The position numbers were made by a program, and so were the translations under genes. A stretch of DNA of 64,000 nt from Erythrobacteraceae bacterium Alg239-R51 (GTDB lineage: Bacteria > Pseudomonadota > Alphaproteobacteria > Sphingomonadales > Sphingomonadaceae): NCBI GenBank assembly GCA_947331495.1, contig CAMZOI010000002.1, forward strand, positions 62,001 through 126,000, written 5' to 3'. The notes under the pieces were generated by a model. The model saw only the letters and a program-made list of their open reading frames with translations. It made no database searches and was not told the origin of the DNA. This document shows positions 1 through 64,000 of the stretch, one piece after another (position 1 is the first letter of the stretch; the number at the start of each line of letters is the position of its first letter).

Positions 1-524
1 GCTTCTTCCTGGGCGGAGATGATGTCGAGCACGATCCCGGTTTCCTGTCGCACGCGGTCGATGAACTTCGGTCCATTCGCCGCGCGCCGGCAGGCTTCGG
101 TTGCGACCGAGCGGGCCAGGCGGACGTTGCGACGGCGCAGCTTTTCGGCACACACCTGAAGCGCGGCCAGGGTACGGTCCATCGCTTCGTCCGAGAGCCG
201 ACCGCTGGCGGCCAACCCTTCGCCGAGGCGAACGACGCGGCTGAACGCATCGATAACGGTAAAGTTTTCGCCGCTTGGCCGGGCGATGAGTAAACGGCAA
301 TTGTTCGTGCCGAGATCCAGCGCGGCGTAGGCCTGCCGCGAGTTGGCCCGCGGGGCGGAGGAACTGGATGTCGATGCGGATGCGCGGCGACGCGCGTGCG
401 CGCCGCTCGGCTTTCCGTCGGGCCGGGAAGGGCGCTTGTAGCGGAAATCGGCTACCTTGCCGGACTTGCCGCCCTGTTGTGTCCCGTGCCCCCTTGTCGT
501 GTCCGGCGGAGGATGATCCGCCAT
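1..524 (-). CDS. Ppx/GppA phosphatase family protein, N-terminal part (runs off the window)
   Basis: The reverse strand is open from an ATG at 524 to the window edge, about 174 residues. After a basic, low-complexity leader of some 50 residues it shows the ASKHA-type phosphate-binding start YAALDLGTNNCRLL, then the VRLGEG and YxxATEACRRA-like blocks (here SVATEACRRA) typical of exopolyphosphatase/guanosine pentaphosphate phosphohydrolase. Such enzymes hydrolyse terminal phosphates of polyphosphate or pppGpp in the cytoplasm. The C-terminal half lies outside the window, so Ppx and GppA cannot be told apart. No clear Shine-Dalgarno sequence precedes the ATG, and the true start may lie inside the leader. 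Confidence 0.8.
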   Translation of the reverse strand, partial: MADHPPPDTTRGHGTQQGGKSGKVADFRYKRPSRPDGKPSGAHARRRASASTSSSSAPRANSRQAYAALDLGTNNCRLLIARPSGENFTVIDAFSRVVRLGEGLAASGRLSDEAMDRTLAALQVCAEKLRRRNVRLARSVATEACRRAANGPKFIDRVRQETGIVLDIISAQEE

Positions 525-715
525 AAGTTCAGGAGCTTTCTGTTTTCCTCCCGCGCAAATTCATCTCGCACGGGGACTTGCTCGCGATGCTAGCGGTGAA
601 GCGCGGTCCCGGCAAGGCCCGGGCTGCGAACACGGGCTTGACCTCGAGCGCGCGTAAAACTAAGTGCGCCCCCTTCCGATCAGCGCGGCCGCGCCCGCGC
701 TCTGATCCAGGATGA

Positions 716-789
716 TGCCCCGTCGTCTAATGGTAAGACTACGGACTCTGACTCCGTCAATTGAGGTTCGAATCCTCACGGGGCATCCA
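716..789 (+). tRNA. tRNA-Gln (anticodon CUG)
   Basis: The cloverleaf folds by eye. The acceptor stem TGCCCCG pairs with CGGGGCA at 779-785, the anticodon stem ACGGA/TCCGT encloses the loop CTCTGAC, and the T arm contains GGTTCGAATCC. The anticodon is CTG. CCA is encoded at 787-789. No integrase or repeated 3' end is visible nearby, so there is no sign that it serves as an attachment site. Confidence 0.95.
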
Positions 790-1175
790 GTTTTCTTCAG
801 CATGAACGGGTCAGAACTTTTGGCCGAGGGTTACCTACCTGTCTGATCCCTGTCTCACCGTGATCGGCCGACTGCGGTGCATCCGCGAAAACCCGCTAAC
901 TTGCTTCGCGGGTTCGGGTGCGCTAATTCGCGTCAGCTTCGACTTCATGACCAGTCACTCGAAGTCTCCTGGCGGGAAACCGCCCTGTAAAAGTTTCCGC
1001 GCGGAGCCAGTCGTTTCCGTTGCTCCGCATTCATCGTCTTTCCCACTCGTATAAGCTTAAGTTAATGTTCTACCCTGCTTAGGCGGGGCTCATCTTTCCC
1101 CCATGAAAAGGCTAAGGCATCGTGCCGATGTGGGATCCCGCACCGCGCTGGCCGAGCACAAACAAGGTGGTTGTT
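790..1175. other. intergenic region between tRNA-Gln and the type I secretion genes
   Basis: No convincing gene is seen. A small perfect hairpin (AACCCGC at 890-896 with GCGGGTT at 908-914) lacks a T tract. The part near 1040-1075 is AT-richer and may hold the promoter of the secretion locus, but no clear -35/-10 pair could be assigned. Confidence 0.5.
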
Positions 1176-2540
1176 TTGAAAGCAACGCATGTGCCCGCAC
1201 GATCTCAACGGGCGTTTCGGAAATTCGTGAACCGCAAGACCTTTGGGTATGCAGGCCTGCTGACCGCGTGTCTTGCCGGGACGGCTGCGGCTCAGGACGT
1301 AATTTACGGTCCGCCTGCTCCCTTGGAGCTTCAAACGCCTGACGCGCCGCTTCTGGCACCGCCGCCGGCTATCCCGCCGCAATTGGGCGAAAGCGCACAT
1401 GAAGCGGTCGAATCCTACCCTGCGATACGGGCCGCCGAGGCAACGATCCAGGCTACGAACGCCGACGTGAGGGCTGCAAAGTGGTTGCGGTTTCCCAGCG
1501 TCAGTGTTGGCGGTCGCCTGGATGACGACCGACTTGGCAGATTTTCTCCGCAGATACAGGTTCAACAACCGATCTGGGCGGGGGGCAGCATAACCGCGTC
1601 GATCGAACGAGCCGAGGCCGGCCGGGCGGTGGCAGGCGCCCGTCTCAGCGAGACGGTGGAAGATCTGGCGCTGCAGACGTTGAACGCGTTCTATGAGATT
1701 GTTCGCGCGACCAAACAGGAAGCGATACTCAGGGACAGTCTCCTTGAACATCAGCGCCTGGTCGAATCCATGGAGCGGCGCGTAGAACAGGAAGTGAGCC
1801 CCCGATCCGACCTGGAACTGGCAAGCTCGCGGGCGGCGCAGGTCCAGCAGCAACTAAGCCTGACGATCGCGCAACGATACACGAACCGTCAGCGGCTGGC
1901 CGAACTTACCGGAAATGCGGATTTTGAGCTTGATTCAGTTCCGGAGTATTCGCCCGTCCTCCATCACCCCCCGACCGATGCCGCGGTGGTGCAGGCAATC
2001 GCTTGCGATCCGACCCGCCGAAGGTTGCTGGCTGAAGCAGCGATTGCGGAGGCTGAACGCGAATTGGCGGAAGGGTCCATCCTGCCGCGCGTCGGCGTGG
2101 AGCTTAGCAATGACGAAATCACCGGTACGCGGTTAGGCTTGGTCGTGACAGCTCAGACCAATGGCGGCCTTTCGCCGTTCGCAGCAGCCGAAGGTGCCAG
2201 GTTTCGCCAGGATGCCAGCTTCCTGCAACTGGCGGTTGCCGAGCGTCAGCTTCGGGAAGCGATTATCCTGGACGTCGTGGAAAACACGACTTCGGCAGGA
2301 ACGATCGATAGCAGCGGCATCGCGGCTCGTGCTGCCGAGCGCGTTACCGAATCTTTCATGCGCCAGTTCATCACGGGCCGGCGGACTTGGCTTGACGTGA
2401 TGAATGCCGTGCGCGAAGGCATGTCGGCAGAAATGGCGCTGGTCGATGCCGAGACGACCGCAATGGCTTCTGCTGCCAGGCTACTGTTGCGCACGTGCGA
2501 ATGGCGACCAGACCTAATGGGACCTTCAAGTGAACAATAA
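1176..2540 (+). CDS. TolC family outer membrane channel of a type I secretion system
   Basis: The 454-residue protein has a signal peptide (hydrophobic stretch ending ACLAGTAAAQ) and a long helical body with the duplicated coiled-coil pattern of TolC-type outer membrane efflux proteins (for example VGGRLDDDRLGRFSPQIQV and the repeated LAxQxLNAFY-like helix starts). It should form the outer membrane exit duct. The start is not certain: an ATG at 1122 has no ribosome site, whereas TTG at 1176 follows AAGGTGG by 5 bases, and GTG at 1227 would give a shorter signal peptide. TTG 1176 is preferred here. The stop overlaps the start of the ABC exporter by 11 bases, so the genes are translationally coupled. 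Confidence 0.85.
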   Translation: MKATHVPARSQRAFRKFVNRKTFGYAGLLTACLAGTAAAQDVIYGPPAPLELQTPDAPLLAPPPAIPPQLGESAHEAVESYPAIRAAEATIQATNADVRAAKWLRFPSVSVGGRLDDDRLGRFSPQIQVQQPIWAGGSITASIERAEAGRAVAGARLSETVEDLALQTLNAFYEIVRATKQEAILRDSLLEHQRLVESMERRVEQEVSPRSDLELASSRAAQVQQQLSLTIAQRYTNRQRLAELTGNADFELDSVPEYSPVLHHPPTDAAVVQAIACDPTRRRLLAEAAIAEAERELAEGSILPRVGVELSNDEITGTRLGLVVTAQTNGGLSPFAAAEGARFRQDASFLQLAVAERQLREAIILDVVENTTSAGTIDSSGIAARAAERVTESFMRQFITGRRTWLDVMNAVREGMSAEMALVDAETTAMASAARLLLRTCEWRPDLMGPSSEQ

Positions 2541-4773
2541 GCTCCTTCGCCTGATCGAAGTGTTTGCGCGCCAGCGCGGGGTTGATCTTCCACCGGACTG
2601 GGCAACGAACCTGGATGTCGAAGAGACCGAAGGCGAAGATGAACTTTTCGCGGTTGCAAGATCGGCCGGGTGGAAGGAGCCGATCGAGGTCGAGGGCCGT
2701 CCGCGTCCGAACCAGTTCCCGCTGCTTGTTCATTCGCCGGAAAAGGGTTGGGGTATTGCCAGCCAGTGGGAGAGTATCGATACGGTTCGGGTCGACGAGG
2801 GCGACGAGACCGGTCGCTGGCAGCACAGTGCCGGTCTGAGCTATTTCGAGCTTTCATTGCCGAGGGCGGTCGAGCGGGATGCAGCGCCGCGGGCCCTTTC
2901 AGTGTTCTGGCGGTCGATACTTCTGCGCAAGAAAGTCTTCTTTTCTGCGGTCATAGCGACTGTCATCATCAACCTGGTTACTCTTGCGACCTCGCTCTAC
3001 TCCATGCAGGTCTATGACCGGGTAATTCCGCGGAGTGGGTTTTCGACGCTCTGGGTACTTACGGCAGGCGTGCTGTTTGCGCTCCTTATCGACTTCATTC
3101 TTCGGACAACCCGTGCGTTGATGATCGAGCGTGAAGCAGCCAAGATCGACGCGGAAGTTTCCGAGTTTTTCTTCGCAAGAGCGCAGGCTGTAAGGCTTGA
3201 TGCCCGACCGGGGGGCATCGGAACAATGGCCGCGCAGTTGCGAGGTCTGGAGCAAGTTCGGGCGCTGCTCAGTTCGGCATCGATCTTTCTTATAGCGGAC
3301 CTTCCCTTCGCGCTCTTTTTCATCTTCGTCATTGCAAGTCTTGCGGGAATCGTCGCGATTGTGCCGATCATCAGTTTCCCGCTGGCGCTTGGTCTTGCCT
3401 ATCTCTTCTCAAGACTGATCCGGAAGGACACTGCCAAGGCGCAGGTCAGCGGAAACCGCAAGAACGGCTTGCTGGTGGAATCGCTGGATGCTGCCGAAAC
3501 CGTGAAGGCAAACCGCGGCGGGTGGCACATGCTCGCCCGCTGGAACGACCTGATGGACGAGCTGCAATTGCATGAAGACCCCGTGAAGCGGTGGTCCGCG
3601 ATTGCCGGCGCCGTCTTCAGCAGCTTGCAGCAGGTGGCCTACGTACTGATCATCGCCATCGGTGCTGTCCAGGTCAGCAATGGTGAGATGACGATGGGTG
3701 CCTTGATCGCCGTCGCCATCATCGCCGGCCGCGTGAACGGGCCACTAGTCAGCCAACTGCCGAACTTCCTTGTCCAGTGGGGATATGCACGTTCGTCACT
3801 AAGCGCGCTGGATGCAATTCTAGCGCTGCCTCTTGATCGTTCGAGCGAGATGGAGGTCCTGCGGCCCGACAAGCTCGACGGACCCATTCGTCTGCAAGAG
3901 GTCCAGTTCGCCTATCCGGGTGCGAAATCCGGCCTCAACGTCCCGCTGCTCGAGATCAAGCCTGGCGAACGCGTGGCCCTGATCGGCGGTGTTGGTTCGG
4001 GCAAGTCGACCCTTCTTCGTATTCTTGCGGGGCTTTACGCTCCGAAGGACGGTCACGTCACCATCGGCGGGCTGGACATGCATCACGTCGCCGAAGACAT
4101 ACTGCGCCAGCATATCGGGTACCTGCCGCAGGATACGCGCATGCTCAATGGCACCTTGCGTGAGAACATCCTGCTCGGCATGCCGAACCCGGGCGACGAG
4201 GTCGTCATGAACGTGGCCAACGATCTAGGCCTCGCTCCGATGATTGCCGGTCATCCCCTCGGGCTTGATCTGCCGATTTCGGAAGGTGGCCGGGGGCTTT
4301 CCGGAGGCCAGCGAACATTGGCGGGTCTCACTCGCCTGATGCTCAGTCAACCGCGCGTGATGCTGCTCGACGAACCCACGGCCAATCTCGACCAGGCTAC
4401 CGAAGCCCGTGTGCTCGGCGCGATCAGGTCCGGCCTGTCGAGCGACAGCACGCTGGTCCTCGTGACGCACCGACTGCAGCTTCTCGCTCTTGTCGATCGC
4501 GTGATTGTCGTCACGAACGGTAGGATCCGGATGGACGGCTCGCCCAAGGAAGTGCTCGACAAGCTCAAGCAGACCAAAGCCGTTTCCGTCGGCAAGCCGA
4601 AGAAAGCGAAGATCGCCAGCGGCGCGAGTCAAGAAGCAGTTGTTGGATCGTCTGGCGCGGGATCGACGAAAGACGAAGATGACCACGAGGCCGAGCAATC
4701 GAAGGCAGAAGACGACATGGCCGATAATAATGACGCCGATGCCGATGCGGCGACCGCATCAGCACGCGGCTAG
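2530..4773 (+). CDS. type I secretion ABC exporter (HlyB/PrtD-like, degenerate C39-like N-terminus)
   Basis: 747 residues, GTG start inside the end of the TolC gene. Residues 1-130 form a soluble domain in the place of a C39 peptidase. It contains no cysteine, so it cannot be a leader peptidase and is better read as a C39-like substrate-docking domain, as in RTX exporters. Membrane helices lie roughly between 135 and 400, followed by a nucleotide-binding domain with Walker A GGVGSGKST (about 486), signature LSGGQ (about 590), Walker B VMLLDEP (about 610) and the H-loop VTHR (about 645). The last 65 residues or so are an unusual Lys-rich then Asp/Glu/Ala-rich tail. It should energise one-step export of the acidic proteins encoded downstream. 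Confidence 0.92.
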   Translation: MNNKLLRLIEVFARQRGVDLPPDWATNLDVEETEGEDELFAVARSAGWKEPIEVEGRPRPNQFPLLVHSPEKGWGIASQWESIDTVRVDEGDETGRWQHSAGLSYFELSLPRAVERDAAPRALSVFWRSILLRKKVFFSAVIATVIINLVTLATSLYSMQVYDRVIPRSGFSTLWVLTAGVLFALLIDFILRTTRALMIEREAAKIDAEVSEFFFARAQAVRLDARPGGIGTMAAQLRGLEQVRALLSSASIFLIADLPFALFFIFVIASLAGIVAIVPIISFPLALGLAYLFSRLIRKDTAKAQVSGNRKNGLLVESLDAAETVKANRGGWHMLARWNDLMDELQLHEDPVKRWSAIAGAVFSSLQQVAYVLIIAIGAVQVSNGEMTMGALIAVAIIAGRVNGPLVSQLPNFLVQWGYARSSLSALDAILALPLDRSSEMEVLRPDKLDGPIRLQEVQFAYPGAKSGLNVPLLEIKPGERVALIGGVGSGKSTLLRILAGLYAPKDGHVTIGGLDMHHVAEDILRQHIGYLPQDTRMLNGTLRENILLGMPNPGDEVVMNVANDLGLAPMIAGHPLGLDLPISEGGRGLSGGQRTLAGLTRLMLSQPRVMLLDEPTANLDQATEARVLGAIRSGLSSDSTLVLVTHRLQLLALVDRVIVVTNGRIRMDGSPKEVLDKLKQTKAVSVGKPKKAKIASGASQEAVVGSSGAGSTKDEDDHEAEQSKAEDDMADNNDADADAATASARG

Positions 4774-4794
4774 GGTCGGAAAAAACCGGAAATC

Positions 4795-5931
4795 ATGAAA
4801 CAGTCCAATATCATAATCATCGTCGCGACCGCGGCTGTGCTCGGCTTTCTCGCATGGTCTCTGTGGGCGAGCCTTGACCAGGTGACCCGTGCCCCGGGAA
4901 CGGTGGTGCCAAGCGGTCGTGTCCAGATCGTCCAGAGCCCTGAGGGCGGAGTCATCAAACAGATCCTCGTCCGCGAGGGGGATCGCGTCCGGAAAGGACA
5001 GCTCTTGGTGACGCTCGACCGGATCAACCAGACGGCAGCGGTGGCGGAAAGCAACGCCAAGCTTGCGGATTTGCGAACGCAGATGGTTCGCATTCAGGCA
5101 GAGCTGTTCGACCGCCCCTTGTCGTTTCCTTCTGACATCCGGGACCGGGAATTCATCGCCAATCAGACCGCGCTCTATTACCAGCGCCGGGAAGCGTTGC
5201 AGGAAGAACTCAAGAACCTGCGGGCGATGCTGAGACTTGTTCAGGAAGAGCTCGAGATGAACATGCCGCTGGTCGAGAGCGGCGATGTGAGCCGCTCGGA
5301 AATACTGCGCATGCAGCGAACGGTAGCCGATCTGCAAGGTCAGATAACCAACCGCCGGAATGTCTATTTGCAGGAACTGCAAACCGAATACGCCCGTATC
5401 GAGGGCGAGCTGGCCACTGCAGAGCAGGCCATGACACAAAGACAGCAGGCACTTGAGCAGACGGAGCTGTATGCCCCGACCGCGGGAGTGGTCGTGAATG
5501 TGGCTTACAACACGATCGGGGCCGTGCTCAAACCCGGCGACGAGGTTTTGCAGATCGTCCCCACCGACGATATCCTGCTTGTCGAAGCACGGGTGCCGCC
5601 GTCCGACATCGCTTTTGTCAGGACCGGTCAGGAGGCGGCAGTCAAGTTCGATGCGTACGATTCCTCGATCTACGGCTCGGCAATCGGCGAAGTGACTTAC
5701 GTCAGCGCGGACACATTGACCGAGGATACGCCCGATGGCCCGGTAAGCTATTACGCGGCGAACCTTGCTGTCGAGACGAGCTCGATGCGCGCCCGCCGCG
5801 CCGGAGAAGTCATCGATCTGCAACCGGGGATGACTGCCACCGCCGAGATCAAGACAGGAGAATCGACAGTGTTCGAATATCTGACAAAACCGATCCTCAA
5901 GACCGCCGACGAAGCACTGGAGGAACGGTAG
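4795..5931 (+). CDS. HlyD family periplasmic adaptor of the type I secretion system
   Basis: 378 residues. A single N-terminal membrane anchor (about residues 5-25) is followed by a lipoyl/biotinyl-like half motif (SPEGGVIKQILVREGDRV, about 44-61), a Gln/Glu-rich alpha-hairpin, a second lipoyl half (TAGVVVNV) and a beta-barrel domain. This is the usual order of membrane fusion proteins such as HlyD or PrtE. It should connect the inner membrane exporter to the TolC-like duct. It begins 21 bases after the ABC gene and is surely in the same operon. An imperfect hairpin (TTCCGGTTT/AAAGCGGAA at 5943-5966) just behind the stop may reduce read-through. Confidence 0.92.
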   Translation: MKQSNIIIIVATAAVLGFLAWSLWASLDQVTRAPGTVVPSGRVQIVQSPEGGVIKQILVREGDRVRKGQLLVTLDRINQTAAVAESNAKLADLRTQMVRIQAELFDRPLSFPSDIRDREFIANQTALYYQRREALQEELKNLRAMLRLVQEELEMNMPLVESGDVSRSEILRMQRTVADLQGQITNRRNVYLQELQTEYARIEGELATAEQAMTQRQQALEQTELYAPTAGVVVNVAYNTIGAVLKPGDEVLQIVPTDDILLVEARVPPSDIAFVRTGQEAAVKFDAYDSSIYGSAIGEVTYVSADTLTEDTPDGPVSYYAANLAVETSSMRARRAGEVIDLQPGMTATAEIKTGESTVFEYLTKPILKTADEALEER

Positions 5932-6001
5932 CAGCCGTTGCCTTCCGGTTTCTGCCGAAAGCGGAACGGAGTCCGGCGGATCAAAACAGGCAGGCATTTC
6001 A

Positions 6002-6247
6002 ATGGCATCGTGGAAAGAGGATCTGGCAGACTGTTTCGATCCTCTCGATCGGCTCTTTTCCTCTCACGCGATGGACGAAGGCCACGCCTTCGAGCTTCTG
6101 GTTCGCCTGCGGGCAGAGGGTGTCGGCAGGAACGAACTCAGCAACGCCGTTCGCGAGCTATTGGCCTCGGACGGTTGTTCAGTGCAGCATATCGAATTGC
6201 AGGTTCGCGAGGTCGAGCATCGTTTCGCACCCTGGTTGCCCGATTGA
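6002..6247 (+). CDS. small orphan protein in the secretion locus
   Basis: An 81-residue soluble, mildly acidic, mostly helical protein without signal peptide or membrane segment. An AGGCAGG element lies about 7 bases before the ATG, and codon use matches the neighbours. I do not recognise a family. Its position between the adaptor gene and the two presumed cargo genes suggests a role in the secretion system, for example as a chaperone or regulator of export, but that is inference from location only. Confidence 0.6.
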   Translation: MASWKEDLADCFDPLDRLFSSHAMDEGHAFELLVRLRAEGVGRNELSNAVRELLASDGCSVQHIELQVREVEHRFAPWLPD

Positions 6248-6617
6248 GCTTTCGCTCGAACTGCCAAGGTCGCACAGCTCGTAGTGCGAAACATGGATCG
6301 GCCGGAACTGTTGGAAACATGCCACACCCCGATGCCCGATGGCCTTCCTCTTGTGGAAGGTGCACATCGGTCGACCGGCGCCTGTCACCATTCTCCACGG
6401 CCACTATCGCGGGAAATTCAAGGAGAAGCGCCGGGTGAGGAACTATTAACGAGGGCAAGAGTAGGGATGGGATGCCGTTACGGTATCGACCCGATGTGGC
6501 TGAAAAAAAGGGTTTGGCGATTGTGGTGATGGTGTTATGCAACCCCGGCCAGAGGGGGGGCTCTTCGCACTTCCGACGTTTGACTGACCTTGAACTAATC
6601 TAGGGAAATTAGGAAAT
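6248..6617. other. 370-base leader region of the cadherin-repeat protein gene
   Basis: No gene is supported. The region separates the exporter genes from the cargo genes and contains a possible promoter (6514-6541), an A7 run at 6503-6509 and a G7 run near 6555. The last bases (AGGAAAT directly before the ATG at 6618) look like a ribosome binding site. A separate cargo promoter would allow much higher expression of cargo than of exporter. Confidence 0.5.
6514..6541 (+). promoter_or_regulatory. possible sigma-70-type promoter for the secreted-protein genes
   Basis: TTGGCG (6514-6519) and TATGCA (6536-6541) are separated by 16 bases and lie about 75 bases before the start codon at 6618. The fit is moderate and untested. 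Confidence 0.3.
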
Positions 6618-9083
6618 ATGACAAAAGGCGACTCAGAGATCATGGCCGAGAATGGCCAGACACCGACCTCGAGCAAGTCGGAAGCTCCCGTAGCTGCCGA
6701 AGCTCCCGCTCAGCAGCAGGCAGCGCTTGCTGAAGCCCAGGTTCGCGAAGCTGTCGGCAATCCTGCTGCTGCGCAAGCCGCTGCTGCCGCTGCGCTGCTG
6801 GGTGCCGAAGCCCCCGTCGCAGAAGCTGCCGAACTGACCAGCGCCGCAGAAGCTCAGGCTCAGGCCGCTGCCAAGGCTCGCGCAAAGTTCGATGACGAGA
6901 AGGATGAGGACGAGGACGCGGAAGCTGAAGCAGCGACCGAAGATCTCGCAATGGATCCCGGTGCCGAAATCCTTGAAGCCGTCGCTGCTGCTGATGGCGC
7001 GCGCTCGGCTCAGGCGGAGGGCGATGAGGCCCTCGGTCTCGGTGGCGACAATGACGGGGCGCCGCTCCTCGCCGTTGCTGCGCTTGCTGCCGTCGGTGCT
7101 GGTATCTACATCGCCGTCGACGGCGGTGACGATGACGAAGTGACGCTGCCTTTGCCCGAGCCCGAGCCCGAGCCCGAGCCGGTAAATGTCGCCCCGGTCA
7201 TCACGTCCGGCACTGAAGTGGACGTTGATGAAAACACCGACGTTGGCGAAGTGGTCTATGTTGCGACCGCGACCGATGCCGATGGCGACGACATCACTTT
7301 CAGCATTCTTGCCGACAGCGATGATTTCGATGCCTTCACGATCGATCCCGACACAGGTGAAGTTCGTTTCGTTGCTTCGCCCGACTTTGAAGATCAGGAC
7401 AGCTTCTCGATCACGATCGTGGCGACTGACTCCGAAGGCAACGCGGCCTCGCAGGACGTCACGATCGATATCAACGACGTCGATGAAAACGTTGCTCCGG
7501 TCATCACGTCCGATGCGACTGTCGATGTCGATGAAAACACCGACGTTGGCGAAGTGGTCTACGTCGCAACCGCGACGGATGCCGATGGCGACGACATCAC
7601 TTTCAGCATTCTTGCCGACAGCGAAGATTTCGATGCCTTCACGATCGATCCCGACACCGGTGAAGTTCGTTTTGTAGCTTCGCCGGACTTCGAAGATCAG
7701 GACAGCTTCTCGATCACGGTCGTGGCGACAGACTCCGAAGGCAACGCGGCCTCGCAGGACGTCACGATCGATATCAACGACGTCGATGAAAACGTTGCTC
7801 CGGTCATCACGTCCGATGCGACTGTCGATGTCGATGAAAACACCGACGTTGGCGAAGTGGTCTACGTCGCAACCGCGACGGATGCCGATGGCGACGACAT
7901 CACTTTCAGCATTCTTGCCGACAGCGAAGATTTCGATGCCTTCACGATCGATCCCGACACCGGTGAAGTTCGTTTTGTAGCTTCGCCGGACTTCGAAGAT
8001 CAGGACAGCTTCTCGATCACGGTCGTGGCGACAGACTCCGAAGGCAACGCGGCCTCGCAGGATGTTACGATCGATATTAACGACATCGACGAAGTCGTGA
8101 ACACGGCTCCGGTGTTTGTCTCGCCCGCCGTATTCGCGATCGACGAAAACTTCGATGAGAATGAGGTGGCTTTCGATGTCGATGTTACTGATGCTGATGG
8201 TGACGTGGTCACATTCACCATTGATGGCGACGATGCCGACCAGTTCGTGATCGACCCTGATACCGGTGAAGTTCGTTTCGTGGCATCGCCTGACTTCGAA
8301 ACTCAGGATAGTTTCAACGTCACGGTCACCGCTACGGACGCCCTCGGCAATGCGACATCGCAGGACATTGTTGTCAACATCAATGACGTCGATGAAAATG
8401 CGGCTCCGGTGTTTGTCACGCCCGCTGCATTCGTGATCGACGAAAACGTCGATGAGAACGAAGTGGCTTTCGATGTCGACGTTGCGGATGCTGATGATGA
8501 CGTAGTCACATTTGCCATCGATGGCGACGATGCCGACCAATTCGTGATCGACCCTGATACCGGTGAAGTTCGTTTCGTGGCATCGCCTGACTTCGAAACT
8601 CAGGATAGTTTCAACGTCACAGTCACTGCTACCGACGCCTTCGGCAATGCGACATCGCAGGATATCGTGGTCACGATCAACGATCTGGACGAGCCAGTCG
8701 TTGTCGATCTGGATGCTTCGGACAGCGACAACAACGCGTTGACCGCCGAAACCATCAGCGCGGCCGATGACGACTTCGTCTTCGCCGACGATGCATCGGA
8801 AGCCAGCTTCACGATCATCCAGGACTTCGAACTCGGCGATAGCATCGTCTTCTCCGAAGATGCGGATGTTTCGTTCAGCACCAGTGCGGACGACGCAAAC
8901 GATCTCGAGATCACCGTGAACCAGGACGGCGTTGTCAGCATCATCGTTCTCGATGACGTTCTTGGAGATGATGCAGGGCTTATCTTCAACGAAGCAACTG
9001 CGGAAGCCGAAGTTGGGTTCGACTTCTTCTCTACCGGCGAATTGCCCACGGCAACTCCGATCGCAGCGGAAAACTTTGCCTGA
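6618..9083 (+). CDS. large acidic cadherin-repeat surface protein, probable type I secretion cargo
   Basis: 821 residues, very acidic, with no signal peptide. The order is: an Ala/Glu/Gln-rich region (about 1-110); an acidic linker; one hydrophobic stretch (LLAVAALAAVGAGIYIAV, about 150-170) followed by GDDDE and a (PE)n hinge encoded by CCCGAG repeats; five cadherin-like domains (about 190-695) with the calcium-site signatures DADGDD, DENTD/DENFDENE and DPDTGEV; and a C-terminal beta-rich domain containing FTIIQDFELGDSIVF. Cadherin arrays with an N-terminal Ala-rich part and a C-terminal export region are typical of calcium-dependent adhesins exported by type I systems, and the exporter lies directly upstream. 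Adhesion or a surface layer is the likely role; the ligand is unknown. Confidence 0.75.
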   Translation: MTKGDSEIMAENGQTPTSSKSEAPVAAEAPAQQQAALAEAQVREAVGNPAAAQAAAAAALLGAEAPVAEAAELTSAAEAQAQAAAKARAKFDDEKDEDEDAEAEAATEDLAMDPGAEILEAVAAADGARSAQAEGDEALGLGGDNDGAPLLAVAALAAVGAGIYIAVDGGDDDEVTLPLPEPEPEPEPVNVAPVITSGTEVDVDENTDVGEVVYVATATDADGDDITFSILADSDDFDAFTIDPDTGEVRFVASPDFEDQDSFSITIVATDSEGNAASQDVTIDINDVDENVAPVITSDATVDVDENTDVGEVVYVATATDADGDDITFSILADSEDFDAFTIDPDTGEVRFVASPDFEDQDSFSITVVATDSEGNAASQDVTIDINDVDENVAPVITSDATVDVDENTDVGEVVYVATATDADGDDITFSILADSEDFDAFTIDPDTGEVRFVASPDFEDQDSFSITVVATDSEGNAASQDVTIDINDIDEVVNTAPVFVSPAVFAIDENFDENEVAFDVDVTDADGDVVTFTIDGDDADQFVIDPDTGEVRFVASPDFETQDSFNVTVTATDALGNATSQDIVVNINDVDENAAPVFVTPAAFVIDENVDENEVAFDVDVADADDDVVTFAIDGDDADQFVIDPDTGEVRFVASPDFETQDSFNVTVTATDAFGNATSQDIVVTINDLDEPVVVDLDASDSDNNALTAETISAADDDFVFADDASEASFTIIQDFELGDSIVFSEDADVSFSTSADDANDLEITVNQDGVVSIIVLDDVLGDDAGLIFNEATAEAEVGFDFFSTGELPTATPIAAENFA
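7188..8096 (+). repeat. three tandem 303-base cadherin-domain repeats
   Basis: Units start at 7188, 7491 and 7794, each coding for 101 residues. Units 2 and 3 appear identical base for base over roughly their first 260 bases, including synonymous positions, and diverge only near the end of unit 3. That indicates a recent tandem duplication or gene conversion. Unit 1 differs from them at scattered sites. Confidence 0.95.
8106..8699 (+). repeat. two tandem 297-base cadherin-domain repeats of a second subtype
   Basis: Units start at 8106 and 8403, each coding for 99 residues beginning APVFV. They share long identical stretches, such as the segment coding DDADQFVIDPDTGEVRFVA, but differ from the 101-residue subtype in the first half. 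So two repeat subtypes were amplified separately within one gene. Confidence 0.9.
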
Positions 9084-9115
9084 AACTAAACTGATAAGAA
9101 TGGGGAATTAATAAC

Positions 9116-10717
9116 ATGGCACGTATTACTCTTACCACCCCCGGCGAAGACGTCTTCGCTGGTGGTGATGACATCGAAGTGTTCGGCACCACGAGCGGCG
9201 GTGAAGTCATCACCGTGATCGAAGGTTCCGACGTTGTTCTGGATGCCTCGTTCGCGGCTGGTGGCGACGTCGTCGCGCTCGCCGGTGAAGCGGAAGACTA
9301 CACCGCCGTTCTCGTCGGTTCGCGCGTCATTCTGACCAATGCGGCTGGCACGACGGTCAGCATCCCGGTCGGTACGGAAGGTATCGCAGTCGCTTTCGGC
9401 GATGACGACACCCGTGTTCTGGCGATTGTCGATGGTGCCGTGGTAATTGGCGACCAGACGATCACCGGCGACGAAGCCACCCTTGAACCAGGGATGGAAG
9501 GCGAAAATGCGCTCCAGGTCGCTCTTGCCAATCTGGCAGCCGCCGAAGCCGCGCAGGCGGCTTTCCTCGACGCGCAACCGGAGTCCTCGGATACGCCAGA
9601 AGAAATCCGCGCCAACGCCGCCGACTCTCAGGCGCGCCTCGCGGCGGCTCGTGATGCGAATGGTTCGCTCTCGCGTTTGCAGGCAGAGGTTGACGCCGAA
9701 GTGGCCGATGTTGTTGCCGTCCAGGCGGAAATCGACACGATTCCCGGTCTTGATGCGGCGATCGATGATCTTCTCCAGGAGTCTGCCGATCTCGCCGCAG
9801 CACAGGCTGCTTTCGTGGCTGCACTGGCTCAGCGCAATGCCGCCGAAGCCGCTTATGAAGCGAACTTCGAGGACATCCGGTTTGATGCGGAAGGGCAAGT
9901 GTTCGAAGTCGATGATGGTACGCCGATCATCGTCCTGAACGCCAATGATCAGCTCGTATTTGCGTCGGCTGCAGCCGCAGGTCGCATTGGCGCGCAGGAC
10001 CTGTTGGTCGCGACACGTGCGTATCAGGCTGAATTCGAAGACCTTCAGCAAGCCGAAGAGGACTTTGACGAAGCCGAAGCTGAAGTCGGTTCGTTCGCTC
10101 GCGGCCCGGAGCTACTGGTCGAACTGATCGAAGAGCGCGCAGACGTTGTCGTCGCTCAAAACGCCGTCGCAGCTCGCCAGACGCTTCTTGCTGAAGTGAA
10201 TGCCGAGCAAGCACTCGTAAACCAGCTCGAAGAATTCGAGGACGACGTCGAGGACGCTCAGGACGCCGTCACCGCTCTCGGTTTCGAACAGCCGATCACG
10301 GTCAATGATGGCGATTTCGAAAACGCCACCGACGGTAACGATATCTTCGTACTGGCATCGAATGATGATGGCTTTGCCACGATCTCCGATTTCGGCGATG
10401 AAGGCGAAGATATCCTCTTCGTGGGCGGCAACACCTACACCGTTGTCCGTCTCGGCGACACTGCCGACATCGACAATTCGGCTCAGGGCGATGCGGGCGT
10501 GCTCGAAGTTTTCATTCAGCAGCAGGGTGACGATACCGTCCTCTTCTTTGAAGATGAAACCTTCTCGGGCAGCACGTCGAACGGAGCTTTCCAGGGCTTC
10601 GAAGTCACCTTGCTTGACACGGACGCCGACCAGGTCGTGCTCGGCGGCACGGGTAACGTGACGATTGAGCCGACGGTCGACATGGCGATGATCCCGGAAA
10701 ACTCCAACATCGCGTAA
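9116..10717 (+). CDS. acidic coiled-coil protein with RTX-like C-terminal domain, probable type I secretion cargo
   Basis: 533 residues, no signal peptide, very acidic. Residues 1-125 are beta-rich (DVFAGGDDIEVFGT, then VVLDASFAAGGDVV and TVSIPVGTEGIAVAFG); I associate this module with type I secreted proteins of sphingomonads. Residues about 125-390 are Ala/Glu/Gln-rich and almost entirely helical, consistent with a long coiled coil interrupted by a short beta segment (about 265-285). The end (GNDIFVLASNDDG, then ISDFGDEGEDILFVGG) resembles the last fold of RTX beta-roll proteins. It starts 32 bases after the cadherin gene and ends at a strong terminator, so the two cargo genes form a unit. 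A structural or surface-fibre role is inferred; no enzymatic motif is seen. Confidence 0.7.
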   Translation: MARITLTTPGEDVFAGGDDIEVFGTTSGGEVITVIEGSDVVLDASFAAGGDVVALAGEAEDYTAVLVGSRVILTNAAGTTVSIPVGTEGIAVAFGDDDTRVLAIVDGAVVIGDQTITGDEATLEPGMEGENALQVALANLAAAEAAQAAFLDAQPESSDTPEEIRANAADSQARLAAARDANGSLSRLQAEVDAEVADVVAVQAEIDTIPGLDAAIDDLLQESADLAAAQAAFVAALAQRNAAEAAYEANFEDIRFDAEGQVFEVDDGTPIIVLNANDQLVFASAAAAGRIGAQDLLVATRAYQAEFEDLQQAEEDFDEAEAEVGSFARGPELLVELIEERADVVVAQNAVAARQTLLAEVNAEQALVNQLEEFEDDVEDAQDAVTALGFEQPITVNDGDFENATDGNDIFVLASNDDGFATISDFGDEGEDILFVGGNTYTVVRLGDTADIDNSAQGDAGVLEVFIQQQGDDTVLFFEDETFSGSTSNGAFQGFEVTLLDTDADQVVLGGTGNVTIEPTVDMAMIPENSNIA

Positions 10718-10757
10718 TTGTACCGAGCGAGGGGGGACCCCTCCAAGCTTGATTGAG

Positions 10758-10788
10758 AACCCCCGGATCGAATGGTCCGGGGGTTTTC
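10758..10788 (+). terminator. rho-independent terminator of the secretion locus
   Basis: AACCCCCGGA (10758-10767) pairs perfectly with TCCGGGGGTT (10776-10785) around an 8-base loop, followed by more T residues. It lies 40 bases behind the coiled-coil protein gene. Confidence 0.9.
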
Positions 10789-10898
10789 CTTTGCCATCGA
10801 ACAATCGTTCAGACTAAGTGAACTTTCGCCTGCGCATAGATGCACGCGTGTTTTTCCTATCGTTTGACTCTTTCCGGCACCGTTGTATTGAGCGGTTC

Positions 10899-11957
10899 AT
10901 GCTAACGTCGCCGGAGACAGGACCATCGCGGTTTCGCCGCGTGGCGCGATCGTTCGCCAGGCCGCCGGTCGCGTTTGCTGCCTTGTTCGGGATGATCACT
11001 TTGGCGGGTGCCGGCGGAATTTTTGTCCAGCGCTCGCTCGCATTGCCATCGAGCGGGAGCGAATTGGCTGGCGCCTCCGTGGATGAGCTCACTTCCGAGC
11101 AATTCTCGGCCACCGCCCTCCGTCCTATCACGCCCGAAACCGCGAAATCGGTCAATGACGGTATCCCGGTTTCCGACGTCGCTGTTTCTGCCGCCTCTCC
11201 ATTCCGCGCATCGTTTGCCGCGGCGGTCGAGCGCGGCAAGTCCGTCGACTGCCTGGCCAGCGCAATTTATTACGAAGCCGCTACAGAAGGCGAGGCCGGG
11301 CAGCGGGCCGTGGCGCAGGTGGTCTTGAACCGTGTGGCGCACACTGCCTATCCCAACACGGTCTGCGGCGTCGTCTATCAGGGGTCCGAACGGTCTACCG
11401 GTTGCCAGTTCACCTTTACCTGCGATGGCTCGCTGGCACGGCGTCCGTCGACTGGTGGTTGGGCAAGGGCCAAGCGCATCGCGGATGAATCCCTCGCGGG
11501 ATCGGTATATGCAGCCGTCGGCCGTTCGACGCATTATCATGCCAATTATGTCGTTCCCTATTGGAGCTCCAGCCTCCTGAAGACCGCCACGATCGGGGCG
11601 CATATCTTCTACCGCTCGGCCGGCCTGGCGGGAGCGGCTTCGGCCTTCACCGCGCGGTATGCCGGGGTAGAGCCAACCATCGCCCGGCGCGCTGTCGATA
11701 CCGATATTGCCGAAAACATTGGACAGGCTGCTGATACGTTCGCTCTGCCCTCCATGCCCAAGGCCGATGTACCTGAAGAGCAGGCAGAAAAGCTCGATCG
11801 GTTCGCGCTGCTTGATTACAAGGTCAAGCCAGCCCGTGAGAATGCGGCCGCTCTGCGGGTCGAACCTCTCGAGAAGACGCTTGGCGCCGCGCTTGACGCG
11901 AGTGCCGGCAAGGCGAAGAAGGCTGCAGGTCCGATTGTCATCGCGGCGGCCCAATGA
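10899..11957 (+). CDS. SleB-like cell wall hydrolase, membrane-anchored
   Basis: 352 residues. An N-terminal basic segment and a hydrophobic stretch (AFAALFGMITLAGAGGIF) anchor it in the inner membrane or act as an uncleaved signal. The catalytic-type domain of the Hydrolase_2/SleB family starts at the block CLASAIYYEAATEGEAGQ and continues with VAQVVLNRV, YPNTVCGVVYQG and CQFTFTCDG. This family cleaves peptidoglycan. The C-terminal third is a linker rich in Ala, Glu and Lys. An upstream GTG (10818) would add 27 residues unlike a signal peptide; ATG 10899 is preferred. TTGACT (10864) and TATTGA (10886), 16 bases apart, could be a promoter that would give an almost leaderless mRNA. It overlaps the next gene by 4 bases (ATGA). 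Confidence 0.85.
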   Translation: MLTSPETGPSRFRRVARSFARPPVAFAALFGMITLAGAGGIFVQRSLALPSSGSELAGASVDELTSEQFSATALRPITPETAKSVNDGIPVSDVAVSAASPFRASFAAAVERGKSVDCLASAIYYEAATEGEAGQRAVAQVVLNRVAHTAYPNTVCGVVYQGSERSTGCQFTFTCDGSLARRPSTGGWARAKRIADESLAGSVYAAVGRSTHYHANYVVPYWSSSLLKTATIGAHIFYRSAGLAGAASAFTARYAGVEPTIARRAVDTDIAENIGQAADTFALPSMPKADVPEEQAEKLDRFALLDYKVKPARENAAALRVEPLEKTLGAALDASAGKAKKAAGPIVIAAAQ

Positions 11958-12526
11958 GTTTGCGCAACTGGCTTTCGATGGCGGCACTTGGCGGTTTGGC
12001 GGCTTGTCAGACACCCGCGCCGCCGGAATACATGGTCTCGCGCGACACGCTCTTCTTTCTCCAGCAACTTCCAGCCGTTCAGACGTCGGTCGGCGAGTTT
12101 ACCGCGGGCGATGGTTCGGGGATGGGCGTCCCTATTCCGGGTTCCCTGCTTACCTGCTCGGGTGATTTCGAGGACAGCCGGACAGGTGATGCCGGTGCCT
12201 ATGTCCGTCGCGCATTAGTACAGGAACTGACCGCTGCAGGTCTGTACAATGAAGACGATCCGGCGGTGCGGATCGACGGAACCGTCGAACGTATTTCCCT
12301 GACCCGCAAGATTCCGTTCACGGCCGAATGGACGATAGGCCTGCGCCTGCGATCATCGAACGGTGCCGAGTTGGAGGTTCTGGAGGAATATCGCTTCGAT
12401 GCCGGGAGCCTCGTCGGTGCGACGGTTTGCGAACGGGCGATCGAACACTTCGAACCGGCAGTACGGGCGTTGCTCGAAACCGCCGTCCGGACCGATGGCT
12501 TCGACGCGCTCCTCGTGGCTTCCTGA
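11954..12526 (+). CDS. putative lipoprotein coupled to the cell wall hydrolase
   Basis: 190 residues, starting within the ATGA overlap with the hydrolase gene. The signal peptide ends in a lipobox (GGLAAC) at residues 15-18, so the mature protein should be an envelope lipoprotein. The rest is a compact alpha/beta domain with two further cysteines (LTCSGDF and ATVCERA) that could form a disulfide in the periplasm. I do not recognise a family. Coupling to a peptidoglycan hydrolase suggests a partner or regulator role in wall remodelling. Confidence 0.8.
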   Translation: MSLRNWLSMAALGGLAACQTPAPPEYMVSRDTLFFLQQLPAVQTSVGEFTAGDGSGMGVPIPGSLLTCSGDFEDSRTGDAGAYVRRALVQELTAAGLYNEDDPAVRIDGTVERISLTRKIPFTAEWTIGLRLRSSNGAELEVLEEYRFDAGSLVGATVCERAIEHFEPAVRALLETAVRTDGFDALLVAS

Positions 12527-12584
12527 CGCCGCTCCTTCGCCCGCGATAGACACCCACGCCCAAGTGCTTTAAGCATTACCCATC

Positions 12585-14598
<2,014 letters not shown>

Positions 14599-14660
14599 AG
14601 CACGTGGGAATGGGGGGAGTCGGAGCGCCCCCTAAGGGCGTGGAGACGTGCAAAGCACAA

Positions 14661-14714
14661 ATGAGCGAGGTATATCGTGAGAAGGGCGAGCGGTTGTATT
14701 TGCGGGAGGGGTAG
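14661..14714 (+). pseudogene. duplicated and diverged copy of a thiC 3' end
   Basis: A 17-codon ATG-to-TAG frame reads [17 protein letters not shown], matching the last codons of thiC ([17 protein letters not shown]). Fifteen bases (GAGAAGGGCGAGCGG, 14679-14693) equal thiC 14554-14568, while the codons around them differ synonymously and are AT-richer. It looks like the remnant of another thiC allele left by recombination at the edge of the accessory patch. Confidence 0.7.
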
Positions 14715-14720
14715 GAATTT

Positions 14721-15320
14721 TCAGGGTTTTTGAGCCGAAGTGGACTTAGACGTTCTCTTCCTTGGTCGCTTCTTTAGCTTGGGTTGGACTCCGTCGACAT
14801 ATTCACCTGCTTCATCGACGTCATCCAAGTCATCAGCACCGATCTCCGCGCACCTAACTATCAGCGCATTCCACATATCGACCGGAACATTGCCGCTAGC
14901 GTACGCCTTTGCGATGACATGGTATGGATTGGGAAGAAGCACAAACTGAACGTCCTTCGTTAAACCATGCTTAATCTGGATGAAGCCAAGCTCTTCGAGT
15001 CTTGAGATTCGTTCTCGCCATGTGCGAGCGGCCCGTTGCCCACTGAAGCCCGAGTAGGTTGCCATCTCATCTGCTTTCGTAATCTGCAGAAAGCTTTCAT
15101 CGAAAGTGCGGCACCAGATGTCGAAATACACCGAACTGACAGGGCAGCCTTTGCCGGCAAGATAATCCATAATTCTAAGGATAAGCGGCATCGCGCGCGG
15201 CATCGTGACGAACCCTGTTCGCTCTTTCCGATTCCACGTCATTTCCGTCGAGACTTCTGGCCAAAGCCTTCTGCGGACTTCTAGCTGTCGTTTTAGTATA
15301 GCGGACGCCTTGGCCGTCAT
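14721..15320 (-). CDS. putative winged-helix protein resembling plasmid replication-type proteins
   Basis: 199 residues. A Shine-Dalgarno-like TTGGAG lies about 8 bases before the ATG at 15320. The middle contains a helix-turn-helix-like segment (GFSGQRAARTWRERISRLEE followed by LGFIQIKHG), with a downstream block LLPNPYHVIAKAY. The C-terminal 50 residues are an acidic patch followed by a Lys/Arg tail (KLKKRPRKR), common in DNA-binding proteins. I recall similar proteins on plasmids and in islands but cannot name a family with certainty. GC is clearly lower than in thiC. DNA binding is the likely activity; the role is unknown. It shares strand and region with the SSB-tail protein gene at 15759-16511. 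Confidence 0.65.
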   Translation of the reverse strand: MTAKASAILKRQLEVRRRLWPEVSTEMTWNRKERTGFVTMPRAMPLILRIMDYLAGKGCPVSSVYFDIWCRTFDESFLQITKADEMATYSGFSGQRAARTWRERISRLEELGFIQIKHGLTKDVQFVLLPNPYHVIAKAYASGNVPVDMWNALIVRCAEIGADDLDDVDEAGEYVDGVQPKLKKRPRKRTSKSTSAQKP

Positions 15321-15758
15321 CGTCTGCGCTCCAACCTCGGGTTTTTTGGGGGGGGTGGCCCCGGGTTTGGTACCCCGGAGCCTTCGCTTGGCGCGACCTG
15401 ATCACGTCACGCAGGATTTTTCGATACAGCCGAGGGGTGGAGGCTCGGCCAACGTCACGCTCATCACGATGCTCAGTTTATCGGACATTTTTTTGTCCAA
15501 CTCAATTGCAAAGTTTTGCCTCTTAACGCTCTAACCATCGCGCTTGCAGAACTAGTGAGCAGACGAGATAGCTTATCTGTGAACATGTGGGCTTTGGAGA
15601 TGGCATTTATCCGCGCAGGCACCTTGCCTTAGCGTACGTAAATCCTAGTGTTTTGATCTGTGTCCGGGTGGTACGGTGGTAAGTGGTGACGTGATGCAGG
15701 TGGTGCGGTGGTACGGTGATCCCGAAAATGTCCCTCCTCCTTTCGTCGGGCGGGTCAC
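15321..15758. other. gene-free spacer of the accessory patch
   Basis: No coding region is supported. It contains a T6G8 run and a GGTACC-centred dyad near 15340-15380, a candidate operator (GGACA, six bases, TGTCC at 15483-15498), AT-rich stretches, and a 12-base direct repeat GGTGGTACGGTG at 15667-15678 and 15707-15718. These fit a regulatory spacer between two separately transcribed reverse-strand genes. Confidence 0.5.
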
Positions 15759-16511
15759 TCAGAACGGAATATCATCGTCCAGATCATCCGCGTCTCTCCA
15801 AGCTGTAACCTGTCGTCGCGGTGCGGAGAGTTGCATCGGCGGTGCGGTCGGCGCGAGCTGCCGAGTTTCATCCTCAGCGGCTTTTGCTTCTGCCACTATC
15901 TCAAGCACGTTAATGGTTAACTTATTGACCATTTCTCCAGTAGCCCAGACCCCACCCGGCAGCGCAAGGACTTCGAGCGCAATCCGAGTGACCGCGAGCA
16001 AGCTCAAGCGCCGTTTGTCAAGTTCGGCCTCGAACTCTGCTAACTTCTTAAGCAGGACCGCCTTTTTTGCATCGTTGAGGTCCGCACTGTCGATACAGGT
16101 TCTCAGGCCATGAATATGCGCGCGGACACGGTCCTTTGCTTTCGGTACTAGGGAAACAGAATTACTGCGCTCGCGGATGACGTTATCCAGCAATAGCTGC
16201 GTCATGTAGTGATCAAGGTCGGACTTAAAATCACGGTGCGCATTGAAGTCGAATTGCTGGTGTGTGGGCACTTCCATGGAAGCGAAGGGATCGATCTCAT
16301 ATTTTTTTGCAGCGGCGACAACTACGTTCATGAAGCCGTGGCGAGCTTCTTCGAGCTGATGATAGGCCTCCTGATCGTTGACACTATCAAGTTCCGCGGT
16401 CCGCTGACTCAACCGTCGCGACGCGTGACCTACGAAGGTTGAAAACGCCAGATTAGGATCTTCCGATAACTCCTCAATTTCCTCTTGGGTAATGAAGTCG
16501 AAGATGTTCAT
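15759..16511 (-). CDS. accessory protein ending in an SSB-type DDDIPF tail
   Basis: 250 residues. The N-terminal half is helical and charged. A long amphipathic/hydrophobic helix region (RRLSLLAVTRIALEVLALPG, then WATGEMVNKL and NVLEIVAEAKAAE) lies near residues 165-210. After a Pro/Gln/Arg-rich linker the chain ends DDLDDDIPF. This equals the acidic tail by which bacterial SSB recruits RecO, RecQ, PriA, exonuclease I and others, yet no OB-fold pattern is visible. So it could compete for or recruit SSB partners. Similar proteins may exist in other alphaproteobacteria; I cannot name a family. Lower GC than the core genes, and close to a thiC scrap, point to transfer. Confidence 0.7.
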   Translation of the reverse strand: MNIFDFITQEEIEELSEDPNLAFSTFVGHASRRLSQRTAELDSVNDQEAYHQLEEARHGFMNVVVAAAKKYEIDPFASMEVPTHQQFDFNAHRDFKSDLDHYMTQLLLDNVIRERSNSVSLVPKAKDRVRAHIHGLRTCIDSADLNDAKKAVLLKKLAEFEAELDKRRLSLLAVTRIALEVLALPGGVWATGEMVNKLTINVLEIVAEAKAAEDETRQLAPTAPPMQLSAPRRQVTAWRDADDLDDDIPF

Positions 16512-16610
16512 TCGAAATTGCTACAGCAAATTGGAGCACGCATCGACACTAAGCATCATTCCTCAACAACTTTCAGATTTCCGAAGACACGAATTCCGGG
16601 AACAGTCTAC

Positions 16611-16709
16611 TTAACCCGCGCCCACCAGCGCTCGCAGCCCGCTCGGCGTCGTGTAACCCGCGACCACCTCGTGATAGCCGATGCCTGCCTTGCGCGCTTC
16701 CTTCCTCAC
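16611..16709 (-). pseudogene. short ORF or gene-end fragment next to the 124-residue protein gene
   Basis: From a GTG at 16709 the frame gives 32 residues rich in Lys/Gly/Ala and ends with TAA at 16611. It is open for a few codons further upstream but is shifted by one base relative to the neighbouring gene that ends at 16720. The composition (EARKAGIGYHEVV, then SGLRALVGAG) looks like a real protein end. It may be a displaced C-terminus of the neighbour after a frameshift, or a remnant cut by the accessory insertion. Confidence 0.3.
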
Positions 16710-16719
16710 CGCCTCGCCC

Positions 16720-17094
16720 TCACGGCCACTCGGCCGGTTTCAGCCCGACGGCTGGCCGGTCTTCCACCGGCTGCCATCCGCAGCGCGCGATCACTTCATT
16801 GCTCTCCACGGCTTCGCGGCCCGGCGCGAGCGACCAGGTGATGTGGTAGGTGCTGCCATCCCAGCGGTCGTGCGTGCCGTTCACCTCGACCACCAGCGCT
16901 TCGACCCCTTGGCCATCGTCGGCGCGTCCGATCACCATGGCCCGGTCGGCATCGGGCATTGCGGGGGCTGCACTGCGACGGCCGAAGGTGACGTGATCGG
17001 CGACCGTTTCGGCATAGCGCGGCGCGAAGCGTGCGAGCAGATCGGCCCGATCGCCGCGGTCGATTGCCCAGCCGAGGATTGGATCTGCCATCAA
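16720..17094 (-). CDS. conserved hypothetical protein (124 residues)
   Basis: A soluble alpha/beta protein without signal peptide. Notable blocks are RFAPRYAETVADHVTFG and NGTHDRWDGSTYHITWSL. The latter has a His-x-Thr pattern (YHITW) like those of 2H-type phosphoesterases, but only that one clear motif was seen (DHVTF may be the other half), so I do not assign an activity. Two ATG codons stand in tandem at 17094/17091. Codon use is that of the core genome. The frame just downstream (16611-16709) could be a lost C-terminus. Confidence 0.7.
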   Translation of the reverse strand: MMADPILGWAIDRGDRADLLARFAPRYAETVADHVTFGRRSAAPAMPDADRAMVIGRADDGQGVEALVVEVNGTHDRWDGSTYHITWSLAPGREAVESNEVIARCGWQPVEDRPAVGLKPAEWP

Positions 17095-17176
17095 TTTCCC
17101 CCGGTGTCGTGGATGTTTGTGAAACCGGGCCGGTCACCGCGTGGCCGACCCGGGAAATCACGTATTCTCGCGGAGC

Positions 17177-17695
17177 TTACAAACCGTCGAAGTCGATATC
17201 CGTGACCCGGCCCCGGCGGTCGATGGTGCATTCGAACTCGCCTTCCTGGCCATTGTCGTAATCATAGTCGCGCCAGCCGCGGCGATCATAGCTCGCGGCG
17301 ATGCGGATATCGCCTTCGACACGCAAGAAGCGGCCATCCTGGTCCACGTCCTCGATTTGCGTGACATTGGCAGGACCCCAGCGGCGCGCTTCGTTCTCGG
17401 CCACGTTCACGCAGCGTTCGATCAGTTCGCGCGTGTAGTTCGTCCGGTTTTCACCGCGATAATATTGTCCGTCATACCGGCGGTCGTAGTAATATTCGTC
17501 ACGGTCGAAATCGTCGTCATCGTCGCCGCTCAGAATGGCTGCCAGGCCGCCAAGGACGGCCGCGCCCGCGACAACTTCACCGGCGCCGATATCGTCGTCG
17601 TCATCGTCAGGGTCGTAATACTGGGCGGATGCAGGCGCGGCCAGCAAGGTGGCACCGGCCAGGGCAGCGGCGATATTGAGGGGAAGCTTGGGCAT
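17177..17695 (-). CDS. secreted or periplasmic acidic hypothetical protein
   Basis: 172 residues from the ATG at 17695, which has AAGGAAA just upstream. A clean signal peptide (AALAGATLLAAPASAQ) is followed by a very Asp/Tyr-rich segment (YYDPDDDDDD), a glycine-rich hydrophobic stretch (VVAGAAVLGGLAAIL), a second Asp/Tyr-rich segment, and a C-terminal domain with two cysteines (RCVNVAE and FECTIDRRGRV). The last domain looks like small periplasmic domains of unknown function in sphingomonads. The frame is open upstream to 17863, but the extension lacks coding character. Confidence 0.8.
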   Translation of the reverse strand: MPKLPLNIAAALAGATLLAAPASAQYYDPDDDDDDIGAGEVVAGAAVLGGLAAILSGDDDDDFDRDEYYYDRRYDGQYYRGENRTNYTRELIERCVNVAENEARRWGPANVTQIEDVDQDGRFLRVEGDIRIAASYDRRGWRDYDYDNGQEGEFECTIDRRGRVTDIDFDGL

Positions 17696-17915
17696 GGGTT
17701 TCCTTTCACCGGCAAGGGCCGGCTGACGTCTTGAAATTCTGGTCTCCTGAAAAAATGAGACGGCGCAGCATTCGTTCCGGATCTTGCCGGGCGTCAGCGG
17801 CCCGAGTGCCGACGGCCCGCGCATCTGCGAATTGCCGAGATCGACCGGCTGATGGCGGAGCACGAGGCGAAGAAATCGTCCGCCGCGCCGGTCGATGGCC
17901 GGGAAGGCTGAACCC

Positions 17916-18032
17916 TTACGAGTTCTTCATGTTGATCGCGCCGGGCTTGGTGCTGGGGTTGGAGGCGTTGGTCTTGACCTTCTCCTTCTTCGGCTTGCGG
18001 GCTTCACGGTTCGATTTCTGTCCCTTGGACAT
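17916..18032 (-). CDS. small basic conserved protein (38 residues)
   Basis: Begins MSKGQKSNREARKPKKEK and ends INMKNS. Small Lys/Arg-rich proteins with this start are widespread and usually annotated as conserved hypothetical. About half of the first 20 residues are basic, so nucleic-acid or ribosome binding is plausible. The start is ATG at 18032. Confidence 0.75.
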   Translation of the reverse strand: MSKGQKSNREARKPKKEKVKTNASNPSTKPGAINMKNS

Positions 18033-18198
18033 GGGCTTTTCCTTGTCGGGGCGGAGTGCCCCGGACGAACGCTACGCCTGTTTTGCCCGAACCCCTGCAT
18101 CAATTCGCATTCCGGCGGGCGCGCCTGCGCGATATCCTTCGTCCCCGATTGCAGGAAAAGCTTTCCTACACGCCCCCATCTGTGGCTCATCCTGCCGG

Positions 18199-18819
18199 AT
18201 GACCGATCGCTCGACCACGCGCTGCGCCAATTCATCCGCCTCTTCCTCCGCTCCTTCCTCCGGCCCTTCCTCTGGCCCGCCCGGGCGGGCGCGCCGGTCC
18301 AATGCCGATTATCGCTGGACCGTGCCCAAGGTGCAGGCCTTCCTGCTTACGCTCGAGCAATGCGGGCGGGTGGCCGAGGCGGCCCGCGCGGTCGGGATGA
18401 GCCGGCAGGCGGCCTATGCGCTGCGCGCGCGGCTGGACGGGCCGGTGTTTCGCGAGGCTTTCGAAAACGCGCGGCGAACCGGGCTGCGCGCCCGGGCCGA
18501 AGCGAGCAGGGCGCGGGTGCAGGCCCGGCGCTCGCAGTGGGAAGGGCCGGGCCTCGCCGCGCTCGATTACCTGCGCGCCGCGCCTCCCGCGCAAGCCGAC
18601 GCTCCGCAATCCCAAGCCGACATTTCCTGCCCGCAAGCCGACGCGCCCGCCGCGCAAGCCGACGCCCCTGTGCGCCAAGCCGACGCAGATCGCCCGCAAG
18701 CCGACGCCGATCCGCGCAAGCCGACTTCTTTTTCGCCTGGACCGTGTAACACCCGGTCCATGTCTCGCCCCGGTCCGCCACGACGGGGCACTGGTCACGG
18801 CGCTCCGCAGCGGCCATAG
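18199..18819 (+). CDS. helix-turn-helix protein with a heptad QAD repeat tail
   Basis: 206 residues. After a Ser/Pro-rich N-terminus, residues about 38-110 contain a helix-turn-helix-like block (VAEAARAVGMSRQAAYALRA) followed by FREAFENARRTGLRAR, a pattern I know from small DNA-binding proteins of sphingomonads. Residues about 130-175 are a seven-residue repeat of the type QADAPxx, coded by 21-base DNA repeats. The last repeat is one base short, so the chain leaves the repeat frame and continues in a Pro/Arg-rich end. In the neighbouring frame the sequence would finish QADFFFAWTV at 18749. The start (ATG 18199) has only a weak ribosome site. Confidence 0.6.
   Translation: MTDRSTTRCANSSASSSAPSSGPSSGPPGRARRSNADYRWTVPKVQAFLLTLEQCGRVAEAARAVGMSRQAAYALRARLDGPVFREAFENARRTGLRARAEASRARVQARRSQWEGPGLAALDYLRAAPPAQADAPQSQADISCPQADAPAAQADAPVRQADADRPQADADPRKPTSFSPGPCNTRSMSRPGPPRRGTGHGAPQRP
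18592..18725 (+). repeat. seven 21-base tandem repeats with a one-base slip
   Basis: The core CAAGCCGAC occurs at 18592, 18613, 18634, 18655, 18676, 18697 and 18717. The spacing is 21, 21, 21, 21, 21 and then 20. The core is strict while the other 12 bases vary. Confidence 0.9.
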
Positions 18820-18827
18820 GCGAGCGC

Positions 18828-18983
18828 ATGGCCGATCTCTATCTGAAGAACCTTGAATCCGAACGCCGGCAATTGTGGGCGACCTGCCGCCTGAAGGGGC
18901 TGGCGAAGGATACGCCCGAGCGCCGCCGGATTGCCGAGCTGGACGAGGCGATCGCTGCGCACAAGGCGCAAAAGGGCGGGTGA
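18828..18983 (+). CDS. small charged helical protein (51 residues)
   Basis: Starts MADLYLKNLESERRQL and ends IAAHKAQKGG; nearly all helical, with alternating charged residues. The ATG overlaps the end region of nothing else, and coding character is good. A degenerate second copy of its C-terminal half (RIAEIDRLMAEHEAKK) is recognisable at 17825-17911, which supports a real gene family. Function unknown. Confidence 0.6.
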   Translation: MADLYLKNLESERRQLWATCRLKGLAKDTPERRRIAELDEAIAAHKAQKGG

Positions 18984-18999
18984 GCCGCGGCTTCGCTGT

Positions 19000-19467
19000 C
19001 TAGTTCAGGCGCACCAGCACCCGGTCCAGCGCCTGCAGGAAGCGCGAGCGGTCGGCCTTGCTGAACGGTGGGGGGCCGCCGCCGCTCGCTCCCAGCGGGC
19101 CGTCCATACCGCTGCGCAGATCCGCCATGATCGCGCGGGTCGCCACCGCTGCGCCGATGCTGGCGGCATCGAACGGCTTGCCATTGTGCGCCAGCACGCT
19201 CGCGCCCGCCTTCAGGCAGCGTTCGGCCAGCAGGATGTCGGCCGTTATCACGATGGTTCGCGGTCCGGCATTGTCCGCGATCCAGTCATCCGCCGCATCG
19301 AAGCCATCATCCACCACCACCCGCCTGACCCGCTCGCTCACCGGCACGCGAAACGGGCTGTTGCTGACCACGCGGACCGGGACCTTGTAGCGCTCGGCGA
19401 CGCGGTAGATCTCCTCCTTCACCGGACAGGCATCGGCATCGACGAGGATGGTGGTCTTCTGGCTCAT
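19000..19467 (-). CDS. YaiI/YqxD family protein (DUF188)
   Basis: 155 residues, normal for the family. The start at 19467 gives the diagnostic N-terminus [19 protein letters not shown]; further family blocks are [30 protein letters not shown] and HNGKPF. DUF188 proteins have a PIN/NYN-like fold with conserved Asp residues and are suspected nucleases; the substrate is not established. Upstream in-frame codons to 19635 are not needed. Confidence 0.92.
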
Positions 19468-19566
19468 GGCTCGCGACTTAGCGGGCCTGAGGTCAAGGCA
19501 CCAGTTTCTGCGAGAGCGCGTGTTCATGCACAGCTTCGACCGCTCGGAAAGGAACGAGAAGAGGGG

Positions 19567-19592
19567 GGAACACAAGCGTGCGATCCACCGTT
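19567..19592 (+). promoter_or_regulatory. EcfG-type general stress promoter for the hibernation factor gene
   Basis: GGAAC (19567-19571), 17 bases, CGTT (19589-19592). This equals the consensus of the alphaproteobacterial general stress sigma factor EcfG and lies 43 bases before the start at 19635. Confidence 0.65.
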
Positions 19593-19634
19593 CTTGAAGG
19601 AACAGCAAACAAACCCCGAAAGGAGCCTTCCCCA

Positions 19635-19979
19635 ATGCAGGTCCAGTTCAATTCCGACAGTTCGGTCATGGGTACGCAAGAGGTCGCCGAGCGGATCGAG
19701 AATCATGTGCGCGAGAAGCTGGCGCGGTTCGAGGACCGGCTGACGCGGGTCGAAATTCACGTACGCGACGAGAACGGACCCAAACATGGCGCCGACGACA
19801 AGGCCTGCACCATCGAGGCGCGTCCGCGCGGCGGCAAGCCGATCGGTGTCACCGGCCATGCCGACAAGGTCGACGATGCCGCGCGCAAAGCTGCCGGCAC
19901 GCTGGCCCAGCGGCTCGAACGGCACTTCGGCAAGAGCGAGCGCCACAGCCACGATCCCCGGCCCGACAAGGTGATGTGA
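19635..19979 (+). CDS. short ribosome hibernation promoting factor-like protein (HPF/RaiA domain)
   Basis: 114 residues with the S30AE/sigma-54 modulation fold: [11 protein letters not shown] start, [27 protein letters not shown] in the middle, then a second strand block and a helix ([22 protein letters not shown]). HPF proteins bind the 30S decoding region and inactivate ribosomes in stationary phase. It lacks the C-terminal dimerisation domain of long HPF, so it is of the short type or a divergent relative. AAAGGAG precedes the ATG. The EcfG-type promoter upstream fits stress induction. Confidence 0.8.
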
Positions 19980-20199
19980 CTGCGCAAATTTGCAATTAGG
20001 CGTTCGGCGGGAGGTGTGCTAGACAATCGCCCGCTGACGTCGAAATTTGCGACGGACTTCGGATTTTGACGACCGCCGCTTGCCTTCACTGGCCCCGGCG
20101 CAAACCAGACGACGACTTCCTTTCTTCGGACGACCTGATGCACGACTCGCGAGGCATGTTGCGCGCGGGCAATCACATGTTCTGGAAAGGAACACTCTC

Positions 20200-20412
20200 A
20201 TGGCCAAGACTGGCACCGTAAAATTCTTCAATGCCGACAAGGGCTACGGCTTCATTCAGCCTGACGACGGATCGGACGACAGCTTTGTCCACATCTCCGC
20301 CGTTCAGGCCGCCGGCATGCAGACGCTCGATAAGGAGCAGCGGCTCAACTACGAAGTCGAAACCGGCCGCAACGGCAAGGCGAGCGCGGTAAACCTTTCG
20401 CCCGCCGACTGA
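20200..20412 (+). CDS. cold shock domain protein (CspA family)
   Basis: 70 residues. RNP1 (KGYGFIQPD) and RNP2 (DSFVHISAV) RNA-binding motifs are present on the usual five-strand barrel. GGAAAGGAAC lies just before the ATG. Such proteins act as RNA chaperones in the cytoplasm. About 220 bases without a gene precede it, so the mRNA may have a long leader as in cold-inducible csp genes. A GC-rich hairpin directly follows. Confidence 0.95.
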   Translation: MAKTGTVKFFNADKGYGFIQPDDGSDDSFVHISAVQAAGMQTLDKEQRLNYEVETGRNGKASAVNLSPAD

Positions 20413-20421
20413 TACCGAAAC

Positions 20422-20463
20422 GGGACGCGCGCCATCGCCGCCAGCGCGGCGCGCGTCCCTCTT
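20422..20463 (+). terminator. terminator-like hairpin behind the cold shock gene
   Basis: GGGACGCGCGCC (20422-20433) and GGCGCGCGTCCC (20448-20459) pair perfectly over 12 bases with a 14-base loop. The T tract is weak (TCTT). Confidence 0.7.
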
Positions 20464-20483
20464 CGATGCGGCGGGAGGTTACG

Positions 20484-20705
20484 ATGAGCCAGACCTACGA
20501 ATTCTACTCTACCCGCGCGAAGGAAGCAGCCGCCGAGGCAAAGGCCGCGACGCTCGACAATGTTCGCGAACGGGCGCTGCGCTCGGAAAAGACCTGGCGC
20601 GCCCTGGCCGATCAGGCCCGCTCCGTAGCCAAGAAGCGTGAGAAGATCGAGCGCGAGAAAGCCGCCCAGCGCGAGGCCGAGGCTCAGGACGAAGCCGCCG
20701 CCTGA
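20484..20705 (+). CDS. small charged coiled-coil protein (73 residues)
   Basis: GGGAGG stands 7 bases before the ATG at 20484. Almost the whole chain is predicted helix with many Ala, Glu, Lys and Arg residues (for example EKTWRALADQARSVAKKREK). No cysteine or membrane segment. It lies shortly behind the cold shock gene but after its terminator. Function unknown. Confidence 0.7.
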   Translation: MSQTYEFYSTRAKEAAAEAKAATLDNVRERALRSEKTWRALADQARSVAKKREKIEREKAAQREAEAQDEAAA

Positions 20706-20760
20706 TATTCCATGAGCTGTTGTGTGCTATCGTACGAGCCGAACTCGGTCTTGTGCGCAC

Positions 20761-21180
20761 TCAGGACGTCTCGTTGACGATCCCGGCGCGCTGGTCCGCC
20801 AGCAGGCCCAGAACCATCGCGATCAGCGCAGGAATGGCCCAGAAGGCGCTGACGTAATCGAGAATCAGACGCTCCCCTTCGGGAAAGAAGAGTGCTGCGA
20901 TGCCGAACAGCACTCCCGCCGTGTGAATGCCGGCAAACCAGACCGGCCAGTGTTTTCGGGAAGTCAGCGCATAGCGTGTCACGACGATGAGCAAGGCGAT
21001 GTCCGCTATCCCGACAAGAACAAGCGAAGCCCGACCGCCGACGAAGAGATCAGACAAAGCCGTGACGATCGAGACGGTGACGATCGCAACGATAATTCTT
21101 CGATCCTGCCGATCTCCCGCCTGCCAACCGATCGCCAGGGCCCCGAGGAGCAGCAACCAGAAGACAAGCGGGATGAACAT
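20761..21180 (-). CDS. four-helix membrane protein of unknown function
   Basis: 139 residues with four hydrophobic segments (about 1-18, 28-45, 53-70, 82-97 and a weaker one near 110-127, so four or five helices). Short charged loops and no recognisable catalytic motif. It is the last of three reverse-strand genes that start with the LuxR-type regulator at 22072, separated by 9 and 52 bases, so probably one operon. Confidence 0.7.
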   Translation of the reverse strand: MFIPLVFWLLLLGALAIGWQAGDRQDRRIIVAIVTVSIVTALSDLFVGGRASLVLVGIADIALLIVVTRYALTSRKHWPVWFAGIHTAGVLFGIAALFFPEGERLILDYVSAFWAIPALIAMVLGLLADQRAGIVNETS

Positions 21181-21189
21181 CGCGCCGGC

Positions 21190-21537
21190 TCAGGCAACCT
21201 GCGCCGATGGCGCAGTTTCCTTCACGCGCGCCGAAGGAAATCCGCCCGGACATCCGAAGGACACCGTCTGCAGGTTCGACGCCTTTTGAATTGCGATCAT
21301 CTCGCGCGTGGCATGGCTCATGTCCTCGCGGCTGGCAATCAGCTTGGCGAGGCTGGCACCGGCGCTGGAAAGTGCCGTCTGTGCGGTGTCGATGGGGAGG
21401 TCGGAGGCTTTGCTGACCTCGACGATGCTGGCGCATAGATTGGCCAGCGAAACCACGGCCTGATCGACGGCGGCGACAGAATTCTGGGTATCGTTGGCCA
21501 CGACCCGGCCTGCGGCGGTTTCAATCTTGTACATCAA
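21190..21537 (-). CDS. helical hypothetical protein in the LuxR-type operon
   Basis: 115 residues, all-helical, Ala/Ser-rich (for example NSVAAVDQAVVSLANLCAS), without signal peptide or membrane segment. One GFGCPGG-like turn (VSFGCPGGFPS) stands near residue 95. No family recognised. It lies between the regulator and the membrane protein genes and is probably co-transcribed. Confidence 0.6.
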   Translation of the reverse strand: MMYKIETAAGRVVANDTQNSVAAVDQAVVSLANLCASIVEVSKASDLPIDTAQTALSSAGASLAKLIASREDMSHATREMIAIQKASNLQTVSFGCPGGFPSARVKETAPSAQVA

Positions 21538-21589
21538 TAGTTCCTTTCTCGCCGCAGCTAGAACTCAATGTTGCGGCCGGGCGACAAGG

Positions 21590-22072
21590 TCATCGATTTA
21601 TGCTGCTAACCATCTCGGAAACGCCCATTATGGCGAGAACGGCGATGCAGGTCAGCATGACGCAGAAGATCGCGATCCGTACGATCCACGTCAGCCGGGT
21701 CTTGTGCGATGCCGTGTTCTGCAATCCGCCAAGGGGAGGAAAAATAGCTGCGCCGTCAGGCCGGTTTTCGCGCACCAAGATATGGGTCTCGTCTTCGCGA
21801 GCACTGGTCTCCAACATGAAGGCAGCATCAGCCCGCGTCTGGCCATCCTTCTGCTCCAGCTCGTACATTCGCGAGATCGCGGCAATGCGATTTGAGACCT
21901 GCAGAACTTCAAGTGCGGCGGCGATGTGCTGATCAACCGTGCGCGGAGATATGCCGAGCTCGCGGGCGATTTGCTTCGATGTGCACCCGCCCCGGACCAG
22001 CAACATGCAATCCAGCTGCCGACCGGTCAGCGTTCGCGATAGCGACTTGTCCGAGGTGTCCGACTTATACAT
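21590..22072 (-). CDS. LuxR-type HTH protein with a C-terminal membrane helix
   Basis: 160 residues. The N-terminus holds a GerE/LuxR helix-turn-helix (LTGRQLDCMLLVRGGCTSKQ, then IARELGISPRTVDQHIAAAL) at about 15-65. A linker follows, and then one membrane segment near 128-151 (IAIFCVMLTCIAVLAIMGV). No receiver or autoinducer domain is present. The order HTH first, membrane helix last suggests a membrane-tethered transcription factor whose periplasmic end is only a few residues long. It is the first gene of a three-gene operon of unknown function and likely controls it. Confidence 0.85.
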   Translation of the reverse strand: MYKSDTSDKSLSRTLTGRQLDCMLLVRGGCTSKQIARELGISPRTVDQHIAAALEVLQVSNRIAAISRMYELEQKDGQTRADAAFMLETSAREDETHILVRENRPDGAAIFPPLGGLQNTASHKTRLTWIVRIAIFCVMLTCIAVLAIMGVSEMVSSINR

Positions 22073-22201
22073 CCGTTATCGAGGTAATCGTTCCAGTGAG
22101 TGAGTGTTCCACCACGTTTCGCATGCAAACTTGAAAAGGGTGATACGTCCGATGCCCTCTTCCGCAGCCAGCAACCTTCGATTATCCCGAGTGTAGTGCG
22201 G

Positions 22202-22276
22202 ATGGGAAACGAGATGACTGATCAACGTAAATTGCCGCAAACACCGCTGGAACCGGTTCGACGGGCGGAGGTATGA
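22202..22276 (+). CDS. possible leader peptide upstream of the two-helix membrane protein
   Basis: A 24-codon frame starting MGNEMTDQRKLPQTP overlaps the next start codon as ATGA at 22273-22276. It is too short to judge by coding statistics; it could couple translation of the downstream gene. Confidence 0.3.
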   Translation: MGNEMTDQRKLPQTPLEPVRRAEV

Positions 22277-22623
22277 GCAAGAGTGATGCGAAAACGGTGC
22301 TGAACGACGACCGCGAACGGCGGAAATTACCCCGGATTGGCTTGGTTCTGACCGCGGTTTACCTGGTCGGACTGGTGATCTACCTCGCCGTGCAAGGACA
22401 AAATCCGGCTGACCTTCGCCTTAACGAACTGGGAGATTTCCTTGGTGGTGTGTCCAGTCCGCTTGCGTTTCTGTGGCTTGTGCTCGGGTTTTTTCAGCAG
22501 AGTCGCGAAATCCGGCTGTCGTCGAAAACGCTTCACCTTCAAGCCGCCGAAATGAAACGCAGCGTGGACGAACACCGACGCCTGGCCGACGAACGTAATC
22601 AAGCAACACCAGCCGAAAACTAA
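22273..22623 (+). CDS. two-helix membrane protein of unknown function
   Basis: 116 residues. Two membrane segments (about 24-41 and 60-76) connected by NPADLRLNELGDFLGGVSSP, with a cytoplasmic charged C-terminal helix (LHLQAAEMKRSVDEHRRLAD). The block GDFLGGVSSPLAFLWLVLGF recurs in many proteobacterial membrane proteins, often next to phage or defence genes, but no function is proven. GGCGGAGGT precedes the ATG by few bases. Confidence 0.75.
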   Translation: MSKSDAKTVLNDDRERRKLPRIGLVLTAVYLVGLVIYLAVQGQNPADLRLNELGDFLGGVSSPLAFLWLVLGFFQQSREIRLSSKTLHLQAAEMKRSVDEHRRLADERNQATPAEN

Positions 22624-22660
22624 CCGGTTTTCTTGCAGTTGCCACATTTTGAGCAAATTT

Positions 22661-22685
22661 GGAACCATGATCATTTAGCGCCGTT
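22661..22685 (+). promoter_or_regulatory. EcfG-type general stress promoter for the fasciclin lipoprotein gene
   Basis: GGAAC (22661-22665), 16 bases, CGTT (22682-22685), about 97 bases before the start at 22782. Confidence 0.6.
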
Positions 22686-22781
22686 GTTGGGGAGAAGGCG
22701 CGGGGCTAAGAACACCGTATAACGGGTCGTCCCCGCGCTATCGCCTATTCTGGCTTACCAACACTCAAGGATATCACTCTC

Positions 22782-23369
22782 ATGAACAAGATTACCATTG
22801 CGCTCGCTTCGGCGGCTACGCTTGCAATTGCCGCCTGTGGCGAACCGGCCGACGATACGGTGACCCTGGATGAAGATGTTGCCATGAACGACCAGATGGC
22901 CAACGACATGGCTACCGCTGACGGCACGATCGTCGAAGTAGCTCAGGGCAACAGTGACTTCTCGACTCTGGTCTCGGCGGTTCAGTCGGCCAATCTGGTC
23001 GATACGCTCTCCAGCGAAGGTCCGTACACCGTATTCGCGCCAACCAATGCGGCCTTCGAAAAGGTTCCTCAGGCTACGCGTGACGAACTCATGAGCGAAG
23101 CCGGCCAGGAAGACTTGGCGAACATCCTCACCTATCACGTCGTGGAAGGTGAAACGATGGCCCAGGCCCTGACGCAGGCGATCGAAGGAGCTGGCGACGA
23201 AGGGTATGAGCTGACCACTGTAAATGGTGCTACGCTCACCGCGATGATGGACGGCGGCAATGTCGTCCTGCGCGATGCGGCTGGCAATACGGCCATGGTC
23301 ACCGGTACCGACATCGATGCGTCGAATGGCGTTATCCATTCGATCGACACCGTGTTGATGCCCCAGTAA
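22782..23369 (+). CDS. fasciclin-domain lipoprotein
   Basis: 195 residues. The signal peptide ends in a lipobox (LAIAAC, Cys19), so the protein is probably anchored in the envelope. One fasciclin (FAS1) domain follows from about residue 60, with the hallmark H1 block GPYTVFAPTNAAFEKVP and the H2 block ASNGVIHSIDTVLMPQ at the very end. FAS1 domains mediate adhesion; in sphingomonads they are frequent single-domain envelope proteins. The gene has its own EcfG-type promoter and terminator. Confidence 0.93.
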   Translation: MNKITIALASAATLAIAACGEPADDTVTLDEDVAMNDQMANDMATADGTIVEVAQGNSDFSTLVSAVQSANLVDTLSSEGPYTVFAPTNAAFEKVPQATRDELMSEAGQEDLANILTYHVVEGETMAQALTQAIEGAGDEGYELTTVNGATLTAMMDGGNVVLRDAAGNTAMVTGTDIDASNGVIHSIDTVLMPQ

Positions 23370-23390
23370 TTCTAGACGATTGTATGAAAG

Positions 23391-23418
23391 AGGGCGGTCC
23401 TGCTGGGCCGCCCTTTTC
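23391..23418 (+). terminator. rho-independent terminator of the fasciclin gene
   Basis: AGGGCGGTCC (23391-23400) pairs with GGGCCGCCCT (23405-23414), one G-U pair, loop TGCT, followed by TTTTCTT. Confidence 0.9.
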
Positions 23419-23452
23419 TTATGTGGGCGAGAGCAAGTGGTTTGGCAGCTGG

Positions 23453-24070
23453 CTATCCGATCTTGCAAACCTCTCGCAGGATCGTCGCCAACCCGCGCCG
23501 CATGGTTTCCAGCGGCATGAACCCCGCTCCTTGAGGCGGCGACATCATCTCTTCAATCGCGGGCAGGTGAAGAAACAGGGCGCGGGTGGAAAGGCCGCGT
23601 TCTTCTATGAGGTTCAGTGCGTGCCAGTAGCTATGGTTGCATACATACTCGCCCGCATCCTGCGACAGGTACGCTGCTATGCCGGATTCACGTAACGCAT
23701 CGACCAGGCGCGGAAAATCGACCGTCTCATTGACAAGGTGGGCGACCGGATCCTGGGCTGGCTGCGGACACCATCCGTTGGCATCGGGATATCGTGGACT
23801 GCACAAGCTTGTCGCGCGCGTTTCGATCTTAAGCCCCGATGCGAGCGAGGAGTAGCCTGTCAAAACCAGCACATCGGGCTCGCCGCACAGGAGCTCGCCA
23901 AGCAGCTCGCGCATATTCGCGTAAACCGTGTCGAGCAGACTGGTTTCGAGACAAATGCCGGTCTCCCCCGCCCAATTCCTGTCCAGGCTTTCGACCAGCA
24001 GAGCGCTGGGATTTTCCGCCACATCCAGAAACGGGCGAAAACCAGTGACAAGGGCGGTACAGCGAGCCAT
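23453..24070 (-). CDS. pyroglutamyl-peptidase I family protein (peptidase C15)
   Basis: 205 residues from the ATG at 24070. The family start VTGFRPFLDVAENPSALLVE, a Glu block (GLKIETRA), the catalytic Cys block DAGEYVCNHSYW and the catalytic His block ALFLHLP are all present in order. The enzyme removes N-terminal pyroglutamate from peptides in the cytoplasm. The usual GGRxxI block before the Glu is altered to ASGLKIE, so specificity may be shifted. It stands alone between convergent and divergent neighbours. Confidence 0.9.
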   Translation of the reverse strand: MARCTALVTGFRPFLDVAENPSALLVESLDRNWAGETGICLETSLLDTVYANMRELLGELLCGEPDVLVLTGYSSLASGLKIETRATSLCSPRYPDANGWCPQPAQDPVAHLVNETVDFPRLVDALRESGIAAYLSQDAGEYVCNHSYWHALNLIEERGLSTRALFLHLPAIEEMMSPPQGAGFMPLETMRRGLATILREVCKIG

Positions 24071-24203
24071 TATCAGCCAGCAGAACTTCGGCCTGATGCA
24101 CACGCCGCACGGAATCTGAAGACCATCGGCATATCCTCATTTCGACCAAGCCGCGCGGCAGGTGAGCTAGGCAGGAATTACGGACATTGGGCCTGCCAGC
24201 TCG

Positions 24204-24629
24204 TCACTTCCCCGGCGTAAGCTCGCCTTGTTCACGGCCATCCCACCAGGCAATACGATCCGGCTTGACCTCGAGAAGGATCAGTCCGTCAGTATCAAGG
24301 CCATCGGCGAACCATTTTGCCAGATCGTCGACCCAGTGCTTTTCGTGGGTCGTTCGGTCGCGGATAAGTTTTGCCTGACCTTGAACGGCACAGTAGAAAT
24401 TCCCGTCCGAATAAGTGGCGCCGCATTCGCTCGAGCGCTTGAGATCGTCGTCGATCCGCCCATCATCTGTGGCAAAGTGATAGGTCGTCCCGTCACTATC
24501 GCTCACATCCTTGTTGTTCGACATGGGACGGGCGGCGATCTTTTCGGCAGGACCCGTTTTGGTAACCAGCATGGCCACATCAATTGTCCTGAGCTTTTCG
24601 GCAATCTTGCCAAGTGTGCGATTTGACAT
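24204..24629 (-). CDS. pyridoxamine 5'-phosphate oxidase-like (general stress protein 26-type) flavoprotein
   Basis: 141 residues from the ATG at 24629, which has GAGGAAC 4 bases before it. The fold blocks are AMLVTKTG, IAARPMSNNKD, YHFATDDGRIDDDLKR, YCAVQGQAKLIRD and the Trp-rich end IAWWDGREQGEL. This is the split-barrel FMN-binding family annotated as general stress protein 26; substrate unknown. The upstream neighbour ends 13 bases before it, and their shared EcfG-type promoter agrees with a stress role. Confidence 0.88.
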   Translation of the reverse strand: MSNRTLGKIAEKLRTIDVAMLVTKTGPAEKIAARPMSNNKDVSDSDGTTYHFATDDGRIDDDLKRSSECGATYSDGNFYCAVQGQAKLIRDRTTHEKHWVDDLAKWFADGLDTDGLILLEVKPDRIAWWDGREQGELTPGK

Positions 24630-24642
24630 CAGTGTTCCTCGA

Positions 24643-25248
24643 TCATTGTTCTGCAGCTTCAATTGGCGGTGGGTTCGCCGGGGAATTGGCGCTTTCGACC
24701 ATAGCCAATTCGGCGACCCTTGTTGCTTCGCGGACCATGGGCGATGGCGCGGGTGCTTCCGACGATGTTCTGGGTTCTACGTCGACATACCTTACGCTAT
24801 CCGAGGATTGTACGCGTACAGTGCGCGAAGCGCTACTCACCGGCCTGTCCGGCTCGGCCGTCCAATGGGCGAGACGCTCTATTTCCGAGTGGCTCAAAGT
24901 ATCGGAACTGTGCGTGGTGAAGGCGTCATCCCACGGGCGATCCTCGCCACTGATCCAGGGTGTCGTACGGTCGTTGCGCAAATGGCCACGCAAAGCGAGA
25001 TCAGCCACGGACACGGTTCCTTCTGGGGTAACGAGCGGATAATGATCGGGTAGGTGCTCTCGTGTTCGCGAACGCATCGCCGCGTCAGGGATGGTCGTTG
25101 AAACCGGAAGCTGATCGATCCCGATACCGCGTTGAAGCGGTTGTTGCGAGCCGACTGCCACGCCGCCGAGCGCACCGGCCACGGCCACCAGTACTGTCCC
25201 GGCAAAAAACCGTAAGGATATCCGGTCGAGCAGGTTTTGCGCTGTCAT
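24643..25248 (-). CDS. membrane-anchored hypothetical protein in the stress operon
   Basis: 201 residues from the ATG at 25248. One membrane helix near 14-34 (FFAGTVLVAVAGALGGVAVG) is followed by a polar periplasmic part rich in Ser, Thr, Pro and Glu. Residues around 85-110 (RGHLRNDRTTPWISGEDRPW) look ordered; the rest appears disordered. No family recognised. It starts just behind an EcfG-type promoter and is followed closely by the PPOX-like gene. Confidence 0.65.
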   Translation of the reverse strand: MTAQNLLDRISLRFFAGTVLVAVAGALGGVAVGSQQPLQRGIGIDQLPVSTTIPDAAMRSRTREHLPDHYPLVTPEGTVSVADLALRGHLRNDRTTPWISGEDRPWDDAFTTHSSDTLSHSEIERLAHWTAEPDRPVSSASRTVRVQSSDSVRYVDVEPRTSSEAPAPSPMVREATRVAELAMVESANSPANPPPIEAAEQ

Positions 25249-25256
25249 ATCGGGCA

Positions 25257-25282
25257 AACGCGTAAAGGTTCGGCGGTGTTCC
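25257..25282 (-). promoter_or_regulatory. EcfG-type general stress promoter (reverse strand)
   Basis: On the reverse strand GGAAC (25282-25278), 17 bases, CGTT (25260-25257). It points at the operon starting at 25248. The expected transcription start is within a few bases of that ATG, so the mRNA would be nearly leaderless or translation starts further inside. Confidence 0.6.
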
Positions 25283-25366
25283 GAACTGTTGCGGTCAGAG
25301 CGAAATCTCACTTGTGGCGAACCAGAGAATGTCGCGCTAGATAGGCACCGGATGTGGAGCGGGCCG

Positions 25367-25792
25367 ATGCGTACGAGACCGATGATTTTTGCAGCATTGC
25401 TGATTTCCGCGTGCACGCCGGATGAGGCGGGACAGGCGCAAGGTAGCGCCGAAGTCTTCACTGACATCGCCGGGCAGGAAACCATTCTGGCGACCGGGAC
25501 CGAACCGTTCTGGCGCGTAGAGATAACCGAGGGCGTTGCGCGCTATTCGACACCGGAGGACATCGACGGGAAGACGTTTGCGGTCGAACGGTTTGCCGGC
25601 AATAGCGGTCTTGGCCTGAGCGGCACAATCGAAGGCCGATCCTTCGACTTGATGGTGACGCGGGGCGACTGCTCGGATCAGATGAGCAACCGAACCTATC
25701 CTTTCACTGCCACGCTGATGCTGGGCGAAGAGCAACGGCAAGGTTGCGCCTGGACGGACCGCCAGCCTTTCACCGGACCGGAAAATCCATGA
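25367..25792 (+). CDS. COG3650-type lipoprotein
   Basis: 141 residues from ATG 25367 (GGAG about 8 bases upstream). The signal peptide ends in a lipobox (LLISAC). The mature part has the blocks ATGTEPFWRVEI and VTRGDCSDQMSNRTYPFTATL, which I know from small envelope lipoproteins annotated as COG3650 membrane proteins. Two cysteines in the second half (GDCSD and QGCAW) may form a disulfide. It is followed after 15 bases by a membrane protein gene. Confidence 0.8.
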   Translation: MRTRPMIFAALLISACTPDEAGQAQGSAEVFTDIAGQETILATGTEPFWRVEITEGVARYSTPEDIDGKTFAVERFAGNSGLGLSGTIEGRSFDLMVTRGDCSDQMSNRTYPFTATLMLGEEQRQGCAWTDRQPFTGPENP

Positions 25793-25807
25793 AGGGGCGT
25801 CTCACGC

Positions 25808-26260
25808 ATGAGTAGAGTACCCCCTCTACCGCGCTGGCTGGGTTTGGGCGGCATCATGCCGCAGCTGGCCTGCGTCATTGTTCTTTACCTGGGACCCGGA
25901 GAATGGCGCTACGCCGCGCTGGCAATCGCCTATGCCTATGCGGCCTTGATATTCAGCTTTCTTGGCGGAATGTGGTGGGGCATCGCTGCCGCTGCTCCCG
26001 CGGCGGAGCGGCGGCGCTCGCTTGGCTGGCTCTGGATCGCAGCGGTCGTGCCTAGCCTTCTCGCGCTCGCATCGTTCATGCCGTGGGTGTTCGGCAAGAC
26101 CTGGCCCGAACCTTCCCTGGTGATGCTGGGAGGAGCCATTCTGTTAAGTCCGCTGGTCGATGCCAAGCTCGGACCGCTGGCCCCGCGGTGGTGGATGCGT
26201 TTGCGAATACCCTTGTCACTCGGGCTTGGTGCGGCAACGATCGCAGCCGCCCTGTCCTAG
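25808..26260 (+). CDS. DUF3429 family membrane protein
   Basis: 150 residues, four to five membrane helices. Family blocks FSFLGGMWWGIA and PLVDAKLGPLAPRWWMRLRIPLS are clear. Function unknown. Possibly co-transcribed with the lipoprotein before it. The end overlaps the convergent Mpo1-like gene by 4 bases. Confidence 0.85.
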   Translation: MSRVPPLPRWLGLGGIMPQLACVIVLYLGPGEWRYAALAIAYAYAALIFSFLGGMWWGIAAAAPAAERRRSLGWLWIAAVVPSLLALASFMPWVFGKTWPEPSLVMLGGAILLSPLVDAKLGPLAPRWWMRLRIPLSLGLGAATIAAALS

Positions 26261-26586
26261 CGGACGCCGGCCCGCTCGAGTTCAGGGCCGAGGCGTCCGG
26301 TCAGCCAGAGCCACCACATGCGAAAATCGGCGGCCAGGCTCCATAACGGATAGGTAAAAGTGGCGGGACGGTTCTTCTCGTGCGCGAAATGTGCGATCCA
26401 GGCGAAAAAATAGCCTGCGAGCGGAAGTGCGATGAGCAACCACCATTCGCCGGTCCAGATTGCGCCTAGCGCCAGCAGGACGACCAGGCTGGTACCGATG
26501 TAGTGGAGGGCCCGGGTGCCGGGCCGCGAATGCTCGCGTAGATAGAATGGCCAGAATTCGCTGAAGGTGGAATAGACACGTGCCAT
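26257..26586 (-). CDS. DUF962/Mpo1-like membrane protein
   Basis: 109 residues from the ATG at 26586. The family start FSEFWPFYLREHSRPGTRALHYIG contains the conserved His pair, and IAHFAHEKNRPATFTYPLWSL is the second conserved block. Yeast Mpo1 is an iron-dependent dioxygenase acting on 2-hydroxy fatty acids; sphingomonads make 2-hydroxy fatty acids for sphingolipids, so a similar role is possible but only inferred. Three membrane helices. Confidence 0.88.
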   Translation of the reverse strand: MARVYSTFSEFWPFYLREHSRPGTRALHYIGTSLVVLLALGAIWTGEWWLLIALPLAGYFFAWIAHFAHEKNRPATFTYPLWSLAADFRMWWLWLTGRLGPELERAGVR

Positions 26587-26638
26587 GGGCCTTGTTTGGG
26601 CGCCTCGTGCCGTTCCCGTCAAGTGGCCCCCAATCCAG

Positions 26639-28075
26639 TCAGTAGAGCCCTGGAATGCGGTATTGTGCCGCGCTCGGCTGGCGTGGCAGAACCATTTCGC
26701 GCTGGGTACGGCGTGCCTGGATCGTACCGTCTTTCGCCGCGCCGGTTATCGGCGTGCAGCTACGCCCCGCGAGATAATCGAGCGCGGTCGAGATCGATGC
26801 CTCGTCGGGATTGCCGAGCGGCGTGAAAATGTCGTCATTGGCCGCGCAAGATGCCCGCACCACGCCCGCCAATCCGCTGAAATATTCTCCCTCGCCATTG
26901 GCATTGGTGGTTTTCAGCGCAACCGCGCGCAGTCGGTCATCGCACGCCGACCGATCCAGCGCGATCTGGCCGACCGGCTTGCCGAACGTATCCTGTCCGA
27001 TCAGACCGATATTCTCGCCGAGATAGGGAATGAAAGAGTTCGTAACCAGCTCGCTTGCTGACGCCGTGGCGTCGGTTGCAATAACCGCGATCTTGTCAGC
27101 GGCGATAGCTTGCGGTTGAGACCTGAATAGGGTCGTCTCATTGTTCTCGCTCTTCGAATCGCGAAACACGGTGCGGCTGAAAACATCGCCCGTGCGGTTC
27201 GCGCCAAGAAGATCGCCAAGCAGTTCGGCGACCGAGATCAGGCCTCCACCATTGTAGCGCAGATCGAGGATGACTTGCGTTACGCCCTCGGCCTGAAACC
27301 GTGCGAACGCGCTGCGCAATTGCTGCTTGGCATCGTCGACGATGAAGGTGCGCAAGTTGACGTAGCCGACGCGGGTGCCGTCATTGTCGAAGACACGCAC
27401 GCCATAGCGTTCGGAGATCGGGTCGAGCGAATATTCGGCCTTGGTTACGGTTACGGATTGCTGGCTTCCGTCCGGCTGCCGTATCACGAAGCTGCGCGTC
27501 GTACCCGGTTCGCCCGGGCCGAGCGCCTCGATGACCGCCTGCGCCCCACCGCTCGCCATGAGCGCGGAAACACTTTGCCCCTGAATGGAAATAAGTTCGG
27601 TCCCGCGATCAAATCCTTGCGGAAAGGCGGGAGCATTTTCGAACGCTTCGACCACGAATACGCGGTTGCTGGCAAAATCGTAAGTCAATCGGATGCCGAA
27701 CCCGGCATTCGAACCGGTTTCTATCAGCTCGTTTTCTTCCTCGATCGAGGTGATGTAGGTGAAGAAGCGATCCTTGTCCTCGGCCCGCGCGGGGGCAACC
27801 AGCGCATTGATATAGCCCTGCACGGTATCGAACGCGTCCTGGTTGACCGTGGTGTCAAGCAGGTTGGGAAACAGGTACCATTCGTTGAGTTGGCCCAGAA
27901 CCCAGTCCTGCCGGTCGGCGAGCGAGCAAGTCGCGACACCCCCGCCACCGCCATCGTCTCCGCCGGAACTGCTGCCGGGGATGCCACCAGTGTTACCTCC
28001 TCTTCCTCCACCTCCTCCACAAGCGGCGAGAGAAATGGCGAGCGTGGCAGAAAGGAAGGTGCGACCCAGTTGCAT
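26639..28075 (-). CDS. S41 family (C-terminal processing type) peptidase lipoprotein
   Basis: 478 residues from the ATG at 28075. The signal peptide ends at the lipobox SLAAC (Cys19), followed by a Gly/Ser-rich linker. A cap region and a PDZ-like domain (about 110-210) precede the S41 domain, which has VILDLRYNGGG (about 268-278), the nucleophile Ser341 in TASASELV and the general-base Lys366 in DTFGKPVGQ. It is an envelope serine protease related to CtpA. Two cysteines late in the chain may stabilise it. The lipoprotein anchor distinguishes it from cytoplasm-facing relatives. Confidence 0.92.
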   Translation of the reverse strand: MQLGRTFLSATLAISLAACGGGGGRGGNTGGIPGSSSGGDDGGGGGVATCSLADRQDWVLGQLNEWYLFPNLLDTTVNQDAFDTVQGYINALVAPARAEDKDRFFTYITSIEEENELIETGSNAGFGIRLTYDFASNRVFVVEAFENAPAFPQGFDRGTELISIQGQSVSALMASGGAQAVIEALGPGEPGTTRSFVIRQPDGSQQSVTVTKAEYSLDPISERYGVRVFDNDGTRVGYVNLRTFIVDDAKQQLRSAFARFQAEGVTQVILDLRYNGGGLISVAELLGDLLGANRTGDVFSRTVFRDSKSENNETTLFRSQPQAIAADKIAVIATDATASASELVTNSFIPYLGENIGLIGQDTFGKPVGQIALDRSACDDRLRAVALKTTNANGEGEYFSGLAGVVRASCAANDDIFTPLGNPDEASISTALDYLAGRSCTPITGAAKDGTIQARRTQREMVLPRQPSAAQYRIPGLY

Positions 28076-28273
28076 GTGCGATCCCCGGAAGAAAAACCCG
28101 TATGTCAGTTTTCTGGCCATATGCCTGCTTAATCGTAGCTGAGCAATAATCTCGGTATGCGCAAGCGCAACGGGCGAGAGTGAAAAACGGTGCAAATTCT
28201 GTCGCGAGGCATGGTGCTAAGGCTTCCGGTATGCCTTACACTCGTTGGACGCTACGGGAATGAAGGACTGACG

Positions 28274-28858
28274 ATGAGTGAAGGCAATCCGGACTGGGTC
28301 ACGAAAGCAGTCGGCGGGGGCGCTGTGCCTGCCCGTCTGACGCTTGCCCGGGTGGCCGAGGAAAAGGCTTTGGGCCGCGGCGGGTTCGCTCTGTCGAGCG
28401 ATGCCTTCCGCCATGGCGGCGAACTCGATCCCAGCTTTACTGCAGTCGAGGAAGATGCGGTCGCACCGCCGTTCGAATGGACTGCACCGCCTCCGGGCGC
28501 GCAGGAGCTGGTGCTAGTTGCCGAAGACGCCGACAAAGGGCACGTGCACTGGATCGTCTGGGGCCTGCTACCGCAGAAAGGAAAGCTGCTCGAAGGCGAA
28601 GCGCCTCCGCGTACGGGCAAGAATGCGCATGGCAATTCGGAATGGCTGCTGCCCGATCCACCGCTTGGCGAGGAGCACCGGTACGTCTTCCAGCTGTTCG
28701 CGGTGGATCTTCCGTTCACGCTGATGCCAGGAGCGCCGCATGAAGATCTCGTCCGCAACCTTGAAGGACATGTGATGGCGGCAGCCGTACTCACCGCCCG
28801 TTTCGAAGGACATCAGGTCGAAAAGCTGGACATGGACGACCTCGACGACATGGACTGA
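28274..28858 (+). CDS. YbhB/YbcL family (PEBP-like) protein
   Basis: 194 residues from ATG 28274. Blocks of the phosphatidylethanolamine-binding protein fold: DAVAPPFEWTAPPPGAQELV, VAEDADKGHVHWIVWGL and HRYVFQLFAVDLPF, containing the anion-pocket residues DxD and HW. The role of the bacterial proteins is unclear. No signal peptide. The C-terminus is acidic (LDMDDLDDMD). Followed closely by the SWIB gene. Confidence 0.92.
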   Translation: MSEGNPDWVTKAVGGGAVPARLTLARVAEEKALGRGGFALSSDAFRHGGELDPSFTAVEEDAVAPPFEWTAPPPGAQELVLVAEDADKGHVHWIVWGLLPQKGKLLEGEAPPRTGKNAHGNSEWLLPDPPLGEEHRYVFQLFAVDLPFTLMPGAPHEDLVRNLEGHVMAAAVLTARFEGHQVEKLDMDDLDDMD

Positions 28859-28883
28859 ACCATAGCCAAGGAAAGGATAAATC

Positions 28884-29135
28884 ATGGCTGGCAAGAACAA
28901 CGCACTGCAAAAACCGGTGAATCTTACACCGCAACTGGAAAACGTGGTGGGCAAGGGTCCGATGACCCGCGCCCAGGTTACCTCCAAGGTGTGGGATCAC
29001 ATCAAGGCCAACGACCTGCAGGATTCCAAAGACCGGCGGATGATCAACCCGGACGACAAGCTCGGCGCTGTCATCGGCAAGGAACAGATTTCGATGTTCA
29101 AGATGACCGGTGCCGTTTCCAAGCACATGAGCTGA
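28884..29135 (+). CDS. SWIB/MDM2 domain protein
   Basis: 83 residues forming one SWIB domain: LTPQLENVVGKGPMTRAQVT, VWDHIKANDLQDSKDRRMI and FKMTGAVSKHM. SWIB domains occur in eukaryotic chromatin remodelers and in chlamydiae and some alphaproteobacteria, where they are thought to act on DNA topology or binding. AAGGA precedes the ATG. It starts 25 bases behind the PEBP gene, so the two are likely co-transcribed. Confidence 0.93.
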   Translation: MAGKNNALQKPVNLTPQLENVVGKGPMTRAQVTSKVWDHIKANDLQDSKDRRMINPDDKLGAVIGKEQISMFKMTGAVSKHMS

Positions 29136-29140
29136 TTGTT

Positions 29141-29539
29141 CTACCGGCGGCGGAACGGCCAGTCCGTGACGCCGCCGGTCCATAGCGCGAGCCAGATGAT
29201 GACCGGCTGCGCGAACATGCGCGGTATGTGATAGGCAAGACCGAGTGCGCCGTTTTCGCGGTCCATGTCGAGCGCGAAATGATTGATGTTGGCCGGGAAT
29301 ACGCACAGGGCGTAGGCTGCAAGACCCCACGCACCCGCCTGCCTGAGTCTGCGCGAAAAAGGCTGTATAAGGGCCACTGCACCGAGCATTTCGGCGATGC
29401 CGGTCCAGAATACGACGCTTTCCGGTCCCGGCACCCAGAAAGGGACGATGGATGAAAAAGGATCTGGCGCAGCGAGGTGGAGATATCCGGCCACGCCATA
29501 GAGCACCGCCAAAAGCCACCGCAGCCCGGTACGGATCAT
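29141..29539 (-). CDS. DoxX-like membrane protein
   Basis: 132 residues, four membrane helices. N-terminal LLAVLYGVAGYLHLAAPDPF and WTGIAEMLGAVALI resemble DoxX/DoxD-like small membrane proteins. The gene starts in an ATGA overlap with the DUF3253 gene and is the last of three coupled reverse-strand genes. Function unknown. Confidence 0.8.
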   Translation of the reverse strand: MIRTGLRWLLAVLYGVAGYLHLAAPDPFSSIVPFWVPGPESVVFWTGIAEMLGAVALIQPFSRRLRQAGAWGLAAYALCVFPANINHFALDMDRENGALGLAYHIPRMFAQPVIIWLALWTGGVTDWPFRRR

Positions 29540-29811
29540 GGAGCTCGCTTGCCGATCCGGTAAGGTCCGGCCCGCTTGGGTAAACTCTCACCTTTCCAGC
29601 TCAGGGCGATTGCACCGGTAGTATGCAGACTGTCTACCGCGGCGTGAACATCATCCATTCTCGGTCGCCAGTCATCGGGGCCCACAATCTTGCGGGCGAC
29701 TTCGCTCGGGCAGATCGTCGCGCCCGGCTCGCGTTCGCCAAGCAGCAACAGGATCGCGTTTTCCAGTTCTTCTGCCGCCGGCTGCGTTTCAGGCGCGCTC
29801 GCCCGTTTCAC
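29536..29811 (-). CDS. DUF3253 protein
   Basis: 91 residues from a GTG at 29811, which overlaps the stop of the DUF427 gene as GTGA; longer in-frame starts lack coding character. The family pattern is ELENAILLLLGEREPGATIC, PSEVARKI, DDWRPRMDDVHAAVDSLH and KRAGPYRIG, which reads like a small winged helix. Function unknown. The DUF427-DUF3253-DoxX-like trio is translationally coupled throughout. Confidence 0.88.
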   Translation of the reverse strand: MKRASAPETQPAAEELENAILLLLGEREPGATICPSEVARKIVGPDDWRPRMDDVHAAVDSLHTTGAIALSWKGESLPKRAGPYRIGKRAP

Positions 29812-30098
29812 TCCTCGACGACTTCCACGCCCTTCCAGAATGCAATTCGGTCCTTGATCCGGGATGCTTCTTCCTTCGGTTCTGGGTAATACCAGGCCGC
29901 ATCTTCGTTGATCGCGCCACCGGCATTGATCGAATAATAATTCGCCGTGCCTTTCCACGGGCAAAGGCTTGTCGTTTCGGTAGGCACAAGAACGCCACGC
30001 TGAACGTCGCTGGCGGGAAAGTAATGATTGTTCTCTACGATTACTGTGTCGTCACTGCGAGCGAGAGTTTCGCCGTTCCAGATTGCTGCCATTGTCAT
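29808..30098 (-). CDS. DUF427 protein
   Basis: 96 residues from the ATG at 30098 (an AAGG element lies 8-9 bases before it; ATG 30092 is an alternative). The conserved blocks are NHYFPASDV, TSLCPWKGTANYYSI and AAWYYPEPKEEA, which fix the family. DUF427 is a small beta-barrel of unknown function, common in environmental alphaproteobacteria. First gene of a coupled trio. Confidence 0.92.
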   Translation of the reverse strand: MTMAAIWNGETLARSDDTVIVENNHYFPASDVQRGVLVPTETTSLCPWKGTANYYSINAGGAINEDAAWYYPEPKEEASRIKDRIAFWKGVEVVEE

Positions 30099-30166
30099 AG
30101 TTGGGGCCTTTCCTTGTCGCGAGCCTTTGCTAGGACAGCCCGCGACCAACGAAGGGGTTCCGAACT

Positions 30167-31435
30167 ATGCGCCATCTCGCTGCTGCCACCGCTCTGATTG
30201 CTGCTTTCTGGACACCGGCTTACGCCCAATCCACGCCCGAGGAAACGGCCGCAGCCGCGCTGGAGGCGGCACCTGTCTGGGACGGGCACAACGATGTTCC
30301 GATTCAGCTGCGGGCGCGGTTCGGTAATCAGATCAATGCGTTCGACTTTGGCGACACGCTGGACACGGTCACGGCAGAACGCAGCGCGATGCACACGGAT
30401 ATCGCCCGCTTGAGACAGGGCAAGGTCGGGGCGCAATGGTGGTCGGTGTATGTCAGTGCCGATCTGCCGGAACCACTCGCCGTCCAGACGACGATCGAGC
30501 AGATCGATGTGGCAAAGCGCCTGATCGCGCGGTATCCCGAATTGCAATTCGCGCTGACGAGCGAGGATGTCGAGGAAGCCATGGAAGCCGGGCGCATCGC
30601 CTCCCTGCTCGGCATGGAGGGCGGCCATTCGATCGGTTCGAGCCTCGCCGTGCTGCGGCAGATGTACGATCTGGGCGCGCGGTACATGACCCTGACCCAT
30701 GGCAAGACGCTGACCTGGGCGGACAGCGCGACCGATGCGCCTCGGCATGGCGGCTTGAACGCATTCGGCATGGACGTGGTGCGCGAAATGAACCGGATCG
30801 GCATGCTGGTCGATCTGAGCCATGTCAGCGAAGCGGCGATGCACGATGCTCTCGACGTGGCACGTGCGCCGGTCATTTTCAGTCATTCGGGCGCCCGGGC
30901 GGTGACCGGCCATTTGCGCAACGTGCCCGACAGCGTCCTCCAGCGTATGCCGCAGAACGGCGGCGTCGTCATGGTCGTGGCCCTGCCTTGGTTTATCAAC
31001 GACGAATTGCGCAACCGCTCTGCCAATCGGGCCGCCGAAGAGGCACGGCTGCGGGCCTTGTTTCCCGGCCTTCCCGACGAGGTCGCGGGGCAGCTGGCGA
31101 AGTGGGAAGCCGAAAACCCCGCCCCGGTGTCTACAATCGGCGACATGGCCGACCACATCGATCACGTCCGCGAGGTCGCCGGTATCGATCATATCGGGAT
31201 TGGTGGCGATTATGACGGAATGCCGCATGGCCCGGTCGGAATGGAGGATGTTACCGGCTATCCCGCATTGTTCGCTGAACTGGCCGAGCGCGGATACTCG
31301 CAACAGGATCTGGAGAAGATCGCCAGCCGCAACATGATGCGCGCCATGCGTGCCGCAGAAACCTATGCGGCCAGCCAATCGGATGCGGCTCCGTTGGAAT
31401 ATCCCGCCGGGGAACCGCGCGACGCGAATGACTAG
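30167..31435 (+). CDS. membrane dipeptidase (peptidase family M19), exported
   Basis: 422 residues. A signal peptide (ATALIAAFWTPAYAQ) is followed by the amidohydrolase-type barrel with the M19 metal motifs: DGHNDVP (HxD), LLGMEGGHSIG (metal-bridging Glu), DLSHVSE and FSHSGAR (His ligands), and HIGIGGDYDG near the end. It cleaves dipeptides using two zinc ions, here in the periplasm. Single gene, divergent from DUF427. Confidence 0.94.
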   Translation: MRHLAAATALIAAFWTPAYAQSTPEETAAAALEAAPVWDGHNDVPIQLRARFGNQINAFDFGDTLDTVTAERSAMHTDIARLRQGKVGAQWWSVYVSADLPEPLAVQTTIEQIDVAKRLIARYPELQFALTSEDVEEAMEAGRIASLLGMEGGHSIGSSLAVLRQMYDLGARYMTLTHGKTLTWADSATDAPRHGGLNAFGMDVVREMNRIGMLVDLSHVSEAAMHDALDVARAPVIFSHSGARAVTGHLRNVPDSVLQRMPQNGGVVMVVALPWFINDELRNRSANRAAEEARLRALFPGLPDEVAGQLAKWEAENPAPVSTIGDMADHIDHVREVAGIDHIGIGGDYDGMPHGPVGMEDVTGYPALFAELAERGYSQQDLEKIASRNMMRAMRAAETYAASQSDAAPLEYPAGEPRDAND

Positions 31436-31481
31436 CACTAGCCGCTGTGCAGTTCCGCAGATTTAGACCAATTGTTGGATC

Positions 31482-31907
31482 TTACAACCGCTCGAGGGTG
31501 AGCGGGCAACGTTCGCCTTGGTAATAGGCCTCCAGAGTATCGGTGAACACCTGGCGATCGTCGTCGTCGCACGCCGCTTCGAACAGGGTCATCGAACTGC
31601 GAAATTTCAGTGCGTCGACCGACCCCAGAATATCTTCGGCGCTCATCGTCCCGGCCCATTCGAGCATCGCTTCGACCGCGTCGAAAAGCCGCGGTCCGAG
31701 CTCTTCGTGAGTGCAATAGGCGCTTGCTTCATTCTTGCTGGCCAGGGCGAACTTGCGGGTTGTCGCGCTGCTTCCCAAACCGGCGATCTGCGGAAAGACA
31801 AACCACATCCAGTGGCTGGTTTTCCGTCCAGCGGAAATTTCTTCGAGCGCGCGCTCGTACGCGCCATCATCCTGGGCATCGAGGAAATGTCCGAAGCGGT
31901 CAGTCAC
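31482..31907 (-). CDS. DUF1810 protein
   Basis: 141 residues. Conserved blocks are FLDAQDDGAYERALEEISAG, KTSHWMWFVFPQIAGLG and LKFRSSMTLFEAA. A small helical family related to calpastatin-annotated proteins; function unknown. It overlaps the upstream DUF3140 gene by 8 bases and is the last of five genes in a row of small stress-type proteins. Confidence 0.92.
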   Translation of the reverse strand: MTDRFGHFLDAQDDGAYERALEEISAGRKTSHWMWFVFPQIAGLGSSATTRKFALASKNEASAYCTHEELGPRLFDAVEAMLEWAGTMSAEDILGSVDALKFRSSMTLFEAACDDDDRQVFTDTLEAYYQGERCPLTLERL

Positions 31908-32235
31908 TCTTCATGGGGTCGTGGCCCCAGTTCATCAGGCTGTATCGCCAGTCGCTATTCTCGATATCGCCGGATGGCTTCTGCGCCAGATGGCGATGGA
32001 CGTAGCCAACGACCTTGCGCATGTGCTCGTACTGGTTATCGGTGAGAGAATCCTTGTTCGTGCGTTTGATGTCGATGATGCGGCGTCCCGACTTGTGACC
32101 GGTACTTTCGCCCTCATCACTGTCACCTACCGATTTTGAATCTTCGGTATCGAGCCATTCTTCCAGTTCCTTGGGCTGCATGTTCACGCAATCGTAGAAC
32201 TCGGAATAGATCTCGTCCTTTTCGTCTTCGGTCAT
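31900..32235 (-). CDS. DUF3140 protein
   Basis: 111 residues. Typical pattern FYDCVNMQPKELEEWL, SVGDSDEGESTGHKSGRRII, then YEHMRKVVGYVHRHLAQKP and WRYSLMNWGHDP. Function unknown; the family travels with other small stress genes. Start overlaps the stop of the DUF3008 gene by one base and its own end overlaps DUF1810. Confidence 0.92.
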   Translation of the reverse strand: MTEDEKDEIYSEFYDCVNMQPKELEEWLDTEDSKSVGDSDEGESTGHKSGRRIIDIKRTNKDSLTDNQYEHMRKVVGYVHRHLAQKPSGDIENSDWRYSLMNWGHDPMKSD

Positions 32236-32426
32236 CAGTCGTCCTCGTCGACGTGCTCGGGCAATCCTTCTCTGTCGGTCGAAGCATAGTCTTCCAGCTC
32301 GTCTTCGCTCATGCTGTCATACATCTGCTTGGACGCGCCCTGGAGATCGGAGACTTTCGTTTCGCCCCGCTTGGCCGAGAGCGCTGCCCCGGCCGCCTTC
32401 TGCTGCGCTTTGGATTTTGCCGGCAT
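32235..32426 (-). CDS. DUF3008 protein
   Basis: 63 residues with the family start MPAKSKAQQKAAGAALSAKR and the acidic end LPEHVDEDD. Small, hydrophilic and probably disordered, reminiscent of stress-induced hydrophilins. It touches its neighbours on both sides by one base. Confidence 0.9.
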   Translation of the reverse strand: MPAKSKAQQKAAGAALSAKRGETKVSDLQGASKQMYDSMSEDELEDYASTDREGLPEHVDEDD

Positions 32427-32653
32427 CAGTTTTGCTCCTTCAGTTCAGAACCCCTCTTGAGAACCTCGTCGCCATCATCCTGCTTGATCAGGTAGGCCGG
32501 ATTGTCCTCGGTGCCATCCTTGGTGATCTCGGAGCCCTTGAGGGTACGGGTCACTTCGCGCTCGAAGCGCTCCTTGATCTGGCCCTTGCCCTTTCCGTTG
32601 CCCCACTCCCATTCGACATACTGATCGGTCTGGAAGCTGTTGGACTTGCTCAT
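32426..32653 (-). CDS. DUF2945/HVA1 (Tudor-like) small protein
   Basis: 75 residues. Blocks YVEWEWGNGKGKGQIKERF, TRTLKGSEITKDGTEDNPAY and LIKQDDGDEVLKRGSEL define the hypervirulence-associated HVA1 family with a small SH3/Tudor-like barrel. Molecular function unknown. First in the very tight chain DUF2945-DUF3008-DUF3140-DUF1810. Confidence 0.92.
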   Translation of the reverse strand: MSKSNSFQTDQYVEWEWGNGKGKGQIKERFEREVTRTLKGSEITKDGTEDNPAYLIKQDDGDEVLKRGSELKEQN

Positions 32654-32674
32654 GGAAACTTCTCCTTCATAAGG

Positions 32675-33016
32675 TCAGTTCTCGATAACGTTCAGCCCGT
32701 CCTCGTCGGTTTGGTCGGAATCGAGCGTGCCGGTCTCGTCGCCGAGTTCGCTCTGGGCATCGCCAATATCTGCATCGCTGCCGACGATGCTGTCGGTTCC
32801 GTCGCCGTCGTCTTCCATCGATGAAATTTCGCCGCTGACAGTGGCTTCTTCCTCGATATCGCCCTGCATCAGCGCGGGAACGATCCAGGTCACGGACAAC
32901 AGGAGTATGGCTAGCAGGGTTCCGCCGATCAGCACCCAGCGGACGACGCCCTCTTTCGAACCGCCGCTGGCTTCGACTTCGTCTATATGGACCTGGCCAT
33001 TCTTGTCTTCGTGCAT
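32675..33016 (-). CDS. single-pass membrane protein of unknown function
   Basis: 113 residues. A cytoplasmic N-terminus of about 25 residues, one membrane helix (WVLIGGTLLAILLLSVTWIV, about 27-46) and an acidic Asp/Ser/Gly-rich tail that may bind calcium or be disordered. It stands 21 bases before the DUF2945 gene and is probably the first gene of that operon. Confidence 0.7.
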   Translation of the reverse strand: MHEDKNGQVHIDEVEASGGSKEGVVRWVLIGGTLLAILLLSVTWIVPALMQGDIEEEATVSGEISSMEDDGDGTDSIVGSDADIGDAQSELGDETGTLDSDQTDEDGLNVIEN

Positions 33017-33050
33017 CGCAAACCTCCCTGCGTGATAGTGTCGCAGGGTT

Positions 33051-33075
33051 TACGCGGCTGGGCAGCGAATGTTCC
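33051..33075 (-). promoter_or_regulatory. weak EcfG-like promoter for the small stress-protein operon
   Basis: On the reverse strand GGAAC (33075-33071), 16 bases, CGTA (33054-33051); the -10 element differs from CGTT in one base. Position fits the gene starting at 33016. Confidence 0.4.
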
Positions 33076-33091
33076 GCCGCGCGGGGCCCCG

Positions 33092-33916
33092 TCAGTCGCG
33101 CAGGAGCTCGTTGATTCCGGTTTTTTCGCGGGTCTGGGCGTCGACCGTCTTGACGATCACCGCGCAAGCCAGAGAGGGCGCGCCTTCCTTGCCGGAAAGA
33201 GTGCCGGGCACCACCACCGAAAAGGGCGGGATGTGCCCCCGGACGACCTCGCCCGTGTCGCGATGAACGATCTTGGTCGACTGGGTGATGAAGACGCCCA
33301 TGGCCACCACGCAGCCTTCACCAACTATGACGCCTTCGACGATCTCCGAGCGCGCGCCGATGAAGCAGTTGTCGCCGATGACGGTCGGATTGGCTTGCAT
33401 CGGTTCGAGCACGCCGCCGATACCTGCGCCAGCAGAGATATGGCAGTTTTCACCGATCTGCGCGCAGCTGCCGATGCTCGCCCAGGTGTCGACCATTGTA
33501 CCCTTGCCAACATATGCGCCGATATTGACGAAGCTGGGCATCAGGACGCAGCCGGGTGCGATATACGCACCTTCGCGAGCAATCGCACCGGGCACCACGC
33601 GAAAACCCGCCTGACGAAAGCGCGCCTCGTCCCAACCTGCAAACTTGCTCGGGACCTTGTCGAAGGCCGGATGGCCCGCGCTGCCACCATCCATGACCTG
33701 GTTGTCGTTCAGGCGGAAGCTCAGCAGAACAGCTTTCTTGAGCCATTGATTGACCTGCCAGCCACCCTGCCCGTCGGGTTCCGCTACGCGGGCTTCGCCG
33801 GCATCGAGCAGGGCCAGCGCCTTCTCGACCACTTCACGCACATCGCTCGACCGGGGCGTAACCTCGGCGCGGATATCCCATGCGGCTTCGATGCGGCGTT
33901 CAAGGCTGGCGGTCAT
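33092..33916 (-). CDS. dapD: 2,3,4,5-tetrahydropyridine-2,6-dicarboxylate N-succinyltransferase
   Basis: 274 residues, the normal length, from the ATG at 33916. Transfers succinyl from succinyl-CoA to tetrahydrodipicolinate in lysine and diaminopimelate synthesis. A helical N-terminal domain is followed by left-handed beta-helix hexapeptide repeats ([36 protein letters not shown]) and the conserved end [19 protein letters not shown]. The acceptor-site block [12 protein letters not shown] is also present. No other dap gene is in the window. Confidence 0.97.
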
Positions 33917-33962
33917 GCGTATCTCCGGTGTGGAATTCGCGCCGCTGTTAGGACGGACGACC

Positions 33963-35045
33963 TTATTCGTCCATCCCCGCGTCCTTGGCGAACATGTAAG
34001 CGCGTTCGACCAGCGGGCCAACGCGCTCGCTCATCTGCTTGGCATGCGAACTGGAAGCGGTACCGTCGATCACGCGCTTCTTGATGCCTTGCATGATTCC
34101 GGCGAGCCGGAAGAGATTGTAAGCGAAATACCATTCCATCGGCGGGACCGGGTAGCCGGTGCGCGAGACGTAGCGGTCGACCGCCTCGTCCTGCGTCGGA
34201 ATCCCGAGCGCTTCAAGGTCCAGTCCAAGCAGCCCTGCGCGCCCGTCGGCGGGGTTATGCCAGTTGAGCATCAGATAGCTGAAATCGGCAATCGGATCGC
34301 CCAGCGTCGACAGTTCCCAGTCCAGCACCGCCAGTACGTTCGGCCGGTCGTGCTCGAAGATCAGATTGTCGAGCCGGTAATCGCCATGGACAACGCTGGA
34401 TTCGTGCTGCGCAGGGATGGTCTGAGGAAGCCATTCGATCAGGCGTTCCATCTGCGGCATGTGTTCCGTTTCCGACAGCTTGTACTGCTTGGACCAGCGG
34501 GCGATCTGGCGTGCGCAGTAATCAGTCGGTTTGCCGTAATCGCCAAGGCCGATCTCGTCTGGATTCTTCAGGTGGAGGTCGGCCATGGTGTCGATCATGG
34601 AATTGTAGATCGCCCGGCGTTCCTCGGGTTCGATACCGGGCAGGGCACCGTTCCACAGTGACCGGCCATCGGCCAGCCCCATGACAAAGAACTTGGCGCC
34701 GATCACATCGGGGTTTTCACACAAGCCATAGGTTTTCGGAACCGGGAACCCGGTTGGCCCGAGCGCCGACATGGCAGCATGTTCCCGGTCTACCGCATGT
34801 GCACTGGGCAACAGTTTGCCGAAAGGCTGACGGCGCAGGACGTAGGAACGCCCCGGCGTGTCGATCCGGTAGGTGGGGTTCGACTGTCCACCCTTGAATT
34901 TCGAATAGGAAATCGGCCCTTGGAAGCCGTCGACGTGTTCCTCGAACCAGGCGGTCAGCTTGTCGAGGTCGAGCCGGTCGCGCTCCGGCACGTCGATCGT
35001 GCCGACCATTTCCGTGTCAAAATCGATCGTCTGTTCGTCCGCCAT
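33963..35045 (-). CDS. APH-type phosphotransferase family protein (ACAD10-like kinase domain)
   Basis: 360 residues. The kinase-like fold shows the Brenner-type motif [13 protein letters not shown] and the metal-binding block [19 protein letters not shown]; the N-terminal part [12 protein letters not shown] is the nucleotide loop. Relatives are fused to or encoded beside acyl-CoA dehydrogenases (ACAD10/11), where they phosphorylate hydroxylated acyl-CoAs. Here acyl-CoA dehydrogenase and alcohol dehydrogenase genes follow on the same strand with one-base overlaps, which supports that reading over an antibiotic kinase. Confidence 0.88.
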
Positions 35046-36133
35046 CAGTCGAACACCACCACGCTGCGCGCCGAATGTCCGCCCCGCAATTTCTCGAAAC
35101 CATCATTGATTTCTTCGAGCGGGATCCGCTCGGCAATGATGGTGTCGAGATCGAGCAGACCGCGCATATAGAAATCGACGAGGCGCGGTAGGTCGACCGG
35201 GAAGTGGTTCATGCCCATGATTGCGCCCTGCAATGTCTTGCCGCTGAGCAGGTCCATAGCGCCCAAGCCAACCTTGCAGTCCAATGGCATCATGCCGAGG
35301 ATGGTCGCGGTCCCGCCGCGCCGCAGGATTTTCACGCACAGATCGGCGCTCGCCTGGCGCCCAACGGCCTCGATCGCGTGATGCACTCCGCCGCCGGTGA
35401 TCTTCATCACCTGTTCGACTGCATCGTCGGCCATTGCGTCCACGGTGTGGGTGGCGCCGAGCGTTTCGGCCAGTGCGCGTTTTTCGGGCAGCGGGTCGAT
35501 CGCGATCACCTTGCCGGCGCCGGCGATCCTGGCCGCATTGACGGCGGCAAGGCCTACGCCGCCACAGCCGACGATGGCAACGGCCTCGCCCGGCACGACC
35601 GAGCAGGCGTTGAAAATCGCGCCTGCCCCGGTCGTCACGGCGCAGCCGATAACCGCGGCCCGATCCAGCGGCATGTCCTTGTCGATCGCGACACAGGCAT
35701 GTTCGTGGATCAGCATCTGTTCGGCAAAGGCCGAAAGGTTGAGCATCTGCGCGACCGGCGCGCTGCCATCTGCACGCATGATGCGCGGCTTGGCGGTTTG
35801 CTCGCGCCTGGTGTCCGCGCCCATGCATAGCGCCATGCGGCCGGTTACGCAGAACTCGCAATGACCGCAGAACGCCGACAGGCAGGAGACGACGTGATCG
35901 CCCGGTTTCACTGTCTTGACCTCGGACCCGACGGCCTTGACCACGCCCGCCGCCTCATGGCCGGGAATGGCCGGCAGAGGATGCGGATAGGCACCGTCGA
36001 TGAAATGCAGGTCCGAATGGCACAATCCGCACGCCTTCGTGTCGATGAGTACTTCGTGCGGGCCCGGATCGGCCAGTTCGACTTCACCAATGGTGAGCGA
36101 ACCGACCTGTTCGAGTATTGCTGCCCTGGTCAT
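35045..36133 (-). CDS. zinc-dependent alcohol dehydrogenase (MDR family)
   Basis: 362 residues. Catalytic zinc ligands lie in CGLCHSDLHFIDG and GHEAAGVV, the four-cysteine structural zinc site in AFCGHCEFCVTGRMALC, and the NAD site in GCGGVGLAA. This fits class III-like or Rxyl_3153-type alcohol dehydrogenases, which oxidise alcohols or hydroxymethyl compounds. It shares single-base junctions with both neighbours (kinase-like and acyl-CoA dehydrogenase genes), so the three are one operon. Confidence 0.92.
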   Translation of the reverse strand: MTRAAILEQVGSLTIGEVELADPGPHEVLIDTKACGLCHSDLHFIDGAYPHPLPAIPGHEAAGVVKAVGSEVKTVKPGDHVVSCLSAFCGHCEFCVTGRMALCMGADTRREQTAKPRIMRADGSAPVAQMLNLSAFAEQMLIHEHACVAIDKDMPLDRAAVIGCAVTTGAGAIFNACSVVPGEAVAIVGCGGVGLAAVNAARIAGAGKVIAIDPLPEKRALAETLGATHTVDAMADDAVEQVMKITGGGVHHAIEAVGRQASADLCVKILRRGGTATILGMMPLDCKVGLGAMDLLSGKTLQGAIMGMNHFPVDLPRLVDFYMRGLLDLDTIIAERIPLEEINDGFEKLRGGHSARSVVVFD

Positions 36134-37485
36134 CAGCGCGTCGCCCCCACATCGCCACTGCTCATGCCAGCGCTGGCAGCCGCGCTACCGGCACTGGCCG
36201 AATGGGCGTTGCTACCGCGCAACGCGTTGGCGCTCGGGCCTTCGTTCGGAGTGTGCTTGGCGAATTCCATCCTTGCGATCGAGCGCGAGTGGACCTCGTC
36301 CGGCCCGTCGGCAAGGCGCAAGGTACGCTGATGGGCATAGGCGCTGGCAAGCCCGTAATCGTTGGAAACGCCGCCTCCACCATGCGCCTGGATGGCATCG
36401 TCGATGATCCGCAGGGCCATGTTTGGCGCCTGAACCTTGATCATCGCGATTTCCTGTTTGGCGGACTTGTTGCCCACCTTGTCCATCATGTCGGCCGCCT
36501 TGAGGCAGAGCAGGCGAGTCATGTCGATGTCTATGCGCGCGCGGGCGACCCGTTCTTCCCAGACCGAATGCTTGTAGATCGGCTTGCCGAAAGCCTCACG
36601 CTCCTGCAATCGCTTGCACATCTTCTCCAGCGCCTCTTCGGCAACGCCGATCGTGCGCATGCAGTGGTGGATACGGCCCGGGCCGAGGCGGCCCTGTGCG
36701 ATCTCGAACCCGCGCCCTTCGCCCAAAAGCATATTCGAGACGGGAACGCGTACGTCCTTCAGCTCCACTTCCATGTGACCGTGGGGCGCATCGTCATAAC
36801 CGAAGACCGGCAAATGCCGGATGATGTCCACTCCCTTTGCCTCGATGGGCATCAGCACCATGGATTGCTGGGCATGGCGTCCGGCAGAGGCATCGGTCTT
36901 GCCCATGACGATCGCCACCTTGCAGCGCGGATCGCCAAGGCCGGATGACCACCATTTCCGACCATTGATCACATATTCGTCGCCATCGCGCTCTATCCGC
37001 GTTTCGATGTTCGTCGCGTCGGAACTGGCGGTGTAGGGTTCGGTCATCAGGAAGGCGGACCGGATTTCGCCATTCATGAGCGGGGTCAGCCACTCGTCCT
37101 TCTGTTCGCGCGTGCCGTACCGGTGGAACACTTCCATGTTTCCGGTATCCGGAGCGGAGCAGTTGAAAACCTCGCTCGAGAAGCCGATGCGGCCCATTTC
37201 CTCGGCACACAATGCGTATTCGAGGTTCGTCAGGCCCGGGCCTTCGAATTCGTAGCTTTCCTCGACGTGGTGGTGCCCCTCATTGCGCGGCGGCATGAAC
37301 AGGTTCCAGATCCCGGCATCCTTTGCCTTCTTCTTCAATTCCTCGACCACGGGAATGACTTTCCAGCGGTCGCCTTCGGCATCCTGTTCGGCATAGGTCG
37401 AAACGGCCGGCCGGATGTGGTCGTCGATGAAGTTCTTCACCCGGTCGCGCCAGTAGACTTGTCTCTCGGTTGGCTCGAAATCCAT
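36133..37485 (-). CDS. acyl-CoA dehydrogenase family protein
   Basis: 450 residues from the ATG at 37485. The FAD and acyl-CoA motifs are present: [51 protein letters not shown] and [19 protein letters not shown]. This long type, with the block [14 protein letters not shown], resembles ACAD10/11-type dehydrogenases, consistent with the kinase-like gene in the same operon. The last 30 residues ([20 protein letters not shown]) are a low-complexity extension. Cytoplasmic, acting in acyl-CoA degradation. Confidence 0.93.
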
Positions 37486-37566
37486 CGTGTATTTCCTCTC
37501 TTCTCGAATCCGTTGCGTGATGAAACTGGCATAAGCGCGGCCTCGCGCCAAGCCTCGATGCAAATG

Positions 37567-39018
37567 TCAGGGCGTAATCGAGTGTGCGTCCGGATCGGCC
37601 CGTACGGCCTCGTCGATAACCTTCCGTCGCCGTGCTTCCACGCGTTCTTCGTGCTGTTCCCGGGTAATCGGAAACCGGGCCAGCCAGAAGGCGGCGGTCA
37701 AGGCCAGCGCTGTCGAAACCAGCATGTAGAGCCAGACGAGCTGCGTAACCGTGTCCTGCCCTACGTCCGCCTGGGCGGTGCCCGGCGCCAGATCGATCGA
37801 CTGAACGATGAAGCTGGTCAGCAAGATCCCGCCACCGGTCGCGCATTTCTGGACCAGCCAGTTGCCGGAATAAAACGTACCTTCCGCGCGCTTGCCGGTG
37901 CGTTCCTCGAACGCTTCGACGATTTCCGCGACCATCGACGTTGCGCTGATGATCGATATGACACTCGACGTGTTGGCGCAGATGAGAAAAGCGAACAGCA
38001 GGACGGTGGACTGGGTCGTGCCGGTTGTTGGCCAGAAGCCGGCGAGCAACAGCGCATAGGGGACAAAATAGAAGAACAGTCCGGTCAAGGCCGCGATCGC
38101 CGCGGTCCTGGGCTTGCCCCACCGGCGATGCAGCGGACCAACCGTCAGGAACATGAGCACGACCGACACGAACAGGACCAACGGAAAAAACCGGAACGCC
38201 ATGTCGGAGAACTGCCAGACGTAGAGGTTCACGTATTGAGTGATCGAAAACGTCATTCCCTGTGCCACATACGCGGCAAGGCCGCCCAGAGCGAAAACGA
38301 CGAAGGCTTTTTCACGGAATGCGTCGAGAATTTCTGAAAAAGCGCCCGGAATCGAAAAAGGCGGAGGGCGCATCGGGGGGCGCTTTGCGATAAGCTTGTG
38401 CTGACCTGCGGCAGAGCCGATGACGGCCAGAACCATCAGCGCGGCTCCGAATACACCGTATTCAGCGTATCCTTCGGGCTGCAATTGTGCTTCGGGGGTC
38501 GGCAGGAAGACCGTGAACGCCAGCACCATCATCAGCAGTCCGCCAAGCCACCCGGAAAGAAAGCGGTAGCGAAACAGCGTAGTCCGCTCGTCATAGTCGT
38601 CGGTAATCTCCGGCACCAAGCTGACCGAAGGGACCTCGCACGCCGAAAGCAGCATCCGCACACCCACGGCAAGCGCAACGATTTCCCAGAACGAGGGCAC
38701 GCCGGTGAAGGGTGGCGACCACAGAAAGGTCCACAGAACGGCCAACGGGATCGGCGCAATGTAAAGCCAGGGGAGTCTTCTTCCCCAACGGGTATAGGTG
38801 CGATCGGAAAGGTGGCCGATCAGGGGATCGATCAGCGCGTCGACGACAAGCGCGGTTGCAAGTGCCGCGCCGACGGTTCTCGCATCGACGCCCAGCACCA
38901 GATTGTAGAACGGCAACAGGAAGAAGCTGAACCCTGAATCCTTTACCCCGAAGGCAACAGCTCCCGATCCGTGAACAAGCTTGAGGCGTTGTGGCAGAGG
39001 ACCGGAAACAAACGCCAT
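37567..39018 (-). CDS. MFS transporter of the GPH (glycoside/cation symporter) type
   Basis: 483 residues with twelve predicted membrane helices. The early loops LIGHLSDRTYTRWGRRLPWL and DDYDERTTLFRYR are typical of the glycoside-pentoside-hexuronide cation symporter family. The substrate cannot be told; its setting among acyl-CoA and alcohol catabolic genes argues for a small organic compound rather than a sugar. It overlaps the SDR gene by one base. Confidence 0.88.
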   Translation of the reverse strand: MAFVSGPLPQRLKLVHGSGAVAFGVKDSGFSFFLLPFYNLVLGVDARTVGAALATALVVDALIDPLIGHLSDRTYTRWGRRLPWLYIAPIPLAVLWTFLWSPPFTGVPSFWEIVALAVGVRMLLSACEVPSVSLVPEITDDYDERTTLFRYRFLSGWLGGLLMMVLAFTVFLPTPEAQLQPEGYAEYGVFGAALMVLAVIGSAAGQHKLIAKRPPMRPPPFSIPGAFSEILDAFREKAFVVFALGGLAAYVAQGMTFSITQYVNLYVWQFSDMAFRFFPLVLFVSVVLMFLTVGPLHRRWGKPRTAAIAALTGLFFYFVPYALLLAGFWPTTGTTQSTVLLFAFLICANTSSVISIISATSMVAEIVEAFEERTGKRAEGTFYSGNWLVQKCATGGGILLTSFIVQSIDLAPGTAQADVGQDTVTQLVWLYMLVSTALALTAAFWLARFPITREQHEERVEARRRKVIDEAVRADPDAHSITP

Positions 39019-39881
39019 CAGCCCGGCTGTTGCCCGCCATTGGTCAGCTGCTGCTCCATCGCTTCCAGCGCGGCGAACATGCCCGGCGTTTCCGGATCCC
39101 AGCTATGCCGGGGGCCCAGTGTGATCCCGCCGTCCACAACCAGCGATGCTCCGGTCACGAAACTGGCCGCGTCGCTGGCGAGAAAGGCGACTGCCTGGGC
39201 AATATCGTCGGCCTGGCCGCCCCGCGCGACAGGCTGGGCGTTGGACGACATCTGGGCGATCGCAGCTTTTGCCATCGCTTTCATTTCACCATCGATTTCC
39301 AGCGAAGTGGTGAAGATGTTGGTGTTGATGAAGCCGGGCTGGATCGCGTTCACGCGGATGCCATGCTGAGCAAGGTCGGTTGCCGCGCATTTCGTAAGAT
39401 GCAGCACGCCAGCCTTGGCCACGGCATAGGCGGTGGGCGAATAGCCCGGGCCCGCTGCGGCCACACTCGATACGTTGACGATGCTCGCGCCTTTTCTGCC
39501 CTTCATGTGGGGCACGGCATAGCGGATGCCCATGGCGACCGAACGCAGCAGCAGATCCATCGTACGATCCCAGGCGTCGGGTTCGATCTCGCCGATATCC
39601 TCGCGCGCTCCGCCGGCTCCGGCATTGTTGAACACGATGTCGATCCCGCCGGTTTCATCGGCGGCTCCGTCCAGCAGGGCCTTGATCGCGCCGGGATCGC
39701 AAACATCGCAGTGCCGATAACGAATTTCGCCGACGCCTTCGGCTGCCAGCGCCGCGCCTTCTTCATCGTCGATATCGGAAGCGAAGACCTTTGCGCCTTC
39801 GCTGGCGAAAAGGCGCGCGGTCTGCGCGCCGATACCTGATGCGGCACCGGTGATGACCACCGTCTTGCCGGAGAATCGCAT
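39018..39881 (-). CDS. short-chain dehydrogenase/reductase
   Basis: 287 residues. Classical SDR: cofactor motif TGAASGIGAQTA near the N-terminus, NNAGAGG, catalytic Ser in NVSSVAAAG, and the YAVAK Tyr/Lys pair. The acidic residue after the second strand (SDIDDEEG) suggests NAD over NADP. The C-terminal end (EAMEQQLTNGGQQPG) is an extension. Co-transcribed with the MFS gene and part of the catabolic cluster. Confidence 0.9.
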   Translation of the reverse strand: MRFSGKTVVITGAASGIGAQTARLFASEGAKVFASDIDDEEGAALAAEGVGEIRYRHCDVCDPGAIKALLDGAADETGGIDIVFNNAGAGGAREDIGEIEPDAWDRTMDLLLRSVAMGIRYAVPHMKGRKGASIVNVSSVAAAGPGYSPTAYAVAKAGVLHLTKCAATDLAQHGIRVNAIQPGFINTNIFTTSLEIDGEMKAMAKAAIAQMSSNAQPVARGGQADDIAQAVAFLASDAASFVTGASLVVDGGITLGPRHSWDPETPGMFAALEAMEQQLTNGGQQPG

Positions 39882-40054
39882 AGTGTTTTCCTTCCCGCTC
39901 TCTGGCCTTCAAGCTTAGGGAAGAGCGGCATCGCGTCAACGCATTCCGCCTGACGCTACGGCATGGCGTTGCAGCGCAAGCCCCCTTGCTTGCGCCACGC
40001 GAATCACCCTAACGTAAGCGTCAAGCAGGAGTCGAAAAGAGAGGAATTTCCGCC

Positions 40055-41233
40055 ATGTCGGATCTGGACACGTTCCGCGCCGAAACGCGCAAGTGGCTTG
40101 AAGCCAACTGCCCTCAGGAAATGCGCCAGCCCGTGCGCGACGAGGGTGACGTCTATTGGGGCGGACGCAATGCCAGCTTCAAGAACGACGCCCAGAAACA
40201 ATGGTTCGAAACGTGCCGGGACAAGGGCTACACCGTTCCCGAATGGCCGAAGGAGTATGGTGGAGCAGGTTTGAGCGCCGCCGAGGGCAAGGTTCTGCGA
40301 CAGGAAATGGCGCGCATCAATGCCCGCCCCCCTCTGTCGAGCTTCGGCATCTGGATGCTCGGCCCGGCGCTGCTGCATTTCGGAACGGAGGGACAGAAGA
40401 AGAAATTCCTCACCGAGATCGCCAATGGCGAAATTCGCTGGTGCCAGGGCTATTCCGAACCCGGTAGCGGTTCGGACCTCGTTTCCATGCAGACCTTCGG
40501 CGAAGACAAGGGAGATCACTGGATCGTCAACGGACAGAAGATCTGGACGTCATATGCCGACGAGGCCGACTGGATCTTCTGCCTTGTCCGGACGGACAAG
40601 GAGAACAAGTACCAGGGCATCACCTTCATGCTGTTCGACATGGCAAGCCAGGGCGTGTCGACCAAGCCAATCAAACTGATCAGCGGCAACAGCCCGTTCT
40701 GCGAAACGTTCATGGACGATGTGAAGGTGCCCAAGTCCTATGGCGAAGACATTCCCGGCTATGTCGGGGAAATCAACCGCGGCTGGGACGTGGCGAAATA
40801 CCTGCTTGGCCACGAGCGTGAGATGATCTCCGCAACCGGCGGCGGCGACCGGGCAACTTCGCTCGGCGCAGCGACCAGTCGGCAGGGCGAACTCGATCCG
40901 GTCCTGCGTGCCGAAATGGCGATGTTCGACGTCGACGCGCTGTCCTACACCGCGATGAGCGAGAAGTTCATGGACGAGCTAAAGGTCGGCAAGGGCCATC
41001 CGGCCCAACCGAACATGATGAAATATGCAGGGACGGAACTTAACAAACGCCGCCATGAACTGATCATGGCGGCCGGCGGCAGCACTGCGCTGGAATGGGA
41101 CAGCGAGGCCACCGAAGGCGGCAAGCCATCGCGCGGTTGGCTGCGCACCAAGGCCAACAGCATCGAGGGCGGAACGAGCGAAGTGATGCTCAACGTCATC
41201 TCCAAACGTATTCTCGAACTGCCGGGGGGCTGA
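40055..41233 (+). CDS. acyl-CoA dehydrogenase, large subunit-like
   Basis: 392 residues, AGAGAGG-like site before the ATG. FAD motif QGYSEPGSGSDLVSMQT and WIVNGQKIWTSYADEADWI are typical, and the end block EGGTSEVMLNVISKRIL is clear. This pairs with the next gene three bases downstream, also an acyl-CoA dehydrogenase. Such head-to-tail pairs often form heteromeric enzymes (FadE26/FadE27-like) that act on CoA-bound steroid side chains or other bulky acyl groups; for this genome that is inference. Confidence 0.92.
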   Translation: MSDLDTFRAETRKWLEANCPQEMRQPVRDEGDVYWGGRNASFKNDAQKQWFETCRDKGYTVPEWPKEYGGAGLSAAEGKVLRQEMARINARPPLSSFGIWMLGPALLHFGTEGQKKKFLTEIANGEIRWCQGYSEPGSGSDLVSMQTFGEDKGDHWIVNGQKIWTSYADEADWIFCLVRTDKENKYQGITFMLFDMASQGVSTKPIKLISGNSPFCETFMDDVKVPKSYGEDIPGYVGEINRGWDVAKYLLGHEREMISATGGGDRATSLGAATSRQGELDPVLRAEMAMFDVDALSYTAMSEKFMDELKVGKGHPAQPNMMKYAGTELNKRRHELIMAAGGSTALEWDSEATEGGKPSRGWLRTKANSIEGGTSEVMLNVISKRILELPGG

Positions 41234-41236
41234 TCC

Positions 41237-42376
41237 ATGCCGCTTTATCATGACGACGACCAGGCGATGCTCGCCGAAACAGCGACCCAGTTCATGGGCG
41301 AGCAGGGCGCCATATCCAAGCAGCTGCGCCACTGGCGCGATCGCGATTGCAAGGACGGGTTCGGCCACGACCTGTGGAAGCAGTTTGCCGAGATGGGCTT
41401 TACCGGCATGCTGCTCGACGAGGAGGATGGCGGTCTGGGCATGGGCCATGTCGAAGCAGGCATCGTGCTGGAACAGATCGGTCGCAATCTGACACCGTCT
41501 CCCTTCCTCGCCAGTTCGGTGCTGGCGGCAACCGCCTTGAAACACGGCAGCAACGACATGCGCGGGCGCTGGCTGCCCGGACTGGTCGAAGGCGAAAGCG
41601 TGTATTCGATAGCGGTCGACGAAGGCCCCAAACATCGTCCCGAGCGGATTTCGACCAAGGCGGAAAAATCGGGGAACGGGTTCAGGCTTTCGGGCCAGAA
41701 GGATTTCGTGCTGCACGGCGCATCGTCCGATATGCTCGTGGTTGCCGCACGAACATCCGGAAACGACACAGACGAAGACGGGATCACGCTGTTCGCCGTC
41801 CCCAGGGATGCGAACGGTATGAGCCACGATGCCGTCCGGCTGGTCGACAGTTCCATGGCCACGCACACGAAATTCGACGGGGTGGAGCTGGACGGAGATG
41901 CGGTCATCGGCGAGGTCGATGGCGGCCGCGCAATTCTCGATGCGATGCTCAAGGCAGGCCGTGTCGGGGCCGCGGCGGAAGGCGTGGGCGTCGCCAGCGG
42001 GGCGATGGACATGACGGTCGATTATCTCAAGCAGCGCAAGCAGTTTGGCAGGCTGATCGGCGAATTCCAGGCATTGCAGCACCGCGCCGCGCACCTGTAT
42101 TCGGAAATCGAGATCGCGCGTGCGGTAACGGTCAAGGCAGCCCAACTTCTCGACGGCGACAGCGAAAAGGCCGAGTTGATGACGTCGGTCGCCAAGGCCA
42201 AGGTCGCGAAGACGGCGGGTCTTGCCGTGCGCGAAGGCGTGCAGATGCATGGCGGCATCGGCATGACCGATGAATACGACATCGGCCTCTACATGAAACG
42301 GGACCGGGCGCTGCAGGAATTTCTGGGCGACCAGTATTATCACGCGGGCCGGGTGGCCGAACTGAGCGGATATTGA
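41237..42376 (+). CDS. acyl-CoA dehydrogenase, partner subunit-like
   Basis: 379 residues, starting 3 bases behind its neighbour. The fold is kept (LSGQKDFVLHGASSDMLVV, KQRKQFGRLIGEFQALQHR, GVQMHGGIGMTDEYDI), but the FAD motif normally following the lid is weaker than in the upstream protein. In heteromeric pairs the two subunits each contribute half of the active site. Confidence 0.9.
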   Translation: MPLYHDDDQAMLAETATQFMGEQGAISKQLRHWRDRDCKDGFGHDLWKQFAEMGFTGMLLDEEDGGLGMGHVEAGIVLEQIGRNLTPSPFLASSVLAATALKHGSNDMRGRWLPGLVEGESVYSIAVDEGPKHRPERISTKAEKSGNGFRLSGQKDFVLHGASSDMLVVAARTSGNDTDEDGITLFAVPRDANGMSHDAVRLVDSSMATHTKFDGVELDGDAVIGEVDGGRAILDAMLKAGRVGAAAEGVGVASGAMDMTVDYLKQRKQFGRLIGEFQALQHRAAHLYSEIEIARAVTVKAAQLLDGDSEKAELMTSVAKAKVAKTAGLAVREGVQMHGGIGMTDEYDIGLYMKRDRALQEFLGDQYYHAGRVAELSGY

Positions 42377-42393
42377 TCCGGGAGAGAAAAGAC

Positions 42394-43200
42394 ATGAACT
42401 TGCAAGACCTATTCAGCCTCGAAGGCCGTATCGCACTCGTCACCGGCGGAAGCCGTGGCATCGGCCGGATGATCGTGGAAGGCTTCCTCGCCGCAGGCGT
42501 CGAGCGTGTCTACATCACCGCACGCAAGGAAGACGAACTGCAGGCGACCGCCGATGATCTGGGCGACAAGGTGGTCGGTATCCAGGGCGACATCTCGACC
42601 CTTGCTGGCTGCGATGCGCTGGTCGAGGCGATTTCGGCCAAGGAAGACCGGCTCGATATTCTCGTCAACAACGCCGGCGCGGCCTGGGGCGAAGATTACA
42701 CTTCCTTCCCGGAGCAAGGTTGGGACAAGGTCATGGACCTGAACGTCAAGACGCCGTTCTTCCTGACGCAGAAGTTTCACAAGCTCCTGACTGCGCAGGC
42801 GACGCAGAACCGACCCGGCAAGGTCATCAACATCGCCAGCGTCGATGGCATGCGGATCAATCCGTGGGAAACCTACAGCTATCAGGCCAGCAAGGCGGCG
42901 CTGATTCACCTGACCCGCCGGATGGCCGCACGGCTGGTGCAAGATCATGTCTATGTCACGGGCATCGCACCCGGCGCCTTCCCTTCGAACATGAACAAGG
43001 TCGCGCGCGACATGGAAGCGGAAAGCGCCAAGGGCATCCCGAACAAGCGCGTGGGCGACAAGTTCGACATGGGCGGCAGCGCGGTCTACCTCGCAAGCCG
43101 CGCCGGCGACTATACGATCGGCGAGACGCTTACCGTGGATGGCGGCATCGTGAACGCCCATTTGCCGAACCATTTTGCCGATCCTGCAGGGGGGCGTTAG
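42394..43200 (+). CDS. short-chain dehydrogenase/reductase
   Basis: 268 residues from ATG 42394 with GGGAGAG upstream. Motifs TGGSRGIGRMI, NNAGAAWGEDY, catalytic Ser in INIASVDG and the YQASK pair. ARKEDEL after strand two (Arg-Lys) suggests NADP. Third gene in the forward acyl-CoA dehydrogenase operon, so it likely oxidises or reduces a hydroxyacyl intermediate. The stop overlaps the convergent PAP2 gene by 4 bases. Confidence 0.92.
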   Translation: MNLQDLFSLEGRIALVTGGSRGIGRMIVEGFLAAGVERVYITARKEDELQATADDLGDKVVGIQGDISTLAGCDALVEAISAKEDRLDILVNNAGAAWGEDYTSFPEQGWDKVMDLNVKTPFFLTQKFHKLLTAQATQNRPGKVINIASVDGMRINPWETYSYQASKAALIHLTRRMAARLVQDHVYVTGIAPGAFPSNMNKVARDMEAESAKGIPNKRVGDKFDMGGSAVYLASRAGDYTIGETLTVDGGIVNAHLPNHFADPAGGR

Positions 43201-44012
43201 TCCTCTTTGCTTCTTAGGTCATGCGACGCGCTGACCGAAGGAAGGTCCGGTTCTTCAGGTTCGACGGCTCCCTTGCGTTGCAGCCAGCGCGCGATCAGCC
43301 AGAACAGAAGCGCCCATGATGCGCCCACTGCCCATCCGGCGATTACGTCGGATGGCCAGTGCACGCCCAGATAGACCCGGCTGATCCCCACCCCGATGGT
43401 TAGGATGACTGCTAGGACAATGAAATATGTCTTCAGCAGCCGGTTGGGCTGCACCCGTGCCAGCAACGCGGCCAGCGTGAGGTAGGTGATGGCCGACAGC
43501 ATCGAATGGCCGCTGGGGAAGCTGGCCGTGTAGACGATTGATTCGTGCGGCACGAGCTCCGGTCTCGCCCGGTCAAAGCCCTGCTTGAGGAGCGTACTGG
43601 CCAAGAGTCCACTGCCGATGGCGCCCAGCACCAGCCACATCGCCCGAACCTTCCCCTTCAGCCAGAGAAAGCCGACAACCGAGAATGTCAGCAGAGTAAG
43701 CACACCCACTCCGCCAAGAGCCGTGAAGTCGCGCCCGAGTTCTTCGAGCCAGAGCGGGCCGATCGGATCGGAAAGGTCGTCCGGATTTCTGAGCGCGAGG
43801 AGCAGTCTGGTATCAATCGCATGACTCTCGCCTCCCGACACTTCGTCGGCCAGTTCGATAAAGCCCCAGACCCCTCCGGCAAGGGCTGCAATGGCCACCA
43901 ATGTCCAGAATTCCAGACGTTCGCGCCATTTCAGAACGAAGTCGGCAAAATCCCTCTTCCCCGCCACTTCCTTGATTGCGGAAAGCGGCGATCTGTCGAC
44001 CTGTGGCATCAC
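43197..44012 (-). CDS. PAP2 superfamily membrane phosphatase
   Basis: 271 residues, about six membrane helices. The three PAP2 signature parts are present: KQGFDRARPEL (KX6RP type), the PSGHS motif in ASFPSGHSM and SRVYLGVHWPSDVIAGW (SRX5HX3D). Such enzymes dephosphorylate phosphatidic acid, undecaprenyl pyrophosphate or similar lipids at the membrane. It starts within 4 bases of the gmk stop and may be co-transcribed with it. Confidence 0.93.
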   Translation of the reverse strand: MMPQVDRSPLSAIKEVAGKRDFADFVLKWRERLEFWTLVAIAALAGGVWGFIELADEVSGGESHAIDTRLLLALRNPDDLSDPIGPLWLEELGRDFTALGGVGVLTLLTFSVVGFLWLKGKVRAMWLVLGAIGSGLLASTLLKQGFDRARPELVPHESIVYTASFPSGHSMLSAITYLTLAALLARVQPNRLLKTYFIVLAVILTIGVGISRVYLGVHWPSDVIAGWAVGASWALLFWLIARWLQRKGAVEPEEPDLPSVSASHDLRSKED

Positions 44013-44671
44013 GCCATCAATTCGCGCACGAACGGGATCAGTCCCGTCTGGCGTTGCCGCTTCATGCGTTCCGCCTGCAGGATCTCGCTGACCTTGGCAA
44101 AGCAGGCGTTCACGTCTTCGTTGATCACGACGTAGTCATACGCATCCCAGTGACTGATCTCGGCGCGGGCACGTTCCATGCGCGCGTCGATCACCAATGG
44201 GTCATCGGTCGCGCGGCTTTCCAGCCGGCGGCGAAGTTCGGCAATGCTGGGCGGCAGGATGAACACGCGCACCACGTCCTGCTGGTCTTTCTGGTAGAGC
44301 TGCTGGGTACCTTGCCAATCGATATCGAACAGGAAATCCTGCCCTTCCTTGAGCGCATTGCGGATACGGCCCTTGGGCGTGCCATAGCGATAGCCGAAAA
44401 CATGCGCCCATTCGTAGAAATCGTCTTCCTCGACCATGGCATCGAACTCGGGATCGTCGACGAAATGGTAGTGGACACCTTCGACCTCGCCCGTACGAGG
44501 CGGCCGGGTGGTGACGCTGACCGAGAGTTTTATTTCCTGGTCCGCCTGCAGCAGCATGCGGCTGATCGTGGTCTTGCCGGCCCCGCTGGGTGAAGAGAGG
44601 ATGAATAGAAGCCCCCGACGCGCAAGGTTCGGACGGTCTAGCGTATCGTGTGCGGAAAGGGATTCGGCCAT
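44009..44671 (-). CDS. gmk: guanylate kinase
   Basis: 220 residues. P-loop SSPSGAGKTT, the GMP-binding block SVSVTTRPPRTGEVEGVHYHF and FLFDIDWQGTQQL (Walker B region) are intact. Phosphorylates GMP to GDP. An N-terminal extension of about 20 residues precedes the core, common in alphaproteobacteria. Its stop overlaps the PAP2 start. Confidence 0.97.
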   Translation of the reverse strand: MAESLSAHDTLDRPNLARRGLLFILSSPSGAGKTTISRMLLQADQEIKLSVSVTTRPPRTGEVEGVHYHFVDDPEFDAMVEEDDFYEWAHVFGYRYGTPKGRIRNALKEGQDFLFDIDWQGTQQLYQKDQQDVVRVFILPPSIAELRRRLESRATDDPLVIDARMERARAEISHWDAYDYVVINEDVNACFAKVSEILQAERMKRQRQTGLIPFVRELMA

Positions 44672-44723
44672 GCGCGCTGTTGCCGCATGGTACGGGGTCG
44701 AATCAAGTCACTAGAAGGTCTGA

Positions 44724-45161
44724 TCAGATGGCGCTGTCGGGATCGGCTTGCTCGCGCAGCGTCTTTTCGCCCGCACGGCGCGACTTGCGACGCGACTGGC
44801 TGCGATCGAACAGAACCTTGAATGCCAGGCCCGTGCCCACGATCAGAGCGCCCGGCACCGATTTGGTGGCCACTTTCGTGACCCCGTAAGCAGCAAGTGT
44901 ATGCACCAGCGAGCGATTTTCTACCGCGTCCTTGGCGAACTGGCTGCCGTATTTGCGGCCCAGCACGGCCTTTTCCACGGTCATGCGGGACAAACGGCCC
45001 ACACTGCGCAGCAGAATGTCGTTGATGATGAGATTGGTCGCCGGATTCGGGCTGAGGCCCGGAACATCCTCGCGCGGGCCACGAATGTCTTCCGCAGCGT
45101 CGGCCAGCTTGTCGCTGGCGACGTCGGTAAGGTGGTTTGCCTTTTTATTGGCCTTTGCCAT
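44724..45161 (-). CDS. conserved hypothetical protein (145 residues)
   Basis: Start chosen at ATG 45161, because the in-frame extension to 45452 is antisense to sspB. The protein is basic at both ends and has one weak hydrophobic stretch (SVPGALIVGTGLAFKVLF). The Lys/Arg-rich end (RSQSRRKSRRAGEK) may bind nucleic acid or membrane phosphates. No family recognised. Confidence 0.65.
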   Translation of the reverse strand: MAKANKKANHLTDVASDKLADAAEDIRGPREDVPGLSPNPATNLIINDILLRSVGRLSRMTVEKAVLGRKYGSQFAKDAVENRSLVHTLAAYGVTKVATKSVPGALIVGTGLAFKVLFDRSQSRRKSRRAGEKTLREQADPDSAI

Positions 45162-45204
45162 ATCTGCCCTGTGCTTTCCCGGGAGGCCCGGGGGCCCACC
45201 GCGT

Positions 45205-45705
45205 CTATTTCTTCCGGCCGAAATCGACCGTGACGACATTGGAGCCGTCTTCTGTTTCTTCAACGGGCGTGTCCTCGCCCTGTTCCTCGTCATTGCCGGC
45301 CGGATCGGTAGCTGCGGGGGCCATGTCGGCCACGGTCGCCTGGAACTGCAATCCGAAATCGACCGCCGGGTCCACGAACTGCGTGATCGCGGCATAGGGA
45401 ATATCGAGTTCGGCGGGGATCTGATTGAAGGACAGGCCCACGCTGAACCCATCTTCGCGCACGTCGAGATTCCAGAACTTGTTCTGCAGCACGATCGTCA
45501 TTTCGTCGGGGAACCGCTCGCGCAGGGACGCCGGAACGGAAACGCCCGGAGCATGCGTCTTGAACGTGATGTAGAAATGGTGCGCGCCGGGCAGTTCCGC
45601 GCCACTATCGGCGATTTCCCCGAGCACCCGCCCGACGACCGCGCGCAACGCTTCCTGCACGATGGAATCGTACGGTATCAGGCTGTCTGGCGTGTCTTCG
45701 CTCAT
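45205..45705 (-). CDS. sspB: SspB-type ClpXP adaptor protein
   Basis: 166 residues. The alphaproteobacterial SspB pattern is visible: DSLIPYDSIVQEALR, HFYITFKTHAPGV, MTIVLQNKFWNLDV and LSFNQIPAELDIPY, then a long acidic linker and the short basic tail VVTVDFGRKK that docks on ClpX. SspB tethers ssrA-tagged proteins to ClpXP. Divergent from hisB. Confidence 0.95.
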   Translation of the reverse strand: MSEDTPDSLIPYDSIVQEALRAVVGRVLGEIADSGAELPGAHHFYITFKTHAPGVSVPASLRERFPDEMTIVLQNKFWNLDVREDGFSVGLSFNQIPAELDIPYAAITQFVDPAVDFGLQFQATVADMAPAATDPAGNDEEQGEDTPVEETEDGSNVVTVDFGRKK

Positions 45706-45818
45706 GGCCGTGTTAGGTGGAGCGGGCGGAAGCGCGGGTCAAGCGCTTTAAACCCATCTTTACCCTATCCCCGCCGATTGTCTTGCGCCGCAGCATGACC
45801 GGACTATAGCGTGCCGCC

Positions 45819-46412
45819 ATGCGAAAAGGCCGTATCGAACGAAACACCGCCGAGACGAAGATCCGGGTCGAGGTCGATCTCGACGGGACCGGATCCTACG
45901 ATGTCTCTACCGGCATCGGTTTTCTGGACCACATGGTCGAACAATTCGCCAAGCACTCGCTGATCGACGTGACTATGAAGGTCGAAGGCGATCTGCATGT
46001 CGACCAGCACCACACCACCGAGGACAGCGCGCTGGCGCTCGGCCAGGCGCTGGCCGAAGCGCTGGGCGACAAGGGTGGCATCGCGCGCTATGGCAGCGCC
46101 TATTCTCCGATGGACGAAACGCTCGCCAGGGTGGCGCTGGACATTTCGGGCCGACCCTATCTGGTCTGGCGTGCGGGGTTCAGCCAGGAAAAACTGGGCG
46201 AATGGGATACCGAGCTGATCGAGCATTGGTTCCACTCGGTCGCCCAGACTTGCGGCCTGACATTGCATGTCGAACTGCTTTACGGTCAGAACAACCACCA
46301 TATCTGCGAGGCTATCTACAAGGGTTTCGCCCGTGCGATGCGCAGCGCGGTGGAGGTCGATCCGCGCAAGGGCGGGGCGATACCGAGCACCAAGGGCCAG
46401 TTGGGTGGCTGA
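45819..46412 (+). CDS. hisB: imidazoleglycerol-phosphate dehydratase
   Basis: 197 residues, monofunctional dehydratase (no phosphatase domain). Metal-binding His motifs [14 protein letters not shown] and [32 protein letters not shown] and the block [20 protein letters not shown] are all normal. First gene of the his operon; overlaps hisH by 8 bases. Confidence 0.98.
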
Positions 46413-47031
46413 GATCGTCGCGCTGGTCGATTATGGCGCAGGAAATCTCCATTCGGTCGAAAACGCCTTGCGCAAGGTGGGTGCGAATGTCCGGGTTACC
46501 GCCGATGCCGAAATTCTGAGGGCGGCCGATCGTATCGTTCTGCCGGGCGTCGGTTCGTTCCGGGCTTGCGCGGAAGGCTTGCGCGCCGAAACCGGAGTTA
46601 TCGAGGCAATGCACGAGCGGGTGTTCGTTGGCGGTGCGCCCTTTCTCGGCATCTGCGTCGGAATGCAATTGCTTGCAACGCGCGGGCTGGAACATGGCGA
46701 GACGCCGGGGCTGGACTGGATTTCCGGTGAAGTGCGACTGATCGAACCGGACGACGACAGTGTTAAGGTCCCGCATATGGGGTGGAACGACGTTGCGTTG
46801 ACTCACCATGCCAGGGGGCACAGCGTGGTTGATGATGGCGAGGCCTATTTCCTGCATTCCTATCATTTCCACGTGACAAGCGGGCAGGATGTGCTGGCCA
46901 TGACCGACCACGGCGGCGGGATGGTGGCGGCTGTCGGTCGCGACAATCTGATCGGCGTGCAATTTCATCCCGAGAAAAGCCAGGGCTATGGACTTGGCGT
47001 TCTCGCCGACTTTCTGGAGTGGAAGCCGTGA
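46405..47031 (+). CDS. hisH: imidazole glycerol phosphate synthase, glutaminase subunit
   Basis: 208 residues from the GTG at 46405. Class I glutamine amidotransferase with [14 protein letters not shown] at the start, nucleophile Cys in [11 protein letters not shown] and the His-Glu pair in [13 protein letters not shown]. Supplies ammonia to HisF. It overlaps hisB (8 bases) and hisA (GTGA, 4 bases). Confidence 0.97.
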
Positions 47032-47756
47032 TCGTTTTCCCCGCTATCGACCTCAAAGATGGCAAGGTCGTGCGCCTGGCCGAAGGCGACATGGACCGCG
47101 CGACCATCTATGGCGACGACCCAGCCGCCCAGGCGATGCTGTTTGCCGAGGCCGGGGCCGAACATCTGCACGTCGTCGATCTCGACGGCTCCTTCGCGGG
47201 GACCGCCCGGAACCGCGAAGCAGTCGAAAAGATCGTCGCGGCTTTCCCGGGCTATGTCCAGTTGGGCGGCGGCATCCGCACACGCGAAGATGTAGAAGGC
47301 TGGTTCGAGGCAGGTGTCGCCCGGATCGTAATGGGCTCGGCCGCGCTGAAAGACCCCGATTTCGTCAAGGACATGGCCCGCGAATTCGAAGGCGGGATCG
47401 TGGTCGCGGTCGATGCCAAGGACGGGATGGTCGCGACCGAGGGCTGGGCCGAAGTGTCCGACGTGCCGGTAGTCGACCTTGCGCGCCGGTTCGAAGACGC
47501 CGGCGTCGCCGCGTTGCTGTTTACCGATATCGGGCGCGACGGCATGCTGAAGGGCTGCAATATCGACGCGACACTCGATCTGGCGCGGCAGGTCAATATC
47601 CCGGTGATCGCCAGCGGCGGAGTGAAGGGGCTGGACGATATCCATGTCCTCTCGATTCATGCGGATGAGGGGATCGAGGGAGTGATTACCGGGCGTGCGC
47701 TGTATGATGGTCGGCTGGACCTTGCCGCGGCCTTGGCGATGGCGGCCAGGGCGTGA
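47028..47756 (+). CDS. hisA: phosphoribosylformimino-5-aminoimidazole carboxamide ribotide isomerase
   Basis: 242 residues from the GTG at 47028, overlapping the hisH stop; a GTG at 47019 would add three residues. TIM barrel with catalytic Asp in FPAIDLKDGKVVRL and the second Asp in TDIGRDGMLKG; phosphate loops GGIRTREDV and ASGGVKGLDD. The stop overlaps the following small gene. Confidence 0.97.
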   Translation: MIVFPAIDLKDGKVVRLAEGDMDRATIYGDDPAAQAMLFAEAGAEHLHVVDLDGSFAGTARNREAVEKIVAAFPGYVQLGGGIRTREDVEGWFEAGVARIVMGSAALKDPDFVKDMAREFEGGIVVAVDAKDGMVATEGWAEVSDVPVVDLARRFEDAGVAALLFTDIGRDGMLKGCNIDATLDLARQVNIPVIASGGVKGLDDIHVLSIHADEGIEGVITGRALYDGRLDLAAALAMAARA

Positions 47757-47962
47757 CTTTTACCGTCATTTTTACGGCTATAGTGATGTTGGTCGCAGTC
47801 AGGATCCTGTATGTCGGTCTGATGCGTCAAACCCACAACTATTTTGGACAAACAATAAATCGACGGGAGCATCCGTTCTATTTTTGGTTTGCGATGGGAG
47901 TAGCGGTTCTCGTCCTTTTTAACGGCTTTTGGATGCTGTCAATTTTGGTCCCGCACTTATGA
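47753..47962 (+). CDS. two-helix membrane protein embedded in the his operon
   Basis: 69 residues. The GTG start lies in GTGA with the hisA stop, and the TGA stop overlaps the hisF ATG as ATGA, so the gene is coupled on both sides. Two membrane helices (about 3-24 and 43-64) are joined by a polar loop ([18 protein letters not shown]). GC is visibly lower than in the his genes. I do not recognise a family. A role linked to histidine synthesis is not evident; it may be a later insertion that kept the coupling. Confidence 0.75.
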
Positions 47963-48729
47963 CCGTTCGTATCCGCGTCATTCCCTGTCTCGACGTTGCC
48001 GACGGGCGCGTGGTCAAGGGAGTTAATTTCGTCGACCTCAGGGATGCAGGCGATCCGGTAGAGCAGGCGCAGGCCTATGATGCGGCAGGGGCCGACGAGC
48101 TGTGCTTTCTCGACATCTCCGCGAGCCACGAAGGGCGCGGGACATTGCTAGACATCGTCCGGCGTACGGCGGCGGTGTGTTTCATGCCGCTGACTGTCGG
48201 CGGCGGGGTGCGCAGCGTCGAGGATGCCCGCGCGCTGCTGCTGGCCGGGGCGGACAAGGTGGCGGTCAACAGCGCAGCGGTGGCACGGCCGGAACTGGTG
48301 CGCGAGATCGCCGACAGGTTCGGCAGCCAGTGCGTGGTCGCCAGTGTCGACGCGCGCGCATCGACCAGCGGCGAAATTCGCGGATGGGAGGTATTCACCC
48401 ACGGAGGGCGCAAACCGACGGGGATCGATGCTGTCGAACATGCGGTCACCCTGGCCAAACTGGGCGCAGGCGAGCTGTTGGTTACGTCGATGGATTGCGA
48501 CGGGACCAAGGATGGCTACGATACCGAGTTGACCCGCGCGATCGCCGATTCCGTCTCTGTGCCGGTCGTGGCGAGCGGCGGCGTGGGCAAGCTCGATCAT
48601 CTTGTCGAAGGCGTCACGCGCGGACATGCCAGTGCCGTCCTGGCTGCCTCGATCTTTCACTTCGGCGAATACACCATCGGCCAGGCCCATGCCGCACTGC
48701 GCGAAGCCGGGCTCCCGGCCCGTATCTGA
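47959..48729 (+). CDS. hisF: imidazole glycerol phosphate synthase, cyclase subunit
   Basis: 256 residues from the ATG at 47959. TIM barrel with the catalytic Asp residues in [16 protein letters not shown] and [13 protein letters not shown], and phosphate loops [10 protein letters not shown] and [10 protein letters not shown]. Works with HisH to make IGP and AICAR. Confidence 0.98.
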
Positions 48730-48777
48730 CGGCGTAGCGATTGACGCGCTTCGGGCGCGACGTGCATAGCGCGCAAT

Positions 48778-49092
48778 ATGAATTCACTCGAACGGCTAGA
48801 AACCACCATTGCTCAGCGGCGCAGCGCCGATCCTGACCAAAGCTACGTGGCGCAATTGCACGAACGCGGCCTGCCGGTAATCGCCCGAAAGGTGGGCGAA
48901 GAAGCGGTGGAAACGATCGTGGCTGCGCTCTCGGGCGATCGGGAGGAACTGATCGCTGAAGCGGCGGACCTATTGTTCCACCTTGCGGTTCTCCTCGATG
49001 CGCAGGCCATTACGCTGGCCGAGGTCATGCAGGAACTCGATCGGCGCGAAGGGGTGTCCGGCCTCGAGGAAAAAGCGAGCAGGAGTGACTGA
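48778..49092 (+). CDS. hisE: phosphoribosyl-ATP pyrophosphatase
   Basis: 104 residues, standalone HisE (no HisI domain). Family blocks RRSADPDQSYVAQL, ARKVGEEAVETIVAAL and ELIAEAADLLFHLAVLL carry the acidic metal-binding residues. It follows hisF by 48 bases and overlaps the HIT gene as TGATG. Confidence 0.95.
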   Translation: MNSLERLETTIAQRRSADPDQSYVAQLHERGLPVIARKVGEEAVETIVAALSGDREELIAEAADLLFHLAVLLDAQAITLAEVMQELDRREGVSGLEEKASRSD

Positions 49093-49472
49093 TGCCGATC
49101 GATCCGACCCAGCCCTATGATGATGACAACCTGTTTGCGAAGCTCATCCGCGGCGAAATTCCCTCGTCCAAGGTCTATGAGGACGAATGGGCCTTCGCGT
49201 TCGAGGACATCAATCCGCAGGCCGAAGTGCACACGCTGGTGGTCCCCAAGGGGCGCTATGTCAGTTGGGACGATTTCAGCGAGAGAGCGAGCGCCGAGGA
49301 AATTGCCGGCTTCGTTCGCGCCGTGGGCAAGGTCGCCCGCGACAAGGGACTGGTCGAGCCGGGTTATCGCCTGATGGCCAATGTCGGTGCGCATGGTGGC
49401 CAGGAAGTACCGCATTTGCACGTGCATATCTTCGGCGGAGAACCGCTCGGGCCGATGATCGCGCGGCGTTAG
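49092..49472 (+). CDS. HIT family (HINT-like) protein
   Basis: 126 residues. Histidine triad HLHVHIFGG and the branch-typical start DDNLFAKLIRGEIPSSKVYEDEWA. HINT proteins hydrolyse nucleoside phosphoramidates. Often encoded directly behind hisE in alphaproteobacteria, as here, with overlapping stop and start. Confidence 0.95.
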   Translation: MPIDPTQPYDDDNLFAKLIRGEIPSSKVYEDEWAFAFEDINPQAEVHTLVVPKGRYVSWDDFSERASAEEIAGFVRAVGKVARDKGLVEPGYRLMANVGAHGGQEVPHLHVHIFGGEPLGPMIARR

Positions 49473-49543
49473 TCGCTGCAAAGCCCCGGTTCGTCTTTTG
49501 TAATTGCCGGGCGAGTCGGCGCTGGGCTAAGGGCGGTTGACGC

Positions 49544-49984
49544 ATGACCATGCCCGCTCCCCCCGACGGTACGATAGACGGATCGCGACATCTTTATGCC
49601 GTGCGGGTCTATTACGAGGATACCGATCTGTCGGGCATTACTTATCATGCCAATTATCTTCGCTGGTTCGAGCGGGCACGCAGCGATCTGTTGCGGCGGC
49701 TGAAGATCGATCAGCGCGCGGCGATCGAGGCAGGCGAGGGAGCCTATGCGGTGTCGGAGATCAATCTGAGATATCTTCGCCCCGCCAGGCTCGATGACGA
49801 CGTGCTGATCGAAACGCGTTGCACCGAACTGCGCGCCGCTTCGTGCCGGATGCACCAGACAGCATCTCGGGGCGAGGAATTGCTGGCCGAGGCACGTTTG
49901 CGCGTCGGTTTCGTTTCCCCCGCAGGTCGTCCGATCCGGCAACCCGCCGACTGGCGCGCCGCCTTCCAGACCTTCATCGATTGA
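49544..49984 (+). CDS. ybgC: YbgC-type acyl-CoA thioesterase of the Tol-Pal locus
   Basis: 146 residues, hot-dog fold. Active-site block YYEDTDLSGITYHANYLRWF is diagnostic. Thioesterase for small or medium acyl-CoAs, encoded first in the tol-pal cluster. It ends 9 bases before tolQ. Confidence 0.95.
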   Translation: MTMPAPPDGTIDGSRHLYAVRVYYEDTDLSGITYHANYLRWFERARSDLLRRLKIDQRAAIEAGEGAYAVSEINLRYLRPARLDDDVLIETRCTELRAASCRMHQTASRGEELLAEARLRVGFVSPAGRPIRQPADWRAAFQTFID

Positions 49985-49993
49985 AGAGGCCGA

Positions 49994-50692
49994 ATGACCA
50001 CTCTTACTATCCTGGCCGCAGCGGTTCCGACGCGGCTCGATCCCATCGAACTGTTTCTCGATGCGGATATTGTCGTCCAGCTCGTGATGGCCGGCCTGTT
50101 GCTCGCCAGCATCTGGGTGTGGATGATCATCGTCAGCTTCAGCTTGCGGATATCCCGCTTGCGCAAGCGGACGGTCAAGTACGAAGCCGACTTTTGGCAG
50201 GCGGAGAACTTCGATCGCTTCATGTCCGAACGCGGCAACAAGGACAATCCGGCCGCGCGGGTGGCGAAGGCGGCGGTGGGCGAATATCGTCGTTCGACCA
50301 AGGGCGAAGTCCGCGATGGCGAGGCCCTGCGCGGTCGGCTGGCTACCGCGATGGAAAGCCAGATCGCGCTCGAAACCGACGATATTGCCGAGCGGCTCAA
50401 CTTCCTGGCAACGGTGGGGTCGGTTGCGCCGTTCGTGGGTTTGTTCGGGACCGTGTGGGGCATCATGAACAGCTTCTTCCAGATCGGCGCGCAGGAAAGC
50501 TCATCGCTCGCGGTTGTCGCGCCGGGGATTTCCGAAGCCCTTTTCGCGACTGCGATCGGGTTGTTCGCAGCCATCCCGGCGGTGATTGCCTATAACCGGT
50601 TCAGCCACCGCGTGGATCGTTACGAAGCGCGTTTGCATCGTTTCGCGGACCGGCTGTATGCGACTTTCAGCCGTCAGCTGGAGGCGCTCTGA
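49994..50692 (+). CDS. tolQ: Tol-Pal system inner membrane protein TolQ
   Basis: 232 residues. Three membrane helices: near 30-52, then the pair starting LATVGSVAPFVGLFGTVWG and APGISEALFATAIGLFAAIP. The last two blocks are the MotA/TolQ/ExbB signature. Forms the proton channel with TolR. Stop and tolR start abut. Confidence 0.96.
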   Translation: MTTLTILAAAVPTRLDPIELFLDADIVVQLVMAGLLLASIWVWMIIVSFSLRISRLRKRTVKYEADFWQAENFDRFMSERGNKDNPAARVAKAAVGEYRRSTKGEVRDGEALRGRLATAMESQIALETDDIAERLNFLATVGSVAPFVGLFGTVWGIMNSFFQIGAQESSSLAVVAPGISEALFATAIGLFAAIPAVIAYNRFSHRVDRYEARLHRFADRLYATFSRQLEAL

Positions 50693-51172
50693 ATGGCGAT
50701 GTCGCTCGGGTCCGGGCGCGGCCGTGCGCGCCGGGGACGTGGCGGCAGGCGGCGCCCCATGTCCGAAATCAACGTGACGCCGTTCGTCGACGTCATGCTG
50801 GTATTGCTCATCATCTTCATGGTCACGGCGCCGCTCCTGACCGCGGGCGTGCCGATCAACCTGCCCGACAGCCGTGCCGCAGTGCTGCCGCAGGAACAGC
50901 AGCAGGTGACGATCAGCATCGACGAGGCGGGGTTCGTCTATATCGACGACGCGGCAGTGGAGCTGGGCGGATTGCCGCAGGCATTGGAGAACCTGCCGCA
51001 GACAGGTGATGGTCCCGACATCACTCTGCGCGCCGATCGCGGCCTCGATTACGGGCGTGTAATGGCCGTGATGGGCGAGCTCAACCGCGCCGGTCTGAAC
51101 CGCATCAGCCTCGTGACCAATAGCGGCGGCGGAGCCGCACCGGTCAACAATCGTTCATCGGACGAACCATAG
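50693..51172 (+). CDS. tolR: Tol-Pal system inner membrane protein TolR
   Basis: 159 residues. After an Arg/Gly-rich N-terminus comes the ExbD/TolR core ISEINVTPFVDVMLVLLIIF with the conserved membrane Asp, then FMVTAPLLTAGVPINLP and a periplasmic domain. Transduces proton motive force with TolQ. tolA follows after 11 bases. Confidence 0.95.
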   Translation: MAMSLGSGRGRARRGRGGRRRPMSEINVTPFVDVMLVLLIIFMVTAPLLTAGVPINLPDSRAAVLPQEQQQVTISIDEAGFVYIDDAAVELGGLPQALENLPQTGDGPDITLRADRGLDYGRVMAVMGELNRAGLNRISLVTNSGGGAAPVNNRSSDEP

Positions 51173-51183
51173 ATCCCGCGAGA

Positions 51184-51993
51184 ATGGAGAGGACCGGGAT
51201 CAGATCAGAGGAGCGCACCGGGCTGGTTGTCGCGGTGCTGCTGCATCTGCTGCTGTTCGCTGCGCTGTTCGTGCAGGGCTTGCTACCCACTCCGGAATTC
51301 GAGATGCCCGAGCGGATGACGGTCAGCCTGGCAGAAGATGTCGGCATGGAAGCGACCGCTCCCGATCCGGTGGCCGAAAGCCGCGCGTCGGTAGCACCTG
51401 AGCTGTCCGATCTGCCGGCCCCGCCGCAACCGGACGAGCCCGTCCCGCAGATCATCGAACGCCCGACCCCGCGGATCGAAAGCCCTGCTCCTGCGCCCAG
51501 GCCCCGCGCGCAGGCCCAGCCCCAGCGCCGTCCCGATCCACCCCAGCGCACGCAAACGCCGCCCCGTCGTACCGAACGCAGCGGCGGCTCGCGCGTGGGC
51601 GACAATTTCCTCGAAGGCGCGGGCGACAGCGCAAGCACCAGGGAAACGCGGGTGCCAGCATCGCAGATAGGCGCAAGTGCCAAGGCGTCTCTCGTCCAGG
51701 CGATAGCCCGCAAGATAAAGCCAAGGTGGGAACCGCCGAACGGTCCCGAGGTGGAAAAGATTACCACGTTTCTGCGCTTCCGCCTCAATCCCGATGGCAG
51801 TCTGGCCGGTCGTCCCGAAATGGTCCGTCAGACCGGCATCAACGATACCAATCGCGCACAGGCAAGTCGGCACGCCGAACAGGCGATCCGCGCCGTGCAA
51901 CTCGCCGCTCCGTTCAACGACCTTCCGGAGCAATATTACGAAGCATGGAAACTTGTCGGACCGTTCGGCTTCGACTGGAGACTGGCCCAATGA
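51184..51993 (+). CDS. tolA: TolA-like energy transducer with TonB-type C-terminal domain
   Basis: 269 residues. One membrane helix (VVAVLLHLLLFAALFVQGLL, about 17-36) is followed by a Pro/Arg/Gln-rich linker rather than the long Ala/Lys helix of enterobacterial TolA, and then a C-terminal domain (about 165-269) with RKIKPRWEPPNGPEVEKI and the usual end LPEQYYEAWKLVGPFGFDW. Position between tolR and tolB fixes the role as the link to Pal and the outer membrane. ATGA overlap with tolB. Confidence 0.9.
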   Translation: MERTGIRSEERTGLVVAVLLHLLLFAALFVQGLLPTPEFEMPERMTVSLAEDVGMEATAPDPVAESRASVAPELSDLPAPPQPDEPVPQIIERPTPRIESPAPAPRPRAQAQPQRRPDPPQRTQTPPRRTERSGGSRVGDNFLEGAGDSASTRETRVPASQIGASAKASLVQAIARKIKPRWEPPNGPEVEKITTFLRFRLNPDGSLAGRPEMVRQTGINDTNRAQASRHAEQAIRAVQLAAPFNDLPEQYYEAWKLVGPFGFDWRLAQ

Positions 51994-53375
51994 AGAATGC
52001 ACTTATCGCCACGTTCGCCCTCTTCGCTACGCCGTTGGCGGCGCAGGACACCGAAGCGGACCTTGGCCAACCTCTTCCCGAAGGCGGCGAGGTTGAAACC
52101 ATCGAGAGCGAAGGGCTGACCGGTTCGGTCAGTTTCGAAGGCAATCTCGACGATCTGGGGATCGCCATTCCCGGCTTCGCGACGGATGCGGACGTTGCGA
52201 CGCCCGCCAATTCCCGCGGCACGGCGGCGCTGGGCAAGGAACTCGCTCGGGTCATTACCGCGGACCTGCGCAATAACGGCTTGTTCAAACCCACCGGGCC
52301 CGACGCGCTGCCTCAGCCCAGCTTTGCGCAAATCTCCTCGCCCGCATGGGCGACCTGGTCGAACCGGGGCGCCGAGATGCTCGTTCACGGTTATGTCCGT
52401 GCGCGCAGCGACAACCGGCTGACCGTGGGATGCTATCTGTATGACATGGCCCTGCAGAGTGAACTGGTCCGCGAAGGCTGGGTGGTGCAGCCGGCAGACT
52501 GGCGCCGGGCCGCGCACAAATGCGCCGACCTGGTCTATTCGCGCCTGACCGGCGAAAGCCCGTTCTTCGACAGCCGCATCGCCTATATCGCCGAGACGGG
52601 GCCGAAGGATAACCGTACCAAGCGCCTCGCCATCATGGACAGCGACGGGGCGAACCACCGCTTTGTCACCACCGGCCGCTCGACCGCGCTGACGCCGCGC
52701 TATTCGCCCGATTATTCGAAGCTGTCCTATCTCAGCTATGTCGACGGCAATCCACGCATCTACGTCTACGATATCGGCACCGGTCGCCAGACCCTGGTGA
52801 CCCAGAACAGCAATCCGACCTTTGCTCCGCGATGGAGCCCCGACGGACGCTGGATACTCTATTCCATGGCCGTGAACGGGAATACCGACATCTACCGCGT
52901 CCCGGCGACCGGTGGCGAGAGCCGACGGCTCACCGACGCAGCGGGTGTCGATATTGGCGGCTCCTATTCGCCTGATGGCAGCCGGATCGTGTTCGAAAGC
53001 GACCGGTCGGGCGGTCAGCAATGCTACGTGATGAATGCCGACGGGTCCAACCAGCGGCGCATCAGTTTCAGCGGCGGCCGTTGCGCGACACCGGAATGGA
53101 GCCCGCGCGGAGACCAGATCGCCTTCACCAATGCGAGCAGTTTCAACATCGCGGTCATGACGCCTTCGGGCGGGAATGTTCGTACGCTGACCAATGGCTG
53201 GCAGGACGAAGCGCCCAGCTGGGCGCCCAATGGCCGCATTATCCAGTTCTTCCGTACCGAACGCAATTCGGGCAAGACATCGCTCTGGCAAGTCGACCTG
53301 ACGGGTCAGAATCTGCGCGAATTGCCCACTCCGGTCGATGCCTCGGATCCATCCTGGGGACCGATTCTGCCGTAA
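51990..53375 (+). CDS. tolB: Tol-Pal system periplasmic protein TolB
   Basis: 461 residues from ATG 51990. Signal peptide ending TPLAAQ, an N-terminal alpha/beta domain with a Cys pair region, then a six-bladed beta propeller with repeats such as PRYSPDYSKLSYLSYVDG, PRWSPDGRWILYSM and GSYSPDGSRIVFESDRSG. Binds Pal and TolA. The longer open frame upstream is inside tolA. Confidence 0.97.
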   Translation: MKNALIATFALFATPLAAQDTEADLGQPLPEGGEVETIESEGLTGSVSFEGNLDDLGIAIPGFATDADVATPANSRGTAALGKELARVITADLRNNGLFKPTGPDALPQPSFAQISSPAWATWSNRGAEMLVHGYVRARSDNRLTVGCYLYDMALQSELVREGWVVQPADWRRAAHKCADLVYSRLTGESPFFDSRIAYIAETGPKDNRTKRLAIMDSDGANHRFVTTGRSTALTPRYSPDYSKLSYLSYVDGNPRIYVYDIGTGRQTLVTQNSNPTFAPRWSPDGRWILYSMAVNGNTDIYRVPATGGESRRLTDAAGVDIGGSYSPDGSRIVFESDRSGGQQCYVMNADGSNQRRISFSGGRCATPEWSPRGDQIAFTNASSFNIAVMTPSGGNVRTLTNGWQDEAPSWAPNGRIIQFFRTERNSGKTSLWQVDLTGQNLRELPTPVDASDPSWGPILP

Positions 53376-53448
53376 TTGCATTGTTTATTCATGATCGAAA
53401 AATTGGGAAGCGAACCGAACAATCACGTTGTCTGAAAGGGGAAAGCCT

Positions 53449-53964
53449 ATGAACATCCGTGTTGCCACTGCCGTAATGCTCGTCTCGAGCGTAGCCTTGG
53501 CCGCCTGCCAGAAGAAGGCTCCCGAGGAGCTTCCTCCGCCGCCGGCTGCCACCGCCGCACCCGCAACCTCCACCGCCGCTCCGCTTGGCGCGACGGTGGG
53601 AACGCAGCAGCATTTCGTCGATGCCGTCGGCCAGTCGAACACCGTCGTTTATTTCGACACCGACCGGTACAACATCGACAGCGAGGATTCCTCCAAGCTC
53701 CAGCGCCAGGCGCAGTATTTCGCTCAGAACCCTTCCGTAAGCTTCACGGTCGAAGGCCACGCGGACGAGCGCGGAACGCGCGAGTACAACCTCGCTTTGG
53801 GCGAGCGCCGGGCAAATGCGGCGAAAAACTATCTGGTGTCGGTGGGCATTCCGGCCAACCGCATCCGTACGGTAAGCTACGGCAAGGAACGTCCCGTCGC
53901 GCTGGGATCGAACGAAAGCGCATGGGCGCAGAACCGCCGGGCGGCTACTGTTGTCATTAACTAG
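53449..53964 (+). CDS. pal: peptidoglycan-associated lipoprotein Pal
   Basis: 171 residues. Lipobox ALAAC at the signal peptide end, a Pro/Ala-rich linker and an OmpA-like domain with VYFDTDRYNIDSEDSS and the peptidoglycan-binding block TVEGHADERGTREYNLALGE. Anchors the outer membrane to peptidoglycan. Last gene of the cluster, followed by a hairpin. Confidence 0.97.
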   Translation: MNIRVATAVMLVSSVALAACQKKAPEELPPPPAATAAPATSTAAPLGATVGTQQHFVDAVGQSNTVVYFDTDRYNIDSEDSSKLQRQAQYFAQNPSVSFTVEGHADERGTREYNLALGERRANAAKNYLVSVGIPANRIRTVSYGKERPVALGSNESAWAQNRRAATVVIN

Positions 53965-53971
53965 GCTGAAC

Positions 53972-54014
53972 GCGCAAAGGGGCCCGGGCCAGATCGGCCA
54001 GTGCCCCTTTGCGC
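53972..54014. terminator. terminator-like hairpin between pal and the small reverse gene
   Basis: GCGCAAAGGGGC (53972-53983) pairs perfectly over 12 bases with GCCCCTTTGCGC (54003-54014) around a 19-base loop. T tracts are weak on both sides, but the position between two convergent ends fits a two-way terminator. Confidence 0.7.
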
Positions 54015-54018
54015 ATTC

Positions 54019-54168
54019 CTATCTGCCTGCGATCATATCGCTCCAGGCGGCTGGACCAACTGACTGGGCACCGCGGACATAGCCGTTGTCGTCCGCACTG
54101 ACAGACAAGGCGAACATCGCCATGGCGAACACCGCGATCATTGCCGAATGGCTCAATTGTCTGCTCAT
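54019..54168 (-). CDS. small secreted or periplasmic peptide (49 residues)
   Basis: From the ATG at 54168 (GGAG about 9 bases upstream) the frame codes a signal-peptide-like start (AMIAVFAMAMFALSVSA) and a mature part of about 24 residues that begins DDNGYVRGAQ. No family recognised. Gene-like because of the ribosome site, the signal peptide and a shared terminator with pal. Confidence 0.5.
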   Translation of the reverse strand: MSRQLSHSAMIAVFAMAMFALSVSADDNGYVRGAQSVGPAAWSDMIAGR

Positions 54169-54322
54169 TGGGTAAATACTCCGGGGCGCTCGATGACACC
54201 TAGATATGAAGAGTTCGTTGCAATGCAACATTTTCAATCGAAACCGGTTGCTGCGCTTGTGTCAGCCTTCAGCGTGTCTAGATTGCCTGCCATGCATGCT
54301 CGAACGATGACAAAACACTGCC

Positions 54323-54856
54323 GTGACTAAACCCAGGCGATCGAACGATTGGGGCTTTCCGCGCTGGCGCGGTTACGGCTCGTCGCAAGAGGCGACGACG
54401 GTGCGCCTGTGCGACCGGCATGGATGCGAGGAGCCCGGCAATTGTCCCGCGCCCAAGGCGCCCAACAGTCCGGAACGCTGGATGTTTTGCCAGGCTCACG
54501 CGGCGGAATACAATCGCAAGTGGGATTATTTCGAAGGACTCGACAAGGCCGAGAAGGAAGCGCGCACGAAGGCCGAGCGCAGCGAGACCGCCGGCTATGC
54601 CGAAGCGCAGCATTACGGCTGGGGCGGCAGCGGCGACGGATCCCGCAGTGCGGACGAAATGCGTGCGCTCGATGTGCTCGAGCTGGAAGCAGACGTTGAT
54701 TTTCCGGTAATCAAGAAAGCATGGCGCGAAAAAGCCAAGACCGTCCATCCCGACGTGAAGCCGGGAGATGTGGAAGCGGCGGCAGAGTTTCAGAAACTGC
54801 AGGTCGCCTACGAAGTGCTCAAGTCCGCAGAGGAACGCCGCGAATGGCGCGGGTAA
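54323..54856 (+). CDS. J-domain protein with a C-terminal J domain
   Basis: 177 residues from a GTG. The N-terminal half contains a possible zinc-binding set (LCDRHGCEEPGNCPAP, MFCQAH); the C-terminal 65 residues are a J domain with LDVLELEADVDFPVIKKAWR, the intact HPD motif (TVHPDVKPG) and the helix AAEFQKLQVAYEVL. It should stimulate a DnaK ATPase; the Cys/His part may give specificity. The order with J domain last is typical of alphaproteobacterial DnaJ-related proteins. Confidence 0.9.
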   Translation: MTKPRRSNDWGFPRWRGYGSSQEATTVRLCDRHGCEEPGNCPAPKAPNSPERWMFCQAHAAEYNRKWDYFEGLDKAEKEARTKAERSETAGYAEAQHYGWGGSGDGSRSADEMRALDVLELEADVDFPVIKKAWREKAKTVHPDVKPGDVEAAAEFQKLQVAYEVLKSAEERREWRG

Positions 54857-54913
54857 GGGAAACCACGCAGCGTTAAATAAATATTCGGCAAATTGCGACA
54901 AACCTGCGCAGGC

Positions 54914-55306
54914 ATGGACGACCAATCCTTTCCCGAACGCCGACGTAAGGAACGCGTTGCCGCCGACATCGGTCTCGATTGCCGGATTCCCGCGCAACCG
55001 TCGAAGGCGCGCATCCTCGACCTGTCGCATGAAGGCTGTCGCATCGAACTCGGCGCGACGCAGCATGCCGAGCGTGGGGCCACGATCCTGCTCGACATTC
55101 CCAATGGCGACCGTGTGAAGGGGCAGGTCATGTGGGTCCGCCGACGCGAGGCCGGAGTCCGCTTTTCCCGCCAACTTGCCTCACCCACCGCGGTGTTTCT
55201 CGGTATCGAAGAGCCGGTGGAAACGCAGGTCGTGGTGACTCCCGCGGCCGAAGAACAAGGCGGCCTGCTGCACCATTGGTTCCGCCGGATCTCGAAGATC
55301 TTCTAG
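54914..55306 (+). CDS. PilZ domain protein
   Basis: 130 residues from ATG 54914. The c-di-GMP binding pattern is partly preserved: RRRKERVAADIGLDC (RxxxR) and LDLSHEGCRIEL (DxSxxG). It may sense c-di-GMP, as the core residues are kept. It follows the J-domain gene by 57 bases and overlaps the convergent SDR gene by 4 bases. Confidence 0.88.
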   Translation: MDDQSFPERRRKERVAADIGLDCRIPAQPSKARILDLSHEGCRIELGATQHAERGATILLDIPNGDRVKGQVMWVRRREAGVRFSRQLASPTAVFLGIEEPVETQVVVTPAAEEQGGLLHHWFRRISKIF

Positions 55307-56094
55307 CGTTTCCCGGTGTCGATCTGCGGGTTGGGATTGTCGTTCCACCACGGCACATCGGTAAACGGCCGCACATCGATTTCGTGGGTCCAGCAGTTGC
55401 GCGGCTGATGGGCCAGGTGCCAATAGGTCTCGGCCAACGCTCCCGGATCGACAACCCCGTCTTCGCCCTTCGCGGACTTGTACGCCTCGAATTCATCGCC
55501 AAGCAGCTTGCCGAGCGTATCGGGGGCATCGACCGATCCGTCGACCACGATGTGCGCCACGTGAACGCCCTTCGGTGCCAATTCGGCATTGAGCGTCTGG
55601 CAGAGCATCCGCCGCCCGCCCATCGCTGCCGCGTGGCTGTGCTGCCCGGCATTCCCGCGCACTGCAGCCGTCGCCGAAGTCACCAATAGAGTGCCATGGC
55701 CACGTTCGATCATGTGCGGCGTCACCGCTTGAGCAAGGCGGAACAGGCCAAAACAGCCCAACCGCCAGCCCAGTTCGAAAGTGCGGTGCGGCGTATCTGC
55801 CAAACCGCGATTGCCGATCTGCGCGCCAAGATTGTAGAGCGCGCATTCGATCGGACCGATATCGCGCTCCACCCGTTCGATCAGGGTTTCTATCGTGCCG
55901 TCTTCCGCCGCGTTTAGCAGAGTTCCGGAAGCCGCGCCGCCGGCATGCTCAATCCGATCAACCAGTTGTTGAAGTCCGCCTTCGTCGGATCGTCGCGCAA
56001 GGACAGTGTGATAGCCGCCTTGCGCAAATCGGTCAGCGGCATGCCCACCAATTCCGGCACCTGCGCCGATTACCAGAAAAACCTTGTCCGCCAT
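55303..56094 (-). CDS. atypical SDR family protein without the catalytic Tyr-Lys pair
   Basis: 263 residues from the ATG at 56094. The cofactor motif GAGAGIGGHAADRF and NLGAQIGNRG (for NNAG) show an SDR fold, and SATAAV carries the Ser. Where YxxxK is expected the chain reads HSHAAAMGGRR, so Tyr and Lys are absent. The end block WTHEIDVRPFTDVPWWNDNP belongs to a conserved SDR subgroup. It may bind a nucleotide without classical redox chemistry. Its first 62 bases overlap the end of the ATP-grasp gene. Confidence 0.85.
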   Translation of the reverse strand: MADKVFLVIGAGAGIGGHAADRFAQGGYHTVLARRSDEGGLQQLVDRIEHAGGAASGTLLNAAEDGTIETLIERVERDIGPIECALYNLGAQIGNRGLADTPHRTFELGWRLGCFGLFRLAQAVTPHMIERGHGTLLVTSATAAVRGNAGQHSHAAAMGGRRMLCQTLNAELAPKGVHVAHIVVDGSVDAPDTLGKLLGDEFEAYKSAKGEDGVVDPGALAETYWHLAHQPRNCWTHEIDVRPFTDVPWWNDNPNPQIDTGKR

Positions 56095-56992
56095 GCCTGC
56101 TTTCTCCTGAGAACCGGGCGCGGATTGCGCGTGCCAGCCTTTCGCCAAGTTCGGGCCCCTGCTCGGGATACAGATACGGTTCGATCATTTCCGCCTCCAT
56201 GACGGCCAGGTCGCCCGATTGGAGACGAATCATGTCGATACGACAATAGAGCAGATCGTCGAACGGCAGCGCATCGCGCACTGCTTCTGCTCGGCCAAGA
56301 TCGGCGTGCGAAGGCGTGTAGCCGCTTTCGGAACCGCCATAGAGCGATTGGACGCGGTATTCGCCCTGCGCCGCGCGCTTGAGAACACCGTGGCAGAACA
56401 TGCTATCGATAAAGACGAAAGTGTATTCGCCTTCCTCGAGAATGCTCGGCAGGAATGGCTGGATCATGCAGGCGCGGCCCATGCGCCAGGCTGCGTCGGG
56501 GAGTGTCTCGCGGGTGAAGCTGTGCTGGCCCAATCCGCCTGCGCCGACCTGTCGCTTGACGACGACGCGGTCAGTACGGAACTCGTCCATCGCGGCCAGA
56601 ACATCGTCGCGACCGGCATCGCCGAGCCAAAGTGTCGGCACAATGGTGGCTCCGCGCTCGCCAAGTTCGCGCAGATAGCGCTTGTCGGCGTTCCAGCGCA
56701 CGACTTCTGGCGGATTGCACACGCGAATTTTGCGTTCTTCCAGCAAATCGAGCTGCGCAAGAAATTCCTCCGGGTGATCCTGGTAATCCCATGCCGTCCC
56801 GAGCAAGACCAGTGCCACCCCGTCGAACGCCGCGAGCGGCGCCCGCCAGTCGATTTCCACCAGTTCCAGCCCCGCCGCCGCGAACGCCGGACGCAGGGCG
56901 GCCACTTCGAGATCGTGTTCGAAGGCGTCTCCCCGGCGCGGTCCATCGCCGGGGAGCGTCTCGGTACAGGCGAGAAAGCCGATCCGTGTCAG
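56033..56992 (-). CDS. ATP-grasp domain protein with an apparent CTG start
   Basis: 319 residues if started at CTG 56992, which overlaps the stop of the PLP enzyme gene as CTGA. The family N-terminus TRIGFLACTETLPGDG follows immediately, and no ATG, GTG or TTG exists in that stretch; the next GTG would remove about 33 conserved residues. ATP-grasp features are RYLRELGERGATIVPTLWL, VVVKRQVGAGGLGQHSF and the metal site VMEAEMIEPYLYPEQGP. Related to RimK/glutathione synthetase-like ligases; substrate unknown. Coupling to a sulfur amino acid enzyme hints at a thiol or amino acid ligase. Confidence 0.85.
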   Translation of the reverse strand: MTRIGFLACTETLPGDGPRRGDAFEHDLEVAALRPAFAAAGLELVEIDWRAPLAAFDGVALVLLGTAWDYQDHPEEFLAQLDLLEERKIRVCNPPEVVRWNADKRYLRELGERGATIVPTLWLGDAGRDDVLAAMDEFRTDRVVVKRQVGAGGLGQHSFTRETLPDAAWRMGRACMIQPFLPSILEEGEYTFVFIDSMFCHGVLKRAAQGEYRVQSLYGGSESGYTPSHADLGRAEAVRDALPFDDLLYCRIDMIRLQSGDLAVMEAEMIEPYLYPEQGPELGERLARAIRARFSGESRHGGQGFSGNRRRCRNWWACR

Positions 56993-58305
56993 ACCGACTC
57001 CAGCGCTTGTTCGAAGTCGGCAATCAGATCGTCCGGGTCTTCGATCCCGATGGAAATCCGCACGAGATTGTCGGAAATGCCCAGTTCCGCGCGGCGGCCT
57101 TCGGCGACCGAAAGATGCGTCATGCTCGCAGGGTGGCTGGCGAGCGTTTCGGTCCCGCCCAGGCTGACCGCGAGCTTGGCAATCCTGAGGCTGTCGAGGA
57201 AGCGGAAGCATTCCGCCTCGCCGCCCTTGAGCAGAAGCGAGAACGTGCTGCCGGCGCCAAGGCAGTGGCGGGCGTAGATGTCCTTCTGCCGCTCGTCCTC
57301 GATCATGCCGAGGTAGCCGAGCCCTTCGACCTTGGCGTGTTGCGACAGGTAATCGCAGACCTTGGCCGCATTCTCGCCCGCGCGCTGCATGCGCAGTTCG
57401 ACGGTTTCCAGGCTGCGGCACAGCATCCATGCGGTGTTGGGATCGCAGATGCCGCCCATCGTGTTGCGCAGGGCGCGTACCGGGTCCATCCACTTCTTCG
57501 CTCCCGCGATACTGCCGGCAACAAGATCGGAATGACCGCCAACATATTTGGTCAGCGAGTAGACCACGATATCCGCGCCGTGATCGAGCGGGCGCTGCCA
57601 TAACGGCCCGAGAAAAGTGTTGTCGATGGCAATCGGCACATCGCCTTCGCCGCCAAAGGCAGCATCGCGCGAATCGCGAACCGCCTCGATATCGACCAGC
57701 GCGTTGGTCGGATTGCCGGGACTTTCGACATAGACCATGCAGACCTTGCCGCCCCGCTCGGCCGCCTGGTCCTTCGCCTTGGCCAGTACACCGTCAATTT
57801 CCTCGCGCGTCGCGCCGGCCGGAAAGTCGACATAGGTTACGCCGAACTTGCTCAGGACCTTGGCGATGAAGCCCTCGCTCGCAGCATAGAGCGGTCCGGA
57901 ATGGACGATCACGTCGTTCTGGTTGGCGTAAGCCAGCATCAGCACGCAGATCGCGGTCATCCCGCTGGAGAAGCTGAGCGCGTCTTCCGCCCCGTCCCAG
58001 ATTGCCAGGCGATCTTCCAGGATTTCCTGGTTGGGGGCGTTGAAGCGCGAATAGACCAGGCCTTCCGCCCCGCCGGGGCGCTTGCCCGTAATGCCTTCGA
58101 AATGACGCTTGCCTGCCGCCGCATTCTCGAATGCGAAGGTGCTGGTCAGAAAGATCGGTGATTTCAGCGACCCTTCGGACAGGGTCGGGTCGTAGCCATG
58201 ACCCATCATCAGCGTGCTGGGCTTCAGCGCGCGTCCCTGGATCCTGGGAACTTCGGGCTGGGGGTTCTTGCGCGGAGTGGTGGGATCGATGTCGGTTTCG
58301 CTCAT
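56989..58305 (-). CDS. PLP-dependent cystathionine gamma-synthase family enzyme
   Basis: 438 residues. Cys/Met metabolism PLP family: Schiff-base Lys in VVYSLTKYVGGHSDLVAG, phosphate-binding YSRFNAPN and SSGMTAI, and the end blocks LAVSLGGTETLASHPASMTH and LVRISIGIEDPDDLI. The N-terminal extension (about 35 residues) and the block GKRPGGAEGLVYSR mark a subgroup usually annotated as cystathionine gamma-synthase family or methionine gamma-lyase-like; the reaction (sulfhydrylation, gamma-synthase or gamma-lyase) cannot be decided. A predicted pseudoknot precedes the gene, suggesting control by RNA. Confidence 0.9.
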   Translation of the reverse strand: MSETDIDPTTPRKNPQPEVPRIQGRALKPSTLMMGHGYDPTLSEGSLKSPIFLTSTFAFENAAAGKRHFEGITGKRPGGAEGLVYSRFNAPNQEILEDRLAIWDGAEDALSFSSGMTAICVLMLAYANQNDVIVHSGPLYAASEGFIAKVLSKFGVTYVDFPAGATREEIDGVLAKAKDQAAERGGKVCMVYVESPGNPTNALVDIEAVRDSRDAAFGGEGDVPIAIDNTFLGPLWQRPLDHGADIVVYSLTKYVGGHSDLVAGSIAGAKKWMDPVRALRNTMGGICDPNTAWMLCRSLETVELRMQRAGENAAKVCDYLSQHAKVEGLGYLGMIEDERQKDIYARHCLGAGSTFSLLLKGGEAECFRFLDSLRIAKLAVSLGGTETLASHPASMTHLSVAEGRRAELGISDNLVRISIGIEDPDDLIADFEQALESV

Positions 58306-58317
58306 GGGGAGGGGCGT

Positions 58318-58350
58318 CCTTCCTGTTTAAGCTCCCAGGAAGGCGGGAGC
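58318..58350 (-). promoter_or_regulatory. predicted H-type RNA pseudoknot in the leader of the PLP sulfur enzyme gene
   Basis: On the reverse strand GCTCCC (58350-58345) pairs with GGGAGC (58336-58331), and the hairpin loop CCTTCCT (58343-58337) pairs with AGGAAGG (58324-58318). Loop 1 is one base, loop 3 is six bases (TTAAAC), which is ideal for an H-type pseudoknot. AGGAAGG is also the best ribosome-binding sequence, 12 bases before the ATG. SAM-binding riboswitches of alphaproteobacteria have this architecture, but the SAM-II consensus was not recognised. Confidence 0.5.
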
Positions 58351-58466
58351 CATTGTCGGCGGGCCGCGGCACCCGTTCCTAACCTCCGCAGGAACGCCTC
58401 TCCGCACGCGCCGGTATTGACGCGCAGTAGGCTGCTGCGAACAGATTTTCAATGCGGCAGGAGTGC

Positions 58467-59792
58467 TTAGAAGTGCCCGAAGCGTATGAGTTTGCGAACC
58501 GGATCGAGCGCATCGGGATTGATTGACCGGGCCCGCGCGACGAAGCGCTCCGCCTCGCTATCGCGCCCGAGCTCTGCAAGAGCTTCTGCACGTGCAAGGT
58601 CGAGCGACACGGACTGCCACCCATTCGCTTCGGCACGCTCGAGCCATCCAAGCGCTTCCGCCGGACGTGCGTTGGCGATGAGCGCGCTGGCATGTACCTC
58701 GATCGCTTCACCGAACGGACGTTTGGCGATTTCCTGGCGCGACAGCTCGAGCGCCTTGGCAGGGTCGCCGAAATCGAGGTGATGCTCCGCCGCGTGCAGA
58801 CGATAGGCATCTGGGTGATCTTTCATGAGCGCATCCCAGCGCCGCGCAGAACGGGCCGACCAGAGCTCCGCCTCTTCGGTTCGACCAGCGTGCAACAGGA
58901 AGCCGGTCAGGGCATCCATTACGCTCGGCTCGCCGGTTTCGTCGGCGATAGCTTTCAGACGCGCGATACCTTCTTCCACCTGGCCCTCGGCGGCGATCTG
59001 CTGGGCAAGATATGTTTCGCCAAGCCAGTAATTTGCGAAGCGGCTGTTGGCGGCATCGATCCAGTCGCGCGCGCGCGCAAGGTCGCCCTTGGCGTAGGAC
59101 AGATTGGCAAGCATCAACGCCGCCATGGCGAAATCGGCCGGGGCCGAACGGCGATCGGCGATGGACGTTTCAGAAATCCGGATCGCCCGGTCCGGATCGC
59201 CCGACCAGAGCGCAACCTGCGCCTGACGCATGACACCGCCCGTCGAGGCACGCAGATCGGTTGTCTTGCGGTACCATTCGGACGCTTCCGAAAGCGCGCC
59301 TTTCTGAAAGGCGATGTCTCCATGCAAGGCCAAGGCCTCCGCGCGGTCCCGCGGATGAGGGGCCACGCTTCTGTCGAACCGGTCGAGGGCGCGTTGCGCG
59401 CTTTCGAGATCGTGCCAGTCCAGCGCGAGTGCAGCTTGCGACAGGCTCGGTCCCGAAGGTTCGGGGGCCAGGCGCAGACCATCTTCCAGAAGACCCGCCG
59501 CTTCCTCGAGATCGGCAGCGTCGCCGCCGAGCCGGTGACGTTCCATCAGCGCGAGCGCGAGGATTTCCTGGTGCAACCACTGGCCTGGAGCGGCCTGCAT
59601 CCTTGCACGCTTGCGCGAGACCTTCGCGTCGGCATCGGCAAGGGCCGCGTCGAAATCGGCAGCGCCGAAGCCGTGCTCTATGTCCTCGACAGCGACCGCG
59701 GCATAGGCGGTGTCGACATCGCCACGGTCCAGCAAGAAGCCCGTCCCGATCAGGGCGACGACCGCTATGGTGAGAGCTGCTGCAGTTCGCAT
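58467..59792 (-). CDS. TPR-repeat protein with N-terminal membrane anchor or signal
   Basis: 441 residues. N-terminal hydrophobic segment (ALTIAVVALIGTGFLL) followed by a long chain of helix pairs of TPR type (for example ALALHGDIAFQKGALSEASE, ASALIANARPAEALGWLERA, and AEALAELGRDSEAERFV). Likely periplasmic scaffold. It is encoded behind two DUF4331 genes on the same strand; such trios recur in marine alphaproteobacteria, with unknown function. Confidence 0.85.
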   Translation of the reverse strand: MRTAAALTIAVVALIGTGFLLDRGDVDTAYAAVAVEDIEHGFGAADFDAALADADAKVSRKRARMQAAPGQWLHQEILALALMERHRLGGDAADLEEAAGLLEDGLRLAPEPSGPSLSQAALALDWHDLESAQRALDRFDRSVAPHPRDRAEALALHGDIAFQKGALSEASEWYRKTTDLRASTGGVMRQAQVALWSGDPDRAIRISETSIADRRSAPADFAMAALMLANLSYAKGDLARARDWIDAANSRFANYWLGETYLAQQIAAEGQVEEGIARLKAIADETGEPSVMDALTGFLLHAGRTEEAELWSARSARRWDALMKDHPDAYRLHAAEHHLDFGDPAKALELSRQEIAKRPFGEAIEVHASALIANARPAEALGWLERAEANGWQSVSLDLARAEALAELGRDSEAERFVARARSINPDALDPVRKLIRFGHF

Positions 59793-59868
59793 GGTTCGGA
59801 TTCCGTCATGAAGATGCGGTGATGCCGGTTTTCATCCGCGAAAACCGGCATCACGATACCCGCGTTCG

Positions 59869-60591
59869 TCAGTCGGCACAGATATTGAAGCCGAGATCGA
59901 GCAGATCCCCTCCGATACCTTCGGTCAACGCTTCCAGCGTGTTGGTCAGTTCGGGTACGAACTCGCCCGTGGCGTCGACCACCGGATTGGCGTCGTTATA
60001 CTCGATCTTCGTATCCGAAGGAATGAGCGCAGTCGAAACGGCTGGCATGCCCATGCGATCGACCCGCACGTATTGCGTGTCGGGTGCCGTACGGAAATTG
60101 AACGCCGAACCCCCACTGCTGGCGATCGGGGGCGATCCCTGCGGAGGTGCCAGGAAGGGGAATCCGGACCGGAAAGGCACATCGTTCGAAGGCGGATTGA
60201 GCGGCAATTGCGCAAAGGTGGCAGGGCTCTGACCCGATGCGTCCACATCGAGAAACAGCAGTGCCAATGTCACGTCTATGACCGGATCCGGGAGCAGACG
60301 GCCGTTCGGGAAACCTGCCGGTTGCGACGGATCGATTGCCAGGACGTCCGGCACCACCGCCCCGGCGACGGTCACGCCGCCCGTGCCGGGAATGGTCTGG
60401 TTGAGGCATTTGCCGACGTCGAAGGTTACCGGCGTTGGTGTCGGCGTTGGCGAGGGCGACGGCGTACTGATCGGATCGTCCAGATCGTCGTCATCATCGT
60501 CGAAACAGGCCGAGAGACCGAAGCACAGGGCCAAGGCTGTCATCGAAGCGACTACCGGCTTCGTGCGAATCGTAAAATCGCGCTTCATCAT
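59869..60591 (-). CDS. DUF4331 family lipoprotein
   Basis: 240 residues from the ATG at 60591 (a second ATG follows directly). Signal peptide with lipobox GLSAC, then DDDDDD and a Ser/Pro/Thr linker, then a domain with the blocks DVLAIDPSQPAGFPNGRLLPDPVIDVTL-type start (IDPSQPAGFPNGR) and RVDRMGMPAV that is the C-terminal half of DUF4331 proteins. Overlaps the preceding gene as ATGA, so the two halves of the usual single DUF4331 protein appear as two coupled genes. Confidence 0.82.
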   Translation of the reverse strand: MMKRDFTIRTKPVVASMTALALCFGLSACFDDDDDDLDDPISTPSPSPTPTPTPVTFDVGKCLNQTIPGTGGVTVAGAVVPDVLAIDPSQPAGFPNGRLLPDPVIDVTLALLFLDVDASGQSPATFAQLPLNPPSNDVPFRSGFPFLAPPQGSPPIASSGGSAFNFRTAPDTQYVRVDRMGMPAVSTALIPSDTKIEYNDANPVVDATGEFVPELTNTLEALTEGIGGDLLDLGFNICAD

Positions 60592-61259
60592 AGCTGTCCT
60601 CCGAACCGACGAGTATCGCCCCAGACGGTAATCGCCCCGGTTGCGGCAAAGTTAGCGAGTGGGATCTGCAGCACAATCGCCGTCGCGTTGGAATTCGCGA
60701 AGAAATCGCGATCTTCCATGAAGCGGATTTCACCCGTGTCACGCGTTTCCATGAAGCCTTGCAGATCGAAGAAGAACGGGTCGTCGAACAAGCCTGCACG
60801 AAGGGTCGAGCCATCGCGTGTGAGGTTTGTTTCGACCGGTCCGGAGAGCGTACCCGTCACCGGAAGCCCCTGGGCCTGAACACCGGGATTACCAGCGCTG
60901 TCGAAGCCGAAGCGAACCTGGATCAGGTTTTCGGTGTTGAGGGGGTCACCATCGTCCGAAACGAAGAACCGGTACAACACGTCACGGTCATAAGTCGCCG
61001 GCTGGTCAATTGGCGCAGGACCGGCAAAGGTCATGATCAGGTTGAGATTACCATCCTCAGCCCATGCGTAGATGTCTGCGATGTCGGCAGCGCGATCGGG
61101 TGTCGAAGTTGCGGAAGGATCGGTACGAGACGGCGGATCGAGATGGTCGGCGGTCTGCGCCGATTCCCCGGGTATCATAATCATTGCGCCGACCCCGCCG
61201 ACCAATAGGCCGGTTGCCAGCAGTACAGATAGTTTTTTCCTCACGGTCAGTCCCCTCAT
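60588..61259 (-). CDS. DUF4331 family exported protein, N-terminal-type half
   Basis: 223 residues from the ATG at 61259. Signal peptide (LLATGLLVGGVGAMIM). The mature part begins ADHLDPPSRTDPS and continues ADIADIYAWAEDGNLNLIMT, LYRFFVSDDG and GLFDDPFFFDLQGF, which are DUF4331 hallmarks. Function unknown; the family is often linked with outer membrane or heme-related loci. First gene of a three-gene unit with the second DUF4331 gene and the TPR gene. Confidence 0.88.
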   Translation of the reverse strand: MRGLTVRKKLSVLLATGLLVGGVGAMIMIPGESAQTADHLDPPSRTDPSATSTPDRAADIADIYAWAEDGNLNLIMTFAGPAPIDQPATYDRDVLYRFFVSDDGDPLNTENLIQVRFGFDSAGNPGVQAQGLPVTGTLSGPVETNLTRDGSTLRAGLFDDPFFFDLQGFMETRDTGEIRFMEDRDFFANSNATAIVLQIPLANFAATGAITVWGDTRRFGGQL

Positions 61260-61419
61260 GGTGGACCCCCCGTCCGCACAAACCGCATCTGTCCGGATCG
61301 TTGGCGCCCGGTTCCGTGCATGTCCGGACGTAAGGGCCGGCCTCGCTTGTTCGTGAAGCCTACTTCGATTTGAAAGAAAGAAAAGCTGAAAGTAAACAAT
61401 GGCCGAAGTTTTCTGAATT

Positions 61420-62826
61420 TCAGATCGTCTCCAGTCCCCACACAACCAGTACGATCAGGAAAATTCCAGCGATATCGAGCAGCACGCCGGCCTTGACCAT
61501 GCGTTCGATCCGTATGCGTCCCGTCGCCCATGCGATGGCATTCGGGCCGGTGCCCGCGGGAAGCATGAACCCCCAGCTGGCGGCCAGAGCGGCGGGCATG
61601 GCGAGCAGGACCGGGTCCACCCCCAACGCCACAACGAGGGCGGCGACAACCGGGATGATACCCGACGCGGTGGCGACGTTGCTGGCGAATTCGGTAATCA
61701 GCACCACCATCGCCACCACCGCGAGAGCCACCACGAACAGCGGCAGCGCCTCGAGCGGGAGCAGTGCCTCGCCCAGCCAGTCGGCAAGCCCGCTTGCGCC
61801 CATTCCGGCTGCCAGCGCCAGCCCGCCGCCGAACATCATGATCACGCCCCAGGGCGCGCGGTCGGCCTCTGCCCAGACCAGCAGCGGCCGTCCGGTGCCG
61901 TCGGGCAGGAGGAACAGCGTCAGGGCCATCAGGATCGCTATCGTGCCATCGGTCAGCGAACCTTCGGGCAGGTAGGGTGCGATCCATCGCTGGCCCATCC
62001 ACAGTACGAAGGTGATGACGATGACCGGCACCAGCCGTCTTTCGGCGCTGGTCCATTGCGTGTGCGTCTCGATCGCGTCGCGCGCGGCAGCCGTGCCGAA
62101 GGGATGAGCGGCCACGTTCTGAACGCGCGCCACAAGAAAGGCCGCCAACGGCACGCCTACCACCACCACGGGTAATCCGTAATAGGCCCATTGGGCAAAG
62201 GTGATCCGCGTGCCGGTGAGCGTATCGAGCAGGCCGACGGCGATTGCGTTGGTGGGCGATCCCACCAGCGTGCCGAGACCACCAATGCTGGCGGCGAAGG
62301 CGATGCCCATCGGCAGGGCGCCGGCCAGCCCTTCGAACTCGTCGTCGCCGGACCCGCCTCCGCGCAGGACCGCGAGCGCCATCGGCATCATGATGAGCGC
62401 GGTAGAAGTGTTCGATATCAGCATCGAAAGGATCGCCGCGGTGACCATGAATGCGAGCAGCACGCCGGCCTGTCCGCCGCGCTTGCCGACAAGCCGCAGC
62501 AGGGCCAGCGCCAGCCGCCGGTGCAGACCCGTTCGCTCGATCGCCAGCGCTATGAATGCGCCGCCCAGAATGAGGAACAGGATCGGCGAGTAATAGGCGC
62601 TGGCGGTCTCGCGAGCATCCATCACCCCGGCAAAGGGCAGGACAAGAAACGGCATCAATGCCGTGGCGGTGAGGGGCAGGGTCTCGGTCATCCACCAAGC
62701 CGCCATCAGCACGACGAGGCCGGCGACGACGAAGGCTTCGCGGCTCATGCCTGCAGGAACGGGAAGGAAAATCGCCAGCAGCAGCGCCGCGGCTCCGACC
62801 AGCAGGCCGATGGCTCGTGCGTTCAT
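61420..62826 (-). CDS. SLC13/DASS family anion transporter
   Basis: 468 residues from the ATG at 62826, with about 12 membrane helices. The two Ser-Asn-Thr motifs of the family, SNTSTALIMMP and the second half ASNVATASGIIPVVAAL, and GSPTNAIAVG are present, as is PAGTGPNAIAW near the end. Imports dicarboxylates, sulfate or similar anions, usually with sodium. It stands between infC and the DUF4331 unit, without obvious metabolic partners. Confidence 0.92.
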   Translation of the reverse strand: MNARAIGLLVGAAALLLAIFLPVPAGMSREAFVVAGLVVLMAAWWMTETLPLTATALMPFLVLPFAGVMDARETASAYYSPILFLILGGAFIALAIERTGLHRRLALALLRLVGKRGGQAGVLLAFMVTAAILSMLISNTSTALIMMPMALAVLRGGGSGDDEFEGLAGALPMGIAFAASIGGLGTLVGSPTNAIAVGLLDTLTGTRITFAQWAYYGLPVVVVGVPLAAFLVARVQNVAAHPFGTAAARDAIETHTQWTSAERRLVPVIVITFVLWMGQRWIAPYLPEGSLTDGTIAILMALTLFLLPDGTGRPLLVWAEADRAPWGVIMMFGGGLALAAGMGASGLADWLGEALLPLEALPLFVVALAVVAMVVLITEFASNVATASGIIPVVAALVVALGVDPVLLAMPAALAASWGFMLPAGTGPNAIAWATGRIRIERMVKAGVLLDIAGIFLIVLVVWGLETI

Positions 62827-62869
62827 GTACCCTCCCTCGCTCGGGCGTGCGTTACAAAGACACGCACCA

Positions 62870-62902
62870 AAACGCAAAAGGGCGACCGATCCGGCCGCCC
62901 TT
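62870..62902 (-). terminator. rho-independent terminator behind infC
   Basis: On the reverse strand AAGGGCGGCC (62902-62893) pairs with GGTCGCCCTT (62887-62878), one G-U pair, loop GGATC, followed by TTGCGTTTT. Confidence 0.85.
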
Positions 62903-62926
62903 GTCCGATTTTGCCGAGGTCACCGG

Positions 62927-63469
62927 TTACTTCGGTGCCAGCACCATCACCATCTGCCGTCCTTCCAGACGCGGGAAGGCTTCGACCTTGGCGATTTCCT
63001 CCACATCGTCGCGGACGCGATTCAACAGGTCCATGCCGAGTTGCTGGTGCGCCATTTCGCGCCCGCGGAAGCGAAGGGTGCATTTCACCTTGTCGCCGTT
63101 CTCGATGAACTTGTTCACATTGCGCATTTTCACATCGTAATCGTGATCGTCGATGTTGGGACGCATCTTAATTTCCTTGATGTCCTGCGTCTTCTGCGTC
63201 TTGCGCTGAAGATTGGCCTTCTTCTGCGCTTCGAAGCGATATTTGCCGACATCGAGATACTTGCACACCGGCGGGTCCGCATTGGGGGACACTTCGACGA
63301 GGTTGAGGCCGAGCTCGTTGGCCTGCTCGGTCGCTTCGCGGGTGAGCATAACCCCCAGGTTTTCGCCTTCGTGATCGATCACGCGGACCTTGGGGACATT
63401 GATCATGTTATCGTAGCGCGGGCCGCTTTTCACGGGCATTTGCATGCTGCGCCGGGGTGGACGGGCTAT
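62927..63469 (-). CDS. infC: translation initiation factor IF-3 with an apparent AUA start codon
   Basis: The IF3 fold is complete: [36 protein letters not shown], the basic linker [12 protein letters not shown], and the C-terminal domain with [28 protein letters not shown] and MVMVLAPK. The strong ribosome site AAGGAG (63483-63478) stands 8 bases before ATA at 63469, while the ATGs at 63445 and 63439 have no site and are 32 bases or more away. Start at ATA gives 180 residues ([13 protein letters not shown]). IF3 genes typically start with rare codons (AUU in E. coli) so that IF3 represses itself. Confidence 0.9.
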
Positions 63470-63544
63470 GGGGCTTTCTCCTTGATTCTGCCGTTGTTGA
63501 AGGGGCTATGTAGGGAGAAATGCGCGCTTTCGCTAGGGAGAAAC

Positions 63545-64000
63545 TCAGGCCGCGCTCGACCAGAGGTTGAATCGCGCCAGTCTGCCCTTCGCCGGGACCA
63601 CCGCATCGATCCGGTCGGCGGGTTGCAACGCCTTCAGGATCGCGGGATCGGCCGCATTCATGCCGCCGGTAAAGGCCCCGAAGGCGGGCAGGATCATCCG
63701 CCCCGACGGCTTGCCATCCGGCCCGTCATTCGCGCTGACGACCGCGCAGGGTCGGCGGATATGACGACGATGGACCGTCAGCTGCAGACGCGGGTGGTAA
63801 TGGCCGGAAAGTTCGGGGCGCGTTTCGCCCGGCCTGGCCCGATGGCGAAGCACGGTGCCCCCGATTTCCATTTCCTCGACCAGTGTTCCGCCGCAGCGGG
63901 CCTCCATGTCGGGATCGTGATTGCCGGTGATCCAGATCCAGTCGACCGCCTTGGTCAATGCTTCCAGCATTCCGCAGGCATGGGGTTCCAGCCGGGTCGA
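63545..64000 (-). CDS. PdeM-type metallophosphoesterase, C-terminal part (runs off the window)
   Basis: About 151 residues are visible, with the frame open to the right edge. The calcineurin-like motifs ITGNHDP and LSGHYHPRLQL (His ligands) are present, with PAFGAFTGGMNAADPAI as in the ligase-associated DNA damage response endonuclease PdeM. In relatives it is encoded with a DNA ligase and an exonuclease-type helicase; those genes would lie beyond 64000. The N-terminus with the first metal motif is not in the window. Confidence 0.88.
   Translation of the reverse strand, partial: STRLEPHACGMLEALTKAVDWIWITGNHDPDMEARCGGTLVEEMEIGGTVLRHRARPGETRPELSGHYHPRLQLTVHRRHIRRPCAVVSANDGPDGKPSGRMILPAFGAFTGGMNAADPAILKALQPADRIDAVVPAKGRLARFNLWSSAA

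Follow-up and report, generated by a model that had tools for sequence, protein, structure and literature searches.

An SSB-type docking tail on a rare, patchily distributed family of helical proteins in Alphaproteobacteria

The C-terminal tip of bacterial SSB is read by many DNA-processing enzymes, and among the docking peptides of bacterial DNA repair and replication the tail that bears it is the central one. RecO and RecG are examples of such readers in the parts of the published work drawn on here (PMC7913777, PMC10164576). The locus described below raises the question of why a protein that is not an SSB should end in the same peptide. It lies in a window of 64,000 nt (the whole stretch that was analysed, G000:C2:62001-126000; positions refer to it unless a contig or locus is named) from a genome of four contigs. 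The initial annotation had proposed a 250-residue protein ending in DDLDDDIPF at 15759-16511, with the tail at the very terminus behind a Pro-rich linker, as in SSB. The open reading frame is present, on the minus strand, which that annotation had not given, with its ATG at 16511 and its stop codon at 15759-15761; the call rests on the frame itself, on homologues and on a structural model, and we refer to the protein as P0001. Its translation bears out the terminal position of the tail behind a Pro-containing linker: the C-terminus is RDADDLDDDIPF followed by the stop codon, or DADDLDDDIPF when two residues more than the nine-residue tail are read. The nine tail codons occupy 15762-15788 on the minus strand, and the Pro-containing LAPTAPPMQLSAPRRQ is the linker directly N-terminal to them (approximately residues 218-241, 15789-15860, minus strand). 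AlphaFold2 confidence is low across linker and tail from about residue 221 on (pLDDT 52-65), and the linker is probably disordered. An acidic tip of the form DD[D/E][I/V]PF on a flexible linker, a feature of SSB, is thus found in P0001 in both sequence and model.

The body of the protein is of a different kind. P0001 resembles bacterial SSB (PF00436) in carrying DDLDDDIPF on a flexible linker, but SSB is an OB-fold ssDNA-binding family, whereas P0001 is helical and has no family match. PF00436 did not match P0001 at E values up to 1, nor any of 25 family members at E values up to 0.01. The AlphaFold2 model (22 sequences, pLDDT 82.6, pTM 0.56) is almost wholly helical instead of an OB-fold, in agreement with the earlier remark that no OB-fold was visible; it has seven long helices (residues 19-42, 47-70, 89-116, 123-142, 147-164, 171-182 and 192-217) and only two strands, of three residues each. 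On the grounds of the missing PF00436 match and the helical model, a plain SSB or SSB paralogue is ruled out. The helical body, residues 1-217 (15861-16511, minus strand), could not be placed in any family by profile scans or fold searches. Pfam, NCBIfam, PHROGs and PADLOC models gave no credible match to P0001, and we dismissed as chance the matches to Pfam Paramyxo_P (E 0.006, under its cut-off), PHROGs phrog_9783 (E 0.0005, over 18 residues only and of unknown function) and NCBIfam FabI (E 0.15). When the 25 members were scanned singly, no Pfam model was common to them, each model matching at most two of the 25, and weakly. PADLOC-DB 2.0.0 gave no match to P0001 at E values up to 1 and only scattered weak matches among the 25 members (best 0.003, at most two members per model), so that no known defence family was matched. 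Moreover, Pfam and PADLOC revealed no nuclease, helicase or reverse-transcriptase domain in P0001 or common to the family, and no recognised catalytic motifs were found in the helical body. Foldseek searches of the model against PDB and BFVD returned nothing at E 0.001 or below; the best VIA row, PedB (Z 9.0, rmsd 2.7, 83 residues), does not reach the threshold used for helical bundles (about 13) and was not trusted as a fold relative. A search of PDB sequences with the family profile gave only matches of E 0.005 or worse, mostly to helical or designed proteins. There is accordingly no confident fold match in the libraries searched, which does not in itself show a new fold.

In its own genome the tail is shared with a single other gene. 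The codon pattern D[D/E]IPF-stop occurs at two sites in the whole 2.9 Mb, namely the P0001 gene and the main ssb, and at none when the pattern is reversed as a control. A PF00436 search found three SSB-family genes in the genome, all of them distinct from P0001, and no ssb was found within the 64,000-nt window. The strongest of the three has an open frame of 177 residues ending in NYDDLDDDIPF, and its last nine residues are identical to those of P0001. The two weaker genes (C1:426229-426561 and C3:71801-72133) lack an acidic IPF tail. At the DNA level the 3' ends of the P0001 gene and the main ssb differ in part of their codon choice, and the flanking sequences are unlike; nothing in this genome therefore points to recent copying from ssb.

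P0001 belongs to an undescribed, rare and patchy alphaproteobacterial family with members on chromosomes, plasmids and prophage contigs. With its own genome counted throughout, relatives of P0001 were found in 2 of 60 genomes of its own genus and in 2 of 99 relatives in all, in 6 of 385 genomes of the class when the single protein served as query, in 8 of 289 with the first profile (two short weak matches, in G377 and G124, being dropped) and in 8 of 296 genomes of the order; the two class searches draw overlapping sets of genomes, and their counts are not additive. The two copies within the genus are only 27-32% identical and so look like separate acquisitions. The closest relative, with 75% identity, is that of G500 (L059:411-1484), where a gene for a PIN_12-domain protein follows. 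Four relatives lie on plasmids, Methylobacterium, Methylorubrum and Methylosinus plasmids being among the carriers, and four on IMG/VR contigs, of which P0001 alone as query recovered none, alignment A6 three, the L029 protein one and the L063 protein none. On a 7.6-kb IMG/VR contig the gene for the terminase large subunit ends immediately before the start of the relative (L079:5237-5947), and a portal gene lies further downstream. For the members on prophage contigs, a use as tools of the phage would be just as plausible; a known phage gene was not identified, as three different queries found no match in 50,697 phage records. The Methylosinus plasmid pMSC49d carries a relative (L023:12010-12690) that ends in SDDIPF after a very short linker, adjoins a recombinase gene and lies near a toxin-antitoxin pair and ParA. 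On Methylobacterium and Methylorubrum plasmids (L003, L004 and L005) genes for an MmeI-type methyltransferase and a PLD-type protein come next after the relative (Pfam, L003 copies); this pair is likely a restriction-modification set and was found only in these three closely related plasmids. A constant operon partner for the family is rejected on the loci compared, this pair being confined to the three plasmids and the 199-residue neighbour of P0001 (described below) accompanying only two other relatives within flanks of limited length.

Within this divergent family, conservation of the tail, which the initial annotation had named as a check, is far above that of the body, and this holds for relatives with as little as about 20% identity. 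The C-termini of homologues are not random: 17 of the 23 members found by their bodies have an SSB-type tip with IPF or VPF (own gene included; 8 chromosomal, 4 plasmid, 7 from the order and 4 from IMG/VR, with L003/L005 and L068/L069 as near-duplicates and the G185 gene split). At least six further loci, L029-L034, came from a scan for the tail pattern and were not counted for this purpose. Across 18 alignment rows that were neither tail-selected nor duplicate, the mean share of the top residue was 0.39 for residues 1-118, 0.42 for residues 119-217, 0.39 for the linker and 0.75 for residues 244-250, which makes the tail nearly twice as conserved as the body. Conservation is not universal, since five members lack the IPF/VPF tip or have it mutated and one ends in DDEENPF (L019): L061, L062 and L065 have no SSB-type end, L010 ends in NDDDE, and the pCMU01 copy (L004) has lost its tail by a frameshift in the linker. 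In the tail-selected L030 a stop codon stands just before the tail. The existence of tip-less and tail-lost members suggests that the family body may have a role independent of the tail. A chance origin of the P0001 tail is ruled out by its genome-wide uniqueness together with the excess conservation of the tail.

In addition, the tails of the relatives appear mostly to follow the variant of the host's own SSB. We compared 13 genomes in which the relative has a [D/E]-[I/V]-P-F tail and a usable host SSB is at hand, the SSB ends being taken from 20 SSB loci and L046 (L077 not included) and from the best-scoring SSB where a genome has several SSB-family genes. Tail-less members, the DDEENPF member, L030, and the plasmid and IMG/VR members were left out, as were the split G185 gene, which would agree with its host, and L063, whose genome has two SSBs, one ending in EIPY and the other not included. 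At position -4 (D or E) the relative and the main SSB of its host share their residue in all 13 genomes (Fisher p 0.0006), five of which were tail-selected with a pattern that allowed D and E alike and fixed I; at position -3 (I or V) they do so in 11 of 13, G500 and G220 being the mismatches. On a tree of the bodies only, D/E changes four times and all three independent pairs go with the host; three to four independent changes are too few for significance. In permutations, the last four residues match in 12 of 13 genomes versus a mean of 5.2 in shuffles, a result that ignores relatedness and is given less weight than the body tree. The G500 tail is NYDDLDDDIPF versus FPDDLDDDVPF in its own host's SSB, and NYDDLDDDIPF is also the SSB end in two genomes of the window's genus that were read; a recent transfer would fit this mismatch. 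In G220 the relative has V and the host SSB I. Agreement with the SSB extends into the linker residues before the tip in Caulobacter (EFSADLDDEIPF versus SFSADLDDEIPF) and in G005 (SSYDDLDDDIPF versus SNYDDLDDDIPF), and was absent in others. Outside this host comparison, the IMG/VR member L067 ends in SYGGGFPDDLDDDVPF, which closely resembles SFGGGFPDDLDDDVPF in the SSB of G700, with 36 of 48 nt alike.

The initial observation thus holds and gains weight from the match with the hosts' SSB, and the interpretation offered with it is plausible and in part borne out. We lean, if only by a little, towards reading P0001 as a mobile accessory protein that bears the SSB docking peptide on a non-SSB body and docks on the host's SSB partners in conflict. 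Its free C-terminal DDLDDDIPF would insert into the SSB-tail pocket of DNA-processing enzymes of the host (or of an invader), with RecO, RecQ, RecJ, PriA, ExoI, RecG and primase as candidate receptors, and the helical body would hold or redirect the captured enzyme or displace SSB from it. The most likely use would be in conflict between host, phage and plasmid, the repair hub being redirected during replication of foreign DNA. Alternatively, P0001 might be a competitive inhibitor that fills the SSB-tail pockets and keeps RecO, RecQ and PriA off SSB-coated DNA, with an anti-recombination or anti-restart effect favouring the carrier element. The exact host tail and the relatives on plasmids and prophage contigs would suit such a role, but SSB is tetrameric and abundant, and P0001 with one tail per chain would be a poor competitor unless it, too, were abundant or multimeric; moreover, no consensus promoter was found for its gene, where 1.2 would be expected by chance. 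We regard this alternative as unlikely.

The surroundings of the gene bear on the remaining explanations. The P0001 gene (G+C 0.53) and the neighbouring gene for a 199-residue protein (0.52; 14721-15320, minus strand) are poorer in G+C than the window (0.61) and thiC (0.65). At the left insert edge (14554-14703, plus strand) the 3' end of thiC is accompanied by a partial second copy (14554-14578 and 14679-14703, 84%), and it is the stretch with this second copy that corresponds to the thiC-end sequence in several relatives. The right insert edge is a 3' remnant, about 35 codons long, of a DUF2726-type gene (16622-16717, minus strand). The 199-residue neighbour is plasmid-associated, with relatives on 164 plasmid records, many of them small (3-7 kb) E. 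coli and Klebsiella plasmids and others alphaproteobacterial; two plasmids of the small E. coli/Klebsiella type were examined and typed as ColRNAI. In G438 the P0001 homologue has a homologue of this neighbour next to it, and on pMOC2 one lies about 1.9 kb from the P0001 homologue; these are the only two other relatives so accompanied among 99 loci with limited flanks, so that the association with the P0001 family is weak. A search with the neighbour against IMG/VR found nothing, and its structural model was too poor to use (pLDDT 56.9, 2 sequences). In G336 ruvA and ruvB, identified with Pfam, have a relative (L016:9690-10409) between them, with ruvC upstream; the placement fits a link to recombination, gives it no direction, and concerns a copy that itself lacks the IPF tip. 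These loci, together with the plasmid members, would suit a role of P0001 as an accessory of repair or plasmid maintenance whose tail is a label localising it to the sites of SSB partners. We nonetheless consider that improbable: the ruv-linked copy is the one without the tip, no relative was found in the two other genomes of G336's family (one match in the three genomes of that family), and a patchy, low-frequency occurrence is unlike that of a housekeeping repair factor.

At 15 loci of the same genus a counterpart of the DUF2726-type remnant was found, with thiC sequence in view in 10 of them, and PADLOC was run on one or more ORFs from the thiC side of every locus. Convincing matches came from the scanned cargo ORFs of 5 of the 15 sibling loci: DarT in L089, with a NADAR partner (Pfam); PDC-M34A/B in L084, with HEPN (Pfam); a PDC-S19 protein in L094; an AbiZ-like protein in L097; and a type II methyltransferase in L087. 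The other 10 gave no convincing PADLOC match in the cargo ORFs scanned. L091 was not counted, as only CARF-type and regulator models matched it, through a short stretch; L096 has a DUF4062 and L090 a DO-GTPase2 domain by Pfam alone; and the remaining seven had nothing in the ORFs scanned. The P0001 gene occupies a site where some siblings keep conflict genes, which is an association and not proof. The idea of a defence or plasmid factor, also put forward in the initial annotation, holds as far as location goes (a variable thiC locus, four plasmids and four IMG/VR contigs), and nothing beyond location bore it out. A related explanation is that P0001 is a decoy or guard, its SSB tail serving to lure those phage proteins which attach to host SSB, and binding acting as a trigger or sequestering them. 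The defence-type genes at the same locus in siblings and a tail kept like that of the host's SSB accord with this, and a phage-side tail binder does exist: YbcN, an Orf-family protein of the DLP12 prophage, binds SSB much less when the C-terminal tail is missing, according to the part of that study used here (PMC4118853). Several defence systems respond to phage SSBs, as described in the sections consulted (PMC10732053, PMC13381803). However, Pfam, NCBIfam, PHROGs and PADLOC scans found no toxic or effector domain, and members occur on prophage contigs too, and we judge a decoy quite unlikely.

One locus suggests a way in which a member of the family may gain its tail. In L032, a Hyphomicrobiales MAG, 27 nt separate the ssb stop codon from the start of the relative, whose 3' end, together with its stop codon and the 4 nt beyond, duplicates the end of ssb over 58 nt, 56 of them identical and 33 in the longest exact run. 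A copy of the ssb end thus stands on either side of the gene, which has the tail and adjoining linker of SSB. The most economical explanation would be that L032 acquired its tail from ssb through recombination. At 58 nt the repeat falls short of the 150 given in the contig name, and if 150 is the assembly k-mer, a mis-assembly is unlikely, yet possible. Among the 13 genomes only L032 shows clear copying of ssb ends at the nucleotide level; the other ssb-like ends would be compatible with convergence or old events. One could object that insertion by recombination with ssb 3' ends merely leaves functionless SSB codons on an unrelated gene, for which the ssb-adjacent L032 with its direct repeat and the tail-less and tail-lost relatives might be cited, but 17 of the 23 members found by their bodies retain the tip while linkers drift, and ssb lies beside the gene at only 1 of 35 loci of relatives (L032; flanks of about 0.1 to 15 kb), which makes such a passive by-product very unlikely. 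If P0001 is indeed a docking protein, recombination with the 3' end of the resident ssb may refresh the tail of such proteins, a step seen at the DNA level only in L032. It is conceivable, if doubtful, that the mobile genes re-equip themselves in each new host with the resident SSB tail by way of the ssb 3' end and so travel as an SSB impostor or decoy. If this were true, the family would pass as SSB to every tail-reading enzyme, of host or phage.

Docking through the SSB tail is known; what would be new is a mobile non-SSB carrier. The SSB-sensing defence systems are built on nucleases, helicases or reverse transcriptases. DdrB, a protein of Deinococcus, is not known as mobile cargo. AbpAB, Hna, Hachiman, Nhi and Retron-Eco8 share with P0001 a connection to defence, theirs through SSB-related cues and that of P0001 through a defence-type location, but none of them is described with an SSB tail in the sections of those papers drawn on here (PMC10732053, PMC13381803). 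DdrB binds ssDNA and is beta-rich, unlike the helical P0001, and its motif is not needed for radioresistance, in the portion of the report concerned (PMC3834827). A PriB-SSBc chimera, like P0001, has an SSB tail on another DNA-metabolism protein; unlike P0001, it was made for study, and PriB structurally resembles SSB, as stated in the excerpt used (PMC8509808). Among the matches listed from open-licence PMC, none described a mobile non-SSB protein with an SSB tail.

A mobile non-SSB family with the host's own peptide would make the SSB hub a target of molecular mimicry, and the L032 copy suggests a route by which short docking motifs may jump between genes. The P0001 family would also offer a natural tool for diverting SSB partners. 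Finally, the P0001 tail would make an as yet nameless accessory gene at a defence-type locus accessible to concrete tests.
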